Source of the DNA: Planctomycetota bacterium | GTDB lineage: Bacteria > Planctomycetota > UBA1135 > GCA-002686595 | Length of the DNA: 49,439 nucleotides | Assembly: GCA_002686595.1 (NCBI GenBank) | Contig: NYXZ01000093.1 | Location: 22,163-71,601 of the forward strand | Direction of reading: 5' to 3' | Shown here: positions 1 through 49,439 of the stretch, piece by piece | How the letters are laid out: each line of letters opens with the position of its first letter | How positions within the stretch are numbered: the stretch's first letter is position 1 | The notes under the pieces: model-generated | The model's input: the letters and a program-made list of their open reading frames with translations, nothing else | Databases searched by the model: none | What the model was told of the DNA's origin: nothing | Position numbers and translations under genes: made by a program

Positions 1-1517
1 ACGCCGGGGTTGGCGGACACCGCTGACCCATCGATGACCAACAGATCCGGGTGACCGAAGAGTCGGTGTTCCTGATCGATCACACCATCTTGGGCTCCCG
101 TCCCCATGGCGCAGCCACCGAGGATGTGCGCCGTGGTCGGGCTACCCATCAGGGTTTCCGTCACCAACCCCCCCAGGCGCCCGCCCAACTGCTCGGCCAC
201 ACGCCCGGCCACTTCCCCGGCCTCCGGCCGATCGGCCCGGGGTGCGGCGCCGCCCTCCAATGAACTGCGCAGGCCCCAGCCACGGGCCAGGGACAGGCGC
301 AGCGATTCAGGCGCGGTGCGCATCCATAACAGCACCAATGACTTGCGCGCCCAGTCGCCGCCGATGTAGATGCGCAACCAAGACAGGGGGTGGCGCAGCA
401 ACTCGCCCAGACTTCCGAGCACGCGGGAAACAACGCTAGAGCCTCCGGGTGCACCCATGGGACGGGGCACGGTCAGGAAACGGAAAAAGCCCGAGCCCGC
501 CGAGTAGCGCACCGGCTCGACGGTGGTGCGTTCGTCCAGGTGCAAACGGCTACCGATGGCCACGCCCAGGGAATGGTCCGGCGCCTTCCCCGGCACGCCA
601 ACGCCGAGCAGGCTCTCGGAGTTGGTGCGCACATCGAGGCCGATGCGCGGGGAGAGCTGGGGCAGGGCGATCGGGTCCGCCCGCATGCGCAGGAGCAGCG
701 GCAGAGTTCCCAACACGCCACCTGCGAAGACTACGCGGTCCGCGGTCCAGGACAGGCGGCGGCGGCCCAAGAGCCGTGCGCCGGAGCGCGCTTCAACGGT
801 TACGACTCCCTTTCCCTCTGGCTGGCGCACGGCCACCACTTCCGTGTCAGCCATGACCTTCACCCCCAGACCCTCGGCCAGGTAAAGGTAGTTTTTGTCC
901 AGGGTGTTCTTCGCTCCGTGGCGGCACCCGACCATACATCCACCGCAACGCTTACAACCCGTACGACTCGGGCCGCGCCCGCCGAAGTACGGATCCGGCA
1001 CGGTCACATCCTGCTGTCCGAACCAAATGCCCGTGCGCGTGGATGCGAATCCCTCGGAACAGCCCAACTCCTCGCCCACGACCCGCAGAGCATCGTCGGC
1101 GGGAGTCGTGAATGGAACTTCGTCCGCGCCCAACATCGTGAGGGCTGTTTCATAATGCGGTGCCAGCTCCGTTTCCCAATCAGCCAGTTGGCCCCAGGGC
1201 TCGGCACGGAAGAAGGCCCGCTGCGGTTTGGGAAGGGTGCAGGCGTAGACCAACGAGCCACCGCCCACCCCAACTCCGGATAAAGCTGTCAGGTGACGCA
1301 GGAATGTCATGCGGAAGATGCCTCGGCACCCCAACCGCGGCTCCCACAGCCAGCGCTTCAGGTTCCAATTGGTGCGGGCGTAGTCCTCCGACGCAAAGCG
1401 CCGACCCTGCTCGATGACCAGCACTCGATAGCCCTTCTGCGCCAGGCGCAGGGCCGAGACGCTGCCGCCGAAGCCAGAGCCGATCACAATCCAATCCCAG
1501 TGTTCGTCCGTCGCCAT
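1..1517 (-). CDS. GMC-family FAD oxidoreductase (cholesterol-oxidase-like), 3' end cut by window edge
   Basis: FAD-dependent oxidoreductase of the glucose-methanol-choline family, which oxidises an alcohol or sterol hydroxyl. The ATG at 1517 opens MATDEHWDWIVIGSGFGGS, with the Rossmann dinucleotide motif GSGFGG at residues 13-18. Around residues 180-200 lies CKRCGGCMVGCRHGAKN, a C-x2-C-x2-C-x3-C cluster typical of the sterol-oxidase-like GMC branch and spaced like a ferredoxin cluster. Near the left edge the family's C-terminal FAD-binding segment is visible (HILGGCAMG, then VIDGSAVSANPG). About 505 residues are seen and only the last few tens are missing. There is no signal peptide, so it is probably cytoplasmic. 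It diverges from the giant cytochrome gene across a 99-bp spacer. The substrate is not deducible; the family call is strong. Confidence 0.88.
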   Translation of the reverse strand, partial: MATDEHWDWIVIGSGFGGSVSALRLAQKGYRVLVIEQGRRFASEDYARTNWNLKRWLWEPRLGCRGIFRMTFLRHLTALSGVGVGGGSLVYACTLPKPQRAFFRAEPWGQLADWETELAPHYETALTMLGADEVPFTTPADDALRVVGEELGCSEGFASTRTGIWFGQQDVTVPDPYFGGRGPSRTGCKRCGGCMVGCRHGAKNTLDKNYLYLAEGLGVKVMADTEVVAVRQPEGKGVVTVEARSGARLLGRRRLSWTADRVVFAGGVLGTLPLLLRMRADPIALPQLSPRIGLDVRTNSESLLGVGVPGKAPDHSLGVAIGSRLHLDERTTVEPVRYSAGSGFFRFLTVPRPMGAPGGSSVVSRVLGSLGELLRHPLSWLRIYIGGDWARKSLVLLWMRTAPESLRLSLARGWGLRSSLEGGAAPRADRPEAGEVAGRVAEQLGGRLGGLVTETLMGSPTTAHILGGCAMGTGAQDGVIDQEHRLFGHPDLLVIDGSAVSANPG

Positions 1518-1616
1518 GCTTGAAGAGGATACCGACAGCGGCACCGGTTTGACGCTGCCAATCGCCGGGCGTAGCCTCTGCCCGGCGCCAGACAACCGCG
1601 CAGACCTGTCGACTCA

Positions 1617-4600
1617 ATGATCAAACTCCTCACAATCGGCCTGACCCTGACCCTTGGCCTGGCCAGCATGGGTCCGGCCCTGGCCCAAAACTCCACCTTT
1701 AAAAAGGGGGACACTGTCTGTTTGCTGGGCAATGCCCTGGCTGAGCGCATGCAACACGACGGGTTCCTCGAAGCCCTGCTGCAACTGCGACGCCCAGACC
1801 TGGCCCTTAGCTTTCGGAATCTCGGGTTTTCCGCGGACGAGCTAACTGTCCAGCAGCGCACGGCGGGCTTCGGCTCCTGGGATGAGCACCTGACGCACTG
1901 CGAGGCGGATGTGGTCTTCGCCTTTTTCGGCTTCAATGAGTCCTTTGCCGGCGAGGCCGGCCTGGCGGGTTTTCAGGCGGACCTGGCGGCGTTCATCGAA
2001 CACATCGGGACCCAACGCTACAACGGCCACGAGGCTCCGCGCCTCGTGCTCTGCTCCCCGCTCCCCCACGAGGACTTGGGCGATCCCAATCTGCCAGATG
2101 GCCGAGCCGCCAATCGCCGCATCGGCGCCTACGCCAAGGCCATGGAGGAGGTCGCGGCCAAGCAGGGAGTGACCTTCGTCGACCTGTTCACACCCCTGCA
2201 ACGCGCTCAGGCCAAGGCCAAACAGCCGTTCACAATCAATGGCATACACCCATCCTCGGTCGGTAACTGGTGGGTCGCCGAGCGCATCATCAACGCCCTG
2301 CTCGCTTGGGAGGGAGGGCCAGAACATCCCGAGCAGCTTGAGTCCATGCTGGCCGCCGTTCGCCACAAGAACCTCTTGTGGTTCAATCGCTACCGCGCCA
2401 CCGATGGCTACAACGTCTACGGCGGGCGCTCGTCCCTCAAGTACACGGACGATCAGAGCAACTTCACGGTGCTCCAACGCGAACTCCAGATTCTCGACGC
2501 CCTGTGTGCCCGGGAAGATGATCGCATCCATGCCATAGCCAGGGGCGAGGCACACGACAACATTTCGGGCCAAGTGCCCGAGCCGCTCCCGGTCATCACC
2601 AACCGGCCGGGCGAGGGAGCGGGAGGCGCACACATTTTCCGTGACGGACAGGAGGCCATCACGGCCATGACCCCGGCGGCGGGCTTTGAGATCGGGCTCT
2701 TCGCCGACGAGTTGGCCTTTCCGGAACTGGTCAACCCCGTCCAGATGGCCTGGGATACGCGCGGCCGCCTGTGGGTCGCGGTCTGGCCGACCTATCCTCA
2801 CTGGGCCCCGGGGACGCCCATGAACGACAAGCTGCTGGTCTTCGAGGACCTGGACGGTGACGGCCAGGCCGACACCTGCACGCCCTTCGCCAGCGACCTG
2901 CACAATCCCACGGGCTTTGAGTTCTGGAATGGCGGGGTATTTGTGGCGAACGCGCCCGATCTCCTGTTCCTGAAGGACAACGACGGTGATGGCCAGGCGG
3001 ACAGCCGCACGCGGGTGCTCCACGGCCTCAGCTCGGCCGATACGCACCACTCGGCCAACAGCTTTGTCCTCGGCCCCGATGGCGCCCTGTACTTCCAGGA
3101 AGGTGTCTTCCACCAAACACAGATCGAGACCATCCACGGCCCCATGCGCAACCACGACGGTTGTGTCTGGCGCTTCGAGCCACGCACCTGGCGGGTCGAG
3201 CGTTATGTGCCTTACAACTTCGCCAACCCCCACGGCCACGTCTTCGACGCCTGGGGCCAAGACTTTGTCACGGACGGCACGGGTAACAACAACTACTACG
3301 CCCTGCCGTTTTCGGGACATGCCGTGCACCCGCGCAAACGCTCCGGTGGTCTCTGGGGTCAGGGCAACAGCTACTTCACCTTCTTCCCCCAACGCAGCCG
3401 TCCCTGCGCGGCCACCGAGATCCTGTCCAGTGGTCTCTTCCCCGCGGAGAACCAGGGCAACTACCTGATCGCCAATGTGATCGGCTTCCAGGGCATCTTC
3501 CAGTACGAGATCGACGACGACGGCTCGGGCTTTTCCGCCACCGAGGTCGACCCCATCGTTCACAGCAGCGATCCGAACTTCCGCCCAGCGGACATCGAGA
3601 TGGGCCCGGATGGCGCGCTCTACTTCCTGGATTGGCACAACCCCCTCATCGGGCACATGCAGCACCACCTGCGCGATCCGAGCAGGGATGGTGAACACGG
3701 GCGCATCTACCGCGTCACACCCAAGGGCATGACCGCCGGCCTGCGGCCCATACCCATTGCCGGCCGCCCCCTGGATGAATTGCTCGAGTTGCTGAAACAC
3801 GGGGATGATCGCCTGCGCTATCGCGTCCGCATTGAACTCTCCGGACGCGACAGCGATCTGGTCAACGCCGCGGCCAAGGCCTTCCTGGCGCGCCTCGACC
3901 CGGCCTCCGCCAATTACGAACACGACCGACTGGAAGTCCTCTGGCTAACGCAACAACACAACCGGCCCGACGCAGGTCTCCTGGGCGATGTGCTGGCCTC
4001 GCCTGATCACCGCGCCCGGGCGGCGGCGGTGCGCGTGGCCCGCGGCCTGCGCCGTAGCCTTCCGCGCCCCCTCGATCGGTTGGCGCTGGCTATCGATGAT
4101 CCCCATCCCCGCGTGCGCCTGGAGGCCCTGGTGGCCCTCAGCTTCTTCGAAGATGTGCGCGCCGCGGAACTGGCCCTACGCGTCCTCGAACACCCCACGG
4201 ACCGCTTTCTCGAATACGCCCTGGCCCAGACCCTGGCCACCCTCGAACCCTTTTGGAAACCGGCCCTCGTGGGCGGCGACGGATTGCCCCGCACCGGAGA
4301 ACGGGGCTTGGCTCACCTGTTGAAAGGCCTCGACACAAACGACCTTGCTCGCGTCGCTGCGAGTCCGGCGGTCTGGACAGAACAACTGCTGCGCCCCGGT
4401 CTCGCACCCCAGCTCTACCTGGCCGCGGCCCAGGGCCTGGCCGCGCAACGGGCGCAGCGCGCGGGCCAGCTGCTGCTGGAGGCCATCCGCGCCTGTGACA
4501 GCGGCCAAGTAGACACCGGCGGCCACACCGACCATCTGCTCATGGGACTCTTCAGCGCCCTGGCCGAAGACCCAGCGGAACGCATGGCCTGTGCCGCCCA

Positions 4601-6551
4601 ACTGACAGAACTGGCCACCGGCGGCCAGCGGAGCGCGACGCGGCGCCTGGCGACGGTCGCCAGCCTGGGTAGTTCCGAGGCCGTGGAGACTCTTTGGGAA
4701 TCCGCCAGCCAGAGCTTCGGCGGTCTGGGCGACTTGCTCGACGCCCTGCCGCTGGTCGACGACCGCCACATCCTGGCCCAACTCAAGGAGCGCGTCTTCC
4801 CCCTGCTGCGCGATCCCCTCGTCACCCTCTCCATCGGCGGCCCGGCCCCAAAAGAAACGACCAAGGGACGCTTCGTGCGCCTGGAGCTGCCCGGCGCGGC
4901 GCGCACGCTGACCCTGGCGGAAGTTGAGGTCTTCAATCCCGGCGGGCGCAACATCGCCCCGGACGGCACGGCCAGCCAATCCACCCTGGCCCACGGCGGA
5001 GTCCCGCAGCGTGCCCTCGACGGCAATCGCAGCGGCGCTTGGGGCGACGGCAGCCAAACCCACACCATCGAGAACCGACCGGAACCCTGGTGGGAGCTGG
5101 ACCTGGGCACTGAACAGGAACTCGAGCGCATCGCCATCTGGGGGCGCACGGACAACGCCGCCTTGCGCGCCCGCCTGGACGGGTTTCGCGTGCGTGTCCT
5201 GGATCGAGCGCGCCGTACTGTATTTGAAGCGGTGGCGCCAGAGGCTCAAGCTGAACCGACCAGCTTCGACCTGAGCGCGCCGCAGTTGCGCATCAGGCGC
5301 GCAGCCGCCACAGCCCTGGGCACCATGGCAGCCGCAGGCGTGGCCACCGAGGAGATTGTCCAGGCCCTGGTGGAGTGCTTTCCCGATCCCGATCTTCAAC
5401 GCGCCAGCGGAGCAGCCCTGCGCGCCATTCCCTTGTCACATTGGCCGCAAACCGCACGCACACGGCTGGCCGAGACCTTGATCAGCATCTTCGAGACGAG
5501 CACTCCGGCGCAATACACAAGCGTCGCGGGACGCGAGCTGCTCTCCTTTGCCGCCGAACTTACAACCCAACTCCCCTGGGAGCTGGGCCGCCAGTTACGC
5601 GCGGGCTGCCGTCGCCTCGGGCCACAGATCCTGCTGCTGCGACCGGTGCCGGATGCCCTGCTCTACGATCGACGGGAACTGGTGGCCGTGGCCGGCCATC
5701 CGGTTGAGTTGGTCTTCGACAACGTGGACATCATGCCTCACAACCTGGTCGTGACCGCCCCCGGCGCCCTGGCCCGCGTGGGCCTGGCGGCGGAAGCCAT
5801 GGCTCAGGCGGAAGATGCCTGGGAGCGCGCCTTCGTGCCCGAACTGCCCGAGGTTCTGCAGGCCACTGGCCTGCTCCAGCCAGGTCAAAGCGAAACCCTG
5901 AGCTTCAATGCTCCGGCGAAACCCGGCGCCTATCCCTTCGTCTGCACCTTCCCCGGACACTGGGTGCGCATGAATGGCCTGCTGCACGTGGTAGCCACCT
6001 TCGAGGAACTCGACGCGCTCCAGTTGGAGGCCGCGGCGGCGGCCTATCCAGGACCGCAGGACAGCGCACGGGCCTTCGTCAAGAACTGGTCTCCAGCTGA
6101 TTTTCCCAGCATGGAGCTCGGCGAGCGAGCAGTGGACTCTGGACGCTCGGTCTTGGACGCCGCCTCCTGCCTGCGTTGCCACACAATTGACGGTATGGTG
6201 GATGAAGGCGGCACGACGGGACCAGAACTGACCGAAGTTGCGCGACGCCACGACCCGTTGCAGCTCCTGAATCACATCCTCGAACCCTCATCCACTATTC
6301 TCGAGGGCTACGAAACGGAGATCTTCATCACACACGACGGCGACATCATCGCCGGGCGCGTCCTGGAGGAAACCGCCACGACCGTGCTCGTGCGCGATGA
6401 CCCCTACCGGGAATTGGACCCCCTGGAGCTACCCCTCGCGGAAGTCACCGAGCGCGCCCCGGCGACGGTCTCCACCATGCCCAGCGGTCTGCTGAACACC
6501 TTCACCCGCGAGGAGATTCTGGATCTCATCGCTTTCCTCAAGTCCCTCTGA
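1617..6551 (+). CDS. Secreted mosaic cytochrome: SGNH-like, PVC propeller, HEAT, F5/8-like, cupredoxin and C-terminal heme domain
   Basis: A 1644-residue exported redox protein. Residues 1-23 are a signal peptide ending PALA. Residues 30-230 resemble an SGNH hydrolase (GDTVCLLGN, GFNES, NGIHPS), but Asn sits where the GDS serine would be, so esterase activity is doubtful. Residues 355-700 form a PVC-type beta-propeller with DGDG calcium-like loops. HEAT-like helical repeats follow at about 780-1060, an F5/8-type carbohydrate-binding-like domain at 1075-1215, and a cupredoxin at 1345-1460 with likely copper ligands in MPHN and CTFPGHWVRM. The C-terminus is a Pirellula/Verrucomicrobium-type heme domain with CLRCH near residue 1516 and a possible Met ligand in TMPSG. 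It probably binds a polymer or sugar and passes electrons through copper and heme in the periplasm or at the surface. The gene ends 9 bp before the next and may be co-transcribed with it. Confidence 0.9.
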   Translation: MIKLLTIGLTLTLGLASMGPALAQNSTFKKGDTVCLLGNALAERMQHDGFLEALLQLRRPDLALSFRNLGFSADELTVQQRTAGFGSWDEHLTHCEADVVFAFFGFNESFAGEAGLAGFQADLAAFIEHIGTQRYNGHEAPRLVLCSPLPHEDLGDPNLPDGRAANRRIGAYAKAMEEVAAKQGVTFVDLFTPLQRAQAKAKQPFTINGIHPSSVGNWWVAERIINALLAWEGGPEHPEQLESMLAAVRHKNLLWFNRYRATDGYNVYGGRSSLKYTDDQSNFTVLQRELQILDALCAREDDRIHAIARGEAHDNISGQVPEPLPVITNRPGEGAGGAHIFRDGQEAITAMTPAAGFEIGLFADELAFPELVNPVQMAWDTRGRLWVAVWPTYPHWAPGTPMNDKLLVFEDLDGDGQADTCTPFASDLHNPTGFEFWNGGVFVANAPDLLFLKDNDGDGQADSRTRVLHGLSSADTHHSANSFVLGPDGALYFQEGVFHQTQIETIHGPMRNHDGCVWRFEPRTWRVERYVPYNFANPHGHVFDAWGQDFVTDGTGNNNYYALPFSGHAVHPRKRSGGLWGQGNSYFTFFPQRSRPCAATEILSSGLFPAENQGNYLIANVIGFQGIFQYEIDDDGSGFSATEVDPIVHSSDPNFRPADIEMGPDGALYFLDWHNPLIGHMQHHLRDPSRDGEHGRIYRVTPKGMTAGLRPIPIAGRPLDELLELLKHGDDRLRYRVRIELSGRDSDLVNAAAKAFLARLDPASANYEHDRLEVLWLTQQHNRPDAGLLGDVLASPDHRARAAAVRVARGLRRSLPRPLDRLALAIDDPHPRVRLEALVALSFFEDVRAAELALRVLEHPTDRFLEYALAQTLATLEPFWKPALVGGDGLPRTGERGLAHLLKGLDTNDLARVAASPAVWTEQLLRPGLAPQLYLAAAQGLAAQRAQRAGQLLLEAIRACDSGQVDTGGHTDHLLMGLFSALAEDPAERMACAAQLTELATGGQRSATRRLATVASLGSSEAVETLWESASQSFGGLGDLLDALPLVDDRHILAQLKERVFPLLRDPLVTLSIGGPAPKETTKGRFVRLELPGAARTLTLAEVEVFNPGGRNIAPDGTASQSTLAHGGVPQRALDGNRSGAWGDGSQTHTIENRPEPWWELDLGTEQELERIAIWGRTDNAALRARLDGFRVRVLDRARRTVFEAVAPEAQAEPTSFDLSAPQLRIRRAAATALGTMAAAGVATEEIVQALVECFPDPDLQRASGAALRAIPLSHWPQTARTRLAETLISIFETSTPAQYTSVAGRELLSFAAELTTQLPWELGRQLRAGCRRLGPQILLLRPVPDALLYDRRELVAVAGHPVELVFDNVDIMPHNLVVTAPGALARVGLAAEAMAQAEDAWERAFVPELPEVLQATGLLQPGQSETLSFNAPAKPGAYPFVCTFPGHWVRMNGLLHVVATFEELDALQLEAAAAAYPGPQDSARAFVKNWSPADFPSMELGERAVDSGRSVLDAASCLRCHTIDGMVDEGGTTGPELTEVARRHDPLQLLNHILEPSSTILEGYETEIFITHDGDIIAGRVLEETATTVLVRDDPYRELDPLELPLAEVTERAPATVSTMPSGLLNTFTREEILDLIAFLKSL

Positions 6552-6560
6552 TCCCCAGCC

Positions 6561-7418
6561 ATGATTGTTCCGCGCACCTCACGCACCGCCATCCTAGAAA
6601 AACTCCAAGCAAAGGTGGCGGCTCGCGAGCCCATCTTCATCGCCAGCGCCGGCAGCGGCCTGGTGGCCAGCCTGTTGGAGCGGGAAGGTGTGGATTGCAT
6701 CAACACCTTCTCCGGCGCCCGTCTGCGCTCAAATGGTATGGGCACCATGTCCATGCTCTGGCCCATCCTGGACTCGAACAAGCAAACGCTCGACTACACA
6801 CGCGAGGACATCATGCCCGCCATCAAGGGCGATGCTTTTATCTGCGCCTGCCTCAATGCCAACGATCCGCTGAAGGACATGCGCATGGTGCTGACTGAGC
6901 TCAAGGCCATGGGCGTGGAATCCGTCTCGAACATCGGCCCCTCCATCAGTTATGTGGACAAGGACAGCACGATCTTCAAGGTACTGACCAAGAGCGGCAT
7001 CACCTTCCAAAACGAAATCGACATGCTGAAGTTGGCCCGGGAACTGGACATGGTGAGCGTGGCTCTGGCCTTTGACATGGAAGACAGCCTGGCCGTGGCG
7101 GAGCAAGCGCGGCCCGACATCTTCTGCTTCCATGCCGGCACCACCAAGGGCGGCCTAGTGGGTTATGACTCGGGTGAATCCATTGAAGAGACCGCGCAAC
7201 GCACGGAGGAGGTCTACGCCGCCGTGCGCAAACTGAGCCCGGACACACTGCTGATCGCCCATGGCGCAGCCTTGGAGAACCCAGAAGACGGCCAGTACAT
7301 GCTGAGCAACACCTCCGGCCACGGCTTCTGGACCGGCTCCTCTACGGAACGCTTGCCCATCGAACGCGCAGTGTCGGAAACCGCTCGCAGCTTCCGCGCC
7401 CTGGTCCTGGACTCCTGA
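6561..7418 (+). CDS. Phosphoenolpyruvate hydrolase family (TIM-barrel) protein
   Basis: A 285-residue protein that matches the PEP-hydrolase-like TIM-barrel family (PF09370 type) along its whole length. Visible family segments are FIASAGSGLVASLLE, NTFSGARLRSNGMGTMSM, SNIGPSISYVDKDS and CFHAGTTKGGLVGYDSG, the last being the conserved loop at the C-terminal face of the barrel. The reaction is not securely established for most members; a role in C3-acid or organic-acid metabolism is inferred from the family name only. It has no signal peptide and is cytoplasmic. The gene lies 9 bp after the giant cytochrome and 12 bp before the Tm-1-like gene, an arrangement that recurs in bacteria and suggests the two act together. 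Confidence 0.85.
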   Translation: MIVPRTSRTAILEKLQAKVAAREPIFIASAGSGLVASLLEREGVDCINTFSGARLRSNGMGTMSMLWPILDSNKQTLDYTREDIMPAIKGDAFICACLNANDPLKDMRMVLTELKAMGVESVSNIGPSISYVDKDSTIFKVLTKSGITFQNEIDMLKLARELDMVSVALAFDMEDSLAVAEQARPDIFCFHAGTTKGGLVGYDSGESIEETAQRTEEVYAAVRKLSPDTLLIAHGAALENPEDGQYMLSNTSGHGFWTGSSTERLPIERAVSETARSFRALVLDS

Positions 7419-7430
7419 CCAGCGCTACAC

Positions 7431-8660
7431 ATGAGCACGCCCACCATCGCCATCCTGGCCACCCTCGACACCAAAGGGCCCGAAGCCGCCTATCTTGCGA
7501 CGCGCATCCGCGCGGCCCAGGCTCGGCCCCTGTTGATCGACATCGGGGTCGTTGGCACACCTGGCACGCCCCCGGACATTTCCCGAGAGGCCGTGGCCCA
7601 GGCGGGCGGTACTGACCTCGGCACGCTACTTGAAAACCCAACGCGCCAGGCCGCGGCCCCGGTCATGGTGGAGGGGGCAAAGAACCTGCTGCAACAGGCG
7701 GTGGCCGGCGGCGAGGTGCAAGGCGTCGTCGGTCTGGGCGGAACCCAGGGCACGCCGACCTGCACCGAAATCATGCGCGCCCTGCCCTACGGCCTGCCCA
7801 AGATAATGGTCTCGACCGTGGCCTCCGGCGACACGGCACCCTTCGTCGACATCAAGGACATCACCATGATGTTTTCCGTCGGCGACATCCTGGGCCTCAA
7901 TCCGGTCACGCGCATGGTGCTGTCCAATGCCGCCGGCGCCGCCTGTGGCATGGCCAAAGACGGCGTGGGCCTGGAACCCCAACCCGGCGACAAACCCCTG
8001 ATTGGCATGACTAACCTGGGCGTCTTGACCGCCGGAGCCATGCACGCCATCGACCTCTTTCACGCCGCTGGTTACGAAGTGATCGTGTTCCACGCTGTCG
8101 GTTCCGGTGGCCGCGCCATGGAACAACTGATGAAGGAGGGCGTGATCGGCGCCGTCTTCGATTATGCCCTGGGCGAAATTGCCGATGAGCTGTACGACGG
8201 CTTGCGGGCCGCCGACGCCGAGCGCTTGACCGTGGCAGGCACACTGGGCCTACCCCAGGTGATATGTCCAGGCGGTGCCGAACACATTGGCCTCATGGTT
8301 GACGAACCGAATGTCCCCCCCGAGAAGTACAAGAACCACCAGTTTGTGTTCCACAACCCGGTGATCTTCGCGCCGCGCTTGAATGAAACGGAATACGTGG
8401 CCGTGGCCGAGGAGATTGCCCGCCGCCTGGAGCACACCAAGGGCCGCGCGGTCATGATGTTGCCCCTGGCGGGTACCAGTCGCTACGGAGTGGAGGGCGG
8501 CCCCCTGCGCGATCCTGTTGGCGACCGGGCCTTCTTCGATACCCTCAAGGCGGCCTTGCCCAACACTATCGAAGTTGTGGAGCGCGAGGCCCAGGCCGAA
8601 GATGAGGCCTTCGTGGCCGAGGCCGTGGAACGCCTGATCGGCCTGATAGAGGCCAACTGA
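7431..8660 (+). CDS. Tm-1-like ATP-binding domain protein (UPF0261)
   Basis: A 409-residue cytoplasmic protein of the UPF0261/Tm-1 family, named after the N-terminal ATP-binding half of the tomato mosaic virus resistance protein Tm-1. Recognisable parts are the opening IAILATLDTKGPEAAYL, the glycine-rich GLGGTQGTPTCTEIM and STVASGDTAPFVDIKDI in the first domain, and FHAVGSGGRAMEQL and QVICPGGAEHIG in the second. Length is normal for the family. In many bacteria and fungi this protein is adjacent to, or fused with, the PEP-hydrolase-like TIM barrel encoded just upstream, so the two probably form one functional unit. The biochemical role is unknown. It ends 2 bp from the convergent ThuA gene. 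Confidence 0.87.
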   Translation: MSTPTIAILATLDTKGPEAAYLATRIRAAQARPLLIDIGVVGTPGTPPDISREAVAQAGGTDLGTLLENPTRQAAAPVMVEGAKNLLQQAVAGGEVQGVVGLGGTQGTPTCTEIMRALPYGLPKIMVSTVASGDTAPFVDIKDITMMFSVGDILGLNPVTRMVLSNAAGAACGMAKDGVGLEPQPGDKPLIGMTNLGVLTAGAMHAIDLFHAAGYEVIVFHAVGSGGRAMEQLMKEGVIGAVFDYALGEIADELYDGLRAADAERLTVAGTLGLPQVICPGGAEHIGLMVDEPNVPPEKYKNHQFVFHNPVIFAPRLNETEYVAVAEEIARRLEHTKGRAVMMLPLAGTSRYGVEGGPLRDPVGDRAFFDTLKAALPNTIEVVEREAQAEDEAFVAEAVERLIGLIEAN

Positions 8661-8662
8661 CT

Positions 8663-9715
8663 TCAGTCCTTCGCTAGCGGCCGCGGCCAGGCGTGTTCAG
8701 CCGGCCGCACGCCACGCACGAAGCCGCCGAAGCCGAACATGGTCGGCTTGAACTCACCGACGAGATCCACCGAGCGCGCAGGATCGATCTTGTCCTCCAG
8801 TTCCAGCGCCCAATAGCAGGAGTTGACCAGGGCGCGCCGCAGACCCGCGCTGGCGAAGTCAACCGAAGCCCCCAGTGTGGAACAAACAATCCGCTGCGTG
8901 TCCTGCTCGCCCGCCTCGCCAGCCAGGGCCCGCTCCCGCGTCCAGAGCACGGGCATGCGCGGTTGGTTCTTGGGCCCACCCACGGCCTGCGCATCGGCCG
9001 TCATGCCAGCTCGTACTGACCCCTCAAGAACGACCGTGGCATCCTCCGGCAGATTGCGAATGCCGTAGACATCTGTCGGCCCCCACACCTCGCCCACGCC
9101 ACGCAATATCGGATGGCTCCGGCTTTCTTTCGGTGCCACGCCCAGCGTGCTTTCGTGACCGTGGTGCCCATGGTGACGCACCCAAGTCTCCCCGAGGATT
9201 TGGCGCCCAAACCCACCGGGCCACTCGGCGTTCTTCCAGGACCAAGCGGCATAGGGGCTCTGGGATTGATCTTCGTAGCTGAAGGCATGGGTCGCCGTGC
9301 GGATCCCGATCAGAGGTTTGCCCGCCTCGACATGCTTCACGATGTGAGCCATGTCCCCATCCGGCAAACGCCTAAAACGCAGGAAGAGAATCAGCAAGTC
9401 GGCGTCGGCGACGAGCTCCAGCCCGGGGATGTTCCCGCGGTTGTCCGGGTCGATCACGCCATCAGTCTGGGAGAAGAGCACGGTACACCGGAAGCCGTGG
9501 TGTTCTGACAGGATGCGCGCCAGTTGGGGCAGCGTCTCCTCAGAGCGGTACTCCTCGTCGCCCGCCACCAGCACCACGTGCCGTCCGTCGCCCGGGGCTG
9601 CGCCTGAAGGGGCGCCAGCAAAGCTGACCCAGCCCTGGCTCTCGCCAGGGCCAGCACCAGGAAAGACGGCCCCCAAAAAGAAGAGCATCAGGGGTAGAGT
9701 GAGGGTTCCATTCAT
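8663..9715 (-). CDS. Secreted ThuA-domain protein (trehalose-utilisation-like)
   Basis: A 350-residue exported protein with a ThuA-like fold, related to class I glutamine-amidotransferase folds and very common in planctomycetes, where it sits near sugar-degradation genes. I chose the ATG at 9715, not the longer frame to 9769, because it gives a clean signal peptide (MNGTLTLPLMLFFLGAVFPG). The domain starts at HVVLVAGDEEYRSEE and includes LILFLRFRRLPDGDM, KPLIGIRTATHAF and WVRHHGHHGHEST, a His-rich loop usual in this family. The last third is a lineage-typical extension ending FGFGGFVRGV. The substrate is not known; 3-keto-sugar metabolism has been proposed for relatives. It diverges from the arylsulfotransferase-like gene. 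Confidence 0.85.
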   Translation of the reverse strand: MNGTLTLPLMLFFLGAVFPGAGPGESQGWVSFAGAPSGAAPGDGRHVVLVAGDEEYRSEETLPQLARILSEHHGFRCTVLFSQTDGVIDPDNRGNIPGLELVADADLLILFLRFRRLPDGDMAHIVKHVEAGKPLIGIRTATHAFSYEDQSQSPYAAWSWKNAEWPGGFGRQILGETWVRHHGHHGHESTLGVAPKESRSHPILRGVGEVWGPTDVYGIRNLPEDATVVLEGSVRAGMTADAQAVGGPKNQPRMPVLWTRERALAGEAGEQDTQRIVCSTLGASVDFASAGLRRALVNSCYWALELEDKIDPARSVDLVGEFKPTMFGFGGFVRGVRPAEHAWPRPLAKD

Positions 9716-9928
9716 TTTGCGTTTATTCAGCGAGTGATGAGCTGCACGGGAACAGGCCGCGTGAAGCACGCCACTATCCTAACGAGAATTGTGTGACAAC
9801 AGCCCACACCGGCCTTCACACTTTTCCTGCCCCCCTAGAAACCCAAGCACGCCAATCCCGTTCCACCAATGGGGCCCACGACTACCGCTGCCCCGGCGTA
9901 ACACTCCGAACGCGCCGCGGCACCGGAC

Positions 9929-11590
9929 ATGACCATTCATACCATGAGCACTCTCTTCCGCTACCTCACCCACTCCGCCCTCTGGCTGTCCCTGGCATCC
10001 GCTGCCGCGGCCCAGGCCTCGTCGCCCTTCGAGGGCGTGATGCCCTTCCAGCCCCTGAGCTCCCATGACACTTACCTGCTGGAGATGGATGGCACCATCA
10101 GCCACACCTGGCCTGGCACCCACGCCCCAGGTCAAGCCATTTACTTGAACGACGCTGGCAATCTGGTGCGCACCATCAAGACCAACAGCTTCAACGGAGG
10201 TGCCGGCGGAGGTATTCAGGAGGTTGCCGACGACGGCACTACCATCTGGGAGTTCATCTACGATGACCCCACGCATCTCTCCCACCACGACATCGCGCTC
10301 ATGCCCAACGGAAACATCCTGATGATCGCCTGGGAGTTCATGACATCAAACGATGCGGTCGACGCCGGACGCAATCCGAATCTCGTCGCCGGCTCCACCT
10401 TCGCCGCGGACTCTGTCATCGAAATCGCTCCCAACGGCACCGGCGGCGCCGACATTGTCTGGGAGTGGAGAGTCTGGGATCACATCATCCAGGATTACGA
10501 CGCCGACAAACCAAACTACGGCGCCATCGACCAGCACCCGGAGCTGATCAACTTGAACTACCCGCCCACGGTCCCCGGCCAGGGCGATTGGAATCACATC
10601 AACTCAATCGACTACAATGCTGATCTGGACCAAATCCTGTTGAGCAGTCACGGGCAGGACGAGATCTGGATCATCGACCACAGCACGACGACCGCCGAGG
10701 CCGCTGGACACAGCGGCGGTGACCAGGGGCGCGGCGGTGATCTGCTCTATCGCTGGGGCAATCCGCGCGCCTATCGCCACGGCGCACCGTCACAGAGAAA
10801 ACTCTTCGGCCAGCATGACGCCCAGTGGATCGCAGACGGACTGTCCGGCGCAGGCGACATCTTGCTCTTCAACAACGGCGCTGGACGCCCAGCCGGGCAG
10901 TTCTCGACCATCGACCAGTTCACGCCCCCGTTGGACGCCAGCGGCGGTTACAGCTACACCGCCGGCACCGCCTATGGCCCCACAGCGCTCTCCTGGTCCT
11001 ACACCGATCCCAATCCGAATGACTTCTACTCCGGCTTCATCTCAGGCTGCCAGCGCCTGCCAGGCGGCACGACCCTTGTGTGCTCCGGCGGCCAGGGCTG
11101 GTTCTTCGAAGTTGATGACGCCGGCACCCTCATTTGGGAGTACTTCACCAGCAACACATTCAAGATTCGCCGTTACGGCACCTGTGACGCCCCCACAACC
11201 TATTGCTCCACCGCTCCGAACTCCGCCGGCAGCGGTGCGCTGATCGGCAGCAGCGGCAGCACCAACATCAGCGTGGGCGACTTCGCCCTCTCCGTGACCG
11301 ATGCTCCCGCGAACACGCCGGGGATTTTCTACTTCGGCACGGGCCAGGCCTCTGTGCCGTTCGGAGATGGATTCCGCTGCGCCACAGGCACCCTCTCACG
11401 CCTCTCAGTACTTTTCACCGATGCGTCCGGTTCCGGCATCTATCCCTTGGATTTTACTGACGCCAGCTCCCCGGCAGGATCTCTGTCGGCCGGCGACACA
11501 CGCTACTTCCAGTTTTGGTTCCGCGACAATGCCTTCGGCGGCGTCGGCTACAACCTCTCGGACGGACTATCGGTCACGCTCTGTAACTAG
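9929..11590 (+). CDS. Secreted arylsulfotransferase-like propeller protein with shared C-terminal tail domain
   Basis: A 553-residue exported protein. The N-terminus is a signal peptide (MSTLFRYLTHSALWLSL, then ASAAAAQA). A second ATG at 9944 is an equally good start. Residues 35-410 form a propeller like arylsulfate sulfotransferases and related ASST-like proteins. Typical segments are TYLLEMDGTISHTW, LSHHDIALMPNGNILMIAWE, NHINSIDYNADLDQILLSS and QHDAQWI. The conserved His residues in those loops are compatible with the ASST active site, but the exact catalytic His cannot be assigned here. From about residue 420 to the end is a separate domain that starts with TYCSTAPNSAGSGALIGSSG and ends YNLSDGLSVTLCN. 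It is shared with the proteins encoded at 20415-22247 and, more distantly, 15290-17059. It probably acts outside the cytoplasm; the sulfate acceptor is unknown. Confidence 0.82.
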   Translation: MTIHTMSTLFRYLTHSALWLSLASAAAAQASSPFEGVMPFQPLSSHDTYLLEMDGTISHTWPGTHAPGQAIYLNDAGNLVRTIKTNSFNGGAGGGIQEVADDGTTIWEFIYDDPTHLSHHDIALMPNGNILMIAWEFMTSNDAVDAGRNPNLVAGSTFAADSVIEIAPNGTGGADIVWEWRVWDHIIQDYDADKPNYGAIDQHPELINLNYPPTVPGQGDWNHINSIDYNADLDQILLSSHGQDEIWIIDHSTTTAEAAGHSGGDQGRGGDLLYRWGNPRAYRHGAPSQRKLFGQHDAQWIADGLSGAGDILLFNNGAGRPAGQFSTIDQFTPPLDASGGYSYTAGTAYGPTALSWSYTDPNPNDFYSGFISGCQRLPGGTTLVCSGGQGWFFEVDDAGTLIWEYFTSNTFKIRRYGTCDAPTTYCSTAPNSAGSGALIGSSGSTNISVGDFALSVTDAPANTPGIFYFGTGQASVPFGDGFRCATGTLSRLSVLFTDASGSGIYPLDFTDASSPAGSLSAGDTRYFQFWFRDNAFGGVGYNLSDGLSVTLCN

Positions 11591-11616
11591 CCCGGGACGC
11601 CCCGTACATTTGGCGG

Positions 11617-14600
11617 GTGCTGCCCGTCCTCCTGACCCTCGCCTGCCTCTCCGCCCAAGGCGGCGGCATCGCCATCGACCCCCTGGCTAACGGTCTCAGT
11701 GATTGGGAAGGGGACAAGCGCTATTGGAGCCTGGAGGAAGGCGTGCTCACCGGGCGCAGCACAGCTGAACTGCCCTGCGACGAAACGACGTACCTGACCT
11801 GGCTCGGAGGCGATGTGACCGACTTCGTCCTGCGGCTCGAGTTCAAGATCGAAAGCGGCAACTCCGGGATTCAATTCCGCAGCGAACGTGGACCGGGCTT
11901 CGAACTACTCGGCTACCAGGCCGACCTTGAGGCCGGTGAAACCTGGACCGGGGGGCTCTACGAAGCCGGTGGCCGGGCCGTTCTCGGGCAACGCGGTCTG
12001 CGCGTTATTTTGGACCCCGACGGAAGGCGGCGCTTCGAACCTCTGACACCAGAAGCCGTGGAGGTGGGTCGGGATGTAGCTGGCGAATGGCACGAGTACA
12101 CCGTGCGAGCGGTGGGACAACGCATCGAACTCACGATCGATGGAGTTCTGACCTGTGATGTCCTGGACAACGATTTGGCGCACTCGAGCCGGCACGGCCT
12201 AATCGGGCTACAGCTCCACCAGGGCCCACCCATGAGCGTTTCCTTCCGCAACATCCGCATCCTGCGGCTCGACCCCGCGAGGCGGCGGGAAAAGATAGAA
12301 AGCGGTGAGTTCAACCTGCCTCATTGGATCTGGCTGCCCGGCGAGCCAGCCGCGGACCAGGAAATGTGGACGCGTCAGAGCATTGACCTGGGCGACTTGG
12401 AGGATGGCAGTCGCGCTACGCTGAGTGGCAGCTGCGACAATGCGGCCAAGGTGTTCATAAACGGCAATGAAGTGATCGATTGGGAAGAGTGGTGGACGCC
12501 CTTTCGTCTGGATGTAACTGAACACCTGCTGCCAGGCGTCAATCAACTGGAAGCCTGGGGTTGGAATGAGAGCGGCCCCGCTGGTCTCTGGCTCGAACTC
12601 TCGTTGCAGCGGGCGGAGGACAGCAATGAGAAGTGGTTCACCACCGAAACCTGGCCGGTGACCGACCGCCGGCCACCTGACTGGCCGGATTCAATGCCAG
12701 TAAAGGCAGATGATGGTTCGCAACGGTGGCGCATTGCCGAGGACCATGGCGCGCTCGGCGCCGATCCTTGGGGATCGCAACTGGGCTTTCTCGACGAGCG
12801 CCTGCCGGATGTGCTCCCAGCTGCTGATCTCCTGCTACCGGATGGATTCGCCGCCGAGCGCATCTACTCCGTGCCCCTGCGCCGCCAGGGCTCCTGGGTG
12901 GCCTTGGCCATGGATGGAGCCGGTCGCATCTACGCCTCCTCACAACACCGGGACATGTACCGCCTGACCGTGCCCCCCCTCGGCGAGAGCGGCCCGGTCC
13001 ACGCCACGAAACTAGAAGTCGACATCGGCCCGGCCCAAGGATTGTGCTGGGCTTTCAATTCGCTGTACGTGGTTGTCGCCGAAGGCAAGCAGACGGGCCT
13101 GTGGCGCCTGCGCGACCTCGACGGAAACGACACGCTGGAAGATGCCCAGCTGCTAAAGGCCTTTGATGGAGAAGGCGAACACGGCCCCCATGCCGTTGTT
13201 CCCGGGCCGGACGGAACATCCCTGTATGTCATCGCCGGGAATCATGTGGCCCTGCCCGAGAATCTCGCACGCCGGCGCCCAGCACCCCTGTGGGGCGAGG
13301 ACCAACTGCTCACCAGGCGCGCCGACCCCAATGGCCACGCCGTCGGCATCCGCGCTCCCGGCGGTTGGCTATGCCGAACTGACGAAGATGGAAAAGACTG
13401 GGAGTTGATCGCCATCGGCTTGCGCAACTCATACGACCTGGCCTTCAACGCCGAGGGGGAAGCCTTCACTTTTGACTCTGATATGGAGTGGGACATCGGG
13501 TTGCCCTGGTACCGCGCCCCGCGCATCCTGCACCTGGTCTCGGGGGCCGAGTTCGGCTGGCGCCACGGCTCGGGTAAATGGCCCACTCATTATCCGGACA
13601 GCCTGCCGGGCATCGCCGACTCGGGCCTGGCTTCCCCCACCGGCGTCACCTTCGGCTACAACACATCGTTTCCCGAGCCCTATCGTTCTTCGCTCTTGGT
13701 GGCCGATTGGGCCTACGGCACGCTCCAGGCAGTAACGCTCACACCTCAGGGCTCAACCTACACCGGCGACTTCATGCCCTTTGCCTCGGGCCGCCCATTC
13801 CCCGTGGCAGACATGACCGCGGGCCCCGATGGCGCCCTCTATGTAGTTACCGGAGGGCGCCACACCCATTCGGCCATCTATCGTATCTGGCACGAGGCCG
13901 GTCGCGCGGGCCAGGAAACGCAACCCGTTGAGGACGACGCGGCCAGCAAGTTGCGCCACTTGCGGCGCGCCCTCGAAGCTCGCCACCGGCAAGGAGCAAC
14001 GCCAGTTCCCTGGGAATACCTCTCCCATCCGGATCGCTTCATCGCCCATGCCGCGCGCGTTGCCCTTGAACACTGTCAAGTGCTGGAGTGGGCCGACCGC
14101 GCCCTTTTGGAAGACGACTTGGCCACGGCCCTGCCCGCCCTCTTGGCCCTCACGCGAGCAGCCGCTGACAGCCACGGCGAGCGCATCCACCAGAGGATTT
14201 CGGAGCTCCCCTGGGATAGCCTGGAGCAATTAGAGCTCTTGCCCTGGCTGCGCCTGCTCGCCCTAGCTGACATCCGTGCCGGTTCTCCACCAGCGAAACT
14301 GCACGCCACTCGACTGGCGCGCCTGGAGGCTCTCTTCCCCACTGCACATCCCCTGGTCAATCGCGAGCTGGCCAATCTACTCGCCCGGTACGGAAGCAAC
14401 GCACTCGCTCGCCAAGCGGTTGACCTGCTGACTTCTTCGCCGAGTAGCGAGGACCAGATACACATGGCCCTGGTTCTGTCCCAGGTGAAAACAGGTTGGA
14501 CCCTGCCCCTGCGCCGTCGCTACTTTCAGTGGCTCGACAAACAGGCGGAAGCAATGACGGGTGGCGCCAGCCTGGAACTCTACCTCGACGGAATACGCGA

Positions 14601-15183
14601 GGACGCGCACGCCGCGCTTCCTCCGGAACTCGCCCAGCATCCAGATCTCCTGCTATCCGCCCCCAGCTCGACGGCAGAAGCAAGCCGCCATTCCGCGCCC
14701 TTTGTACAGCATTGGACAAAAGCGGAGCTCGCTCCCCACCTCGTGCAACTGAAGGCACCCCGCGACCTGGCGGCTGGCAAGTTGGCCTTCGAGCTGGCTA
14801 CCTGTCTCGAATGTCACCGCTTTGAGGGCCGTGGGGGCGCCACAGGCCCGGACCTGACTGGCGCCGGAGCGCGCTTCGCGCCCCGGGATCTACTCAACGC
14901 CATCCTGGCGCCCTCGGACGAGGTGTCTGATCAATACCGGGAGACCATGGTGCGCACAACTGACGGGGCCATTCTGATCGGACGCGTAGAGGCAGAAGAC
15001 GAGTTCGGTCTGATCCTGCGTCCTTCCGCGCCCAACTCCGAGCCAATCCTGATCGAAGCAGATGAGTTGGATCTACGCACACCCAGCCGCATCTCCCGCA
15101 TGCCAACGGAGCTGCTCGACTGCCTGACCCTGGAACAGGTGCTCGACTTGCTGGCCTATGTCCTCTCCGGGACCACGGACTAG
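11617..15183 (+). CDS. Secreted DUF1080 / propeller / cytochrome c mosaic protein
   Basis: An 1188-residue protein read from GTG at 11617; the first 15 residues form a short signal peptide (LPVLLTLACLSAQ). Residues 20-205 are a DUF1080 (3-keto-disaccharide hydrolase-like, LamG-fold) domain with NSGIQFRSE and GGLYEAGG. Residues 225-330 look like a galactose-binding beta-sandwich (AKVFINGNEVIDWEEW). Residues 410-760 are a PVC-type glucose-dehydrogenase-like propeller with GLRNSYDLAFN and GAEFGWRHGSGKWP. HEAT-like helices lie at about 770-1020. A planctomycete-type heme domain with CLECH is near residue 1063, with a possible Met ligand in RMPTELL. Such proteins are thought to couple periplasmic sugar oxidation or binding to electron transfer; this is inference. 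Its TAG stop is part of the CTAG tip of the palindromic repeat at 15180-15293. Confidence 0.87.
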   Translation: MLPVLLTLACLSAQGGGIAIDPLANGLSDWEGDKRYWSLEEGVLTGRSTAELPCDETTYLTWLGGDVTDFVLRLEFKIESGNSGIQFRSERGPGFELLGYQADLEAGETWTGGLYEAGGRAVLGQRGLRVILDPDGRRRFEPLTPEAVEVGRDVAGEWHEYTVRAVGQRIELTIDGVLTCDVLDNDLAHSSRHGLIGLQLHQGPPMSVSFRNIRILRLDPARRREKIESGEFNLPHWIWLPGEPAADQEMWTRQSIDLGDLEDGSRATLSGSCDNAAKVFINGNEVIDWEEWWTPFRLDVTEHLLPGVNQLEAWGWNESGPAGLWLELSLQRAEDSNEKWFTTETWPVTDRRPPDWPDSMPVKADDGSQRWRIAEDHGALGADPWGSQLGFLDERLPDVLPAADLLLPDGFAAERIYSVPLRRQGSWVALAMDGAGRIYASSQHRDMYRLTVPPLGESGPVHATKLEVDIGPAQGLCWAFNSLYVVVAEGKQTGLWRLRDLDGNDTLEDAQLLKAFDGEGEHGPHAVVPGPDGTSLYVIAGNHVALPENLARRRPAPLWGEDQLLTRRADPNGHAVGIRAPGGWLCRTDEDGKDWELIAIGLRNSYDLAFNAEGEAFTFDSDMEWDIGLPWYRAPRILHLVSGAEFGWRHGSGKWPTHYPDSLPGIADSGLASPTGVTFGYNTSFPEPYRSSLLVADWAYGTLQAVTLTPQGSTYTGDFMPFASGRPFPVADMTAGPDGALYVVTGGRHTHSAIYRIWHEAGRAGQETQPVEDDAASKLRHLRRALEARHRQGATPVPWEYLSHPDRFIAHAARVALEHCQVLEWADRALLEDDLATALPALLALTRAAADSHGERIHQRISELPWDSLEQLELLPWLRLLALADIRAGSPPAKLHATRLARLEALFPTAHPLVNRELANLLARYGSNALARQAVDLLTSSPSSEDQIHMALVLSQVKTGWTLPLRRRYFQWLDKQAEAMTGGASLELYLDGIREDAHAALPPELAQHPDLLLSAPSSTAEASRHSAPFVQHWTKAELAPHLVQLKAPRDLAAGKLAFELATCLECHRFEGRGGATGPDLTGAGARFAPRDLLNAILAPSDEVSDQYRETMVRTTDGAILIGRVEAEDEFGLILRPSAPNSEPILIEADELDLRTPSRISRMPTELLDCLTLEQVLDLLAYVLSGTTD

Positions 15184-15293
15184 GGGTCCGTTGAAAAAGT
15201 CCCGTCGCGAGGCAATGCCATCGGCGGCGAGCCTGACGCCGCATCGCCGACGGTGGCAAAGCCGCGGTAGGGAGTTTTTCAACGGGCCCCTAG
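15180..15293. repeat. Dispersed palindromic repeat, copy 1 (CTAG-tipped), likely bidirectional terminator
   Basis: The element begins CTAGGGGTCCGTTGAAAAAG and, read from the other end, CTAGGGGCCCGTTGAAAAAC, so the ends are inverted repeats of about 24 bp with two differences. The interior carries CGTCGCGAGGC and an ATCGGCGGCGAG segment also present in copy 2 at 26092-26284. It fills the whole gap between two convergent genes, and the CTAG at each tip supplies the TAG stop codon of both. The A/T tracts next to GC-rich stems would suit termination in both directions. This is not a transposase-bearing element. Confidence 0.8.
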
Positions 15294-17059
15294 AGACAGA
15301 AGAACACTTCGACGCCGTTCGTCAAACCAACCCCCGTGCCGTCGGGATGGGCTGGATCGCGGAACCAGGTCTGGAAGCACCAGCTAGTGCCCACCATGGC
15401 CGGAACGACCGGAACTCCCTGGCTGACATTTCCATTGGCATCGAGCACCACTACGCCCATGCGAACGAGGGGCGGCGCCACCAGCAATGTGCCTCCGAAG
15501 AGCGCTATCGATGCGCGGTTGTCCCCGTGAAAGACCATCGCGTATTGATTGGGGATACCACAGGCGGCAATGAGCTCGAAGTCATTGGCCGTCAAGGAGG
15601 CCGTGCCGTACCACCCGAGGACCGCTTCGGTTCCCAATGAGGTCAGCTTGCCCGAGCCATAGGCCTCCGGATCTTGGCAACCGGCCTCGATCAGAATCGG
15701 GTAGGGCGTCAGGGGTAGCGCTCCCGGGTCCATCTCGCTGATGGCCTGATTGCCAGCGGCATCCGGCACAACTTCGGTGACGGTCACGACGGAGGAAGTG
15801 GCCTCCGTTAGGTCGTAGGTCGCTGTCCCAGTCGCATCATCACACCACGCCACCCAGCGTCGCACGACACCTGTTCCCGTGGTGATATCAAAGCGGTAAA
15901 CCCAAAGCCCACCGGCTCCTGCGGACAGAGCCGTACAGGCTTCTACATCGGCGAGCTTGCTCGCGTAGAGACCATAGGACGCGTATGACAGCACGGGATC
16001 ACCCGCTGACTTGCGCAAGCCGAAGCCACTCCAGGTGTAGTTGGGGGCTTCGCTAGAGGAGAACCAAGTGTGCCAGTAGAGCGCATCGGCCCCCTGACCC
16101 GCCGCCACACTGAACTTGCGGAAGACATCAGCCGCCTGTTCTTCCTGGGACCCATTGGGCGAGTGCGGAGGATTACTGGACGGTAAATAGGAACTGCCGA
16201 GCTCCGTGACCCACATGGGTTTGTTGTCCTCGCCATAGCTGGCGAGCATGGCATTCAGGTACGCCATGGCGGAATAGAGCAGCTCCCAACTGTCGTAGTG
16301 GTGACAGTTGTAGACATCAATCGCGCTGCTACCGCCGGCGACGATGACATCCTCCAGCCAATCCGTGTGGTTGTAGAAAACCTGATCGACGGTTCCTGCG
16401 ATTCCACCCAGCACCACTTGATTGTCGGGATCGACGGCCTTCAGTTCATCGGCGCAGACGGCTAACAGATCCGCATAGAGGGCGGCTGAGTAGCTCCCAT
16501 AGGCAGCGACCTCATTGGCGATCTCCCAATAACGCACCTCGCCCAGGTAGCGCTCGGCGGTGACGCGCACATAACCCCGCACCTTGGCCTCGACGACGGC
16601 CACATTGACGTCCAAGATTTCGCCGTCCGGCGTATAGAGCCTGGTGGCATCCGGCGCCCCTGCTCCCACTGCCATGTCACCACCGATTTGAAACAGCGTC
16701 GGCACCATGGCGATGCCGTAGACATTGCGGATGGACTGATCTGGGTTGGTGAAATCATAGGAAGCCGGGTCGTCATAGGCGCCGCCCTGGTAGATCTCCC
16801 ACCAAGACACATCCGCTCCGGCTACCTGGCGAATCGTACGGCAGCCCAGGTCCAGCAGATCGGGCATGACCTCATCCACCTCGTCCCAGTCCGTATTCAC
16901 CGCCGCCCCACCGAAGCGCACAAAATTCAGCCCCAGGCGGCTCTCGGCTTCTTGCAGGGCGTCAGCGGAGGGGGCGCAAAACAAAAACATGACGCCCAGG
17001 CCCGGAACCCATGTCAGCCAACACCCCCCATGTTGAATCGCAGTTTCGGTCGTGTTCAT
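15290..17059 (-). CDS. Secreted clan-A (GH39/GH5-like) glycoside hydrolase with C-terminal tail domain
   Basis: A 589-residue protein with an N-terminal hydrophobic export segment at about residues 12-34 (WLTWVPGLGVMFLFC). Residues 40-375 read as a (beta/alpha)8 glycosidase. The pattern YWEIANE places a candidate acid/base at Glu183, and MWVTELGSS places a candidate nucleophile at Glu286. The roughly 100-residue spacing and the N-E context are typical of retaining clan-A enzymes such as GH39, GH5 or GH30. HHYDSWE and ALYWHTWFSS agree with barrel strands. A beta-sandwich follows at 380-450 and a C-terminal tail domain at about 456-589 (ending GVEVFFCL), a divergent relative of the tails at 9929-11590 and 20415-22247. 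The substrate is unknown. The stop codon comes from the CTAG tip of the adjoining repeat. Confidence 0.8.
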   Translation of the reverse strand: MNTTETAIQHGGCWLTWVPGLGVMFLFCAPSADALQEAESRLGLNFVRFGGAAVNTDWDEVDEVMPDLLDLGCRTIRQVAGADVSWWEIYQGGAYDDPASYDFTNPDQSIRNVYGIAMVPTLFQIGGDMAVGAGAPDATRLYTPDGEILDVNVAVVEAKVRGYVRVTAERYLGEVRYWEIANEVAAYGSYSAALYADLLAVCADELKAVDPDNQVVLGGIAGTVDQVFYNHTDWLEDVIVAGGSSAIDVYNCHHYDSWELLYSAMAYLNAMLASYGEDNKPMWVTELGSSYLPSSNPPHSPNGSQEEQAADVFRKFSVAAGQGADALYWHTWFSSSEAPNYTWSGFGLRKSAGDPVLSYASYGLYASKLADVEACTALSAGAGGLWVYRFDITTGTGVVRRWVAWCDDATGTATYDLTEATSSVVTVTEVVPDAAGNQAISEMDPGALPLTPYPILIEAGCQDPEAYGSGKLTSLGTEAVLGWYGTASLTANDFELIAACGIPNQYAMVFHGDNRASIALFGGTLLVAPPLVRMGVVVLDANGNVSQGVPVVPAMVGTSWCFQTWFRDPAHPDGTGVGLTNGVEVFFCL

Positions 17060-17301
17060 CCTATTATCCTATGCCATGTAGAGGATATGGGCGGCCCCAA
17101 TCGCCGCCTTGCCCGCCGCCTGTCCAGCCCAACGGGCACACCAAGTCACGGCCCAGTCACGATTCCGACGCCGAAGTGGCATCCATTGCCAGCGCCGGGA
17201 GATGCCTGCTAGGATGAGCGGCCCTCCGCCGTGCCGCGGCCGCAGCCCATGCCCCTCCACCACCTGGCCCCCACTCACCGCATGAGCAGCACCGCGATCC
17301 G

Positions 17302-18108
17302 GTGCTGGGCAGCGCGCGCCCACTGACCTTGGATCCGCGCTCACGACGGCTGCTGCTGGCCATGCTGGTCGGCGCTTTCTGCCTCCAGACCTGGCTGATC
17401 TACTCGGATCCAATCGGACGCGAGCACCCGCCCCTGTCCGCCGCCGCCACCCGGGGCCGCGCCCTCTACCATTCCCACAACTGCCAGAGCTGCCACCAGA
17501 TTTTCGGCTTTGGCGGCTTCTTGGGGCCGGACCTGACTAACTTGGCGCGCCGGCGCGGGGACACCGAGAGCCTGGCCCGCGACCTGACACAAATCCTGAC
17601 CACCGGCTCGGAGCGCATGCCGGCCTTCAAACTCAGCGACGGCGAACGCTCAGACCTCGCGAGCTTCTTCACGGAACTAGACCGACTGGGCGTGGGCCAG
17701 GTGCGCATCACGGAAACACCTCCGGCCAAGGATATCTTCAAGACCCTGATCGCCGAATACGCACAACACGACCCCCTGACCCCCGAGGCCGCAGAGGGAC
17801 TGTGGCTCGTCGAGCAAGCCGGCTGTATCAACTGCCACCTGCCCAACGGTCGCAGTACCTTCGCCGCCACGGATCTCACCAAGTTGCACTCCCAGTTGAG
17901 CGAAGACCAGCTGCGCAGCGTGCTGACCGAGGGCATTCCAGAGAAGGGCATGCCCGCCATGAAACTGCAGCCCACCCAATTCGAATCGCTGCTGGCCTTC
18001 TTGGCCTGGCTGGACCGACAGGGCCCCGACCTGCGCCAGGGCTTCCACGACGCTGAGAACGCCTCCGGCGGCTCTCTGCTGGACCTCCCCTGGTTCGAGT
18101 ACCGTTGA
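17302..18108 (+). CDS. Membrane-anchored diheme cytochrome c, NorC-like partner of the downstream oxidase
   Basis: A 268-residue protein read from GTG at 17302; no in-frame ATG precedes the membrane anchor. One N-terminal transmembrane helix (residues 13-32, LLLAMLVGAFCLQTWLIY) anchors it with two periplasmic cytochrome c domains. The first has CQSCH near residue 60 followed by FGFGGFLGPDLTN, the loop pattern of NorC-type cytochromes. The second has CINCH near residue 174. Possible axial Met residues are in ERMPAFKL and KGMPAMKL. Classical NorC carries one heme, so the second domain is an extension. It ends 2 bp before the ATG of the NorB-like gene, so the two form a transcription unit. It likely feeds electrons to that catalytic subunit. 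Confidence 0.85.
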   Translation: MLGSARPLTLDPRSRRLLLAMLVGAFCLQTWLIYSDPIGREHPPLSAAATRGRALYHSHNCQSCHQIFGFGGFLGPDLTNLARRRGDTESLARDLTQILTTGSERMPAFKLSDGERSDLASFFTELDRLGVGQVRITETPPAKDIFKTLIAEYAQHDPLTPEAAEGLWLVEQAGCINCHLPNGRSTFAATDLTKLHSQLSEDQLRSVLTEGIPEKGMPAMKLQPTQFESLLAFLAWLDRQGPDLRQGFHDAENASGGSLLDLPWFEYR

Positions 18109-18110
18109 CC

Positions 18111-19541
18111 ATGCAGCCCCTGCCCAAAAACGGCTCACTTGTCCGCGCCGAGCGCATGCAGTTGACGCTCATGGCCAGCGCCCTGGCCTGCCTGGCCCTC
18201 AGCCTGCTCTTCGGTTTCCTAGCTGCTCTCTACTACATCCCCGGCCTCTCGGCCCGGGCTGTCAAGGCCGGCATCAGCCTGGTTCAACTGCGCCCCCTGC
18301 ACACAACCTTCGCCTCCGGCTGGCTCTTCCTCGGCGCCGTCACCGCTGTTCACAAATACCTGGCCGATGAGTTCGGCACGCCCACCAACGGCGAGGCCCG
18401 GCGCTTCCGCCTCCAGATGATCCTCTGGGGCTTGGCGGGCCTGGCCGCCATCATAACCCTGCCCCTCGGCATCACATCAGGGCGGGAATACGTCGGCTTC
18501 CACCCGAGCATCTCGGCCCTGATCGCCGCCGGCTGGCTGCTCTTCGCCTGGACCTTCTTCGCCCGCGTCGGCCCCGGTTTCTTCCGCCGTCCGGTTTATG
18601 TCTACATGTGGGCCGCGGGCATCCTGTACTTCCTGTACACCTTCGCCGAGGCCCATGCTTGGCTGCTGGATGGCATTTGGAAACGCCCCGTCGCCGACCT
18701 GCAGATTCAATGGAAGTCCTGCGGAGCCCTGGTGGCCGCCTTCAACCAGATGGTCTACGGCGGCCTGACCTATTTCGGCGCGAAGCACTCCGGCGATGAA
18801 CGCATTGGCCATTCACGCACGGCCTTTGCCCTCTTCGGCGTGGGCCTGCTCAACTCCCTCACCAACTACGCTCACCACACCTACCACCTGCCCCAGTCCC
18901 ACTCCATCAAGTGGATCGCCTTCGCGGTCAGCATGCTGGAGATCATTCTCCTGTTACGCTTGCTGCAGGAAGTCAGCAGCGCCCTGCGCAATCGCCGTCG
19001 CCCGCTCTGGGAACGGGTCAACATCACCGAGCGCTTGACCGCTCTGGCAAAGCACTGGAACGTCTTCCTGCTGACCCTGGCCCTGGCCATCTCCGTCCCG
19101 CCCTGGAATGCATTGATCCACGGCACCCATGTGGTCATGGCCCACGCCATGGGTTCGGAGCTGGCCATCGACACCTACATCCTGCTGGGGCTCTTTGCCT
19201 GGGTGCTGGTCACAATCTTCCCCAAGCGTGAAACACAACTGCGCATCATCCACTCGCCGCGCGTGGCGCGCGCCATCCTGGGCCTCAATCTGTCATTGAT
19301 CGGGCTCGTGACCACGCTCCTAATCAGCGGCCTGACCACCGGCGTCCAGCGTGCCCTCGGCCAACCCATGCCCCACTGGCTGGATTACTTCCCCTACGGC
19401 CTCCTGCTCTTCGGCAGCGGCGTGGCGCTTTTCCTGATGGTCATCCTCCTCACCTGGCTGCCACTCTTCCGGCGGCCCGCGGCACACAAGAGCTGGGACC
19501 TGGGCACGGATCCACTGCCCACGCCGCCGCCCCCGCACTAA
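18111..19541 (+). CDS. NorB-like heme-copper oxidase superfamily catalytic subunit (putative NO reductase)
   Basis: A 476-residue, about 12-helix membrane protein of the heme-copper oxidase superfamily, closest to nitric oxide reductase large subunits. I chose the ATG at 18111; TTG at 18105 overlaps the upstream stop. Expected ligands are His64 (RPLHTTFASG, low-spin heme), His182 (AEAHAWLLDGIW), the His255/His256 pair (NYAHHTYHL) for the active-site metal, and His345 in HGTHVVMAHAMG for the high-spin heme. Two points are atypical: the residue two after His345 is Met, where usual family members have the second low-spin-heme His, and the acidic residue after the first metal His is Asp187 at +5 rather than Glu at +4. 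It may reduce NO or, less likely, O2. It is paired with the diheme cytochrome upstream. Confidence 0.82.
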   Translation: MQPLPKNGSLVRAERMQLTLMASALACLALSLLFGFLAALYYIPGLSARAVKAGISLVQLRPLHTTFASGWLFLGAVTAVHKYLADEFGTPTNGEARRFRLQMILWGLAGLAAIITLPLGITSGREYVGFHPSISALIAAGWLLFAWTFFARVGPGFFRRPVYVYMWAAGILYFLYTFAEAHAWLLDGIWKRPVADLQIQWKSCGALVAAFNQMVYGGLTYFGAKHSGDERIGHSRTAFALFGVGLLNSLTNYAHHTYHLPQSHSIKWIAFAVSMLEIILLLRLLQEVSSALRNRRRPLWERVNITERLTALAKHWNVFLLTLALAISVPPWNALIHGTHVVMAHAMGSELAIDTYILLGLFAWVLVTIFPKRETQLRIIHSPRVARAILGLNLSLIGLVTTLLISGLTTGVQRALGQPMPHWLDYFPYGLLLFGSGVALFLMVILLTWLPLFRRPAAHKSWDLGTDPLPTPPPPH

Positions 19542-19556
19542 ACGCGCCACCTGACA

Positions 19557-20186
19557 ATGAGCGAGGAGCTGACCCCCGCCAGCGAATGCCGCTTTGAACC
19601 GCCGCCCATCAAGGGTTCGCGCTTCATCGCCCATCTGGCCCCCGCCGCAGATGAAGACGAAGCCCGTTCCGTGCTTGCGCGCCTGGCACAGGAGTTCTCC
19701 GACGCGCGCCACATCTGTTGGGCCATGCGCATCGGCAACTCAACACGCCCGGGCTTTCTTGAGCGTGCCAACGACGACGGTGAGCCCTCGGGTTCCGCGG
19801 GTCGCCCGATCCTGGCCCAGCTCGAAGGGCACGGTGTCACCGACGCCGTGGCTGCCGTGGTGCGCTATTTCGGAGGCGTGAAGCTCGGCGTCGGTGGCCT
19901 GATGCGCGCCTACGGCGGAGCCGCCGGCCAGTGCCTGGACCGCATGCCCACGCGCGCCATCGTGCGCCTGTGCCGCTTGACCCTGAACTTCGCCTGGGAT
20001 CAGTCAGGCGTCGTTGAAGCCCTGCTGGCGGCGGAGCACATCAACCCCCTCTCGGCGGACTACGGCGAGGCCGTCGAACTAGTGATCGAGTTTCCCGAAG
20101 CCGAACGGCAACGCCTGACCGGCGCCCTCATGGATTGCACCGCCGGTAGAATCAACCTGAAGGCCACTGCGGAAGCAGATAGCTGA
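19557..20186 (+). CDS. yigZ: YigZ/IMPACT family protein (UPF0029)
   Basis: A 209-residue cytoplasmic protein of the YigZ/IMPACT family. The UPF0029 domain covers residues 10-125 and holds the family hallmarks KGSRFIAHLAPA, DARHICWAMRIG, NDDGEPSGSAGRPI and VVRYFGGVKLGVGGL. Residues 140-205 correspond to the DUF1949 ferredoxin-like second domain. Members are linked to translation control and ribosome-associated stress; the bacterial role is not settled. It begins 15 bp after the oxidase gene and may share its transcript, though no functional link is evident. Length and motifs are complete, and the identification is secure. Confidence 0.9.
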   Translation: MSEELTPASECRFEPPPIKGSRFIAHLAPAADEDEARSVLARLAQEFSDARHICWAMRIGNSTRPGFLERANDDGEPSGSAGRPILAQLEGHGVTDAVAAVVRYFGGVKLGVGGLMRAYGGAAGQCLDRMPTRAIVRLCRLTLNFAWDQSGVVEALLAAEHINPLSADYGEAVELVIEFPEAERQRLTGALMDCTAGRINLKATAEADS

Positions 20187-20414
20187 CAGAATCACCACGA
20201 CCAGGAACTGGTCGCGCCTATCTGCACCCAACGCTCCAGCCAGTCTGCCGCGGATCATCTTCGATGAACGAGCTCTGGCGGCCACCTTCCTAGCTGTTGC
20301 TCTGAGCCTGCTGGCTATCCGTGCGGCGCCGCCCTTCCCCGAGGGTGAAGGTGGCGGAGCTCAGCCCTGAAGCATGGATAGTCGTCTCATCCGCAGAAGT
20401 GCCTCCGACCCCAA
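20187..20414. other. Convergent spacer with a possible gene remnant
   Basis: The gap lies between yigZ and a convergent gene. On the plus strand an open frame from 20161 to 20370 contains RALAATFLAVALSLLAIRAA, which looks like a single transmembrane helix, preceded by basic residues. No ATG, GTG or TTG lies in frame upstream of it. It may be the N-terminal remnant of a lost membrane-anchored protein, or chance. No terminator with a T-run was found. Confidence 0.3.
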
Positions 20415-22247
20415 TCAGGGGCAGAAATCCACCTGCAGGCCATCGGAGAGGTTGTAGCCCGCGCCTCCAGCAATCGCATCGCGGTACCAAAACTGGAAGT
20501 ACCAGCGCGCTCCAGGAAGGAGCTGCCCGGCGCCGGACCCCGCCGGAGGGGAGGAGAAGTCCAGCGGGAAAGCGGCGTCACCGATTCCATTTGTCTGAAT
20601 CGGATGGAAGCGGAAGAGGCCCGCTCCGCCACTGCCCACACAGCGGAAGCCGTTGCCAAAGGCCTGGTTGGCGCTGGCGCCGCCGTAGTAGAAAACGCCC
20701 CACTGCTGCGCAGGTGTGCCGGCCACCGTCAGCACGAAATCCTCCGCCGCCACACTAGTCGTTCCACTGGAACCAATCGTCGCGCCGGCCCCGGCGGAGT
20801 TGGCGGCGCCAGTGCAGTAGTTGCTGGTGCCCCCGGCACAGGAACCGTCTCCCAGGGTTCCGTCGGCTTGAACATTCTGGGCGTAGATATCCCCCATGTC
20901 CGAACGGCGGTCGGTCCAGGCGACGCGCAGCATGTCATCAGCGCCCATCACGCCACGGATCTCGCTCTTGTCCGCTGCCACATCCGAGGCCGTAACGATG
21001 CCGCCCCAGGGCGATGAACCATCTTCGAGCAGGCGCACAACGCCCACCTCCACATGGAAAAGTGTGACGATATCCATGAACACCGCGGCTACGCCATCTT
21101 GGGTCAGAATCGCCCGCGGCTGGTATTCCATGTTGCCCCCCACCGGCGCCACCTCGAGTCCGGCAGCTCCCCACAGGCGCTGGCCGGTGCGCGAAATGCG
21201 TTGGGCGGTGAGCCCAACATTGGCGCCGCCGCCGTCCTTCTCGGTGTAGAAGAAGTATGTGTCTCCGGTGGCCGTGTTGTGGGCCATGGACGGATCCACC
21301 ATCTGGCGCCCGGCTTCGATGGAGATGGGCATGCCGTCGGTTCCGAACAGCTCTGTGCCCGTGGCGTCTAGGTGTTGGAAACGACTGACATTTGTACCGC
21401 TCTCCGAAGCGTACCAGGTGATCAGGGCGCCGCCGGAACCATCCGCCTCCATGCGCGGCCAAGCCATGGACGGCAGGCCGGCCAGATCGTAGACCACCGT
21501 GGGATAGCTCCCCCACTGGGGGTTGGCCAGGCCATCGAACTTCTGAGCGTACACATGGGCAATCGCCGTGCTGGAAATGTCGCGGACCCACGAAAGGATG
21601 AAACCATCACCGGGAGTGGCCACTACATCCGGGTATCCGGGTCGCTCGTTTGTCGAGGCACTGGCGGGCACGCCTCCGGCGCCGTACAGCTGGTTACCTG
21701 ACGGCATCACGCGCTGCACGAGGATGTCGCCATCTCCCGTGCTCTGCAGTTGGTGATACCAGGCGAACAGGAAGTCGCCAGAGCTCAGCTCCGTAACCGC
21801 CGGTTGGCCGTCGAAGTCATCATCTGAAATGAGCGTCACACCGTCCGGCCCCCAGAGCATGCTGCCATCGGGCGCCACGCGGTAGGCGAACATGTCCATG
21901 TCCCAGCCTGAACGCCCGTCGGCAATTACCAACACCGCATTGCCGGAAGAGTCGCAGAGCATGTCCCAGTCGGTCAACCAACCGGACTGGGGATGGGTGC
22001 TGATGGCGATCCCATTATGGGGAAACATCTCATTTCCAGCCGCGTCAAGCCGTTGCAGGTAGAGATCGAAGTTCCCGCTGTGCTTGTCAAACCACCCGAT
22101 GTAGGTGCTGCCGTCCGGCGCCTGGGCCATGCGCGTCATGGTTTGCTGGTTGTTGGCGTCACAGACGGCCAGATTGGCCCCGGGGTCCGATGACCATTGG
22201 GCGAAGGCGGGCATGGAAAGCAGGCTGAGAACGAGAAAATGTCGCAT
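20415..22247 (-). CDS. Secreted propeller-like repeat protein with shared C-terminal tail domain
   Basis: A 610-residue exported protein. The frame is open to 22421, but the ATG at 22247 gives a clean signal peptide (MRHFLVLSLLSMPAFA) and is preferred. Residues 20-465 contain repeats around patterns such as GWFDKHSGNFDLYLQRLD, FAWYHQLQSTGDGDI, LITWYASESGTNV and AWTDRRSDMGDIYAQN. These W-x-D-x-R and D-I-Y-A-Q blades are known from secreted, probably propeller-forming proteins of planctomycetes and Bacteroidetes. Residues 474-610 are the tail domain (NYCTGAANSAGAGATIGSSG at the start, YNLSDGLQVDFCP at the end), closely matching the tail of the arylsulfotransferase-like protein. No enzymatic motif was recognised; a surface-binding or adhesive role is a guess. 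Confidence 0.78.
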   Translation of the reverse strand: MRHFLVLSLLSMPAFAQWSSDPGANLAVCDANNQQTMTRMAQAPDGSTYIGWFDKHSGNFDLYLQRLDAAGNEMFPHNGIAISTHPQSGWLTDWDMLCDSSGNAVLVIADGRSGWDMDMFAYRVAPDGSMLWGPDGVTLISDDDFDGQPAVTELSSGDFLFAWYHQLQSTGDGDILVQRVMPSGNQLYGAGGVPASASTNERPGYPDVVATPGDGFILSWVRDISSTAIAHVYAQKFDGLANPQWGSYPTVVYDLAGLPSMAWPRMEADGSGGALITWYASESGTNVSRFQHLDATGTELFGTDGMPISIEAGRQMVDPSMAHNTATGDTYFFYTEKDGGGANVGLTAQRISRTGQRLWGAAGLEVAPVGGNMEYQPRAILTQDGVAAVFMDIVTLFHVEVGVVRLLEDGSSPWGGIVTASDVAADKSEIRGVMGADDMLRVAWTDRRSDMGDIYAQNVQADGTLGDGSCAGGTSNYCTGAANSAGAGATIGSSGTTSVAAEDFVLTVAGTPAQQWGVFYYGGASANQAFGNGFRCVGSGGAGLFRFHPIQTNGIGDAAFPLDFSSPPAGSGAGQLLPGARWYFQFWYRDAIAGGAGYNLSDGLQVDFCP

Positions 22248-22537
22248 GGGGCTCTGGGGGTTAGGGGATCCTCTGAGATCGATTCTGTGTGAGGTTTGGT
22301 GTTTCCGCAAGGTCACCAGGTTCCAAGCAAAAGTGATATGTGCCTCGGAGGTGCAACGCCCTATCGCTTGCACAGCCCAACGTCCGGCCCTCCACCGCTC
22401 GTTACAGCCGTTAGGCAGCACCTTATTAACTACCCCTCACACACAGATGAACCGCATCAAGCGCCATATGGCGGCCATATCACCTGCTGCCTGTTTCCCA
22501 CTGCTCGCCCACACCGGGATGGGCTTTGGCCCCGATA

Positions 22538-22592
22538 GCGCACCGGCATCGGGGGGCGCACCGGCAGCGCGGGGGCGCACCAGCATCGCGGG
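22538..22592 (+). repeat. Three tandem copies of an 18-19 bp GC-rich unit
   Basis: Units start at 22538, 22556 and 22575 with the pattern GCGCACCGGCATCGGGGG and small changes (CAGCGC in the second, ACCAGCATCGCGGG in the third). They lie in the divergent spacer upstream of the multiheme cytochrome gene. Function unknown; could be slippage-generated or a regulator-binding array. Confidence 0.6.
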
Positions 22593-22689
22593 CCTCTGCT
22601 CGGTACATGGACAGCCATGGCGCCTGGAGCACGCCGGGGTCTGATTCGCGTTCCACTAAACCAACTCTCTTGGACCGAAATCAGGCCTA

Positions 22690-22728
22690 GACCCTCTCCA
22701 GACCCTGCCAGTGGCCTGGAGCGGGGTC
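22690..22728 (+). terminator. GC-rich hairpin followed by a short T-rich stretch
   Basis: GACCCTCTCCAG at 22690-22701 pairs with CTGGAGCGGGGTC at 22716-22728, with a one-base bulge, and is followed by TTTC. It is terminator-like on the plus strand, although no plus-strand gene ends just upstream apart from the weak 65-codon frame. It could instead be a leader structure for the cytochrome gene at 22898. Confidence 0.3.
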
Positions 22729-22897
22729 TTTCGCGCCCTCCCTGACCCTCAGTAAACGCGATCCATCCCCCCTGGAACAAAAAACCGGGATAGTCTGTCA
22801 GTAGGTCATCAGAGGTCCGCGTCCGGTTTGATGCGCCCCCGCCGTGGGGGGCGAGCGAGGGCAACCTCCAGCATCCCCTCAGTTCCCAACCCCCACC

Positions 22898-25800
22898 ATG
22901 TCCAAGCGCACATCCATCCGTCCCTTGAACGCGACCCTCGGCCTCCTGGCGCTCTCCTTCATCGCCCTGCCCCTGGTGCTGGCGGAAGGCCCGGGTCAGG
23001 ACGCGCGCTCCCTCGGGATTGAGCAAGCCGCGGCCCAAGCCAGCCCCGGCGGCCACGGACAAGCTCTGCCCAACCCGCACCGCGGCGCGGCAGCCGAGCC
23101 GACCATCACCCGCACCGCGGACGGCAGCCTGCTCGTGGAAGGCGAGACCGGCAACCAAGTAATCAAGAGCTGCGTGCGGCCCACGGAAGACCCCGGAGCC
23201 CATCCGGAGTTCGGTCCCAACTTCGATTCTACTCGAGCTACCTCAGGCGTGGTCGCCGCCCGCGGCTCCGCCGCCACACCCATCGGCGGCACATCCTCAT
23301 CCGGTGGCGGCACCCGCGGCCCCGGCGCGCCCATGCCCGGCGGCACCGGCATCGGCAAGGGTCCCGCCAATGTCTACCCGGGTTGTCTCTTCTGCCACTG
23401 GGAGATTGAAAACCCCACGGAGAACATGATGGGCGGCTTTGAGCTCGACTGCACGTTCTGTCACGGGGGAGATCCAATGGCGACATCCAAGGCCGCGGCC
23501 CATGTCCATTCAGATGGATCTGTTGTCTACGACAAGCGCGTCCCCCCCCTGGGCGCTGATTTGGCCTATCAGAAGTTCATCAACCCCTCCAACCTGCGCA
23601 CGGTGGACACTACCTGCGGCCTTTGCCATCCGACCAAGGCCTCGGATGTGAAGAAGAGCCTGATGGCCACCAACGCCGGCCACCTGACCGGCGGCTTCTA
23701 CCAGAACAACGTGGTCAACTCGAAGCATCCCATCTACGGCAACTTCGCCATCGCCGACACCGATGGTTATGTGCCTTCCGGGGACGGCGCCCTCTACAGC
23801 ATCCAGGACATGAAGGTCTTCGACCCCACCGAGGATCCCTCCCTGTTCTCAACCCATTACACAGCCGTCCCCAGCCAGTCCTGCGCCCGATGCCACCTGT
23901 GGTCGCGGGGCAAGGGCTATCGCGGCGCCGCGGGGCAAGATGGCGTTTATCGCGCCGATGGTTGCGTTGCCTGCCACATGCCCTATGCCAACGACGGGCT
24001 CTCCCTCTCGGCCGATAAAATGATCGACCATACGGAGACCGGCCACCCGAAATACCACTCGGTTACCAAGCAGGTGCCGACGGAGCAGTGCCTGCACTGT
24101 CATCACCGGGGCGCTCGCATCGGCCTGACCTTCACTGGTCGCGCTCAGATGCCGCCGCGCATGCCATCGGGCCCCGGTGTCCCGGGCACAACCGACGAGA
24201 AGTTCAACACCAACTACCACTATACGGTTGCCGATACGAACCCGCCTGATATCCATCACGAGCTGGGCATGCACTGCATCGACTGCCACACAGCCGAGGG
24301 CATCATGGGCGACGGCAATCTGTGGGGCCACATGGACCAGGCCACCAAGATCGAATGCCGTGCCTGCCATGGCACCCACAACTCCTTGCCGACCCTGACG
24401 GACAACGACGGCGGCATCTTGGAAAATGTGGAGCAGGTCATTGGCCAAGGTTTCGTATTGACCTCAAAGGTCACGGGCGTCGAACACCAGATGCCGACGG
24501 TCATGTCCGTCATCGCGAGCAACCCCCTGGCTCAAGCGGCCATGACAGATGACCACCTCAAGGACAATGGAGGCCTTGAGTGCTATGCCTGCCACACCTC
24601 TTGGATTCCCAACTGCTTCGGTTGCCACTTCGAACGCGATGAGCAGGATGTGGGCCTGAACCTGATGACCAATCAGTACGAGGTCGGCAAGGTCACCTCG
24701 AACAACAAAATCTTCGAGGCCCTGCGCCACTTCAGCCTGGGCCCCAACAGCGAAGGTCGCATCGCGCCCTATATCGTTTCATGCATGCCCATCGCAGATG
24801 TCACGGCTCCCGATGGCAGCAAAATCATGGACTTCAAGATGCCCGTGACCTCAAACGGTCTCTCGGGCCTGGCCCACAACCCGGTTCAGCCCCACTCGGT
24901 GCGCGGCGCCGGCGAGGTGCGCACCTGTGCCGAATGTCACCGCTCCCCCGCGTCCCTGGGCCTGGGCTCCGGCAACTTCGCCGTCGCCCGGCGCAACATC
25001 TTCACCGCCGGTTCGTCCGGGCTGACGGCTCACGACCGCAAGGCGGACCCGACCCAGCCGGGAGTCACCAGCACTCTCTCTGGCGCTGCCCAAGCAGTTG
25101 CCTCCAAGCCCAGTATTGTGGAAGGCTCGGCGGAATACCTATTCGTAGCCTCCGGCACTTCCGGCGTGGCGGTCTACGACAACACCAGCGGCTCCCCAGT
25201 GGGCCCGGTCCACACTATCGGCGGCGTCGATGCCATCGATGTGGCCCGCGTGGCTCGCTACCTATATGTGGTCGATGCGGGTATCGGCATTCAGATCTAC
25301 GACAACTTGGTGCCCACAGCCACCACACACCTAGCCACGGTCGCCCTCCCCAGCGCCGAACGAGTTGTGCCATCCGGCATCCACCTCTTCGTCGCCGCCG
25401 GCACGACTGGCCTGGTGCTAGTCAATGTGGCCGACCACTCGGCCCCCACCATTGAAAACACAATCGGCGCCATGGACGCGGAGGACGTGGTCGTCTACTC
25501 CCACTTCCAGGCCGGCAACGGTTTCGCCGCCCGCGCCTATGTGGCCGACCCGAGTTACGGAGTACATGTGATCGACCTGCTGCCCAACTACTCCACGGCC
25601 GCGCGCGTCGCTGGACTGCCCTTGGTGGGTGCCACTGCGGTCGACACCTACTCGCGTTGGGTAGAGGCCACGGTCACGGAACCAAACCGCGAGCACGACT
25701 ACCTGTACGTGGCCGCCGGCACGGCCGGCTTGGCGGTCTTCGACATCACCGAGCCAGACAACATCACGCCGTCAGCCACGGTCACCGACCTCGGCGGCGA

Positions 25801-26095
25801 TGTGCGCGACATCCAAGTCTCAAGCGCTCTAATCCCCGTGGGAACGGATGACTACGCCTACCTCGCCAATGCCGCCCTCGGCTTGCAGGTAGTCAACATC
25901 AACACACCCACGGCACCTGTCAACCTCGGAGCCGTGCCCGCTAGTCCCCCGGCCTCGCGGTTGCTGACTGAAATCCAGGAACTCGACCGCTTCATGGACG
26001 AGCAGGGCAACGAGCTAAAGGAGAACTCGCACCCCTTCATCACGCCCCATACGCACGCGGACATCGTGCGCCTGCTTTCGGTAACGCTGCCCTAG
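22898..26095 (+). CDS. Secreted 11-heme cytochrome c fused to a LVIVD-type beta-propeller
   Basis: A 1065-residue exported multiheme cytochrome. The frame is open from 22844, but the ATG at 22898 opens a signal peptide (MSKRTSIRPLNATLGLLA, then LSFIALPLVLA). Eleven CxxCH motifs lie between about residues 162 and 680: CLFCH, CTFCH, CGLCH, CARCH, CVACH, CLHCH, CIDCH, CRACH, CYACH, CFGCH and CAECH. Many extra His residues could provide distal ligands. Residues 720-1040 form repeats of the LVIVD type, with blades such as YLFVASGTSGVAVYD, YLYVVDAGIGIQIYD and YLYVAAGTAGLAVFD, predicted to be a propeller. A periplasmic or surface electron-transfer role is likely; partner and substrate are unknown. 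The TAG stop is formed by the CTAG tip of the palindromic repeat that follows. Confidence 0.85.
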   Translation: MSKRTSIRPLNATLGLLALSFIALPLVLAEGPGQDARSLGIEQAAAQASPGGHGQALPNPHRGAAAEPTITRTADGSLLVEGETGNQVIKSCVRPTEDPGAHPEFGPNFDSTRATSGVVAARGSAATPIGGTSSSGGGTRGPGAPMPGGTGIGKGPANVYPGCLFCHWEIENPTENMMGGFELDCTFCHGGDPMATSKAAAHVHSDGSVVYDKRVPPLGADLAYQKFINPSNLRTVDTTCGLCHPTKASDVKKSLMATNAGHLTGGFYQNNVVNSKHPIYGNFAIADTDGYVPSGDGALYSIQDMKVFDPTEDPSLFSTHYTAVPSQSCARCHLWSRGKGYRGAAGQDGVYRADGCVACHMPYANDGLSLSADKMIDHTETGHPKYHSVTKQVPTEQCLHCHHRGARIGLTFTGRAQMPPRMPSGPGVPGTTDEKFNTNYHYTVADTNPPDIHHELGMHCIDCHTAEGIMGDGNLWGHMDQATKIECRACHGTHNSLPTLTDNDGGILENVEQVIGQGFVLTSKVTGVEHQMPTVMSVIASNPLAQAAMTDDHLKDNGGLECYACHTSWIPNCFGCHFERDEQDVGLNLMTNQYEVGKVTSNNKIFEALRHFSLGPNSEGRIAPYIVSCMPIADVTAPDGSKIMDFKMPVTSNGLSGLAHNPVQPHSVRGAGEVRTCAECHRSPASLGLGSGNFAVARRNIFTAGSSGLTAHDRKADPTQPGVTSTLSGAAQAVASKPSIVEGSAEYLFVASGTSGVAVYDNTSGSPVGPVHTIGGVDAIDVARVARYLYVVDAGIGIQIYDNLVPTATTHLATVALPSAERVVPSGIHLFVAAGTTGLVLVNVADHSAPTIENTIGAMDAEDVVVYSHFQAGNGFAARAYVADPSYGVHVIDLLPNYSTAARVAGLPLVGATAVDTYSRWVEATVTEPNREHDYLYVAAGTAGLAVFDITEPDNITPSATVTDLGGDVRDIQVSSALIPVGTDDYAYLANAALGLQVVNINTPTAPVNLGAVPASPPASRLLTEIQELDRFMDEQGNELKENSHPFITPHTHADIVRLLSVTLP

Positions 26096-26284
26096 GAGCC
26101 GCTGAGTAACTCCCCACTAGGGCGAAGCAATCGACGCCGGCCGCGGCGTCAGGCTTGTCGAGCCGTGCGGAGCGGCCCCACAGGGCCGCCTCCGCCGTCT
26201 CGCCTTCCCTGCCTCGCCGCCGCTGGCCTTGCCTCGCCGCCGATGGTTTCGCCTCGCGACGGGACTTTTTCAACGGACTCATAG
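26092..26284. repeat. Dispersed palindromic repeat, copy 2 (CTAG-tipped, expanded)
   Basis: Read on the minus strand, this copy opens GAGTCCGTTGAAAAAGTCCC then GTCGCGAGGC, the same as the left end of copy 1 (15180-15293). Its other end is CTAGGAGCCGCTGAGTAACT. The interior is longer than in copy 1 because a 20-bp unit (TGCCTCGCCGCCGNTGGYYT type) occurs twice. The CTAG tip gives the TAG stop of the multiheme cytochrome gene. It lies between convergent genes, which suits a terminator role. Confidence 0.75.
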
Positions 26285-26333
26285 CCCTGGCAGCAAGCGC
26301 GCCCCTGCGCCCCAGGTGGTGGCCGACGAGCAG

Positions 26334-27044
26334 CTAGCGCAGCGGTCCCCGCGCTCGGCCCGCGCGTCGCCGATAGGGACATGACTGGTAACTCATCTCC
26401 AGACTGCAATCACCGTCAGGCTGCACACCGCAATGAAAACACAGGCTGGCAAGGGAACTCTCGTCTTCGAGCAAGCCCCGTGTCAGCTTCCCCAACAGGC
26501 GCGTGAGGTCGTCGACCTCATGGGTGGTGAAAGCTCCGATGGCACGCTGCAAGCGTTCCTCCAGCGCCTGCTCCGCCGCCTTGAATAAGGCCAGACCAGG
26601 ACCGGTGGGGCGCAGGCGCAAGATGCGTCCGTCACCTCCATCCCTGAAACGCTCGATGAATCCACGCTCCCCCATGCGGTCCAACATCAGGCTCGTGGCC
26701 GAGGGTTTGATACCCAGGGCGCGCGCCACCTCGCCCACGCGAATGCCGCGATTGAATACGAGCAACCGCAAGACACGCATCTGCTCCGGAGAGATAGGAC
26801 CGCCATCCACCGCCCCCAATACCGCCCGCTCAAGGTAATGGCGACGCGCCAAGGCCAGAGTGTGCAAGTTCCTGCGCAGACCTGTCAGATCACCCCTGTT
26901 GGAGCTAGATAGCTGGTGCCCCCGGGCCTGAATCCCGGGAGCACCTTCCACGACACCGGCGGGCTTGCCGCAGGGTGAGAGCCTCTCTTGTGGCTCATGG
27001 CTCCGCGCGTCAGCAGCCGGTTTATCTTGCCCAGCGCAACCCAT
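26334..27044 (-). CDS. MarR-family winged-helix regulator with a four-cysteine C-terminal tail
   Basis: A 236-residue protein. Residues 55-190 are a MarR-type winged helix: RVGEVARALGIKPSATSLML holds the helix-turn-helix at about 102-121, and FRDGGDGRILRLRPTGPG is the wing and following strand. The first 50 residues are low-complexity and may not be conserved. The tail at 200-225 has Cys202, Cys205, Cys213 and Cys222 (C-x2-C-x7-C-x8-C), which could bind zinc or an iron-sulfur cluster, or sense redox state; this is inference from spacing. Its ATG overlaps the TGA of the chemoreceptor gene upstream by one base, implying translational coupling. It is convergent with the multiheme cytochrome gene. 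Targets are unknown. Confidence 0.8.
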   Translation of the reverse strand: MGCAGQDKPAADARSHEPQERLSPCGKPAGVVEGAPGIQARGHQLSSSNRGDLTGLRRNLHTLALARRHYLERAVLGAVDGGPISPEQMRVLRLLVFNRGIRVGEVARALGIKPSATSLMLDRMGERGFIERFRDGGDGRILRLRPTGPGLALFKAAEQALEERLQRAIGAFTTHEVDDLTRLLGKLTRGLLEDESSLASLCFHCGVQPDGDCSLEMSYQSCPYRRRAGRARGPLR

Positions 27045-28663
27045 CAGAAGCCCGCCAGGTCTTTTTCGCCGAGGGCCATGATCTCTGCCTGCCCAGCGCC
27101 CTGCTCGACCTGCCCCCGTGGCCTATCCGTCAGCCCCGGCACTTGATCCACTTCCTGCCCCCGCATTCCCGCCCCTGCCCCAGGGGCGCGGCTTGGCGCC
27201 CGCGGCGACATGGGCGGCATCGGCGGCTCCTCGACTGGCACCTGCTGGCTCCCTGGCTTGGAGATCAACCCCTCCAGCTCCTGAACTACACCGCGCAGCG
27301 AGGCTGAGTGGCTGCTCAGTTCCTCCGCCGCTGCAGCCGACTCTTCTGCGTTGGCCGCATTCAACTCTGTGATGTTGCCCATCTCGCGCACGGACGTGTT
27401 GATCTGGTCCACGCCCCGCTCTTGCTCGTTTGTCGCGGTGGCGATCTCACTGATGAGCTTGCGCACGGCGGCCACATTCTCCACGACCTCGTCGAGGGCC
27501 GCTGCCGTCTCCCCCGCCAAGCTCGATCCCTGGCTGGCGTTCTTCATTGATGCCTCGATCAACTTGCCGCTGTCGCGCGCCGCATCACTGGCCCGCTCCG
27601 CCAGGTTGCGCACCTCTTCTGCCACAACGGCGAAGCCCTTGCCGGCCTCGCCCGCCCTGGCGGCCTCCACCGCTGCATTCAAGGCCAGCAAATTGGTCTG
27701 GGAAGCGATCTCGTCAATGGTCTTGACGATGCGCGAAGTCTCCTCGGCGGAGCCCTGGATTTCGTCGATGGCCCCCGTCAGGCGATCCATGGACTGCTTG
27801 CCTTGGCCGATGAGCGCCATGACCTGCCCCATGCCGCGATCCGTGTCGCCGGCCTTTTCCGCATTGGCGGAAGTCATGGCCGATATCTGTTCAATGGATG
27901 CGCCTGACTCCTGCAGGCCAGCGGCCTGTTCGCTCGAACCCTCCGCCAGGGACTGACTAGCACAAGAGACCTGGCCCGCAGCCGCGGCAACCTGATCAGA
28001 GCCCTCCGTGAGATCCGCAATGGCCGCCTGAATGGGGCGCGTGATGGAACGCGCCACCAGGAAGCTGGCGCAGAGCAAGACGGCGGCCGTTGCCAGCCCC
28101 CCGAGCAGCGCGGTCAGTGATGCCCGGGCCACCACCGCACTCAGGGCGGCCGTGCGCTCACTTGTCTGCCCATCGAGCTCCGCCGTCAAGGCCGAGAGCG
28201 CATCCAAGAAAGGCTTGTCATCAATTTTGATGGCCGCATCAATGGCTCCGATGGAAAGCCCCTGGGCGTGCAAACGCCCGGCCTCCGCCAACGCCGCGCC
28301 ATAGGCATCCACCAACTCCTCGATCTTCGCCAATCCGGCCAGCTCCACCTCGCTCAAGGCTCCGGCGCGACGATAGGCACCCAGGCTGGTCCCCATACGT
28401 TCAGCCACTGTTAGATAGCGCTCTGCGTACTTTTCCTGGCCCCGCAGCACGTAGTTCTTGAAGACATGGATACCGCCTCCATAACCCATCTCGCTGCGCA
28501 TGGTCAAAAGATGGCTGCGCTTCTCTTGCACAACCTCCAAGAACTCACGCCATTCGCCCTGGACAGCCCGCAGGCTGGTGGTAGCCACTGCTCCCATGGT
28601 CAGGGTCGCCAATACGGCGAGACCAGAGAGTCCGGCGATTTTCTTGCCCAATGTTACTTTCAT
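27044..28663 (-). CDS. Methyl-accepting chemotaxis protein
   Basis: A 539-residue transmembrane chemoreceptor. TM1 is at about residues 10-30, followed by a periplasmic helical sensor domain of about 160 residues. TM2 is at about 188-208 ([19 protein letters not shown]), then a short HAMP-like region and a cytoplasmic signalling coiled coil. The CheA/CheW-binding hairpin tip is intact: [20 protein letters not shown], then [18 protein letters not shown]. After residue 470 a Pro/Gly/Gln-rich linker leads to a C-terminal [13 protein letters not shown] similar end occurs in the truncated chemoreceptor at 28711-29241, suggesting a docking peptide. The ligand is unknown. The gene is coupled to the MarR gene downstream; no cheA or cheW is in the window. 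Confidence 0.9.
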
Positions 28664-28710
28664 TACTTAGTCCTTGTTCAGTTGCCCACTGTTATCGTTG
28701 TTCCGCGCCC

Positions 28711-29241
28711 TCAGAACGACGCAAGTTCACGTTCGTCCAAGGGAATAATGCGCTCCGCCGAAGTCACGCCCCCGGCCTTGTCTCGCCTGCTTGAACGCCC
28801 AGCCAGACTAGGCGCCAAGTCAACATCATGTGCGGCTTGTTCCACCTGACCCTGTTTTGGTCCCCGTCCGCCACCACGAGTTCCCCCGGAGTGCGTCTGT
28901 GCGCCATGGCTGCGCCCTGAAATCAGCTCCTCGAGCTCCGTAACAACCGCCCGCAGCGAGAGTGAGTGGCTGCTCAGTTCCTCGGCGGCCGAGGCCGACT
29001 CCTCGGCATTGGCCGCGTTTTCCTCGGTCACGCCGCCCATCTCGCGCACCGCCGTATCAATCTGCACGATGCCTCGCTCCTGTTCTTTTGTGGCGCTTGC
29101 GATGTCATTGACGCGCTCGCGCACTTCTCCAGCCTTCTGCACGACCGCATCCATGGCATCGGTGGTCTCCTCGGCCAACTGGGCTCCGAGGTCGGCACTT
29201 TTCAACGACCCTCCAAACATTGCGGCAAAAGATCGCATCAA
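28711..29241 (-). pseudogene. 5'-truncated methyl-accepting chemotaxis protein
   Basis: The 176-codon frame holds only the C-terminal part of a chemoreceptor signalling domain. Homology to the neighbouring chemoreceptor starts at SLKSADLGAQLAEETTDAM (about 29217) and runs through KEQERGI and [19 protein letters not shown] to a linker ending IIPLDERELASF. The sensor, membrane helices, HAMP region and hairpin tip are absent. The bases just upstream belong to cheR in another reading frame, so the two genes appear joined by a deletion. If translated from the ATG at 29241, the product would be a soluble fragment. A genuine small gene is unlikely. Confidence 0.75.
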
Positions 29242-29914
29242 AGGGACCGGCCATGGGCCAACTCTCCATCAAGTTGAGGCGCGCGAAGGTCACCAAGGAC
29301 TGCACCGCGGGCGCCACGCACACACTCCCCCCATCCCCGGCAGCGCCGCCAATGCGCCCCACGCTGCTGAAATAGCGGCGCTTGAACTCCGCCGGTACAT
29401 CGTCCAGGCGCGCCAGCGGATAAACACCCGCCTGGGCCGTGGCCAATGCCTCAGTCGATAAATCCGTGGCGAGGATGCGCACATTCCATTGGTCAAGATC
29501 GGACAGGCCTTCCCGCAGGTGAATGCCAATGGAATAGGGCTCCTCGCCGGTGGAGCAGGCCGCACTCCAGATGCGCAGGCGACCCTTGGCGCACGCCTTG
29601 ACCTCAGCTAGGAACTCCTCACGCAGATAGGTGAAATGACGCGGTTGGCGGAAGAAGCTGGTGACATTTGTAGTGATGGCGTCGAGCAACAAGGTCAACT
29701 CTGCGCCATCCCCCTCACCATTCAACACATCCAAGTATTCGGCGAAGGACCCGAGCTCCAACGCGCGCAACCTGCGGGCCAGACGCGCCTGCACCAGCGT
29801 CTCCTTGCCCGGCTTGAGATCAATCCCCGCCCGCTCCTTTATCAGTCGTCCCAGGGAAGCAAATTCACTCCCCTTGAGCTCCACTCTAGCTTGGTTCCAG
29901 TTTGGCATGGGCAC
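29105..29914 (-). pseudogene. cheR: 3'-truncated CheR chemotaxis methyltransferase
   Basis: CheR methylates chemoreceptor glutamates using S-adenosylmethionine. Residues 1-232 are a good CheR: the N-terminal helical domain (LGRLIKERAGIDLKPGKE), TTNVTSFFRQPRHF, and the SAM-binding IWSAACSTGEEPYSIGI. The match stops just after FDAIFCRNV at about 29220. Intact enzymes continue for some 45-60 residues to complete the SAM fold (an I-Y-F strand and the L-x-P-G-G-x-L segment), but here the frame runs on to 29105 through chemoreceptor DNA read out of frame. The protein is probably non-functional. An assembly error is an alternative to a real deletion. Confidence 0.75.
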
Positions 29915-30154
29915 TTGGTGTTCAGGTCACTTGGTCCAGGCGCACATATCGGCGTGGGGAACATGCACCTCAACAACTCCCGACGCTTCAACCCCAATAG
30001 CGCTCAGTGGGGGCGAAGACCCCAGCCAAATAGTTCCCACTTGACCCAGCTCCAACCACGCATCCCCAGCGCCGCTCTTCCGGTGCCGTGATAGACTTGA
30101 TTGCAAGCCCTGTGGTGGCGCCCCGCGTGTACTGCCCACGGCTACCCGCCTACC

Positions 30155-31447
30155 ATGCTGCACCTCATCCCTACTTTGCTCCTGCTCACGCCGTGTGCAG
30201 CGCTGTCCGCCTCCCGAGTTCAAAGCACGCGCCTGGCCGTGGGCACAGCACACACTCCCACGCCCCGGGCCGCGCGCCCCTTCCCGCAGCATGTGTCCTA
30301 CGCCCCCAGCACTCTGCGGCCCAACCACTACTCGCAGAACCAACAGGACGAACATGTGCGCGGCTTCTACGCGGCTTGGAAAACACACTACCTGGCGAGC
30401 GCCGGCACCACCGCCGATGGACACCCGCGTTACCGCGTGCGCATGGGGCGCAACGCGGATGCCGCCACGGTTTCCGAGGGGCAGGGCTACGGCCTGCTGC
30501 TCACGGCGCTGATGGCCGGAGACGATCCCGCGGCACAAACTCTTTTCGACGGCCTGTGGGAGTTCGCCACAGATCACCCCAGCGCCAGCGACGCGCGGTT
30601 GAAGGACTGGTGGGTGAACGCCGATGAATCCGGCGACGGGTTCGGCGACTCCTGCGCCTTCGACGGCGACTGCGACATGGCCTACGCCCTGTTGCTGGCG
30701 CAAGCCCAATGGGGCGACCGCGGCCGCTTCGATTACGGCAGCGAAGCGCTGCGCGTCATGGATGGCCTCTTGGCCTCCGCCATCGGACCCGACTCGCGCC
30801 TGCCCATGCTGGGCGACTGGGTTCAGCCAAATGGCGCCCCTCACAATCAATGGACACCCCGTTCATCTGATTTCATGTTGGGCCACTTCCGCGCCTTCGA
30901 ACTCGCCAGCGGCGATAGCACTTGGCGCCAGGTACGCCTGGCATGTGCCGCCGCCCTGGCCCAAATGCAAGCTGACCACGCCGCAACGACCGGCCTCCTG
31001 CCGGATTTCATGGTGCCCGCCAACGGCGCTGGCCCACCCCTGCAACCGGCCTGGCCCGGCTTCCTCGAAGGCAGCCACGACGGCCACTACTACTACAACG
31101 CCTGCCGCCTTCCCTGGCGTCTGGGAACTGACGCCCTAGTTTCCGGCGACTCCTCGGCCCTGGCCCAAAGCCAACTCATCAGCTCGTGGCTAGCCTCCGC
31201 CAGCGGCCAGGATCCCTATGCAATCAAGTCTGGCTACCAGCTCAATGGCACTCCCCTGGCCAACTCAAATTACACCTCCGGGGCTTTTATCGCTCCCTTT
31301 GCAGTCGCTGCCATGGCCGCCCCCTCCCTGCAACTGTTTCTGAACGACCTCTACGACGCCACTCGTTTCACCGATAGTGGTTACTACGAAGATTCCATCG
31401 CGCTCCTCTGCCTTCTAGTCCTCTCCGCCAACTGGTGGTCCCCCTGA
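30155..31447 (+). CDS. Secreted glycoside hydrolase family 8 (endoglucanase-like)
   Basis: A 430-residue exported enzyme of GH8, the family of cellulases, chitosanases, lichenases and the BcsZ cellulase. The ATG at 30155 opens a signal peptide (MLHLIPTLLLLTPCAALSA); a longer frame from 30101 lacks one. The inverting (alpha/alpha)6 barrel shows the expected catalytic residues: Glu108 in VSEGQGYGLLL as proton donor and Asp172 or Asp174 in FDGDCDMAYALLLAQ as the base-side acid. DWWVNADESGDGFGD and SSDFMLGHFRAF are also typical. It is the first gene of a plus-strand series that continues with the two candidate selenoprotein genes. The last 45 bp and downstream flank are duplicated once (see 31403-31540). 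Activity on a beta-1,4-glucan is likely but not proven. Confidence 0.88.
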   Translation: MLHLIPTLLLLTPCAALSASRVQSTRLAVGTAHTPTPRAARPFPQHVSYAPSTLRPNHYSQNQQDEHVRGFYAAWKTHYLASAGTTADGHPRYRVRMGRNADAATVSEGQGYGLLLTALMAGDDPAAQTLFDGLWEFATDHPSASDARLKDWWVNADESGDGFGDSCAFDGDCDMAYALLLAQAQWGDRGRFDYGSEALRVMDGLLASAIGPDSRLPMLGDWVQPNGAPHNQWTPRSSDFMLGHFRAFELASGDSTWRQVRLACAAALAQMQADHAATTGLLPDFMVPANGAGPPLQPAWPGFLEGSHDGHYYYNACRLPWRLGTDALVSGDSSALAQSQLISSWLASASGQDPYAIKSGYQLNGTPLANSNYTSGAFIAPFAVAAMAAPSLQLFLNDLYDATRFTDSGYYEDSIALLCLLVLSANWWSP

Positions 31448-31540
31448 AGCGCAACCACAATCCGCCCATCGCACCCCTCTGCCTTTTTGTCCTCTCGGCC
31501 AATTGGCACTCCCCCTAGAGCGCAGCTACAATCTGCCCAT
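31403..31540 (+). repeat. 71-bp-period tandem duplication of the GH8 gene tail
   Basis: Positions 31403-31469 and 31474-31540 are imperfect copies. The first encodes the GH8 C-terminus (LLCLLVLSANWWSP and stop); the second keeps the frame for PLCLFVLSANWHSP and a stop but has no start. Both copies continue with a GCGCARCYACAATCYGCCCAT-like flank. The second copy ends on the ATG (31539) of the first candidate selenoprotein gene, so the duplication supplies its leader. Confidence 0.75.
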
Positions 31541-32198
31541 GCCGCTCCTCAGCCCGTTTTTGGTCACCCTATTGTGCGCCGGTACCCCAGTCCCACCCGC
31601 GCTTCAAGAGGGCTCGCCGCCGGAGGACAACGCGCCCCTGATTCCCTTGTGACCTGGCTGACCAGGCAAGGGCGCCTCCGTGCGAGGCGCAGGAAGAATC
31701 CAATCCAGCTCCTGGAATCTAAACATGCGCGCGGTGAAAGTTGACGCCGGTCGCACGCCCCTGGAGTTCTCCCTGACCCATCGTCTGCGCGATGACCTTC
31801 AAGTCGGAATGAAATACGACGCGGTGAAAGAGGACTTTTCACCGCTCGTCAACTGGCGCATCCTCGAAGCCACCCCTAGCCGCCCCGCCGTAGCAGTTGG
31901 CATCAGCTCCTCCTGGCCCCTGGACGACGACGGCGGAGGCATGCTCTTTGTCACCGCAGCCCAACTCCTGGGCGAACGCATCAGCGGCTCCGCCAGCCTC
32001 TCCTTCGGCCTGAAGGACGACAAGTTCCGCACACCGGCCAGCCTGAGCTACACGTTTACCGACTCGTTCTCCGCAACACTCTTCCACGACGGCAAGAAGC
32101 TGCATCCCCTGGTCACCTTTGATCGAGCGCCCGGCAGCCTCTCCTTGATCCTACTGCGCGGCGAAGACCCGGCCATCTCCATGTCCTGGGGCTTCTAG
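31539..32198 (+). CDS. Candidate secreted selenoprotein A: U-P-G-U motif plus outer-membrane-like beta domain
   Basis: One reading frame of 219 codons from ATG 31539 to TAG 32198 is interrupted only by TGA at 31650 and TGA at 31659. Read as selenocysteine they give PLIPL-U-P-G-U-PGKGA, with U at residues 38 and 41. Residues 1-25 form a hydrophobic export signal (MPLLSPFLVTLLCAG). Residues 55-219 are beta-rich with alternating hydrophobics and end in SWGF, an aromatic end usual for outer-membrane barrels (FSLTHRLRDDLQVG, PLVNWRIL, SASLSFGLKDDKFRTP). A stem-loop at 31672-31690 is positioned as a bacterial SECIS. The paralogue at 32285-32944 repeats all of this. TGA is an ordinary stop elsewhere here (for example 7418 and 8660). 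Alternatives are readthrough of unknown type, or inactivation before the duplication. A reader ignoring TGA recoding would call only 31680-32198. Confidence 0.72.
31672..31690 (+). promoter_or_regulatory. Candidate bacterial SECIS stem-loop, copy A
   Basis: GCGCCTC (31672-31678) pairs perfectly with GAGGCGC (31684-31690) around the loop CGTGC. The loop starts 17 nt after the second UGA and 26 nt after the first. Bacterial SECIS elements usually place a small loop containing G and U about 16-37 nt downstream of the UGA. A second small hairpin, CCTGG/CCAGG, puts the second UGA in its loop (31653-31666). Confidence 0.6.
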
Positions 32199-32284
32199 TC
32201 GCCGATCTGGCACCGCTCGTCAATCTCAAAGGTGCAGCAACAGGAAGTTGGACAAGAGTCGAACCACCTGTTATTCACGGGGCT

Positions 32285-32944
32285 ATGTCACCCCTCTCCA
32301 TCCTCTTGGCAGCTTCCCTGTGCGGCGCAATGCCGAGCGACGACCCCGAGCCGCAGCAGTCGGCCCCGGATGAAGAGGTCCCGCTGATCCCAATGTGACC
32401 TGGCTGACCAGGCGAAGGCGCTCCGGTGCGGGGCGCGGGACACATTCAAGCGGGCTCCTGGAGCCTGACATCTAGAGTTGTCCTCGTGGAGTCTGATCGT
32501 TCACCGTTGGAGTTCTCCCTGACCCACCGCTTGCTGGACAACCTACAACTCGGCCTCGAATACGATGCCGAGGAGGATTCCTTCTTCCCCCTGGTCAACT
32601 GGCGGGTCCTGGATGCCGCTGGCAAACAACCAGCCCTGGCCCTCGGCATCAGCTCCGCTTGGCCCTCGAGCCAGGTCGACGGCAGCGCTCTTTTTGTCAC
32701 CGCAGCCCAGAACATCGCCCCCGGACTCAGCCTCTCCGCCAGCCTTTCCTATGGGCTCGAGGACCAGCGCTTCCGCACGCCCGGCAGTCTGCGCTACGCC
32801 CTCACATCGAACCTCTCCACCACCCTTTTCTACGACGGGAATAACCTCCACCCCCTGGCCAGCTACAGCCACGGAGACCTGAGCTACTCACTGATCCTCC
32901 TCGGGGCCAGCGATCCCGCCCTATCGGTCTCGTGGGGATTCTAG
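32285..32944 (+). CDS. Candidate secreted selenoprotein B: paralogue with the same U-P-G-U motif
   Basis: The tandem paralogue of 31539-32198, again exactly 219 codons from ATG 32285 to TAG 32944, with TGA at 32396 and 32405, the same codon positions 38 and 41. The reading is [20 protein letters not shown]. The signal segment has diverged but stays hydrophobic ([15 protein letters not shown]). The beta-rich body is similar across its whole length, by eye about half identical ([44 protein letters not shown]), ending SVSWGF. No other stop interrupts either body. The gap to copy A is 86 bp, and the TPP-enzyme gene follows after 25 bp. A thiol/selenol redox or metal-binding role for the motif in the periplasm is inferred. 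Without recoding, only 32426-32944 would be called. Confidence 0.72.
32418..32436 (+). promoter_or_regulatory. Candidate bacterial SECIS stem-loop, copy B
   Basis: GCGCTCC (32418-32424) pairs with GGGGCGC (32430-32436) around the loop GGTGC, at the same 17-nt distance from the second UGA as copy A. Compared with copy A one pair changed from T-A to C-G (a double, compensatory change) and one from C-G to T-G. The loop keeps GTGC. Pairing is therefore conserved despite sequence change. Confidence 0.6.
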
Positions 32945-32969
32945 TGCTACGCCGCCCCTAGCCTCGGCC

Positions 32970-34742
32970 ATGCCCCGAGCAACAGAGCAGCCCCACTCGA
33001 TTGGCAAAAGTGGCGGCGACTTGCTCGCCGAAGTCCTGGTGGCCCACGGAGTTCCGGCCCTCTTCACACTCTGCGGGGGCCACACGGCGCCGATCCTGGT
33101 GGCCGCAAAACGCGAGGGTCTCGAGATCATCGATGTGCGCCACGAGGCCAGCGCCGTCTTCGCCGCCGACGCCTCGGCGCGACTCAGCGGCCGCCCGGGT
33201 GTAGCTGTTGTGACCGCCGGACCAGGCGTCACCAACACCGTGACCGCGGTCAAAAACGCCCAAGAGGCTCAGTCGCCGGTGGTGCTCATCGGCGGCGCCG
33301 CCCCCACGGTGCTGCGCGGCCGCGGAGCCCTGCAGGACATCGACCAGAAGGCCCTGCTCGCGCCCCATGTGAAGGCTGTACTGCGCGTAACGCGGGTGGG
33401 GAGCCTGCAAGAGCAACTCAGCCAGGCCCTAACCCTGGCCTCTTCCCCCATACCCGGACCGGTCTTCCTGGAATGCCCCCTCGACCTGCTCTATGACGAG
33501 GAGCTCGTGCGCGAGTGGTACCTCAAGGGCTCGGAGACTCGCACCAGCATCAGCGCACGCCTGGAGACCATCTGGCTCAAGCGTCACCTGGGGCGAATGT
33601 TCGGCGGCCTTCCCCAGCGCCCCTACTCGGCCCCACCACCACCACCCCAGCCCGCCGTCCCCAGCGCTCCCCTGGCACGAGCCGCAGCTCTCCTAAGAAA
33701 CAGCGAGCGCCCGCTCCTGCTCCTGGGCAGCGGCGCCATGGTTCAACCAAACCGAGCCGCCCTAACCGCCGCTGCCGTCGAATCACTGGGCTTGCCCGTG
33801 TTTCTCTCGGGCATGTCCCGCGGCCTCTTGGGCGCGAACAGCCTCCTCCAGGTGCGTCACCGCCGGCGCGAAGCTCTGCGCGAAGCCGATCTGATTATCC
33901 TCGCCGGCTCGCCCACGGACTTCCGCCTGGAATACGGTCGCGCCATCCCGCGCCGTACAAGACTAATCAAAGTCAACTACGACCGCCGCGAACTGCGCAA
34001 GAACCGTCGACCAGACATCGGCATCAAGTGCGACCCGGGCCTCTTCATAGAAGAGCTCGCCCGCGTTCACAGCGCGCTTGATTACAAGCCTTGGCGCGCC
34101 GCCCTTGCAGCCCGCGACGCAGAGCGGGAATCAGAGATCAACGCGCCCTCGCCCTCGGCCACCACGGACAGCGGAGTACACCCCGTCGCCCTCTGCCAAG
34201 CCATGGCCGCGGCCATGGCCCAGGACGCAACCATGGTCGGCGACGGCGGAGACTTCGTCGCCACGGCGGCCTACATCCTGCGCCCCGGCGCCCCCTTGCA
34301 CTGGCTTGATCCCGGCGTCTTCGGCACCCTCGGCATGGGCGGCGGCTTCGCCCTGGCCGCTGCGCTAGAGCGCCGCTCCACGGGAGGAGAAACCTGGCTG
34401 CTATGGGGCGATGGCTCCTGCGCCTTCAGCCTGGCGGAGTTCGATACCCTCGCCCGCCATGGGTTGGGCCTGATAGCCGTCGTGGGTAACGATGGTTCCT
34501 GGTCGCAGATCGCCAGGGACCAGGTCAAGGTCCTGGGAGATGATGTGGGCACGGCCCTGGAACAGCGCGCCTACCACACCGTGGCCGAAGGCTACGGCGG
34601 CCGCGGGTTGCTGGTCACCGCAGCCACACAACTCCCTACTGCTCTAGCTCAGGCCAAGGCCTGGGCCGCTGACGGCATTCCCGTGTTGGTCAACGTCCAC
34701 CTGACGAAGTCGGACTTCCGCGAAGGCTCCCTATCCATGTGA
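32970..34742 (+). CDS. Thiamine-pyrophosphate enzyme, ILVBL/HACL2-like (2-hydroxyacyl-CoA lyase / acetolactate-synthase-like)
   Basis: A 590-residue cytoplasmic TPP-dependent enzyme of the acetolactate synthase superfamily. The N-terminal Pyr domain has [13 protein letters not shown] and the catalytic Glu in [14 protein letters not shown] (about residue 58), followed by [18 protein letters not shown] and [11 protein letters not shown] central domain (230-400) holds [17 protein letters not shown]. The PP domain has [30 protein letters not shown] and the Mg-TPP motif GDGSCAFS...VGNDGSW. The GGH and [11 protein letters not shown] forms match the ILVBL/HACL2 group, which cleaves 2-hydroxyacyl-CoA in animals, more closely than biosynthetic IlvB. 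It follows the second candidate selenoprotein gene by 25 bp. No ilvN is nearby. Confidence 0.85.
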
Positions 34743-34749
34743 CAGGAGC

Positions 34750-34769
34750 CGGCGGTCGCGCAGCCGCCG
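34750..34769. terminator. GC hairpin between convergent genes
   Basis: CGGCGG (34750-34755) pairs with CCGCCG (34764-34769) in the 66-bp gap between two convergent genes. There is no T-run, so termination is plausible but unproven. Confidence 0.25.
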
Positions 34770-34808
34770 CTCGTTCCTGACAGAGGCCGCGGGCTCCGCA
34801 GCCGCTTA

Positions 34809-36344
34809 TCACCAAGAGCGTCTGACAGCGCGACGGGGCAGCAAATCACCTGCCTTGAGGATGGTCACCGATACGCCCCGAGCCGTTTGCAACTCCGCGG
34901 TTACTCCAGCGCCCACTGCGGCCCCCTGGGCATCGATCAGCGTCACCAACCCCGCACCGATCACCTCCAGGCGATTGTCATGGACGAGCACCGCCGTCCC
35001 CTCGGAGATACCGACGCCCAAGAGCTGGGGTTGGTCCAACACGGCGGTCAGCAAGCGATCAAAACGCCCCCGTTCGCTGAAGTGCTGGTCAACGATCACC
35101 TCGGGCCACAGGCCCAGGCCGGAGTAGGCCTGCATGGCGCCAAAGCGCAGGGGCCCGGGCTGCGGTTCACCGGAAATCATGGTGGCGCTCATGACGGCAG
35201 CTCCCGCACTCGTGCCGCCAACCAGACAACCCGCGCTCTGTCGGGCGCGAATCAAATCCAAGGCCTGCCCCCCTTGCAAGGCCGACATCAGACGGCGCTG
35301 GGAGCCTCCGGTAAACCAGACCACCTCGGCCTGGGCCATGGCTTCCCGGGCTCCTTCAAGTGATAGATCGTCCCACACCCGCGCACTGCTCGCCCCGGCG
35401 GCCAGCCAGCGCGGCACTGTCTCGCTGCCCGCACCTTCTCGCCTGGAAGCCTGGGGCAGTACGACCACATCCAGCGCAATCCCGGGCCAACGCTCGCGGG
35501 CCAGTTCCACGCAACGGCTGTAAACCTCATCGCCCAGGTCACCGCCGCCCGCCACCACCAGCGAGCCCGCCACGGGAGGCGCATCAAGCTCCAGCATCCC
35601 GCTGGCCCATTCCATGTAGCGCAGAAAGAAATCCTCGATGCCCTCGGACCATTCCGCATGACCGCTACTCGCCAACACGCGGCCCGCACCGAACCGCCCC
35701 GCGACAATCGCCGGAGTGTCCACCATCACCGCCGGATCCGCGCCGCGCTCCCCGATGCCCGTTCGATACCAGGCCAGGGCACGGTAGTCGGGAATCGCAC
35801 CGCTCCCGCCCGGTGCGAAAATCGGGCCGTTGCCATAGTGGTAGTCGATGCGCCCACCATTCCAACCAAAGAGCCCCTGACCCAAAGGGCTGAGCTCTAC
35901 TTCCACCTTGCCGATCCCCCGCTCCCAATGATCGTGGTCCTCAATCGACGCATCCAGGAGCCCCAGCCCCCATTCATAGGGAGGCGCGGCCGCCATGTAG
36001 GCTCCGGCACACAGGCCCACATACCCACCGCCCCCGGCCACGAACTCCACCACCGCCGCGCGGCCGGCCTCGCCCAAGGCCGTGTACTGACCACTGGCCA
36101 TGCCTCCTGGGAAAATCACAACCGACGCCTCCTCCAGTCCACCCCCGGCAATTTCCGCCGGACCCAGGGCCACGCCCCGCATGCCCTCCAACCCCTCTTC
36201 CACCCAGGCGATGAGCGGCCCCGGCGCGCCAGCCCCCGGCCCGCTGTAAACCGCGACCACGCGCTCGGGGTCGTTGCCCGGACCCGGTGCCGCCTCAAGG
36301 GAAGCCTGGGGCAGGGCCAGGACCAGAATCAGAGCTAGCGCCAT
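34809..36344 (-). CDS. Secreted fusion: class I amidotransferase-like (BPL_N) domain plus cyanophycinase (peptidase S51)
   Basis: A 511-residue exported protein with a signal peptide MALALILVLALPQASLEA. Residues 28-260 are an amidotransferase-like (biotin-protein-ligase N-terminal type) domain with SVVIFPGGMASGQY and the nucleophile elbow GLCAGAYMA, which keeps a Cys. Residues 265-470 are a cyanophycinase-like serine peptidase with VVWFTGGSQRRLM, GGTSAGAAVMS (candidate catalytic Ser) and VIVDQHFSERGRFDRLL (candidate His). Cyanophycinases cut the storage polymer cyanophycin (Asp-Arg); secreted versions attack external polymer. The two domains share no obvious pathway, and the fusion is unusual to me. 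The gene is convergent with the TPP enzyme and divergent from the phosphatase gene. Confidence 0.83.
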   Translation of the reverse strand: MALALILVLALPQASLEAAPGPGNDPERVVAVYSGPGAGAPGPLIAWVEEGLEGMRGVALGPAEIAGGGLEEASVVIFPGGMASGQYTALGEAGRAAVVEFVAGGGGYVGLCAGAYMAAAPPYEWGLGLLDASIEDHDHWERGIGKVEVELSPLGQGLFGWNGGRIDYHYGNGPIFAPGGSGAIPDYRALAWYRTGIGERGADPAVMVDTPAIVAGRFGAGRVLASSGHAEWSEGIEDFFLRYMEWASGMLELDAPPVAGSLVVAGGGDLGDEVYSRCVELARERWPGIALDVVVLPQASRREGAGSETVPRWLAAGASSARVWDDLSLEGAREAMAQAEVVWFTGGSQRRLMSALQGGQALDLIRARQSAGCLVGGTSAGAAVMSATMISGEPQPGPLRFGAMQAYSGLGLWPEVIVDQHFSERGRFDRLLTAVLDQPQLLGVGISEGTAVLVHDNRLEVIGAGLVTLIDAQGAAVGAGVTAELQTARGVSVTILKAGDLLPRRAVRRSW

Positions 36345-36478
36345 GACACGACTCTGCCTCTCTCACTCGTCCTGTCAAGCCCGCGCCCGGAGGGGGTAGG
36401 ATGCTGCCCCACAGATCCAACAGCCCCACAGCCCTCCCCGGCTCCGATTGCGGTTCCCGGGAGACGCCCAAACCCACC

Positions 36479-37063
36479 ATGACCGCCGTGAAACTACTGC
36501 TCTTCGTTTCTCCCGTACTGCTTCTGGGCGCGCCCCTATTTCAAAGCCAGGGCCAACCCAGCGCCCCGGCGGAGCTCCAGGCCGCCGCTCCCCTGGCTTC
36601 GCCCATCACCGTCATTGCCATTCGCCACGGAGAGAAGGACAAGGACCAGCAACGGGATCCGCACCTCTCCAAGGCGGGCCAAACACGCGCCGGCGACCTC
36701 GCCCGCCTGCTCTCAAGTACTGGCGTCACACACCTCTTCACCACGCCCTATCATCGCACCCGTGAAACCCTCGCTCCCCTGGCCGAGGCCACGGGCATCG
36801 AAATCAGCGAGTACTCTCCGCGGGATCTCAAGGCCTTCGCCGCCAGCCTCAGGGCCTTGCCATCGGATTCTGTGGCGGTCGTCTGCGGTCACTCAAACAC
36901 CACGCCGGCCCTGGTGCTGGCCCTCGGCGGCGACATCATCGGATTGGAGACCCTGCGCGGCAGACCCGCCCTCGATGAAACCGACTACGACCGCCTCTTC
37001 ATCACCACGCTGGCCGGGGAGGATCTCCCGGTGCGCACCCTGGAGTTGCGCTACGGCGACTGA
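36479..37063 (+). CDS. Secreted histidine phosphatase (phosphoglycerate-mutase fold)
   Basis: A 194-residue protein. The frame is open from 36401, but the ATG at 36479 gives a signal peptide (MTAVKLLLFVSPVLLLGAPL). The RHG motif with the catalytic His lies in VIAIRHGEKDKDQ at about residue 47. LSKAGQTRAGDLARLL and TTPYHRTRETLAPLAE are typical of SixA-like phosphatases, and the second His is in VVCGHSNTTPALVL. It acts in the periplasm or outside; the substrate, a phosphoester, is unknown. The small size is normal for this branch. Confidence 0.85.
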   Translation: MTAVKLLLFVSPVLLLGAPLFQSQGQPSAPAELQAAAPLASPITVIAIRHGEKDKDQQRDPHLSKAGQTRAGDLARLLSSTGVTHLFTTPYHRTRETLAPLAEATGIEISEYSPRDLKAFAASLRALPSDSVAVVCGHSNTTPALVLALGGDIIGLETLRGRPALDETDYDRLFITTLAGEDLPVRTLELRYGD

Positions 37064-37206
37064 ACTTCGAGCACACTTCCGGGCCCGCTAGTCCGCTTTG
37101 AATAGTCACCTGGCGACCCCACCGACCCGGCGCGCACATTAGAATCTCGCCCCCATCCCTGATAGCTGAAGCCCGAAACCTCACCTCCCCCCCGCGCACC
37201 CAAGCC

Positions 37207-37548
37207 ATGTCCATCTCCCTTTATCTCTTCCTGCATGTGTCCGCCGCCATCCTGATGGTGGCCATCACGTTCTCCGCCTGTGCAGCGCCGGCCGAGGAAA
37301 ACAAAAGATGCCACCAGATGTTCGGGGGGCTGGCCAGCCTGATCACCCTGGTGGCCGGCTTCGGTCTGCTGGCCAAGACAGGCCAGGGGTTTCCAGTCTG
37401 GATAATAATCAAACTCGTCTGCTGGTTCGGCATCGCCGCCCTCTCTGGCCTGGCCCACCGCAACCCCGCCGGCACAAGGAAATACGGCCTGATAGCAACC
37501 GCTCTGGTGCTGCTCGCGATCTACTGCGTTGTCTTCAAGCCCTTCTAA
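37207..37548 (+). CDS. Small membrane protein of unknown function
   Basis: A 113-residue hydrophobic protein with about four predicted transmembrane helices: YLFLHVSAAILMVAITFSA, FGGLASLITLVAGFGLLA, VWIIIKLVCWFGIAALSGLA and YGLIATALVLLAIYCVVF. A His in the first helix (FLHVS) and another at CHQMF could be ligands, but there is no recognised heme or transport motif. I do not recognise the family with certainty. It ends 13 bp from the convergent pstB gene. Confidence 0.7.
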   Translation: MSISLYLFLHVSAAILMVAITFSACAAPAEENKRCHQMFGGLASLITLVAGFGLLAKTGQGFPVWIIIKLVCWFGIAALSGLAHRNPAGTRKYGLIATALVLLAIYCVVFKPF

Positions 37549-37561
37549 GGGGCCGGTCGCA

Positions 37562-38335
37562 TCAACCGTAACGGCCTTCGATGTAGTCCGCAGTCTCTTT
37601 GTTCTTGGGCGTGACAAACATCTGACCCGTTAGCGCGTGCTCAACGACCTTGCCCATGAGCATGAAAACGCTCTCATCGCTAGCGCGCCGCGCCTGAGCC
37701 ATGTTGTGAGTGACAATCAGGATTGAGTACTCACCTCGCAACTGCCAGATCAAGTCCTCCACGGCCTCGGTGGCTTCTGGATCCAGGGCCGAGCAGGGCT
37801 CATCCATCAACAAGACGCTCGGCTTGACCGGCAGCAGCCGGGCGATGCACAGCTTCTGTTGTTCTTCCAGGGAAAGGTCGATGGCCGGGTGATCCAGGCG
37901 CTCCCGGATCTGATCCCAGAGCAGCACCTGGGTCAGCGCCCCCTCGACGACTTCGTCCTCTTCCCTGCGGCTTGACCGCCCGCCGCGATGGAGGCGATAG
38001 GCATAGAGAACATTGTCGCGCACTGAGAGCGGCAGGGGATTGGGTCGCTGGAAGACCATGCCCACTTCCTTGCGGAGCTGGGTCAGCTCCACTTCCTCGG
38101 CGAGCACATCCTGTCCGTGTACTTCGATGGAACCAGTGGTGCGCACATAACCCAAACGCTCGTTGATGCGGTTGATGGCCCGCAAGAGCGTCGACTTGCC
38201 GCAGCCCGAAGGCCCGATCAAGGCCGTGACCTGGCCGTGCTTGATGGACAGATTGACATCCTCCAAGGCCTGGAAATCGCCGTACCACAGATTGAGGCCG
38301 GACACTTCGATGGCGGCTTTGCGCGACTCAGCCAA
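37562..38335 (-). CDS. pstB: Phosphate ABC transporter ATPase PstB, first paralogue (degenerate signature)
   Basis: A 257-residue ATPase of the Pst phosphate importer on the cytoplasmic face of the inner membrane. Walker A is GPSGCGKST followed by LLRAINRINE, the PstB hallmark. Walker B is VLLMDEPCSALDP, and the switch His is in VTHNMAQARR. The ABC signature reads LSLEEQQKL rather than LSGGQQQR, so one composite ATP site may be weak. It is the last gene of the pst operon and overlaps the second pstB by 8 bp. Confidence 0.9.
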   Translation of the reverse strand: MAESRKAAIEVSGLNLWYGDFQALEDVNLSIKHGQVTALIGPSGCGKSTLLRAINRINERLGYVRTTGSIEVHGQDVLAEEVELTQLRKEVGMVFQRPNPLPLSVRDNVLYAYRLHRGGRSSRREEDEVVEGALTQVLLWDQIRERLDHPAIDLSLEEQQKLCIARLLPVKPSVLLMDEPCSALDPEATEAVEDLIWQLRGEYSILIVTHNMAQARRASDESVFMLMGKVVEHALTGQMFVTPKNKETADYIEGRYG

Positions 38336-39107
38336 AGCGACCCTCTAGGTAGTCGGTGGTGCGCTGGTCTTTCACCTGCCGGCGGAACAGGTCCTCGGTC
38401 ATGCCCACCTCCACCAGCTCGCCCCCCAGGAAAAAGGCCGTGCGATCCGCCAAACGCCGCGCCTGTTGAACCAGATTGGTGACCAGAACGATGGTCATTT
38501 CCTCGCGCAACTCCTTGAGCACATCCTCGATGCGCATGGTGGTAACCGGGTCAACGGCGATGGAGAACTCATCCAAGAGCAACACATCGGGCTCCTGGGA
38601 CAGGGCGCGGGCGATGGTCAGGCGTTGTTGCTGGCCGCCCGACAACAGACTGCCCAGGGAATCCAGGCGGTCCTTGACCTCATCCCACAGGGCCGCCCGA
38701 CTCAGGCAGCGCTCGACGATTTCATCCAACTCCACCTTGTTCCGAACCCCGCGCAGCCTGGGCGAGAGGGCCACATTCTCGTAGATCGTCAGGGGCAGGC
38801 CCACGGGCAAGGGGAAGACCACTCCGATGCGACTGCGCAGGGCATAGACATTGCGCCAGGAACGCACATCACATCCATCCAAGGCAACCTTGCCGCGGAC
38901 GAGCATGTCATCCGACATCTCATCCATGCGATTAATCGCACGCAGGAACGAGGTCTTGCCACTGTTGGCCGGCCCGATGATGCCGAAGATTTCGTTTTCG
39001 CGGATATCCAGGCTGATGTCGTTCAGGGCCACCTGATCGCCGTAGAGGATCGAGAGATTCTCCACTGTGAGCTTCTTGGGCCGTTCGAGTAGCGGGGTCT
39101 CTACCAC
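38328..39107 (-). CDS. pstB: Phosphate ABC transporter ATPase PstB, second paralogue
   Basis: A 259-residue second PstB-type ATPase. Walker A reads GPANSGKTS followed by FLRAINRMDEMS. The ABC signature LLSGGQQQRL is canonical. Walker B is VLLLDEFSIAVDP, and the switch region VTNLVQQARR has Asn where the usual His would be. With the paralogue next to it, which has a good switch His but a degenerate signature, it probably forms an asymmetric heterodimer. It overlaps pstA by 7 bp and the other pstB by 8 bp. Confidence 0.88.
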   Translation of the reverse strand: MVETPLLERPKKLTVENLSILYGDQVALNDISLDIRENEIFGIIGPANSGKTSFLRAINRMDEMSDDMLVRGKVALDGCDVRSWRNVYALRSRIGVVFPLPVGLPLTIYENVALSPRLRGVRNKVELDEIVERCLSRAALWDEVKDRLDSLGSLLSGGQQQRLTIARALSQEPDVLLLDEFSIAVDPVTTMRIEDVLKELREEMTIVLVTNLVQQARRLADRTAFFLGGELVEVGMTEDLFRRQVKDQRTTDYLEGRFG

Positions 39108-39976
39108 TTCTTCTTCCCCCGCAGGTACATCCGGAAAGCGATTGAGACTGCGTTCAGAATCAGCACCAGCGAAATCAGCGTTAGAGCCACGCCGAAGGGC
39201 AGGGCCTCGGGCACATTGGGAACCTGGGTGGAAACCGTGAACAAATGCAGGGAGAGGGCCATGGTCTGGTCCCCAACCCCCAAGGGCAAAAAGGGCAGGA
39301 AGAACGCCGCACCGGTGAACATGATCGGTGCCGTTTCCCCCACGGTGCGCGAAACCTCGAGGATGACGCCGGTCAGGATGCCGCTGACCGAGTTGGGCAG
39401 CACGATACGCCTAATCGTCTGCCAGCGGGTGGCGCCCAGGCTCCAACTCGCCTCGCGGAAGGCCTGGGGCACGGCCTGCAGGGATTCGCGCGTGGACACA
39501 ATCACAACCGGCAGGGTCATCACCGCCAAGGTCAGGCCCGCGGCCAAGATGCTGGTGCCGAAGTTGAAGAAGAGCACAAATGCTCCCACGCCAAAGAGGG
39601 CGTGCACAATCGAGGGCACTCCCGCCAGGTTGATGATCGCCAGGTTGATGGAGCGCGTCAGCAGGTTTTCCGGCGCGTATTCAGACAAGTAGATGGCAGC
39701 GGCCACGCCCATGGGCACGGAAACCACCAGGGCCACTCCCACCAACCACAGGGTGCCCACCAGGGCCGGGAAGATCCCGCCCTCTGTCATGCCGTTGGTG
39801 GGAAAGCTCAGCAGGAAGTCCAGGGAAATCACCGAGTGACCGCGCCAGGCGAGGGTTCCAAGGATGATCAGCACGGGCAGGATCAACATTAGAGTCATGA
39901 CCAGGAAGAGGCCGCGTACCCAGCGCTCTCGCCGCTGATTGCGGCGATCCAGTTCCGTCGCCCTAAATGAACTCAT
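39101..39976 (-). CDS. pstA: Phosphate ABC transporter permease PstA
   Basis: A 291-residue inner-membrane permease with six predicted helices, starting at residues 22-45. The EAA loop that docks the ATPase is EASWSLGATRWQTIRRIVLP, followed by GETAPIMFTGAA, typical of PstA. It pairs with PstC to form the phosphate channel. The gene overlaps pstC by 4 bp and pstB by 7 bp, so the operon is tightly coupled. Length is normal. Confidence 0.92.
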   Translation of the reverse strand: MSSFRATELDRRNQRRERWVRGLFLVMTLMLILPVLIILGTLAWRGHSVISLDFLLSFPTNGMTEGGIFPALVGTLWLVGVALVVSVPMGVAAAIYLSEYAPENLLTRSINLAIINLAGVPSIVHALFGVGAFVLFFNFGTSILAAGLTLAVMTLPVVIVSTRESLQAVPQAFREASWSLGATRWQTIRRIVLPNSVSGILTGVILEVSRTVGETAPIMFTGAAFFLPFLPLGVGDQTMALSLHLFTVSTQVPNVPEALPFGVALTLISLVLILNAVSIAFRMYLRGKKKW

Positions 39977-40905
39977 CGCCGTTTTCTCCTGCCGCGCACC
40001 GCCACATCCGCCAACAAGTTGATGGTGAAGGTGACCAAGAAGAGCAGAATGCCGATGGAGAAGAGCGCCTTGTAGTGTTCCGAACCGCGGGCGGTTTCCC
40101 CCAGCTCCGCCGCGATCGTGGCGGTCAAGGCTCGCACGGAGTCAAAGGGACTCGTGGGGAGATTGACGGAATGCCCAGAGGCCATCAGGACCGCCATCGT
40201 CTCGCCGAATCCCCGTCCCACGCCGAGCAAAATGGCCGCGACCAATCCGTTCTTGGCCGAGGGCAGCACCACCTGTCGAATGACCTGCCAACGCGTGGCC
40301 CCCAGGGCTTCGGCCGCCTCGCGGTAACTATCCGGAACAGCCTTCAGTGCATCTTCAGCAATAGTGGTCATGATGGGCGCCGCCATCAAACCCAGGATCA
40401 CTCCGGCGTTGAGGATGGTCAGGCCCACGGGAACATTGAAGAGGTCAATGATCAGCGGATTCACAACCGTCAGGCCGATGAAGCCCCACACCACCGATGG
40501 AATAGCAGCCAGGAGCTCCACCAGCACCTTGAGGTACTCACGCGCCCGGCCGGTGGCGAACTCGCCAATAAAAATGGCCGCCCCCAGGGAAAAGGGCACG
40601 GCCACCAACATGGCCAACCCCGTAACGCTGGCCGTGCCGACTATCAGGGCGAGGCCACCGAAGACAGGCTCCGGCTCAGTCGTGGGGCGCCATTCGGGCG
40701 AGGTCAGGAAGACGCCCTTGTCCAGCTCGAAGATGGCAAAGCCCAGGCCTTGCTGGGCGACGAAGATGAAAATGGCCACGATGAACACGATGGCCGAGAT
40801 GCCCCCCAGGAAGACCACGCCCTGGGCGATTCTGTCCCACCACCAGGAGCTACCCAGGGTGTCCGCGCCCGGGACCGTCCTTCTTCCCCTATTGAATTCG
40901 GACAC
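39973..40905 (-). CDS. pstC: Phosphate ABC transporter permease PstC
   Basis: A 310-residue permease with six helices. The EAA loop is EAAEALGATRWQVIRQVVLP, and GRGFGETMAVLMASGHSVN is the PstC signature region. A periplasmic loop after helix 1 (KGVFLTSPEWRPTTEPEPVFG) is as usual. It starts 3 bp after the stop of the phoU fusion gene and overlaps pstA by 4 bp. Confidence 0.92.
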   Translation of the reverse strand: MSEFNRGRRTVPGADTLGSSWWWDRIAQGVVFLGGISAIVFIVAIFIFVAQQGLGFAIFELDKGVFLTSPEWRPTTEPEPVFGGLALIVGTASVTGLAMLVAVPFSLGAAIFIGEFATGRAREYLKVLVELLAAIPSVVWGFIGLTVVNPLIIDLFNVPVGLTILNAGVILGLMAAPIMTTIAEDALKAVPDSYREAAEALGATRWQVIRQVVLPSAKNGLVAAILLGVGRGFGETMAVLMASGHSVNLPTSPFDSVRALTATIAAELGETARGSEHYKALFSIGILLFLVTFTINLLADVAVRGRRKRR

Positions 40906-40908
40906 CGA

Positions 40909-41970
40909 TCAATCGTCTTCTTCGCCGCGGATCAGCGCCATCAAGTCGCGCAGCTTGGGAACCAACTGGGCGTAAACCAAGGCCGGGTCATCACGATCCT
41001 CCAGGGGCCAATGGATCAGGGTCGAATGAAACGGAATGCGCGTCAAGTGCTCGCGCACGCCCCCCACCAGATCGATGATCAGGTCGTAATCAGCCATTTG
41101 GTCCTTGATGCCACCAAAGGCCCTGGGGGTTTGGCCCATGAGATCCAGCCCCTTCTCCACGCCGAACTCCACGAACCTCTGATCCACCTGCTCGTCAGCA
41201 TCCCAGCCTGCGCTCTCGAAGGTGCCGCTCTCAGGATAGGCCCGCTGACAGTACAGCTCCGCCAATAAGCTCGCGCCTGCATTGCGGCTGTCCACGAACA
41301 ACACATCAAAGGTCTTCTCCTCCTTCGTTTCGCCGACGACGGCAAATAGAGTTTGCTCGCAGATGTTCTTGCTCTGGTGCAAGATCCGCTCCAGGCGATT
41401 GAAGATCGCCATTAAGGAGAAGAGATCGGCCACGGGCACACTGCGCTTCTCGCCAACCTTGACGATGTCGGCGAATACCTTGTCAAAGGTCGCTCCGTGG
41501 TGCACGACGCTTTCGCGGGTAGAACGGGCAAGCTCTGCGTCGCCGGCCTCAAAGGCCTTCAGGGCCGTTTCCAAAGTGTTCGTGGCGTGGCGCCCCATGA
41601 ACTCGATGTCCTTGGCCACCTCACCCGGAGGCACTTCGGAGAGTTGCACCGCCGCGCGAGCGATGGTCTCGGCATAGTCACCGATGCGCTCCAAGGTCTT
41701 TGAAAGGCGCAAACCGGCGGAGACCAGCCGCAGATGCCCGGCGCTGGGAAGATGCGTTGCGATGAACCGATGACAACGCTGGTCGAGCTTGCGCGCCTGA
41801 CGGTTGATCGGCATGTCGCCCAGAATCGTCTCGGTGGCCAGAGACGAACTGCGGGTCAACGCCGCTCGCACCGAACTCTCCACGGCCGCCACCACGGCCC
41901 GCCCGATTTTGTTGACGCGGCCGCGAATCTTGTCCAGGTCGCGCTCTAGGCGCTCTTCATAATGGCTCAC
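40909..41970 (-). CDS. phoU: PhoU fused to a degenerate low-molecular-weight phosphatase/arsenate-reductase-like domain
   Basis: A 353-residue cytoplasmic regulator. Residues 1-215 are PhoU, which tunes the Pst transporter and PhoR signalling. The two three-helix repeats carry LERIGDYAETIAR and NRLERILHQSKNICE, the metal-binding motifs. Residues 221-350 resemble the LMW-PTP/ArsC-like fold: FDVLFVDSRNAGASLLAE sits where active enzymes have V-C-x4-C-R-S or C-x5-R-S. Here the nucleophile Cys is Asp and the P-loop Arg is Ala, so catalysis is unlikely and a sensing or binding role is more probable. It lies between pstS and pstC, 27 bp after pstS. Confidence 0.88.
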   Translation of the reverse strand: MSHYEERLERDLDKIRGRVNKIGRAVVAAVESSVRAALTRSSSLATETILGDMPINRQARKLDQRCHRFIATHLPSAGHLRLVSAGLRLSKTLERIGDYAETIARAAVQLSEVPPGEVAKDIEFMGRHATNTLETALKAFEAGDAELARSTRESVVHHGATFDKVFADIVKVGEKRSVPVADLFSLMAIFNRLERILHQSKNICEQTLFAVVGETKEEKTFDVLFVDSRNAGASLLAELYCQRAYPESGTFESAGWDADEQVDQRFVEFGVEKGLDLMGQTPRAFGGIKDQMADYDLIIDLVGGVREHLTRIPFHSTLIHWPLEDRDDPALVYAQLVPKLRDLMALIRGEEDD

Positions 41971-41997
41971 GGGTCTAGCTAGAGGATGATGAGCGGC

Positions 41998-42870
41998 CTA
42001 GAAATGGCGCGCCGGGGCATAGCCCTTTTCGAGGATGATGCGCTGGCCCACATCGGAGAGGATCCAATCCAGGTATTCCTTTACCTTGCCCGTTGGCTGT
42101 CCCGCCGTGTACATGAACAGGGGCCGGGCAATGGGGTAGGTTCCATCGACGGCGGACTCAACCGTCGGCATTACATCTCCTTGGCCCTCGCCAGGGGATA
42201 CCGGAACAAGCTTCACATGCTCCGTGGCATAGGCCAGGCCAGAGTACCCGATGGCGCCGGGCGTTTTCTCCACCAGGTCCACCACATCCTTGGAGCCGTG
42301 CATGTCGAGGGAACCGAGCTTGTACCGCCCCTCCTTGCCCAAGACCGCCTCGCGGAAGTAGACATATGTCCCCGAGTTGTTTTGGCGACTGACGCGCACG
42401 ATTTCGTCGCTCGTCCCCGCGGGCATGGTGACACCCAGCTGGCTCCAGCGCTCGATGCTGCCGCCATCGCCATAGATTTCTGCTAGCTGCTGAATGGTGA
42501 TGGACTCCAGCGGGTTGTCGTGGTGCAGGTAGACGACCAAGGCATCAAAGCCAACGATGTGCTCCACCGGGTCCACGCCGTTTTCCCGCGCGGCGGCGAA
42601 CTCCCGCTCCTTCATCTTGCGGCTGGCGTTGGCCAGCTCAACGGTCCCGTTGATCATGGATGAGATGCCCGTGCCAGAGCCGCCTCCGGATACTGCCACG
42701 GCGCAGGAAGGGTCGACTGTGCTATAGGCCTCGGCCCAGGCCTGGGCCACATTGACCAGGGTGTCGGACCCCTTGTTTTGAATCAGGGTGCGGCCGGAAC
42801 CATTTACATTTGAGCCACAGGCGGCAGCGAGGAAGGAGAGGCCTACAACGGCCCAAGTAGAAGTGCGCAT
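41998..42870 (-). CDS. pstS: Phosphate-binding lipoprotein PstS
   Basis: A 290-residue substrate-binding protein, the first gene of the pst operon. The N-terminus is a lipoprotein signal with the lipobox LAAAC (Cys18). The mature protein is a periplasmic two-lobe binder. Typical phosphate-binding segments are IQNKGSDTLVNVAQAW, VSGGGSGTGISSMING and SRQNNSGTYVYFRE, followed by GAIGYSGLAYA. The promoter should lie within 42871-43029, but I could not identify a clear Pho-box. Expression under phosphate limitation is expected from the family. Confidence 0.92.
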   Translation of the reverse strand: MRTSTWAVVGLSFLAAACGSNVNGSGRTLIQNKGSDTLVNVAQAWAEAYSTVDPSCAVAVSGGGSGTGISSMINGTVELANASRKMKEREFAAARENGVDPVEHIVGFDALVVYLHHDNPLESITIQQLAEIYGDGGSIERWSQLGVTMPAGTSDEIVRVSRQNNSGTYVYFREAVLGKEGRYKLGSLDMHGSKDVVDLVEKTPGAIGYSGLAYATEHVKLVPVSPGEGQGDVMPTVESAVDGTYPIARPLFMYTAGQPTGKVKEYLDWILSDVGQRIILEKGYAPARHF

Positions 42871-43029
42871 GGTTTGCGGGTAGCTAGGAAAACCGGAAGG
42901 GAAAGGCGTCGCTTCGGGGCCGCCATCAGGACAGCCTCAAACGAGGGCGGCATTCTAGCCCGGAACCCGCCCCCACAAGGAAAAACCTCGTCGCGGCGGG
43001 CTCTTTTTTGACTGGCTGGAGAAGCGCCC

Positions 43030-44322
43030 CTAGAAGGCGCTGTCCACGACCACCAAGCCCCGCACATTGCCCAGGCGCCGACCGCCGGCAAGGGCGAAGG
43101 GCTCCAGGAACAACCGCAAGGATTCCTGCGCCCCTGGCAGGCTAGGGGTGGGCAGATTGACGCTGAGCACGCCACTGGCGGGGATCGAGCCCAGGGCCTG
43201 GAGTGATAGCTGCGAGCTCTTGAGGTGCAACACCCCCAGATCAAGTCCCAGGTAGCGCCAATCCGTCTCGGGCGACGAGACGAGCCAGGCCGCCGCCCCC
43301 ACGGGGCCAGTCAGGGTCAGGGTCCAGGTCTCGTCTTCGCGCAGGACACTGGCGCTCCCCAAAACCAGGGTGGGATCCTCGGCATGGAGCACTGACGACC
43401 CCCCCTCCAGGCGCACATCCTGTCCATCCTGAGCGGGGGTTTTCCCGGAGCAGTCCCAGTGGGCTCCCTTCTGGCCCCCCAGAGCTTGCGTAGCGTCCAA
43501 GTAGACCAGGCTCTGCGATCGGGCCCAAATGCCGTGGCCGCCGGCGCCCTGGCAAGCCGGGGAACACATCACAAGCCCGCACCCGCCATCCCAGGACTGG
43601 CCGCCCTGACCCCCGGTGATTTGGCTCGCATACAGGGTGGCGGTACTGGCCTCCAAGCTCAATCCAGCCTCGCCGTGCGCGCCATCCATGACTGAGACAC
43701 AGTATGGAGCACTACCTCCATCGCGACCGTCAATGACGCAACCCGCGAAGACGACATCCTGACTGTCGGTGACGATCTGCAGCCCGTGACCTGAACCAGA
43801 AGCACAATACTCCGTGTTCTCGCCGGCAGCTCGCGCGGTGCAATCGGTAAAGAGCACCGTGGCAAGGCAGGAGCGCACCTCGAAACCTCCTCGGAAGTAC
43901 AGGCCGCTGAGTTGGACATCGCGCTGCGGGGCCAACGACTCCACTTCCGCAAGGCCATCGATGTAAACGGCTTGCGCCCCATCCGCAACAATCGCCAACG
44001 ACTTGTTGTTGACTACAAAACCAGCGTAGCTGCCGGGACGCACCAGGATTGTGTTGCGCTGGCTGGCTGCATCCACCGCTTCCTGGATTTGCAGGAAGTC
44101 ACCGCCCCCGCCGCTATCAACGACGAACACCTGGCCATTGGTCGCCCTTGCCACAGGTGAAAAGCAGAGATAGGCGACAAGCCCTAGGGCCGACATCCAA
44201 CTGCCGAAAACACCGGGCCGGGATTGGCCAGAGCGATTGCCTCCATGGTGAGCGAGTGTTGTCGTGGCAGTCTCCATTGCACGGGCGATGGCGTTCGTGT
44301 TTCTCATCGTTGCGTTCCTCAT
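43030..44322 (-). CDS. Secreted right-handed beta-helix protein
   Basis: A 430-residue protein with an N-terminal extension and an export helix at about residues 42-61 (WMSALGLVAYLCFSPVARA). The mature start VFVVDSGGGGDFLQIQEAVD, then NTILVRPGSYAGF and KSLAIVADG, is the entry of a pectate-lyase-like right-handed beta-helix as in periplasmic copper-binding NosD-like and polyD-type repeats. Short rungs continue to about residue 320, rich in Cys and Gly (GGCGLVMCSPACQGAGGHG), possibly disulfide-bonded. A C-terminal beta-sandwich follows. No catalytic residues were recognised, so a surface adhesin or glycan binder is possible. Start choice among several ATGs (44322, 44307, 44277) is uncertain. 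It diverges from the GH18-like gene. Confidence 0.7.
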   Translation of the reverse strand: MRNATMRNTNAIARAMETATTTLAHHGGNRSGQSRPGVFGSWMSALGLVAYLCFSPVARATNGQVFVVDSGGGGDFLQIQEAVDAASQRNTILVRPGSYAGFVVNNKSLAIVADGAQAVYIDGLAEVESLAPQRDVQLSGLYFRGGFEVRSCLATVLFTDCTARAAGENTEYCASGSGHGLQIVTDSQDVVFAGCVIDGRDGGSAPYCVSVMDGAHGEAGLSLEASTATLYASQITGGQGGQSWDGGCGLVMCSPACQGAGGHGIWARSQSLVYLDATQALGGQKGAHWDCSGKTPAQDGQDVRLEGGSSVLHAEDPTLVLGSASVLREDETWTLTLTGPVGAAAWLVSSPETDWRYLGLDLGVLHLKSSQLSLQALGSIPASGVLSVNLPTPSLPGAQESLRLFLEPFALAGGRRLGNVRGLVVVDSAF

Positions 44323-44498
44323 GGTCTCTGTGGCTCTCTTGGTTGCGACAATCCCTCACATACAGTTCTCGCATACATCCAAAGTGTACCCCTGTCACTT
44401 GAATCCCGCGACCAACGCCTTCAAGGGGGGGCGGCGCCGTGCACTAGGACCGCCACGCCGAGGTTGTGATGCCCGCCCGCGACCGTTACCCTGGCCCC

Positions 44499-47400
44499 AT
44501 GCGCGTCACCGGACCCGCACGGGCTCTTCTCGGCCTGTGCCTCTGCTCGCCCACCCTCGCGGGTGGCGTCCATGAACAGGAAGCCGCGGCCCCCTGTTCC
44601 GCCCAGGCCGCCCACGCCGCCCAGGCTGAGGAGCTCGGCGTCGCCCTCTCCGAAACCACGGACGATGGCCGCCGCGCCGAGGAGTTGGAGGCGGCGGGCC
44701 TCCTCTTCCCGCCCCGCGCCGCAGGTACTCCCGGGCCGTCCGCTTTGGCCACAAACCCTGCAAGCCCCGGCTCCCCTGGCGGACAATACGGCCCCGGCGG
44801 CCCCGGCGGCCCGGGCGCCCCCGGCGGCCCGGGCTCCGGCTCCCGCGGCCCCCTGGCGCCAGGCCAGCCATCCGCCCAAAGCGACTTCATCGTTTTCGGC
44901 TATCTGCAGAGCGAATCCATGGTCTATCACCTGCGCTGGCAGGCCCTGACCCACATCGGCACGCGCTTCGTCGGATTCGACGCCAGCGGTTCCCTGACGG
45001 GCACCTCGGCCTTCACCGCCCGCAGTTCCTATTTAAAGGAGGGCGGGGCCGCCGACGACGCCGGGGTCAAGGTGATCCTGGTCGTGAACCAGTTCGACGA
45101 TGACCCCGGTGGCGTGATTGAAACGGTCATGACCTCCGCCACTCGGCGCACGCGCCTGGTGGATGAGATCGGTTCCCTGATCAGTTCAGACAGCTATGTG
45201 CACGGGGTCAGCATGGACCTGGAGTTCGGCTGGGGCAGCGCCGTGCGGGATGGCTTGACGGCCTTCATGGTCGAGCTGCGCGCGGAGCTCGACCGCCTGG
45301 ACCCAGCCCTCGAGACCTCTGTCTACACCAACGCCATTTACCTGGAGAACCAGTGGGACTTCCACCCCGAGACCGGCCTGACCCCCCAGATCGACTACAT
45401 GCTCTACAGCATGTACGACTGGGCCACGGGCTCCACGGCCCGCGCCATCTCCGACTTTGACAACTGCATCGGCTCCACGCGCATGCGTGCCTATCTCGAT
45501 GCCGGCTTGCCGCCGGAGAAACTGGTCCCGACGATTTCGTCCTACTCGCGCAGTTGGAACGGAGTCAGCACCTATGGAGCGAGCGGCTACGGCTCCTCGT
45601 CAGCTGGCTACACCGATGCGCTCTTTGACTTGACCTTGAGACCATTCACGGCCGGGACCGGTAACTACGTCACCGGCGATGAAGCCGGTTGGTACACCTG
45701 GAACGACGGTGTTTCCCATGTGCGCACCTGGGAGGGACGGGCGGGCATGGAGTGGAAGATCCGCCAGGCCCTTTCCTTCCACGACCCCTCTGGTAACTGG
45801 AACGGTCGTCGCTTGGGAGGCGTTGGTTTCTGGTCCCTCTACTGGTTGGCGGAGACGAGCTCCATCGATCCGCGCACGGGCGCCAGCGTTTCCCGCACGC
45901 GTACCTACCCAGAGGTCTACCAGATGTGCCAGGAGCTTCTGGCCAGCCCGGGCCAGGAGCGTTTCACCCTTGAGACCTTCGCTGGCTATGACTTCCGCTG
46001 GCGCGCCCCACACAAATCTCCCGACACCCTCGGGGATACGGACAACAACAGCACCTGGCGCATCGTCAACACGCCGCCGGGCTTCCCCGGCTTCGCCGAC
46101 AGCGACCACGCCGCCGAGGTAACGCTCGATGTGGAGGGCAGCGGCGTCAATCAAGTGGTCTTCGCCCACGAGGTCCTAGCCAGCCCCCTGGCACCGACCA
46201 TCCCCGACACCCATGCCACCCTGGGCCAGATCAAACCCAACTCCCTGATCAGCGCGCGCCTTTACACGCCGGAGCGCCTAAGCGGTTGGTCCGTTTCCCT
46301 GCTCTTGATCGACGGCGACGGCGAACTCGAAAAAAGCCCACCCACCAGCCTCGATCGCTCAGGCTGGACACCGCTCACCTGGGACATCTCCGCGCCGGGC
46401 GGAGTCCTGCCCCACGCCACGCTCGAGCCGGCCTTCCTCTCCGGCGACGGACACCTGGACTCGAACATGACGAGCCCGGAGGCGGCCCGCGACATCTCCC
46501 TCTACGGGTTTGTCTTCAGCGGGCGCGGCCCCCTGAGCGCCTCGGTCGTCCTCGACGAACTGGCCCACCAGTCGACCCTCCAAGGCGCGGCCCACTACAC
46601 GATCAACGAGCTGCGCTACGCGGGCGTGGACCGTGAGTTCCTTGAGATTTGGGGACCCGCCGGTCCCCTGCCCGCTGACTTTGAATTGCGCTTTTACGAC
46701 AGCAGCGACGGCACCGTGCTGCGCTCGTTCCCCCTGAGCGGCACCATCCGCGCCGTCTCCCAGGGCCGCGGCCCCTTTGTATTGGGCGACCCCGGCACCG
46801 ACGGCGTCGACAGCAACGGGAACATGTCAGAGGACGGCGACGACTTCCCCGACGTGGACCCATCGGCCTGCCAGCTAGTGGTCGCCGGACGGGCCCACGA
46901 CTCCCTGGTCTACGAAGCCTTCGGCGGCCTCGACGAGCTGATCCGTCGGGAGTGCGCCGGGGTTACGGACGAGGGCTATCCGTGGGTGGGCGGCGTGGCC
47001 TCGGGCCAGGACAGCGCCGGCCAGCCCTACTCGCTCGGGCGCTACCCCGACGGCCGCGACAGCAATGTGAACGGCGCGGATTTCTCATTTCAAATCGCAA
47101 GCCCAGGAGCGCGCAACGGCGCGGCCCTGACGCTCCCAGCCGAGATCGACTTCGAAACGCCGCCCCCGGGCCTTTTCCAGACCTACGACTCCCCGCGCTT
47201 CACAAACCCCACTAGCGCCGGGCTACCCCCCGCGCCCTCCGGCGGCCTGGCCTGGCGCTGCGTGGACAGCGTCGGCGGCGGAGTGCTGGGCCTGGTGGGC
47301 GACGCGGCCCTGGGCTTTGGCGCCGGCTATGTGGCCACCGGGGAAATCTACATCCCCGCTCAATCCGCCGCCCCCTGCGCCATCGGCGTGGGAATCGGCG

Positions 47401-47837
47401 GCCGCCAGGGCAGCTCCTTCTTCACCACCTGGGGCACCGACGCCATGGCCTATGAATCCGGCCTGTGGTTGATCTTCGAGAACGCCGCCGGCGTCGGCCT
47501 GGCGGACGGCCGCCCGGACCATCCGGGAACCTGGGAACTGGTCCTCGCCAGCCACGACAACTTGGACGGCGAACCAGTGCAGCTCCTGGACAGCTTCACC
47601 AACTCTGAGCTCAACCTAACGCCCGGCACCTGGACGAGCTTCGAGTTCCAACTCGACCCCCTCGGCCCCAATGGCGGACACCTGGCAATCGAGCTCGCGG
47701 GAACAACCCTCTACTCCGGCCCCATCCCCGCCGACCTAGATTGCGCCGGCGCCCTGCAAGTAGGCTTCCGCGAAAACCACCCCGGCCCGCCGAGCGCCGC
47801 CGAAGGCGTATGGCTCGACGGACTGCACATTCGCTAG
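44499..47837 (+). CDS. Secreted GH18-like barrel protein with Gly/Pro-rich linker, lamin-tail domain and C-terminal beta domain
   Basis: A 1112-residue exported protein. The frame is open from 44466, but the ATG at 44499 gives the better signal peptide (MRVTGPARALLGLCLCS). Residues 91-124 are a collagen-like run of Gly-Pro-Gly triplets. Residues 128-490 resemble a GH18 chitinase-type barrel: FIVFGYLQ, VKVILVVNQF, VHGVSMDLEF, YMLYSMYDWA and GVGFWSLYWL. The D-x2-D-x-D-x-E motif is partly lost, reading H-G-V-S-M-D-L-E, but the catalytic-type Glu242 and Asp240 remain. Residues 698-875 look like a lamin-tail domain (TINELRYAG, YSLGRYPDGRDSN, ASPGARNG). The last 230 residues are a beta-rich domain. 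It could be a chitinase-like enzyme or a lectin. It is convergent with the AT-richer region on its right. Confidence 0.75.
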   Translation: MRVTGPARALLGLCLCSPTLAGGVHEQEAAAPCSAQAAHAAQAEELGVALSETTDDGRRAEELEAAGLLFPPRAAGTPGPSALATNPASPGSPGGQYGPGGPGGPGAPGGPGSGSRGPLAPGQPSAQSDFIVFGYLQSESMVYHLRWQALTHIGTRFVGFDASGSLTGTSAFTARSSYLKEGGAADDAGVKVILVVNQFDDDPGGVIETVMTSATRRTRLVDEIGSLISSDSYVHGVSMDLEFGWGSAVRDGLTAFMVELRAELDRLDPALETSVYTNAIYLENQWDFHPETGLTPQIDYMLYSMYDWATGSTARAISDFDNCIGSTRMRAYLDAGLPPEKLVPTISSYSRSWNGVSTYGASGYGSSSAGYTDALFDLTLRPFTAGTGNYVTGDEAGWYTWNDGVSHVRTWEGRAGMEWKIRQALSFHDPSGNWNGRRLGGVGFWSLYWLAETSSIDPRTGASVSRTRTYPEVYQMCQELLASPGQERFTLETFAGYDFRWRAPHKSPDTLGDTDNNSTWRIVNTPPGFPGFADSDHAAEVTLDVEGSGVNQVVFAHEVLASPLAPTIPDTHATLGQIKPNSLISARLYTPERLSGWSVSLLLIDGDGELEKSPPTSLDRSGWTPLTWDISAPGGVLPHATLEPAFLSGDGHLDSNMTSPEAARDISLYGFVFSGRGPLSASVVLDELAHQSTLQGAAHYTINELRYAGVDREFLEIWGPAGPLPADFELRFYDSSDGTVLRSFPLSGTIRAVSQGRGPFVLGDPGTDGVDSNGNMSEDGDDFPDVDPSACQLVVAGRAHDSLVYEAFGGLDELIRRECAGVTDEGYPWVGGVASGQDSAGQPYSLGRYPDGRDSNVNGADFSFQIASPGARNGAALTLPAEIDFETPPPGLFQTYDSPRFTNPTSAGLPPAPSGGLAWRCVDSVGGGVLGLVGDAALGFGAGYVATGEIYIPAQSAAPCAIGVGIGGRQGSSFFTTWGTDAMAYESGLWLIFENAAGVGLADGRPDHPGTWELVLASHDNLDGEPVQLLDSFTNSELNLTPGTWTSFEFQLDPLGPNGGHLAIELAGTTLYSGPIPADLDCAGALQVGFRENHPGPPSAAEGVWLDGLHIR

Positions 47838-48181
47838 CGCGGCGCTAGACCTCGACTGGTAAAGCCTCGCCCAATCGCGGTGAATGTGCCTTCGAGGGAG
47901 TAACTCTGTTGGCGTGTTGGTCGGCACGCATCATGGGTCGTGGCGCCGGAGTGAAGATGCTCTCCCAGTGACAATCACCAAGGAAGCAGGGGATAGCAGC
48001 TCGCAACGCTCGCCTGTGGCGGCTTGGCAGACGCCCGCCCCCCCTCGCCCTCAATACCACAATCACACCACCCTAGCCCAAGAAGCCCTCTACCACTCAT
48101 TCGGCAAGCAGTCCCAAGAAGCCAGCGGAGAGATCACCGTGGTGGCCTCGTGTGCCGAGGATCATTGATCACGGGCAGGCA
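47838..48181. other. Intergenic stretch, no supportable gene
   Basis: The 344 bp follow the GH18-like gene. A short inverted repeat CTAGCG-CGG-CGCTAG (47834-47848) overlaps its stop codon. A 94-codon plus-strand frame at 47884-48168 shows low-complexity composition and no recognised motif; I do not call it. Base composition shifts to lower GC from here to the right edge. Confidence 0.5.
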
Positions 48182-48439
48182 TCACCTATCCCCCATATTC
48201 TTAAACACACGGGCAATGTCTTCGCGTGCGGCCCCGTCAATAGAGGCGAGGAACGACTCTGAAATGGACTTAGCTAAGGTGGCTGTCTTAGCGGCAGCCG
48301 CAGCAATATAAAATTGATGCGCCCCATCGTCAAACTCAACCTTGTCAACAGCCATGTCAACCACCTCGCTAAACATCTCCGCCAAACCCTGACGAACGAG
48401 GGTATTGAGCTCCTCGTCCAGCTCCTTATAACTCATCAT
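48182..48439 (-). CDS. Small protein of unknown function, third gene of an overlapping cassette
   Basis: An 85-residue acidic, helical protein (MMSYKELDEELNTLVRQGLA; then FYIAAAAAKTATLAKSISES). No family recognised. Its ATG overlaps the TGA of the 44-codon gene upstream by 4 bp (ATGA), so it is translationally coupled. Such a chain of small genes beside a DUF4258-like protein suggests an addiction module or small accessory operon, but this is inference only. Confidence 0.65.
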   Translation of the reverse strand: MMSYKELDEELNTLVRQGLAEMFSEVVDMAVDKVEFDDGAHQFYIAAAAAKTATLAKSISESFLASIDGAAREDIARVFKNMGDR

Positions 48440-48570
48440 ACCATAGCCTCCATTGTATATTGCGCAGGCTGAGCCTTACTCCAAGACTCTCCTTCTGCTA
48501 TCAGCCCATTGATGATGTGGCACTGAATGAGCTCGTCCGCGCGGGATCCCACTTCGTTGAATGACCTCAT
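48436..48570 (-). CDS. 44-residue small protein, middle gene of the cassette
   Basis: A short gene reading MRSFNEVGSRADELIQCHII and ending YTMEAMV. It is supported by position rather than family: its ATG overlaps the stop of the upstream gene by 4 bp, and its stop overlaps the next ATG by 4 bp, so all three genes form a coupled chain with no spare bases. Function unknown. Confidence 0.6.
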   Translation of the reverse strand: MRSFNEVGSRADELIQCHIINGLIAEGESWSKAQPAQYTMEAMV

Positions 48571-48878
48571 GCTGCCTCTCCAGAATCCCCATGGCAAAGG
48601 CTTGCGCGTGAGCCTCCCCCTGAATCCATCATCATGGCACCCTTCTGGAACCCGCTCGAACGATAGACGGTGATGACCGTCCGGTATCCCTCATCGACTA
48701 TGACAGTGACCCAGGCTCGGCGGTTGTCAGGCATGACTCGAGAGGCAATCAGTCCAAAGCGGCCGTCATTGGCCAATAGCCAGAAGTCAGGGCTGGATAG
48801 AACAGACTCGACGACTCGCATCGGGATGCTTCTCTCGTCCATGCGCTTCTTGGCGTGAATGGTGTAGATGGTTCTCAT
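48567..48878 (-). CDS. DUF4258-like small protein (possible toxin-type)
   Basis: A 103-residue protein. The start TIHAKKRMDERSIPMRVVES is the DUF4258 pattern (H-A-x2-R-M-x2-R), followed by beta strands RRAWVTVIVDEGYRTVITVY. The family fold is thought to be related to RelE/BrnT-type toxins, but no activity can be assigned. It is the first gene of the three-gene overlapping cassette on the minus strand. The last 25 residues are not conserved-looking. Confidence 0.65.
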   Translation of the reverse strand: MRTIYTIHAKKRMDERSIPMRVVESVLSSPDFWLLANDGRFGLIASRVMPDNRRAWVTVIVDEGYRTVITVYRSSGFQKGAMMMDSGGGSRASLCHGDSGEAA

Positions 48879-49324
48879 AGTGGTTGTGTTGGGGTAGGGC
48901 GGCCCTTGAGTTGGTGCCGCTCAGGTGGGAGCGAGTCTTGGGTCACCAGAGCCACAAGTCAACATCCAATTCCATCTCCAACGCCCACCGCAAGACATTT
49001 TTACCAACCCGCAAATGGCCGCGACACCCTTTCCTGCTTGCAAGCCACGAAGTTAAGTATCCCAGCAGCCAGCGCACTTTGCGCGCGCACTATTCGACTA
49101 TAATCTTTGCATCTCCAGGCTTTCCTCGACCTTCCGACATGCAATTGTCTGCATCCCCATTCTACGCCCCAAGACCTCAGGTTTTGCCTGACTCAGATGG
49201 CGTTGGCCGACACCGTCATCCTCGATCGGCAGCTCGATGTACCGCCGTCATGACTCTGCCCCTGCGCAGGAGCATGGGGTTCAAGTGATGGACCCCATGC
49301 TCAGTCTCGCGAGAAACCACACTC
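48879..49324. other. Intergenic stretch with lower GC content
   Basis: The region upstream of the small-gene cassette. It must hold the cassette's promoter, but no clear -35/-10 pair is claimed. No open frame with family features was seen. A perfect hairpin lies at 49270-49302. Confidence 0.45.
49270..49302 (-). terminator. Perfect 11-bp hairpin after the edge gene
   Basis: GAGCATGGGGT (49270-49280) and ACCCCATGCTC (49292-49302) are perfect inverted repeats around an 11-nt loop. The hairpin is 22 bp past the stop of the partial minus-strand gene, so it is likely its terminator, although no T-run follows. Confidence 0.5.
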
Positions 49325-49438
49325 TCATTCGACGCACTTCCGAAATGCAGATTCTTTCAAAATATTTTGGATTTCCGGCCATGGATCCACTCCCCCCAGC
49401 CCCGCGCGCTTGATCGCACTAGAGGCTTTGCCAGTCGA
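49325..49438 (-). CDS. Partial C-terminal coding region at the right edge, unknown protein
   Basis: An open frame entering from the window edge and ending TGA at 49325-49327. The visible 37 residues include SSAIKRAGLGGVDPWPEIQN and end RKCVE. The composition looks protein-like, and a hairpin follows the stop. The family is not identifiable from so little sequence. Confidence 0.4.
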   Translation of the reverse strand, partial: STGKASSAIKRAGLGGVDPWPEIQNILKESAFRKCVE

Positions 49439-49439
49439 G

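Follow-up and report, generated by a model that had tools for sequence, protein, structure and literature searches.

The three tail-bearing proteins encoded in the 49,439-nucleotide stretch of planctomycete DNA that we analysed (the window) end in members of one family of C-terminal domains, here termed T1. T1 is a tail of approximately 130 residues that matches 79 times in the genome from which the window comes, far more than the three proteins in which the first-pass annotation had noticed it. Relatives poor in T1 carry a second tail, T2, at the same place on the same kinds of protein. Neither was described in the literature searched, and T1 and T2 are two undescribed tail families. Because T1 is conserved across unrelated exported cargo, is C-terminal and can be replaced by another domain, it is best read as a tag for a shared recogniser. 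Judging from the sequences and the predicted structures, we would put at about even the chance that T1 is a shared, interchangeable address or anchor tag for a large exported proteome, acting through a common envelope or surface receptor.

Three proteins in the window carry related tails

The three open reading frames lie at the coordinates first assigned to them and are listed with their tails in Table 1. The Pfam match in carrier 2 is to a glycosyl hydrolase catalytic core, and carrier 3, otherwise unassigned, gave only weak matches of the beta-propeller type. A longer frame of carrier 3 opens at 22421; its likely start is the MRHFLVLSLLSMPAFAQ at 22247.

Table 1. Tail-bearing proteins of the window, with their signal peptides and tails
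Feature	Position	Strand	Basis
Carrier 1, arylsulfotransferase-like (ASST) protein, 553 aa	9929..11590	+	Pfam PF05935, E=9.4e-25
Carrier 1, signal peptide (MTIHTMSTLFRYLTHSALWLSLASAAAAQ)	9929..10015	+	Inspection of the sequence
Carrier 1, T1 tail from upstream Cys (GTCDAPTTYC) to stop	11183..11590	+	Searches, alignments, Cys analysis
Carrier 2, glycosidase-like protein, 589 aa	15290..17059	-	Pfam PF11790, E=7.4e-6
Carrier 2, divergent T1 tail (GCQDPEAYG ... GVEVFFCL)	15290..15679	-	Similarity; AlphaFold pLDDT 95.1
Carrier 3, repeat protein, likely start 22247	20415..22247	-	ORF reading
Carrier 3, signal peptide (MRHFLVLSLLSMPAFAQ)	22197..22247	-	Inspection of the sequence
Carrier 3, T1 tail from upstream Cys (GSCAGGTSNYC) to stop	20415..20840	-	Alignments; AlphaFold model m3d5998e627e6

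The tails of carriers 1 and 3 had been reported to align clearly, and we found them to be 49% identical over 133 residues (BLASTP E=1e-33), with all of the motifs originally quoted for them present. The glycosidase tail, proposed as a divergent version, is indeed a relative: it was recovered with E=2.3e-7 and 29% identity when the genome, translated in six frames, was searched with protein 1, and with E=3e-7 and 28% identity when compared with the repeat protein by BLASTP. Its AlphaFold model shows the all-beta layout of the other T1 tails. A comparison of this tail by hhalign was circular, as the tail is itself a row of the alignment used, and was left out of the evidence.

Elsewhere in the window, positions 1617-6551 encode a 1644-aa protein combining GDSL lipase, DUF7133, HEAT, F5/8 type C and copper-binding domains, without a T1 tail. 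At 17302-19541 there is a c-type cytochrome followed by a membrane protein with no Pfam match at E<=0.001, an order that recalls NorC/NorB-type pairs.

T1 is abundant in one family and sits at the extreme C-terminus

The genome of origin (G000) is a MAG of 3.38 Mb in 150 contigs, 86% complete, and the T1 profile was built from nearly all of its copies. T1 is present in 62 to at least 150 copies in each of seven other genomes of the same family, so that eight of the 11 family genomes sampled lie in this range; the other three have one copy. At E<=1e-5 the profile matched in 35 of 294 Planctomycetota genomes. In other planctomycete families T1 is rare and divergent, and C-terminal in every copy looked at; it was absent from the plasmid and phage collections searched.

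The figures for position, signal peptides and cargo that follow derive from a single MAG and from a set of relatives that is biased. In the genome of origin 71 of 77 near-complete instances (approximately 92%; a few of the 77 are counted twice through overlap of the fetched stretches) stop 0-2 residues before the end of the protein. In related planctomycete MAGs 97 of 99 complete copies at 80 loci are C-terminal, as are all 18 of the divergent or distant copies that were read. No tandem copies were seen among those read. The exceptions in the genome of origin are three intact FGE-sulfatase proteins and one hydrolase with T1 immediately behind the signal peptide, a metallo-beta-lactamase-like protein (by reading) in which T1 is internal, with a lamin-tail-like stretch behind it, and an FGE copy with a frameshift. 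N-terminal T1 was also found on an FGE-sulfatase protein in a related MAG and on a beta-helix protein. Placement at the extreme C-terminus of proteins with signal peptides, as originally claimed, thus holds with a minority of N-terminal and internal copies, and no stand-alone cytoplasmic T1 protein was seen.

The FGE-sulfatase cluster with T1 right after the signal peptide (L081:7997-16291, on contig C102 of G000; L086; L107) recurs in another genus. A copy in C102 and a fragment in C32 are apparently frameshifted or truncated.

Signal peptides, called by a simple and crude rule, were found on 51 of 58 T1 carriers (88%) against 33 of 62 untailed ORFs (53%; Fisher p=5e-5). A stricter rule was dropped after it passed over obvious signal peptides. 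The cargo is varied: 64 carriers from the genome of origin fall into 33 clusters, and Pfam domains on T1 carriers include reprolysins, matrixin, M14, M64, C25, S8, amidase, FG-GAP and LamG among others, with ASST as well. Some carriers have CBM_56 or LamG partners, 7 of 58 contain GBD_T9SS_assoc (for example L045), and one is a C25 peptidase with a propeptide.

T1 is predicted to be a disulfide-stapled beta-sandwich

From an alignment of 87 sequences AlphaFold returned an all-beta model of about ten strands (pLDDT 95.9, pTM 0.89), and on this model the T1 fold is a confidently predicted Ig/FN3-like beta-sandwich. Foldseek similarity was weak and was to Ig/FN3-like and carbohydrate-binding proteins; the best PDB match had E=2.3e-3, TM by query length did not exceed 0.48 among the 50 matches listed, and the PDB and viral sets held nothing at E<=1e-3. 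Pfam and NCBIfam contained no family for T1 when 87 tails were scanned, with no Pfam match beyond chance. A PDB sequence profile search gave no credible relative; its matches, mostly antibody chains, were judged to be chance likeness between beta-sandwiches. It can be seen that no known catalytic domain was found for T1 in Pfam, NCBIfam, the PDB or by Foldseek.

Across unrelated cargo a G, an R and a D are invariant, and a Q, a W and an R are conserved in more than 90% of copies. The first-pass annotation had also pointed to paired cysteines, and covariation over 179 copies bears this out. C3 and C61 are both present in 160 copies and both missing from 15, with 4 and 0 mixed; a Cys just upstream of T1 and the terminal Cys (C129) are both present in 113 and both missing from 33, with 30 and 3 mixed, although the Fisher p-values for such pairs (p=3e-15 for the latter) overstate significance because the 179 sequences are related. 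We conclude that T1 has two predicted disulfides, one of which would link both ends of the domain. The C3-C61 pair has been lost from the glycosidase tail, which retains the upstream and terminal Cys; the N-terminal FGE copies are without the end-joining pair.

A second tail occupies the same slot in T1-poor relatives

ASST orthologues in T1-poor members of the family end in T2, a different domain of similar length with the consensus LGSxSGTxPG ... PLNxDxYF ... SNxVxLxxxP and no conserved Cys. Virtually every T2 copy read finishes at the stop or close to it, and the domain had no match in Pfam or NCBIfam. The T2-bearing ASST proteins are 45-50% identical to that of the window, and in the ASST tree they group with the T1-bearing proteins in a single clade (100/98) that excludes the tailless paralogues, one of which (C8) is present in the window's own genome. 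The repeat protein of the window likewise has a T2-bearing homologue (36.6% over 476 aa, E=2e-93), as do other T1 cargo families; for the glycosidase no homologue was found in ten T1-poor genomes. T2 is thus like T1 in place, approximate length, cargo families and bacterial family, and unlike it in its consensus without conserved Cys and in the lack of demonstrable homology. The hhalign probability for the two was 0.7%, and we leave homology unclaimed because the alignment, in which the C-terminal halves fall in register, lacks significance.

Table 2. Copies of the two tails in 16 related genomes
Genome	T1	T2	Group
G000 (window)	79	0	T1-rich
G294	at least 150	4	T1-rich
G295	62	5	T1-rich
G296	72	1	T1-rich
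G297	at least 150	0	T1-rich
G298	107	1	T1-rich
G299	132	2	T1-rich
G306	105	1	T1-rich
G155	6	78	T1-poor
G259	2	17	T1-poor
G303	7	20	T1-poor
G229	0	18	T1-poor
G054	1	5	T1-poor
G300	1	8	T1-poor
G301	1	2	T1-poor
G302	1	5	T1-poor

Copy numbers of T1 and T2 are complementary (Table 2; Spearman -0.63 over the 16 genomes, a value that ignores phylogeny and includes counts given as at least 150), with T2 reaching its highest number in G155. If tails stayed with their cargo, cargo homologues in other MAGs would be expected to carry the most similar tails; over 37 pairs of cargo homologues the mean relative rank of the tail was 0.35, and 12 of the 37 were in the top tenth. By this comparison cargo homologues often appear to carry a non-matching T1 variant; part of this may be due to a short domain having become saturated and to the other MAGs having been sampled incompletely. 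The ASST proteins with T2 in T1-poor genomes provide a clearer case of tail exchange. What is conserved is the C-terminal slot; the domain that occupies it differs.

An ASST homologue of G300 (L199) has a degenerate T2-like end that neither the T1 nor the T2 profile recognises. G300, G301 and G302 have few T1 and few T2 copies, and therefore a further tail class may exist.

Possible roles of the tails

Under the reading of T1 as an address or anchor tag, Sec would carry the cargo across the inner membrane, and the tail would fold in the oxidising compartment, stapled by its disulfides. One common receptor at the envelope or surface, either a protein or a glycan, would recognise the tail, and the recognised protein would be delivered to, or held at, the cell surface. 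Selection would keep the C-terminal slot and not the exact domain, with T2 filling it in sister lineages. We infer both the existence of the receptor and the outcome, whether sorting or retention. Surface retention is slightly favoured over a strict C-terminal export signal because a few T1 copies are N-terminal or internal. It counts against the tag reading that beta-sandwich modules borne by exported enzymes frequently bind glycans or serve a structural purpose.

We consider it doubtful that T1 serves as a CBM- or FN3-like accessory module for ligand binding, tying diverse extracellular enzymes to one common polymer outside the cell, for example glycans of algae or marine snow. Exported bacterial enzymes carry FN3/Ig-like and carbohydrate-binding modules that T1 resembles in its predicted beta-sandwich and weak Foldseek similarity, and its conserved W, Q, R and D, its not absolutely fixed position and the CBM_56 and LamG partners of some carriers would all suit binding of a ligand. 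However, modules of this kind commonly occur inside the protein, at its N-terminus or in tandem arrays, whereas more than 90% of T1 copies lie within 2 residues of the stop in near-absolute C-terminal placement, with no tandems seen and no Pfam CBM, FN3 or Ig match among 87 tails. Moreover, peptidases, FG-GAP propellers and an ASST have no obvious polymer in common.

Another system with which T1 invites comparison is type IX secretion, whose C-terminal domains (CTDs) are found on Sec-exported cargo of many kinds, in many copies per genome, and comprise more than one class, Type A being an Ig-like beta-sandwich (PMC4804311, PMC12618676). T1 is like these CTDs in its C-terminal position, varied Sec cargo, high copy number and, going by the predicted structure, probably the general kind of beta-sandwich, and unlike them in its length of ~130 aa, two predicted disulfides, strong sequence conservation and occasional N-terminal or internal copies. 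The original observation that the sequence differs from type IX tails was supported: the models TIGR04183 (Type A) and TIGR04131 (Type B) and their Pfam equivalents matched none of 87 tails at E<=0.1, and TIGR04183 matched nothing in the genome of origin, with a Bacteroides control positive. SprA models found nothing in the genome of origin or in 149 Planctomycetota, the control being silent as well, and PorV was not found in the genome of origin, with three weak sub-threshold matches within the family. We do not claim membership of type IX for T1, because the CTD models do not match and the translocon was not found (control silent).

It is nevertheless conceivable, if unlikely, that T1 is a strict C-terminal signal for outer-membrane translocation by an unrecognised type IX-like machine, with T1 and T2 as CTD classes comparable to Types A and B of Bacteroidota. 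A Sec signal combined with a precisely C-terminal Ig-like sandwich on many cargo types, and the co-existence of both tail classes in some genomes, would agree with this, as would the GBD_T9SS_assoc and C25 carriers, which are cargo types familiar from type IX secretion. Against it stand the lack of SprA matches (control silent), the weak sub-threshold PorV matches and the N-terminal and internal T1 copies. These copies do not fit a strict C-terminal signal. The suggested resemblance to sorting or anchoring domains is partly supported, through placement, paired Cys and the predicted kind of fold. The best reading of the analogy is that T1 would work like type IX CTDs without being a member of them.

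PEP-CTERM with exosortase and GlyGly-CTERM with rhombosortase also place a C-terminal tag on many unrelated exported proteins and are expanded in certain lineages (PMC1569441, PMC3237569), features that T1 shares. However, those tags are short and tripartite, with a transmembrane helix and a basic end; the folded, all-beta T1 has neither of these and ends in FCP, FQP or similar. Exosortase (PF09721) was absent from the genome of origin, which is 86% complete, and four of the six T1-rich relatives tested lack it as well; on this distribution it was rejected as the partner of T1.

That T1 is a folding or stability cap shielding exported C-termini from proteolysis, with no specific partner, is very improbable: the predicted disulfide between the upstream Cys and C129 would tie the domain ends together and T1 is indifferent to cargo identity, but specific polar residues are conserved over unrelated cargo more strongly than a passive cap would need, and the same cargo has tailless paralogues (the C8 ASST).

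Returning to the tag reading, we tentatively suggest a wider possibility, to which we give rather less than an even chance: marine Planctomycetota may have an undescribed addressing system whose shared envelope machine or receptor serves approximately 100 or more exported proteins in each genome by way of interchangeable but mutually unrecognisable tails, T1 and T2, lineages having exchanged one class for the other across the same cargo. Little is known of how planctomycetes position their very large exported proteomes, and tails that occur on up to approximately 150 or more exported proteins per genome, interchangeable on the same cargo, offer a concrete handle on it, usable as pull-down bait for the receptor and as an annotation rule for exported proteins. 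The T2-rich genome G155 (6.9 Mb) is near-closed in 2 contigs, its six T1 matches being mostly weak; with its 78 T2 copies a test system may therefore exist, if the lineage is cultured.

Follow-up and report, generated by a model that had tools for sequence, protein, structure and literature searches.

The window (the whole stretch of DNA that was analysed, 49,439 nucleotides) derives from Planctomycetota bacterium GCA_002686595.1, contig NYXZ01000093.1, an assembly that is 86% complete. It carries two overlapping open reading frames (ORFs) on the + strand, and the ORF list agrees with the coordinates that the original prediction had given for them, 17302-18108 and 18105-19541. The first encodes a NorC-like cytochrome c and the second a NorB-like catalytic subunit, and the four-base overlap between them makes translational coupling of the two genes likely. 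Residues of the NorB-like protein are numbered here from the TTG at 18105 (residue 1), whereas the 25-row alignment and the structural model number one less. The features are as follows.

17302..18108, + strand: norC-like gene (ORF), 268-residue membrane-anchored diheme cytochrome c
17350..17406, + strand: predicted N-terminal membrane anchor, NorC-like residues 17-35 (best 19-residue hydropathy stretch and the sole N-terminal one)
17482..17496, + strand: first heme c site of the NorC-like protein, CQSCH (CXXCH at residue 61)
17824..17838, + strand: second heme c site of the NorC-like protein, CINCH (CXXCH at residue 175)
18105..18108, + strand: TTGA, overlap of the norC stop and norB start (from the sequence; the alternative norB start is the ATG at 18111)
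18105..19541, + strand: norB-like gene (ORF), 478 residues, 12-helix catalytic subunit
18300..18302, + strand: His66, helix II, retained low-spin heme ligand (alignment)
18648..18662, + strand: EAHAW at the end of helix V, with invariant Glu182 and near-invariant His184 (alignment and model helix limits)
18708..18725, + strand: QWKSCG at the start of helix VI, with Gly207 at the position expected for the FeB/CuB His (three alignments)
18873..18878, + strand: His257-His258, helix VII, retained FeB/CuB His pair (alignment)
18939..18941, + strand: Glu279, helix VIII, NO reductase (NOR)-type Glu, equivalent to cNOR Glu280 (alignment)
19143..19151, + strand: His347-Ala-Met349, helix X, with the b3 His retained and Met at the position of the second low-spin-heme His (alignment)

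The segment of the NorB-like protein that contains Met349 is HGTHVVMAHAMG (19119-19154).

Family distribution and ligand set

One scan of a collection of 84,980 species, with the window protein as the single query, returned 25 related loci, all in metagenome-assembled genomes, Planctomycetota and Gemmatimonadetes among them. Whole-genome profile searches covered Planctomycetota and Gemmatimonadota and found the family in 27 of 392 genomes (the source genome and one split gene included) and 17 of 150 genomes, respectively; beyond these two phyla the coverage is that of the single-protein scan. Across the 392 Planctomycetota genomes the match scores drop from 281 bits to approximately 48 bits, a gap that sets aside the fragments of one split gene (166 and 93 bits), and no intermediate with just one of the two ligand changes described below was found among them. 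Loci L027-L033, L035, L053 and L084 were dropped before counting as copies (identical scores, lengths or places), as was L026, a gene in two fragments that is the same gene as G367/L053. Genomes G456 and G554 are counted as carriers and have no locus in the 57-member alignment. On plasmids, the sole match to the window protein was a ccoN gene; with the member L049 as query, 43 records matched at E ≤0.01, and the best 20 of these 43 are approximately 25% identical; their annotation, where there is one, is NOR or cbb3-type subunit I. No confirmed family member was found on the viral contigs searched.

The heme-copper superfamily is defined in PMC3413370 by a ‘histidine sextet’ of six conserved His ligands, and a search described in PMC3084760 discarded sequences without all six as a filter. 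We compared the ligand positions in 57 family members with those in 14 references (4 cNOR, 2 qNOR, 5 cbb3, 2 A-family and 1 other). Four of the six are kept: His66 (helix II), His257 and His258 (helix VII) and His347 (helix X) are each His in 57/57 members and 14/14 references. The other two, in helix VI and at the second low-spin heme position, are replaced in all 57. Met349 in helix X is Met in 57/57 members versus His in 14/14 references, which all have His-x-His here, and the Met that the original prediction had read at the second low-spin-heme ligand is thus well founded. The prediction had also credited the subunit with a complete active-site His set, which breaks down at helix VI: position 207, the place of the FeB/CuB His in 14/14 references, is Gly in 56 of the 57 members and Arg in one. 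This loss, the larger of the two changes, had been missed. Evidently His184 had been taken for the FeB ligand, being the only His near the acidic residue that the prediction singled out; it lies at the end of helix V (163-182 in model numbering, which is one less than TTG numbering) and is His in 54/57 members and N or Q in the other 3.

That acidic residue, called Asp187 when counted from the ATG at 18111, is Asp189 in our numbering and had been proposed as the usual catalytic Glu shifted by one position. We rejected this, given that its column is poorly conserved (Pro 44, Asp 6, Glu 4 and other 3 of 57) and lies between helices V and VI, outside helix VI. The conserved acids are instead Glu182 and Glu279. 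Glu279 in helix VIII is present in 57/57 members, and its column is Glu in 6/6 c/qNOR references versus 0/8 of the others, with Leu in cbb3. Glu182, Asn214 and Gln202 are each invariant (57/57).

The register of helix VI is anchored by Trp203, which pairs with Trp in 13/14 references four residues ahead of the lost His, the same spacing as that between Trp482 and His486 of AxqNOR (PMC10256718). In the first multiple alignment the cNOR His aligned with column 206 and that of cbb3 with column 207, and 0/43 members have His in either; with A-family rows added, the His of all 14 references fell in column 207, and Gly207 was paired with the reference His in two further alignments (the PDB profile match and the c/qNOR profile-profile alignment). 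L013, L014 and L045, three of the 43 members, do carry a His in helix VI, at positions other than 206 and 207. The columns of cNOR Glu211 and Glu215 have a register uncertain by one residue; among the first 43 members the former holds Val/Ile/Thr/Ala or Gly/Ala, with no acid and no Gln in either register, and the latter an invariant Asn.

We considered a canonical cNOR distorted by a sequencing or alignment slip and rejected it: the changes are present in 57/57 members, which come from many assemblies, and three alignment methods give the same result. Invariant positions number 31 in the first 43 members, and Met349, Glu279 and all four retained His ligands are among them. Because the ligands are among these positions, the altered set, judged by its conservation, is maintained by purifying selection and not by chance, and the presence of Met349, His257, His258, Glu279 and His347 in 57/57 members each argues for working sites.

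Partner subunit and predicted fold

The NorC-like protein matches the Pfam families Cytochrome_CBB3 and Cytochrom_C, and its two CXXCH motifs confirm the diheme partner of the original prediction. Its first heme domain resembles canonical NorC (hhalign probability 98.9, E 1.7e-17, 86 columns). In 16 aligned relatives C61, C64 and H65 are invariant together with Met106, and C175, C178 and H179 together with Met217, the two Met residues being candidate sixth ligands. A cytochrome gene lies directly upstream of the norB-like gene in 56/57 members; the exception, L051, has only 170 bases of upstream sequence. The partner is diheme in 51/56 and monoheme in 5/56, one of the latter (L002) ending at its contig edge. 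The monoheme-partner members L025, L047, L049 and L052 diverge close to the family's base, and a separate diheme cytochrome c is encoded downstream in L025, L047, L049 and L051. Given the NorC match, the upstream cytochrome gene and the position of the monoheme partners near the base, the unit looks like a descendant of NorC-NorB in which the diheme partner would be a later elaboration.

An AlphaFold2 model of the NorB-like protein, made from the 25-row alignment, has a mean pLDDT of 89.1, a pTM of 0.90 and 12 long helices, and predicts the 12-helix subunit I fold of the heme-copper oxidase superfamily. The best structural match is cNOR 4xyd (Z 38.9, rmsd 2.6, 422 aligned), tied with cbb3 8smr (Z 38.4, rmsd 3.1, 438 aligned); Foldseek also ranks 4xyd first, and the core fold of qNOR scores a Z of approximately 30. 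Profile comparisons point to both sides as well: the NorB-like profile matches six c/qNOR sequences (probability 98.1, E 6.6e-14, 388 columns), and against PDB sequences it matches five chains, all cbb3 (best E 2.5e-6).

The window NorB-like protein has no Pfam match up to E 1, COX1 included, and COX1 is matched at that limit by 20/25 aligned members. At a limit of E 0.001 its sole NCBIfam match is to a model of bifunctional cbb3 subunit I/II, where it scores 23 bits versus a cut-off of 1080, and 21/25 members match this model, far under its cut-off. The family is therefore easily misfiled, and counts of NO and O2 metabolism drawn from the genomes of Planctomycetota and Gemmatimonadota may be in error; PMC9426454 puts the share of Gemmatimonadota genomes with NorBC at 9% or more.

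Phylogenetic position and known relatives

All 57 members form a single clade (100/99), and a reduced quick tree of 51 rows also recovers the family as one group (SH-aLRT 97). Two A-family rows root the best tree, in which the family stands beside cNOR+qNOR (98/97) with cbb3 outside. The AU test rejects a constraint that joins the family to cNOR only (p 0.0006; four cNOR rows) and retains one that joins it to cbb3 (p 0.10). The stems are long (2.83 for that of the family) and the program warns of long branches, for which reason we regard the place beside the NORs as likely, not certain, in a tree of few references that includes no B-family or e/s/g/n/bNOR sequence. The original prediction of a non-canonical or new NOR family is thus sustained in part: the separate clade, the conserved altered ligands and the rejection of a cNOR-alone clade speak for it, and its argument from Asp187 has fallen away. 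The phylogeny that the prediction had proposed as a check excludes placement in canonical cNOR, keeps a cbb3 clade at p 0.10 and goes with altered ligands.

Compared with cNOR (NorCB; PDB 3o0r and 4xyd), the pair shares the two-gene norC-norB unit, the NorC-type first heme domain, the 12-helix fold, the helix VII His pair, the Glu280 equivalent, the b3 His and the helix II His. However, it has neither the helix VI His nor Glu211, and Asn stands at the Glu215 column; Met replaces the second low-spin-heme His, so that heme b would not be held by two His as it is in cNOR; the partner in the window is diheme, whereas NorC is monoheme; and a joint clade with cNOR alone is rejected. Because the defining ligands were tested and are absent, we do not file the unit as cNOR, although it would most likely be cNOR-like in its working. 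With qNOR the family shares the core fold, Glu279 and the His pair, but qNOR has a fused, heme-less NorC-like domain where the family has a separate gene with two CXXCH motifs, and the family has lost the helix VI His and the second low-spin-heme His.

The window protein has Ser at the helix VII position that we take to be that of the cbb3 active-site Tyr. In cbb3 this Tyr sits in helix VII according to PMC3084760. CcoN of cbb3 otherwise comes close to the family in fold (Z 38.4) and supplies its only sequence-profile matches in the PDB. An oxygen reductase or scavenger on the C-family (cbb3) side, with a two-His CuB site and no cross-linked Tyr, would fit these matches, the structural tie with cNOR and the retained cbb3 clade. 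We nevertheless consider it improbable: the family has the NOR-type Glu279 (57/57) in place of Leu, the window protein has Ser at the Tyr position, the partner is of the NorC type, and at least one other COX1-family protein in 14/14 relatives' genomes tested means that the pair is not needed as the sole oxidase. The family also differs from CcoN in the absent helix VI His and in the Met at the low-spin heme.

Losses at the FeB site have a precedent in the superfamily. One FeB His and a catalytic Glu are also missing from putative NO dismutases (NOD) and from qnorB-like proteins (PMC3413370, PMC5723336). The function of these proteins is a matter of debate; an NO dismutase-like enzyme could be proposed here by analogy. 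According to PMC3413370, NODs have Asn for the His and Gln for the Glu, and their frame is that of qNOR and has no electron entry, whereas the family has Gly at helix VI (and no Asn-dominated FeB His column), a low-spin Met and a conserved separate cytochrome donor; by that description NOD stands apart, and such an activity here is very doubtful. Like the family here, the eNOR, sNOR, gNOR, nNOR and bNOR families depart from the canonical NORs of the superfamily and have an altered residue at the active site (PMC8756737, PMC11388526). They are related to B-family oxidases (PMC11388526), and the second subunit of s/g/eNOR is a cupredoxin (PMC8756737) rather than a NorC-type cytochrome; so described, they would probably be distinct from the family.

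In the literature searched we found no such family described and no case in the superfamily where Met replaces a low-spin-heme His; Murali et al. 2024 (PNAS) lay outside the scope of that search and may contain an earlier description. Within that literature the family is a real, conserved and undescribed branch with an NO-reductase architecture.

Genome context and probable function

At the thresholds used, the incomplete source genome has no NirK, NosZ, canonical c/qNOR or NirS, and it has one other COX1-family protein; at least one other such protein is encoded in all 14 relatives' genomes tested. NirK occurs in 0/27 Planctomycetota and 2/17 Gemmatimonadota carriers (one of the two above the family cut-off), NirS in 1/44 carriers, and NosZ in 1/27 Planctomycetota (below the cut-off) and 1/17 Gemmatimonadota carriers. 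Fisher tests of carriers versus non-carriers, which ignore relatedness and genome incompleteness, find NosZ rarer in Gemmatimonadota carriers (1/17 versus 54/133, p 0.006) and no significant difference for NirK there (p 0.09; p 0.69 for cut-off matches), and in Planctomycetota carriers and non-carriers are alike for both NirK and NosZ (p 1.0 each). Canonical c/qNOR shows no clear pattern, with 9/27 carriers versus 3/20 non-carriers in Planctomycetota and 0/17 versus 2/16 in Gemmatimonadota. A denitrification role, tried against these co-occurrences, received no support. Neighbourhoods were clustered with a crude gene caller and blastp at the 48 loci where the caller found the norB-like gene, and apart from norC no gene within six genes is common to more than 7 of them.

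The scarcity of shared neighbours and the loss of two superfamily His would suit a protein that is no terminal reductase, such as an electron-transfer, sensor or re-purposed protein with a binuclear site that does no catalysis. We judge this unlikely, as His257, His258, Glu279, Glu182, Asn214 and Gln202 are invariant in 57/57 members, unlike a decaying site, and a dedicated donor subunit is encoded in 56/57. A metal site one ligand short amid invariant His and acids, with the cytochrome donor retained, could also belong to a membrane cytochrome c peroxidase or a reductase of another small oxidant (peroxide or hydroxylamine). In such an enzyme the His pair and Glu would serve as distal acid-base residues, with no catalytic second metal. 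The clustered neighbourhoods hold no linked gene for such a substrate, and there is only a slim chance that this describes the enzyme.

The best explanation is a two-subunit membrane-bound reductase with the fold of the heme-copper superfamily and an architecture nearest to that of NO reductases, on a separate branch with four of the six His. We put about even chances on the broader claim of a new branch of the superfamily, in two phyla, that combines a His/Met low-spin heme b with a catalytic non-heme metal held by only two His and a carboxylate. The more specific reading, an NO-reductase-type enzyme that takes electrons from a cytochrome c, has a His/Met heme b, binds its metal through two His and a Glu and serves NO removal rather than denitrification, is tentative and falls somewhat short of even.

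From ligand position and conservation we infer the following electron route. Electrons would pass from a donor to the NorC-like subunit with its two His/Met hemes c, on to a low-spin heme b with His66 and Met349 as ligands, and then to a high-spin heme b3 (His347) that faces a non-heme metal, probably iron. The ligands of this metal would be His257, His258 and a carboxylate, for which Glu279 is the simplest candidate, so that two His and a carboxylate would replace the three His and Glu211 of cNOR. In cNOR a water lies between FeB and Glu280 (PMC3431322), which places that Glu near enough to be a candidate ligand. Reduction of NO to N2O would be the most likely reaction. We favour NO as the substrate on account of the best tree, the NorC-type partner, the NOR-type Glu279 and the lack of the Tyr of oxygen reductases, and if NO is the substrate, the gene content of the carriers makes removal of ambient NO likelier than respiratory denitrification.

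Several observations count against the NO-reductase reading. The helix VI His and Glu211 columns, which known NORs use, lack a ligand here; the carriers rarely have NO-forming nitrite reductases, and NosZ is depleted in those of Gemmatimonadota; and the PDB profile matches are all cbb3, with the cbb3 clade at p 0.10.

If the altered site is a working one, function would not depend on the ‘invariant’ sextet, and a class of gas reductases would have been hidden by searches that require all six His. With the sextet broken twice while the donor subunit and an invariant residual site are kept, the chemistry would tolerate other ligands or be re-tuned by them.

At the locus of the divergent member L052 (context L116), a NosZ-like gene that scores below the family cut-off lies approximately 6 kb away on the opposite strand.

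Multiheme cytochromes close to norB-like genes

The norB-like gene of the window is followed, 3.3 kb downstream, by the gene of a multiheme cytochrome with weak Pfam matches (MtrC-like and LVIVD-repeat), and in family member L105, from a relative's genome, a cytochrome gene lies directly 3' of the norB-like gene.
Window 22844-26095, + strand: multiheme cytochrome, 1083 residues, 11 CXXCH motifs
L105 8368-10260, + strand: cytochrome, 631 residues, 8 CXXCH motifs, MtrC-like match

Other genes in the window

The window also encodes a 1188-residue protein with domain matches at both ends, a 3-keto-disaccharide hydrolase domain at the N-terminus and a cytochrome c match at the C-terminus, as well as a single run of regulator and chemotaxis genes.
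Window 11617-15183, + strand: hydrolase-cytochrome protein
Window 26337-29914, - strand: MarR regulator, chemotaxis receptor (MCP) and CheR methyltransferase

COX1-family and NosZ-like genes in relatives

Locus L077, from a relative's genome, encodes a COX1-family protein that forms a branch separate from cNOR, qNOR, cbb3 and the norB-like family in the tree; COX1-family matches of similar size were found in several of the 14 relatives' genomes tested.
L077 1396-2877, - strand: COX1-family protein, 494 residues, segment GHAHMIMFG

Within the norB-like family, the most divergent member has a gene group about 6 kb away, on the opposite strand, that includes a NosZ-like gene scoring under the NosZ family cut-off.
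L116 (context locus of that member) 8134-11992, + strand: two SCO1/SenC genes, a cupredoxin-like gene and the NosZ-like gene

Follow-up and report, generated by a model that had tools for sequence, protein, structure and literature searches.

Outer-membrane selenoproteins and selenoproteins with two selenocysteines (Sec) separated by two residues have both been described. Among the former, the tables of a 2026 inventory of 119 prokaryotic selenoprotein families (PMC13188914) list the Sec-bearing outer-membrane barrels of the GSU2204-type MtrB/PioB family (NF041027/PF11854), which are large, CXXCH-containing porins with one Sec, and the deep-Sep 2025 paper has the FCYXU type of TonB-dependent receptor (NF049945), a large receptor whose single Sec lies in a CxxU motif. 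Among the latter, the inventory holds UxxU families of Prx-like (PF00578), metal-binding (NF041115) and FmdB (TIGR02605) proteins, with thioredoxin-like, metal-binding and FmdB-type folds, respectively. The same source gives rules for bSECIS elements: a spacing of 16-37 nt, a G in the first two loop positions and a minimum free energy (MFE) of at most -7.5. Two further groups enter the comparison, namely the ResA/TlpA thiol-disulfide oxidoreductases and the small outer-membrane barrels of the KdgM/NanC/OmpG porin type.

Here we describe two genes of an apparently undescribed and widespread family. The window, meaning the whole 49,439-nt stretch of DNA analysed, covers positions 22,163-71,601 of the forward strand of contig NYXZ01000093.1 in the Planctomycetota bacterium assembly GCA_002686595.1. 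The first-pass annotation had reported two 219-codon frames interrupted solely by TGA at codons 38 and 41 and open to a TAG, and re-reading of the sequence confirmed both (Table 1). The motif is PLIPL-U-P-G-U-PG in copy 1 and PLIPM-U-P-G-U-PG in copy 2, within products that align without gaps at 54% identity. Between the copies, dN/dS is 0.49 upstream of the UGAs and about 0.26 downstream (0.33/1.27), so that both sides are under selection as protein in one frame, in line with the annotation's remark that the export signal and the body share a frame. Its further claim that recoding is local also holds: TGA terminates 11 of the 14 neighbouring genes supported by Pfam and is thus a normal stop in the window, and it is the terminal stop of 51 of 106 family members as well, so that recoding is positional and UGA carries two meanings inside one gene. 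The window genes are almost certainly members of a new selenoprotein family. The three findings that the annotation had named as refuting its reading, namely a genome lacking the Sec machinery, homologues that conserve neither Cys nor Sec at the two codons, and UGAs that arose by sequencing error, were each checked and found not to hold, as described below.

Table 1. Features of the two gene copies (window positions).
Feature	Position	Strand	Basis or remark
Promoter-like TTGGCA-N18-TACAAT	31503..31532	+	Consensus match only; ends 6 nt before copy 1 ATG
Copy 1 gene: export signal, UxxU motif, predicted outer-membrane-type beta-barrel	31539..32198	+	219 codons, TAG stop; paralogue alignment, homologues
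Copy 1 first putative Sec codon, UGA, residue 38	31650..31652	+	Frame reading
Copy 1 second putative Sec codon, UGA, residue 41	31659..31661	+	Frame reading
Copy 1 hairpin GCGCCTC-CGTGC-GAGGCGC	31672..31690	+	bSECIS spacing for both UGAs; covariation
Copy 1 predicted 12-strand beta-barrel region	31713..32192	+	Alignment to copy 2
Copy 2 gene, architecture as copy 1	32285..32944	+	219 codons, TAG stop; structure prediction
Copy 2 first putative Sec codon, UGA, residue 38	32396..32398	+	Frame reading
Copy 2 second putative Sec codon, UGA, residue 41	32405..32407	+	Frame reading
Copy 2 hairpin GCGCTCCG-GTG-CGGGGCGC	32418..32436	+	Loop 32426-32428, 27 nt after UGA1 and 18 nt after UGA2
Copy 2 predicted 12-strand beta-barrel, residues 59-218, then terminal Phe	32459..32938	+	AlphaFold2, Foldseek

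The annotation had recognised no described family, and this was borne out by the comparison: no model scored over its cut-off and no such entry appears among the table entries of the inventory. The UxxU module has no family match in Pfam, NCBIfam or PDB, and the NCBIfam 20.0 models, run against 31 members, gave nothing below E 0.0086; the families of Haft and Tolstoy 2025 were compared through NCBIfam models only. The passages of the deep-Sep 2025 paper that were searched hold no such family, nor did a text search of mostly open-access journal papers return a description of one. The family shares with MtrB/PioB the placing of Sec in an outer-membrane beta-barrel, here a predicted one, but NF041027 matches none of its members and PF11854 matches one, weakly (E 0.1). 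The FCYXU receptors are likewise outer-membrane selenoproteins, but no model match was found here. PF00578, NF041115 and TIGR02605 share the two Sec with two residues between them, but none matches the UxxU module. The KdgM/NanC/OmpG-type porins are alike in their small barrel fold, but show no sequence relation and have no Sec. Weak LytR, YaiO and coronavirus matches were taken as chance. To the annotation we add the SECIS-type hairpin, the fusions to thioredoxin, YHS and His-rich segments, the breadth over phyla and the metal-efflux neighbours, all described below.

A profile built from the two copies matched 30 of 101 related genomes; almost every homologue has exactly two in-frame TGAs, which rules out chance. 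A second profile, made from the body only and thus blind to the UGA sites and unbiased by them, recovered 69 named loci in Planctomycetota, Acidobacteriota, Candidatus Binatia, Zixibacteria, Armatimonadota, Verrucomicrobiota and the isolate SZAS-1, including the closed planctomycete genomes Pla86 and Pla163. A scan of the named genomes with a single protein gave no match, its patterns lying off the conserved parts; the body-only alignment did match. Where a named locus spans the site, its sequence is [AV]PS-U-P-x-U-PGEG with hardly an exception, and two TGAs are present in 21 of the 22 genomes with a match among 297 Acidobacteriota genomes. Sequencing error is ruled out, since about 100 genomes, among them the closed chromosomes of Pla86 and Pla163, share these two UGAs. 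On plasmids and viral contigs no relatives were found with the queries and patterns used, one query being a Cys homologue only. A metagenome-assembled genome labelled Akkermansia muciniphila (L112), a label that may be mistaken, also carries the family.

The 106 distinct family sequences, from Planctomycetota, Acidobacteriota, Armatimonadota, Verrucomicrobiota, Zixibacteria and Binatota, comprise 103 UxxU, one UxxC (L048, TGA..TGT), one CxxU (L105) and one AxxS (L049), after chance out-of-frame matches to the motif (WxxW, RxxR and the like) had been removed by eye. Sec or Cys is therefore kept at the UGA codons in all but one of these sequences. Both the UxxC and the AxxS variants are second copies beside an intact one. 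The AxxS gene (L049:5694-6440) adjoins the intact copy of L032 in genome G029, has both Sec replaced, by Ala and Ser, lacks the hairpin, and shows a dN/dS against its partner that has risen to about 0.85; it is, to judge by its sequence, a natural record of Sec loss.

Cysteine also occupies these positions in a sister family. The single Acidobacteriota genome whose match lacks TGA encodes a distant member in which a signal peptide and CGPFCPVCSG precede the same body, and profile comparison with hhalign aligned C-P-V-C to U-P-x-U (98.4%, E 5.6e-15). Seven further genomes of the same class gave matches without in-frame stops; CPxC was present in all five for which the locus gave the N-terminus (L184, L185, L186, L188, L189), and in a sixth (L192) CPVC was seen in the surrounding region. 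SelA was not found in the genome of the distant member, the one sister-family genome searched. In the tree, one branch separates the Cys family from the rest, and the two copies of the window group as sisters. The Cys genes have no conserved neighbour, and metal genes are absent from around them except for one RND pair.

The machinery for Sec insertion is present in the genome of the window (3.38 Mb, 86% complete): SelA (485 bits), SelD (316 bits) and SelB (346 bits, on another contig) all exceed curated cut-offs, and a tRNA-Sec with anticodon UCA scores 73 bits. Contig 14 carries the genes for tRNA-Sec, selD and selA at short distances from one another (L047:5275-10102), selB being on C52, and an ORF with a glycerophosphodiester-phosphodiesterase-like part sits between tRNA-Sec and selD. 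SelA was found in 96 of 101 relatives, the five others being genomes of 64-80% completeness. Outside the phylum, seven of eight carrier genomes have a tRNA-Sec over threshold; the Verrucomicrobiales carrier of the CxxU variant has none over threshold.

Downstream of the second UGA, family members can form a hairpin of 8 bp with a small GU-containing loop, located at nt 23-41 from the first UGA in the subfamily of the window and 4 nt further on in the other subfamily. Owing to this shift, RNAalifold on the pooled subfamilies gave almost nothing, and the two were analysed separately. Paired cells amount to 92.9% and 92.5%, with covariation of 0.49 against 0.17 in shuffled alignments and 0.38 against 0.23, and far lower values in slid controls. 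Of the 8 pairs, 7.3 and 7.1 are formed on average in the two sets, against 5.6 and 5.2 under synonymous codon randomisation (z 7.9 and 5.8), so that the hairpin is not forced by the amino-acid sequence. This position-specific pairing test replaced a test on MFE, in which the window hairpins did not differ significantly from synonymous shuffles; what speaks for the hairpin is tied to its position and is drawn from the family as a whole. Pairing falls to 2/8 in L049, which has lost both Sec, and is 7/8 in L048, where one Sec is left. The window hairpins have energies of -12.4 and -13.1 kcal/mol, and their loops lie at 16-27 nt from the two UGAs, the exact distance varying with how the loop is delimited. 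Both copies thereby conform to the published bSECIS rules for each UGA, which suggests that one element could serve both; the family would then offer a natural example of a single SECIS-type element acting on two UGAs that are nine bases apart.

The annotation had also proposed a secreted, outer-membrane-like product with a diselenide-type motif. Both proposals are still predictions; that of an outer-membrane location is well supported by the structural model. AlphaFold2, run on a 78-row alignment, gave 12 strands over residues 59-218 with a pLDDT of 89, and placed the UxxU motif just before strand 1 with a local pLDDT of about 84-90. The top Foldseek matches are outer-membrane barrels (KdgM, NanC, OmpG/FapF-type and designed barrels), at moderate similarity (TM 0.4-0.6). 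Family members have hydrophobic N-termini, as judged by eye, and almost always end in Phe; the signal peptide, even-numbered barrel and C-terminal aromatic residue expected of outer-membrane barrels are thus all read or predicted here. On this model, the product is very probably an outer-membrane beta-barrel. Since a barrel with an even number of strands has both ends in the periplasm, U-P-x-U-P-G would face the periplasm or sit within the lumen. The N-terminus is lipobox-like in some members (L021, L022, L026, L028 and f23 genomes).

In most Acidobacteriota the module forms the C-terminal part of a protein of about 490 residues with a ResA/TlpA thioredoxin domain; PF00578 matches only this thioredoxin half, whose active site is CxxC and not Sec. 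No Redoxin/AhpC-TSA (ResA/TlpA) domain was found in the window proteins. The N-terminal 130 or so residues of the fused proteins (GQVVCCA[DE]CWAEADR..., with several Cys; L078:2626-3050) lie outside every Pfam match and are possibly another metal or redox domain. Other members combine the module with a YHS domain (L109, more weakly L114, and L180 by eye) or with a YHS-like segment, seen by eye, and a thioredoxin (L104), and His-rich linkers precede the motif in five (L071, L089, L101, L102, L103).

We propose the following mechanism, to which we assign a probability of roughly 85% as far as it comprises Sec at UGA 38 and 41, an outer-membrane barrel, and a thioredoxin-reduced Sec pair that handles oxidants or soft metals. 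The two UGAs would be read as Sec by the resident SelA/SelB/SelC/SelD, with the help of a single SECIS-type hairpin just downstream and within working distance of both codons. The product would be exported, its C-terminal 160 or so residues forming a 12-stranded outer-membrane beta-barrel that ends in Phe, with U-P-x-U-P-G just before the first strand. The two Sec may act as a selenolate/diselenide pair that alternates between the Se-Se and reduced states, with a ResA/TlpA-type thioredoxin as reductant, which in most Acidobacteriota belongs to the same polypeptide and in this planctomycete is presumably a protein of its own. Once reduced, the pair would react with oxidants or bind soft metals at the outer membrane. 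Taken singly, the thioredoxin-coupled redox pair is likely, and a metal-linked function, favoured by the YHS and His-rich fusions and the heavy-metal efflux neighbours, is tentative. We lean slightly towards a widespread outer-membrane barrel that relies for its function on a near-invariant Sec pair, both Sec being decoded from one SECIS hairpin and forming, at a membrane pore or within it, a diselenide site supplied by thioredoxin or a site of metal transfer; no precedent for such a selenoprotein was found.

The metal evidence can be read more strongly, the Sec pair being mainly a ligand for soft metals (Hg, Cu, Ag, Cd) in an outer-membrane efflux component, a selenium counterpart of the MerP/HMA CxxC, with redox chemistry serving only to keep the pair reduced. 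The YHS domain directly before the motif, the His-rich linkers and the retention of both Sec almost everywhere agree with such a role. So does the neighbourhood of many copies, where genes for heavy-metal-type RND, cation-efflux and HMA-domain P-type ATPase proteins, one example of each type having been checked by Pfam, lie within a few kb (L053, L060, L061, L062, L064, L065, L080, L082, L083, L087, L091, L092, L104, L105, L117). However, with some ten RND genes in each genome and with related lineages, the association is suggestive and may partly reflect chance or shared descent; most Planctomycetota copies, including those of the window, have no metal gene seen nearby, and the thioredoxin fusions point equally to redox. 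We regard this reading as possible, if somewhat doubtful.

Somewhat less likely still is a selenoenzyme outside the cytoplasm that would clear oxidants (peroxide, sulfoxide or selenite) with thioredoxin electrons, the barrel being a membrane anchor or substrate pore. The ResA/TlpA domain in the same chain and the predicted 12-strand barrel would suit it, as would the chemistry of adjacent Sec residues, which are fit for fast two-electron cycling in selenoenzymes, but the conserved catalytic partner residues of peroxidases were not identified and the module matches no peroxidase family. The two remaining readings are highly improbable. That UGA is translated as Trp, Gly or some other amino acid, through read-through or a changed code, has nothing specific in its favour and is refuted by the Cys replacements (L048, L105, sister family) and the coexisting UGA stops, and also meets a complete Sec machinery and a covarying hairpin. 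That these are pseudogenes or sequencing errors, with real genes starting downstream (e.g. GTG 31680, 32426) and encoding 172-residue proteins, agrees with a mechanical ORF caller, which gives only those frames, but is rejected because the UGAs recur over genomes and selection acts in one continuing frame on both sides of them; the upstream signal peptide and motif are moreover conserved, that part is a 300-residue thioredoxin protein in Acidobacteriota, and the shortened product would have no export signal, which a barrel needs.

This putative double-Sec family of several phyla was missing from the curated family libraries and from the table entries of the latest prokaryotic selenoprotein inventory (PMC13188914), probably because the UGAs bring gene callers to a halt. 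Its interest lies in a near-obligate UxxU chemistry on a predicted outer-membrane barrel, physically joined to TlpA-type thioredoxins, and in a concrete proposal, open to testing, for how reducing power or soft metals might travel at the outer membrane, to which the closed genomes Pla86 and Pla163 and the Cys sister family provide experimental access.

The neighbours of the two copies in the window include a GH8 glycosidase, a TPP enzyme, chemotaxis genes and others. A 1644-aa protein (1617-6551) combines a GDSL lipase, DUF7133, HEAT repeats, an F5/8-type domain and a plastocyanin-like copper domain, and a 1083-aa protein (22844-26095) has weak multiheme/MtrC-like cytochrome matches. Upstream of copy 1, the promoter-like element puts a -10 box just before the ATG, and the mRNA is probably leaderless. 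At the 5' ends of planctomycete homologues, Shine-Dalgarno sequences are almost absent and a TANNNT box lies 4-9 nt before the start codon in 15 of 33 family genes, against 3% of random ATGs; the genes with this box probably also give leaderless mRNAs.
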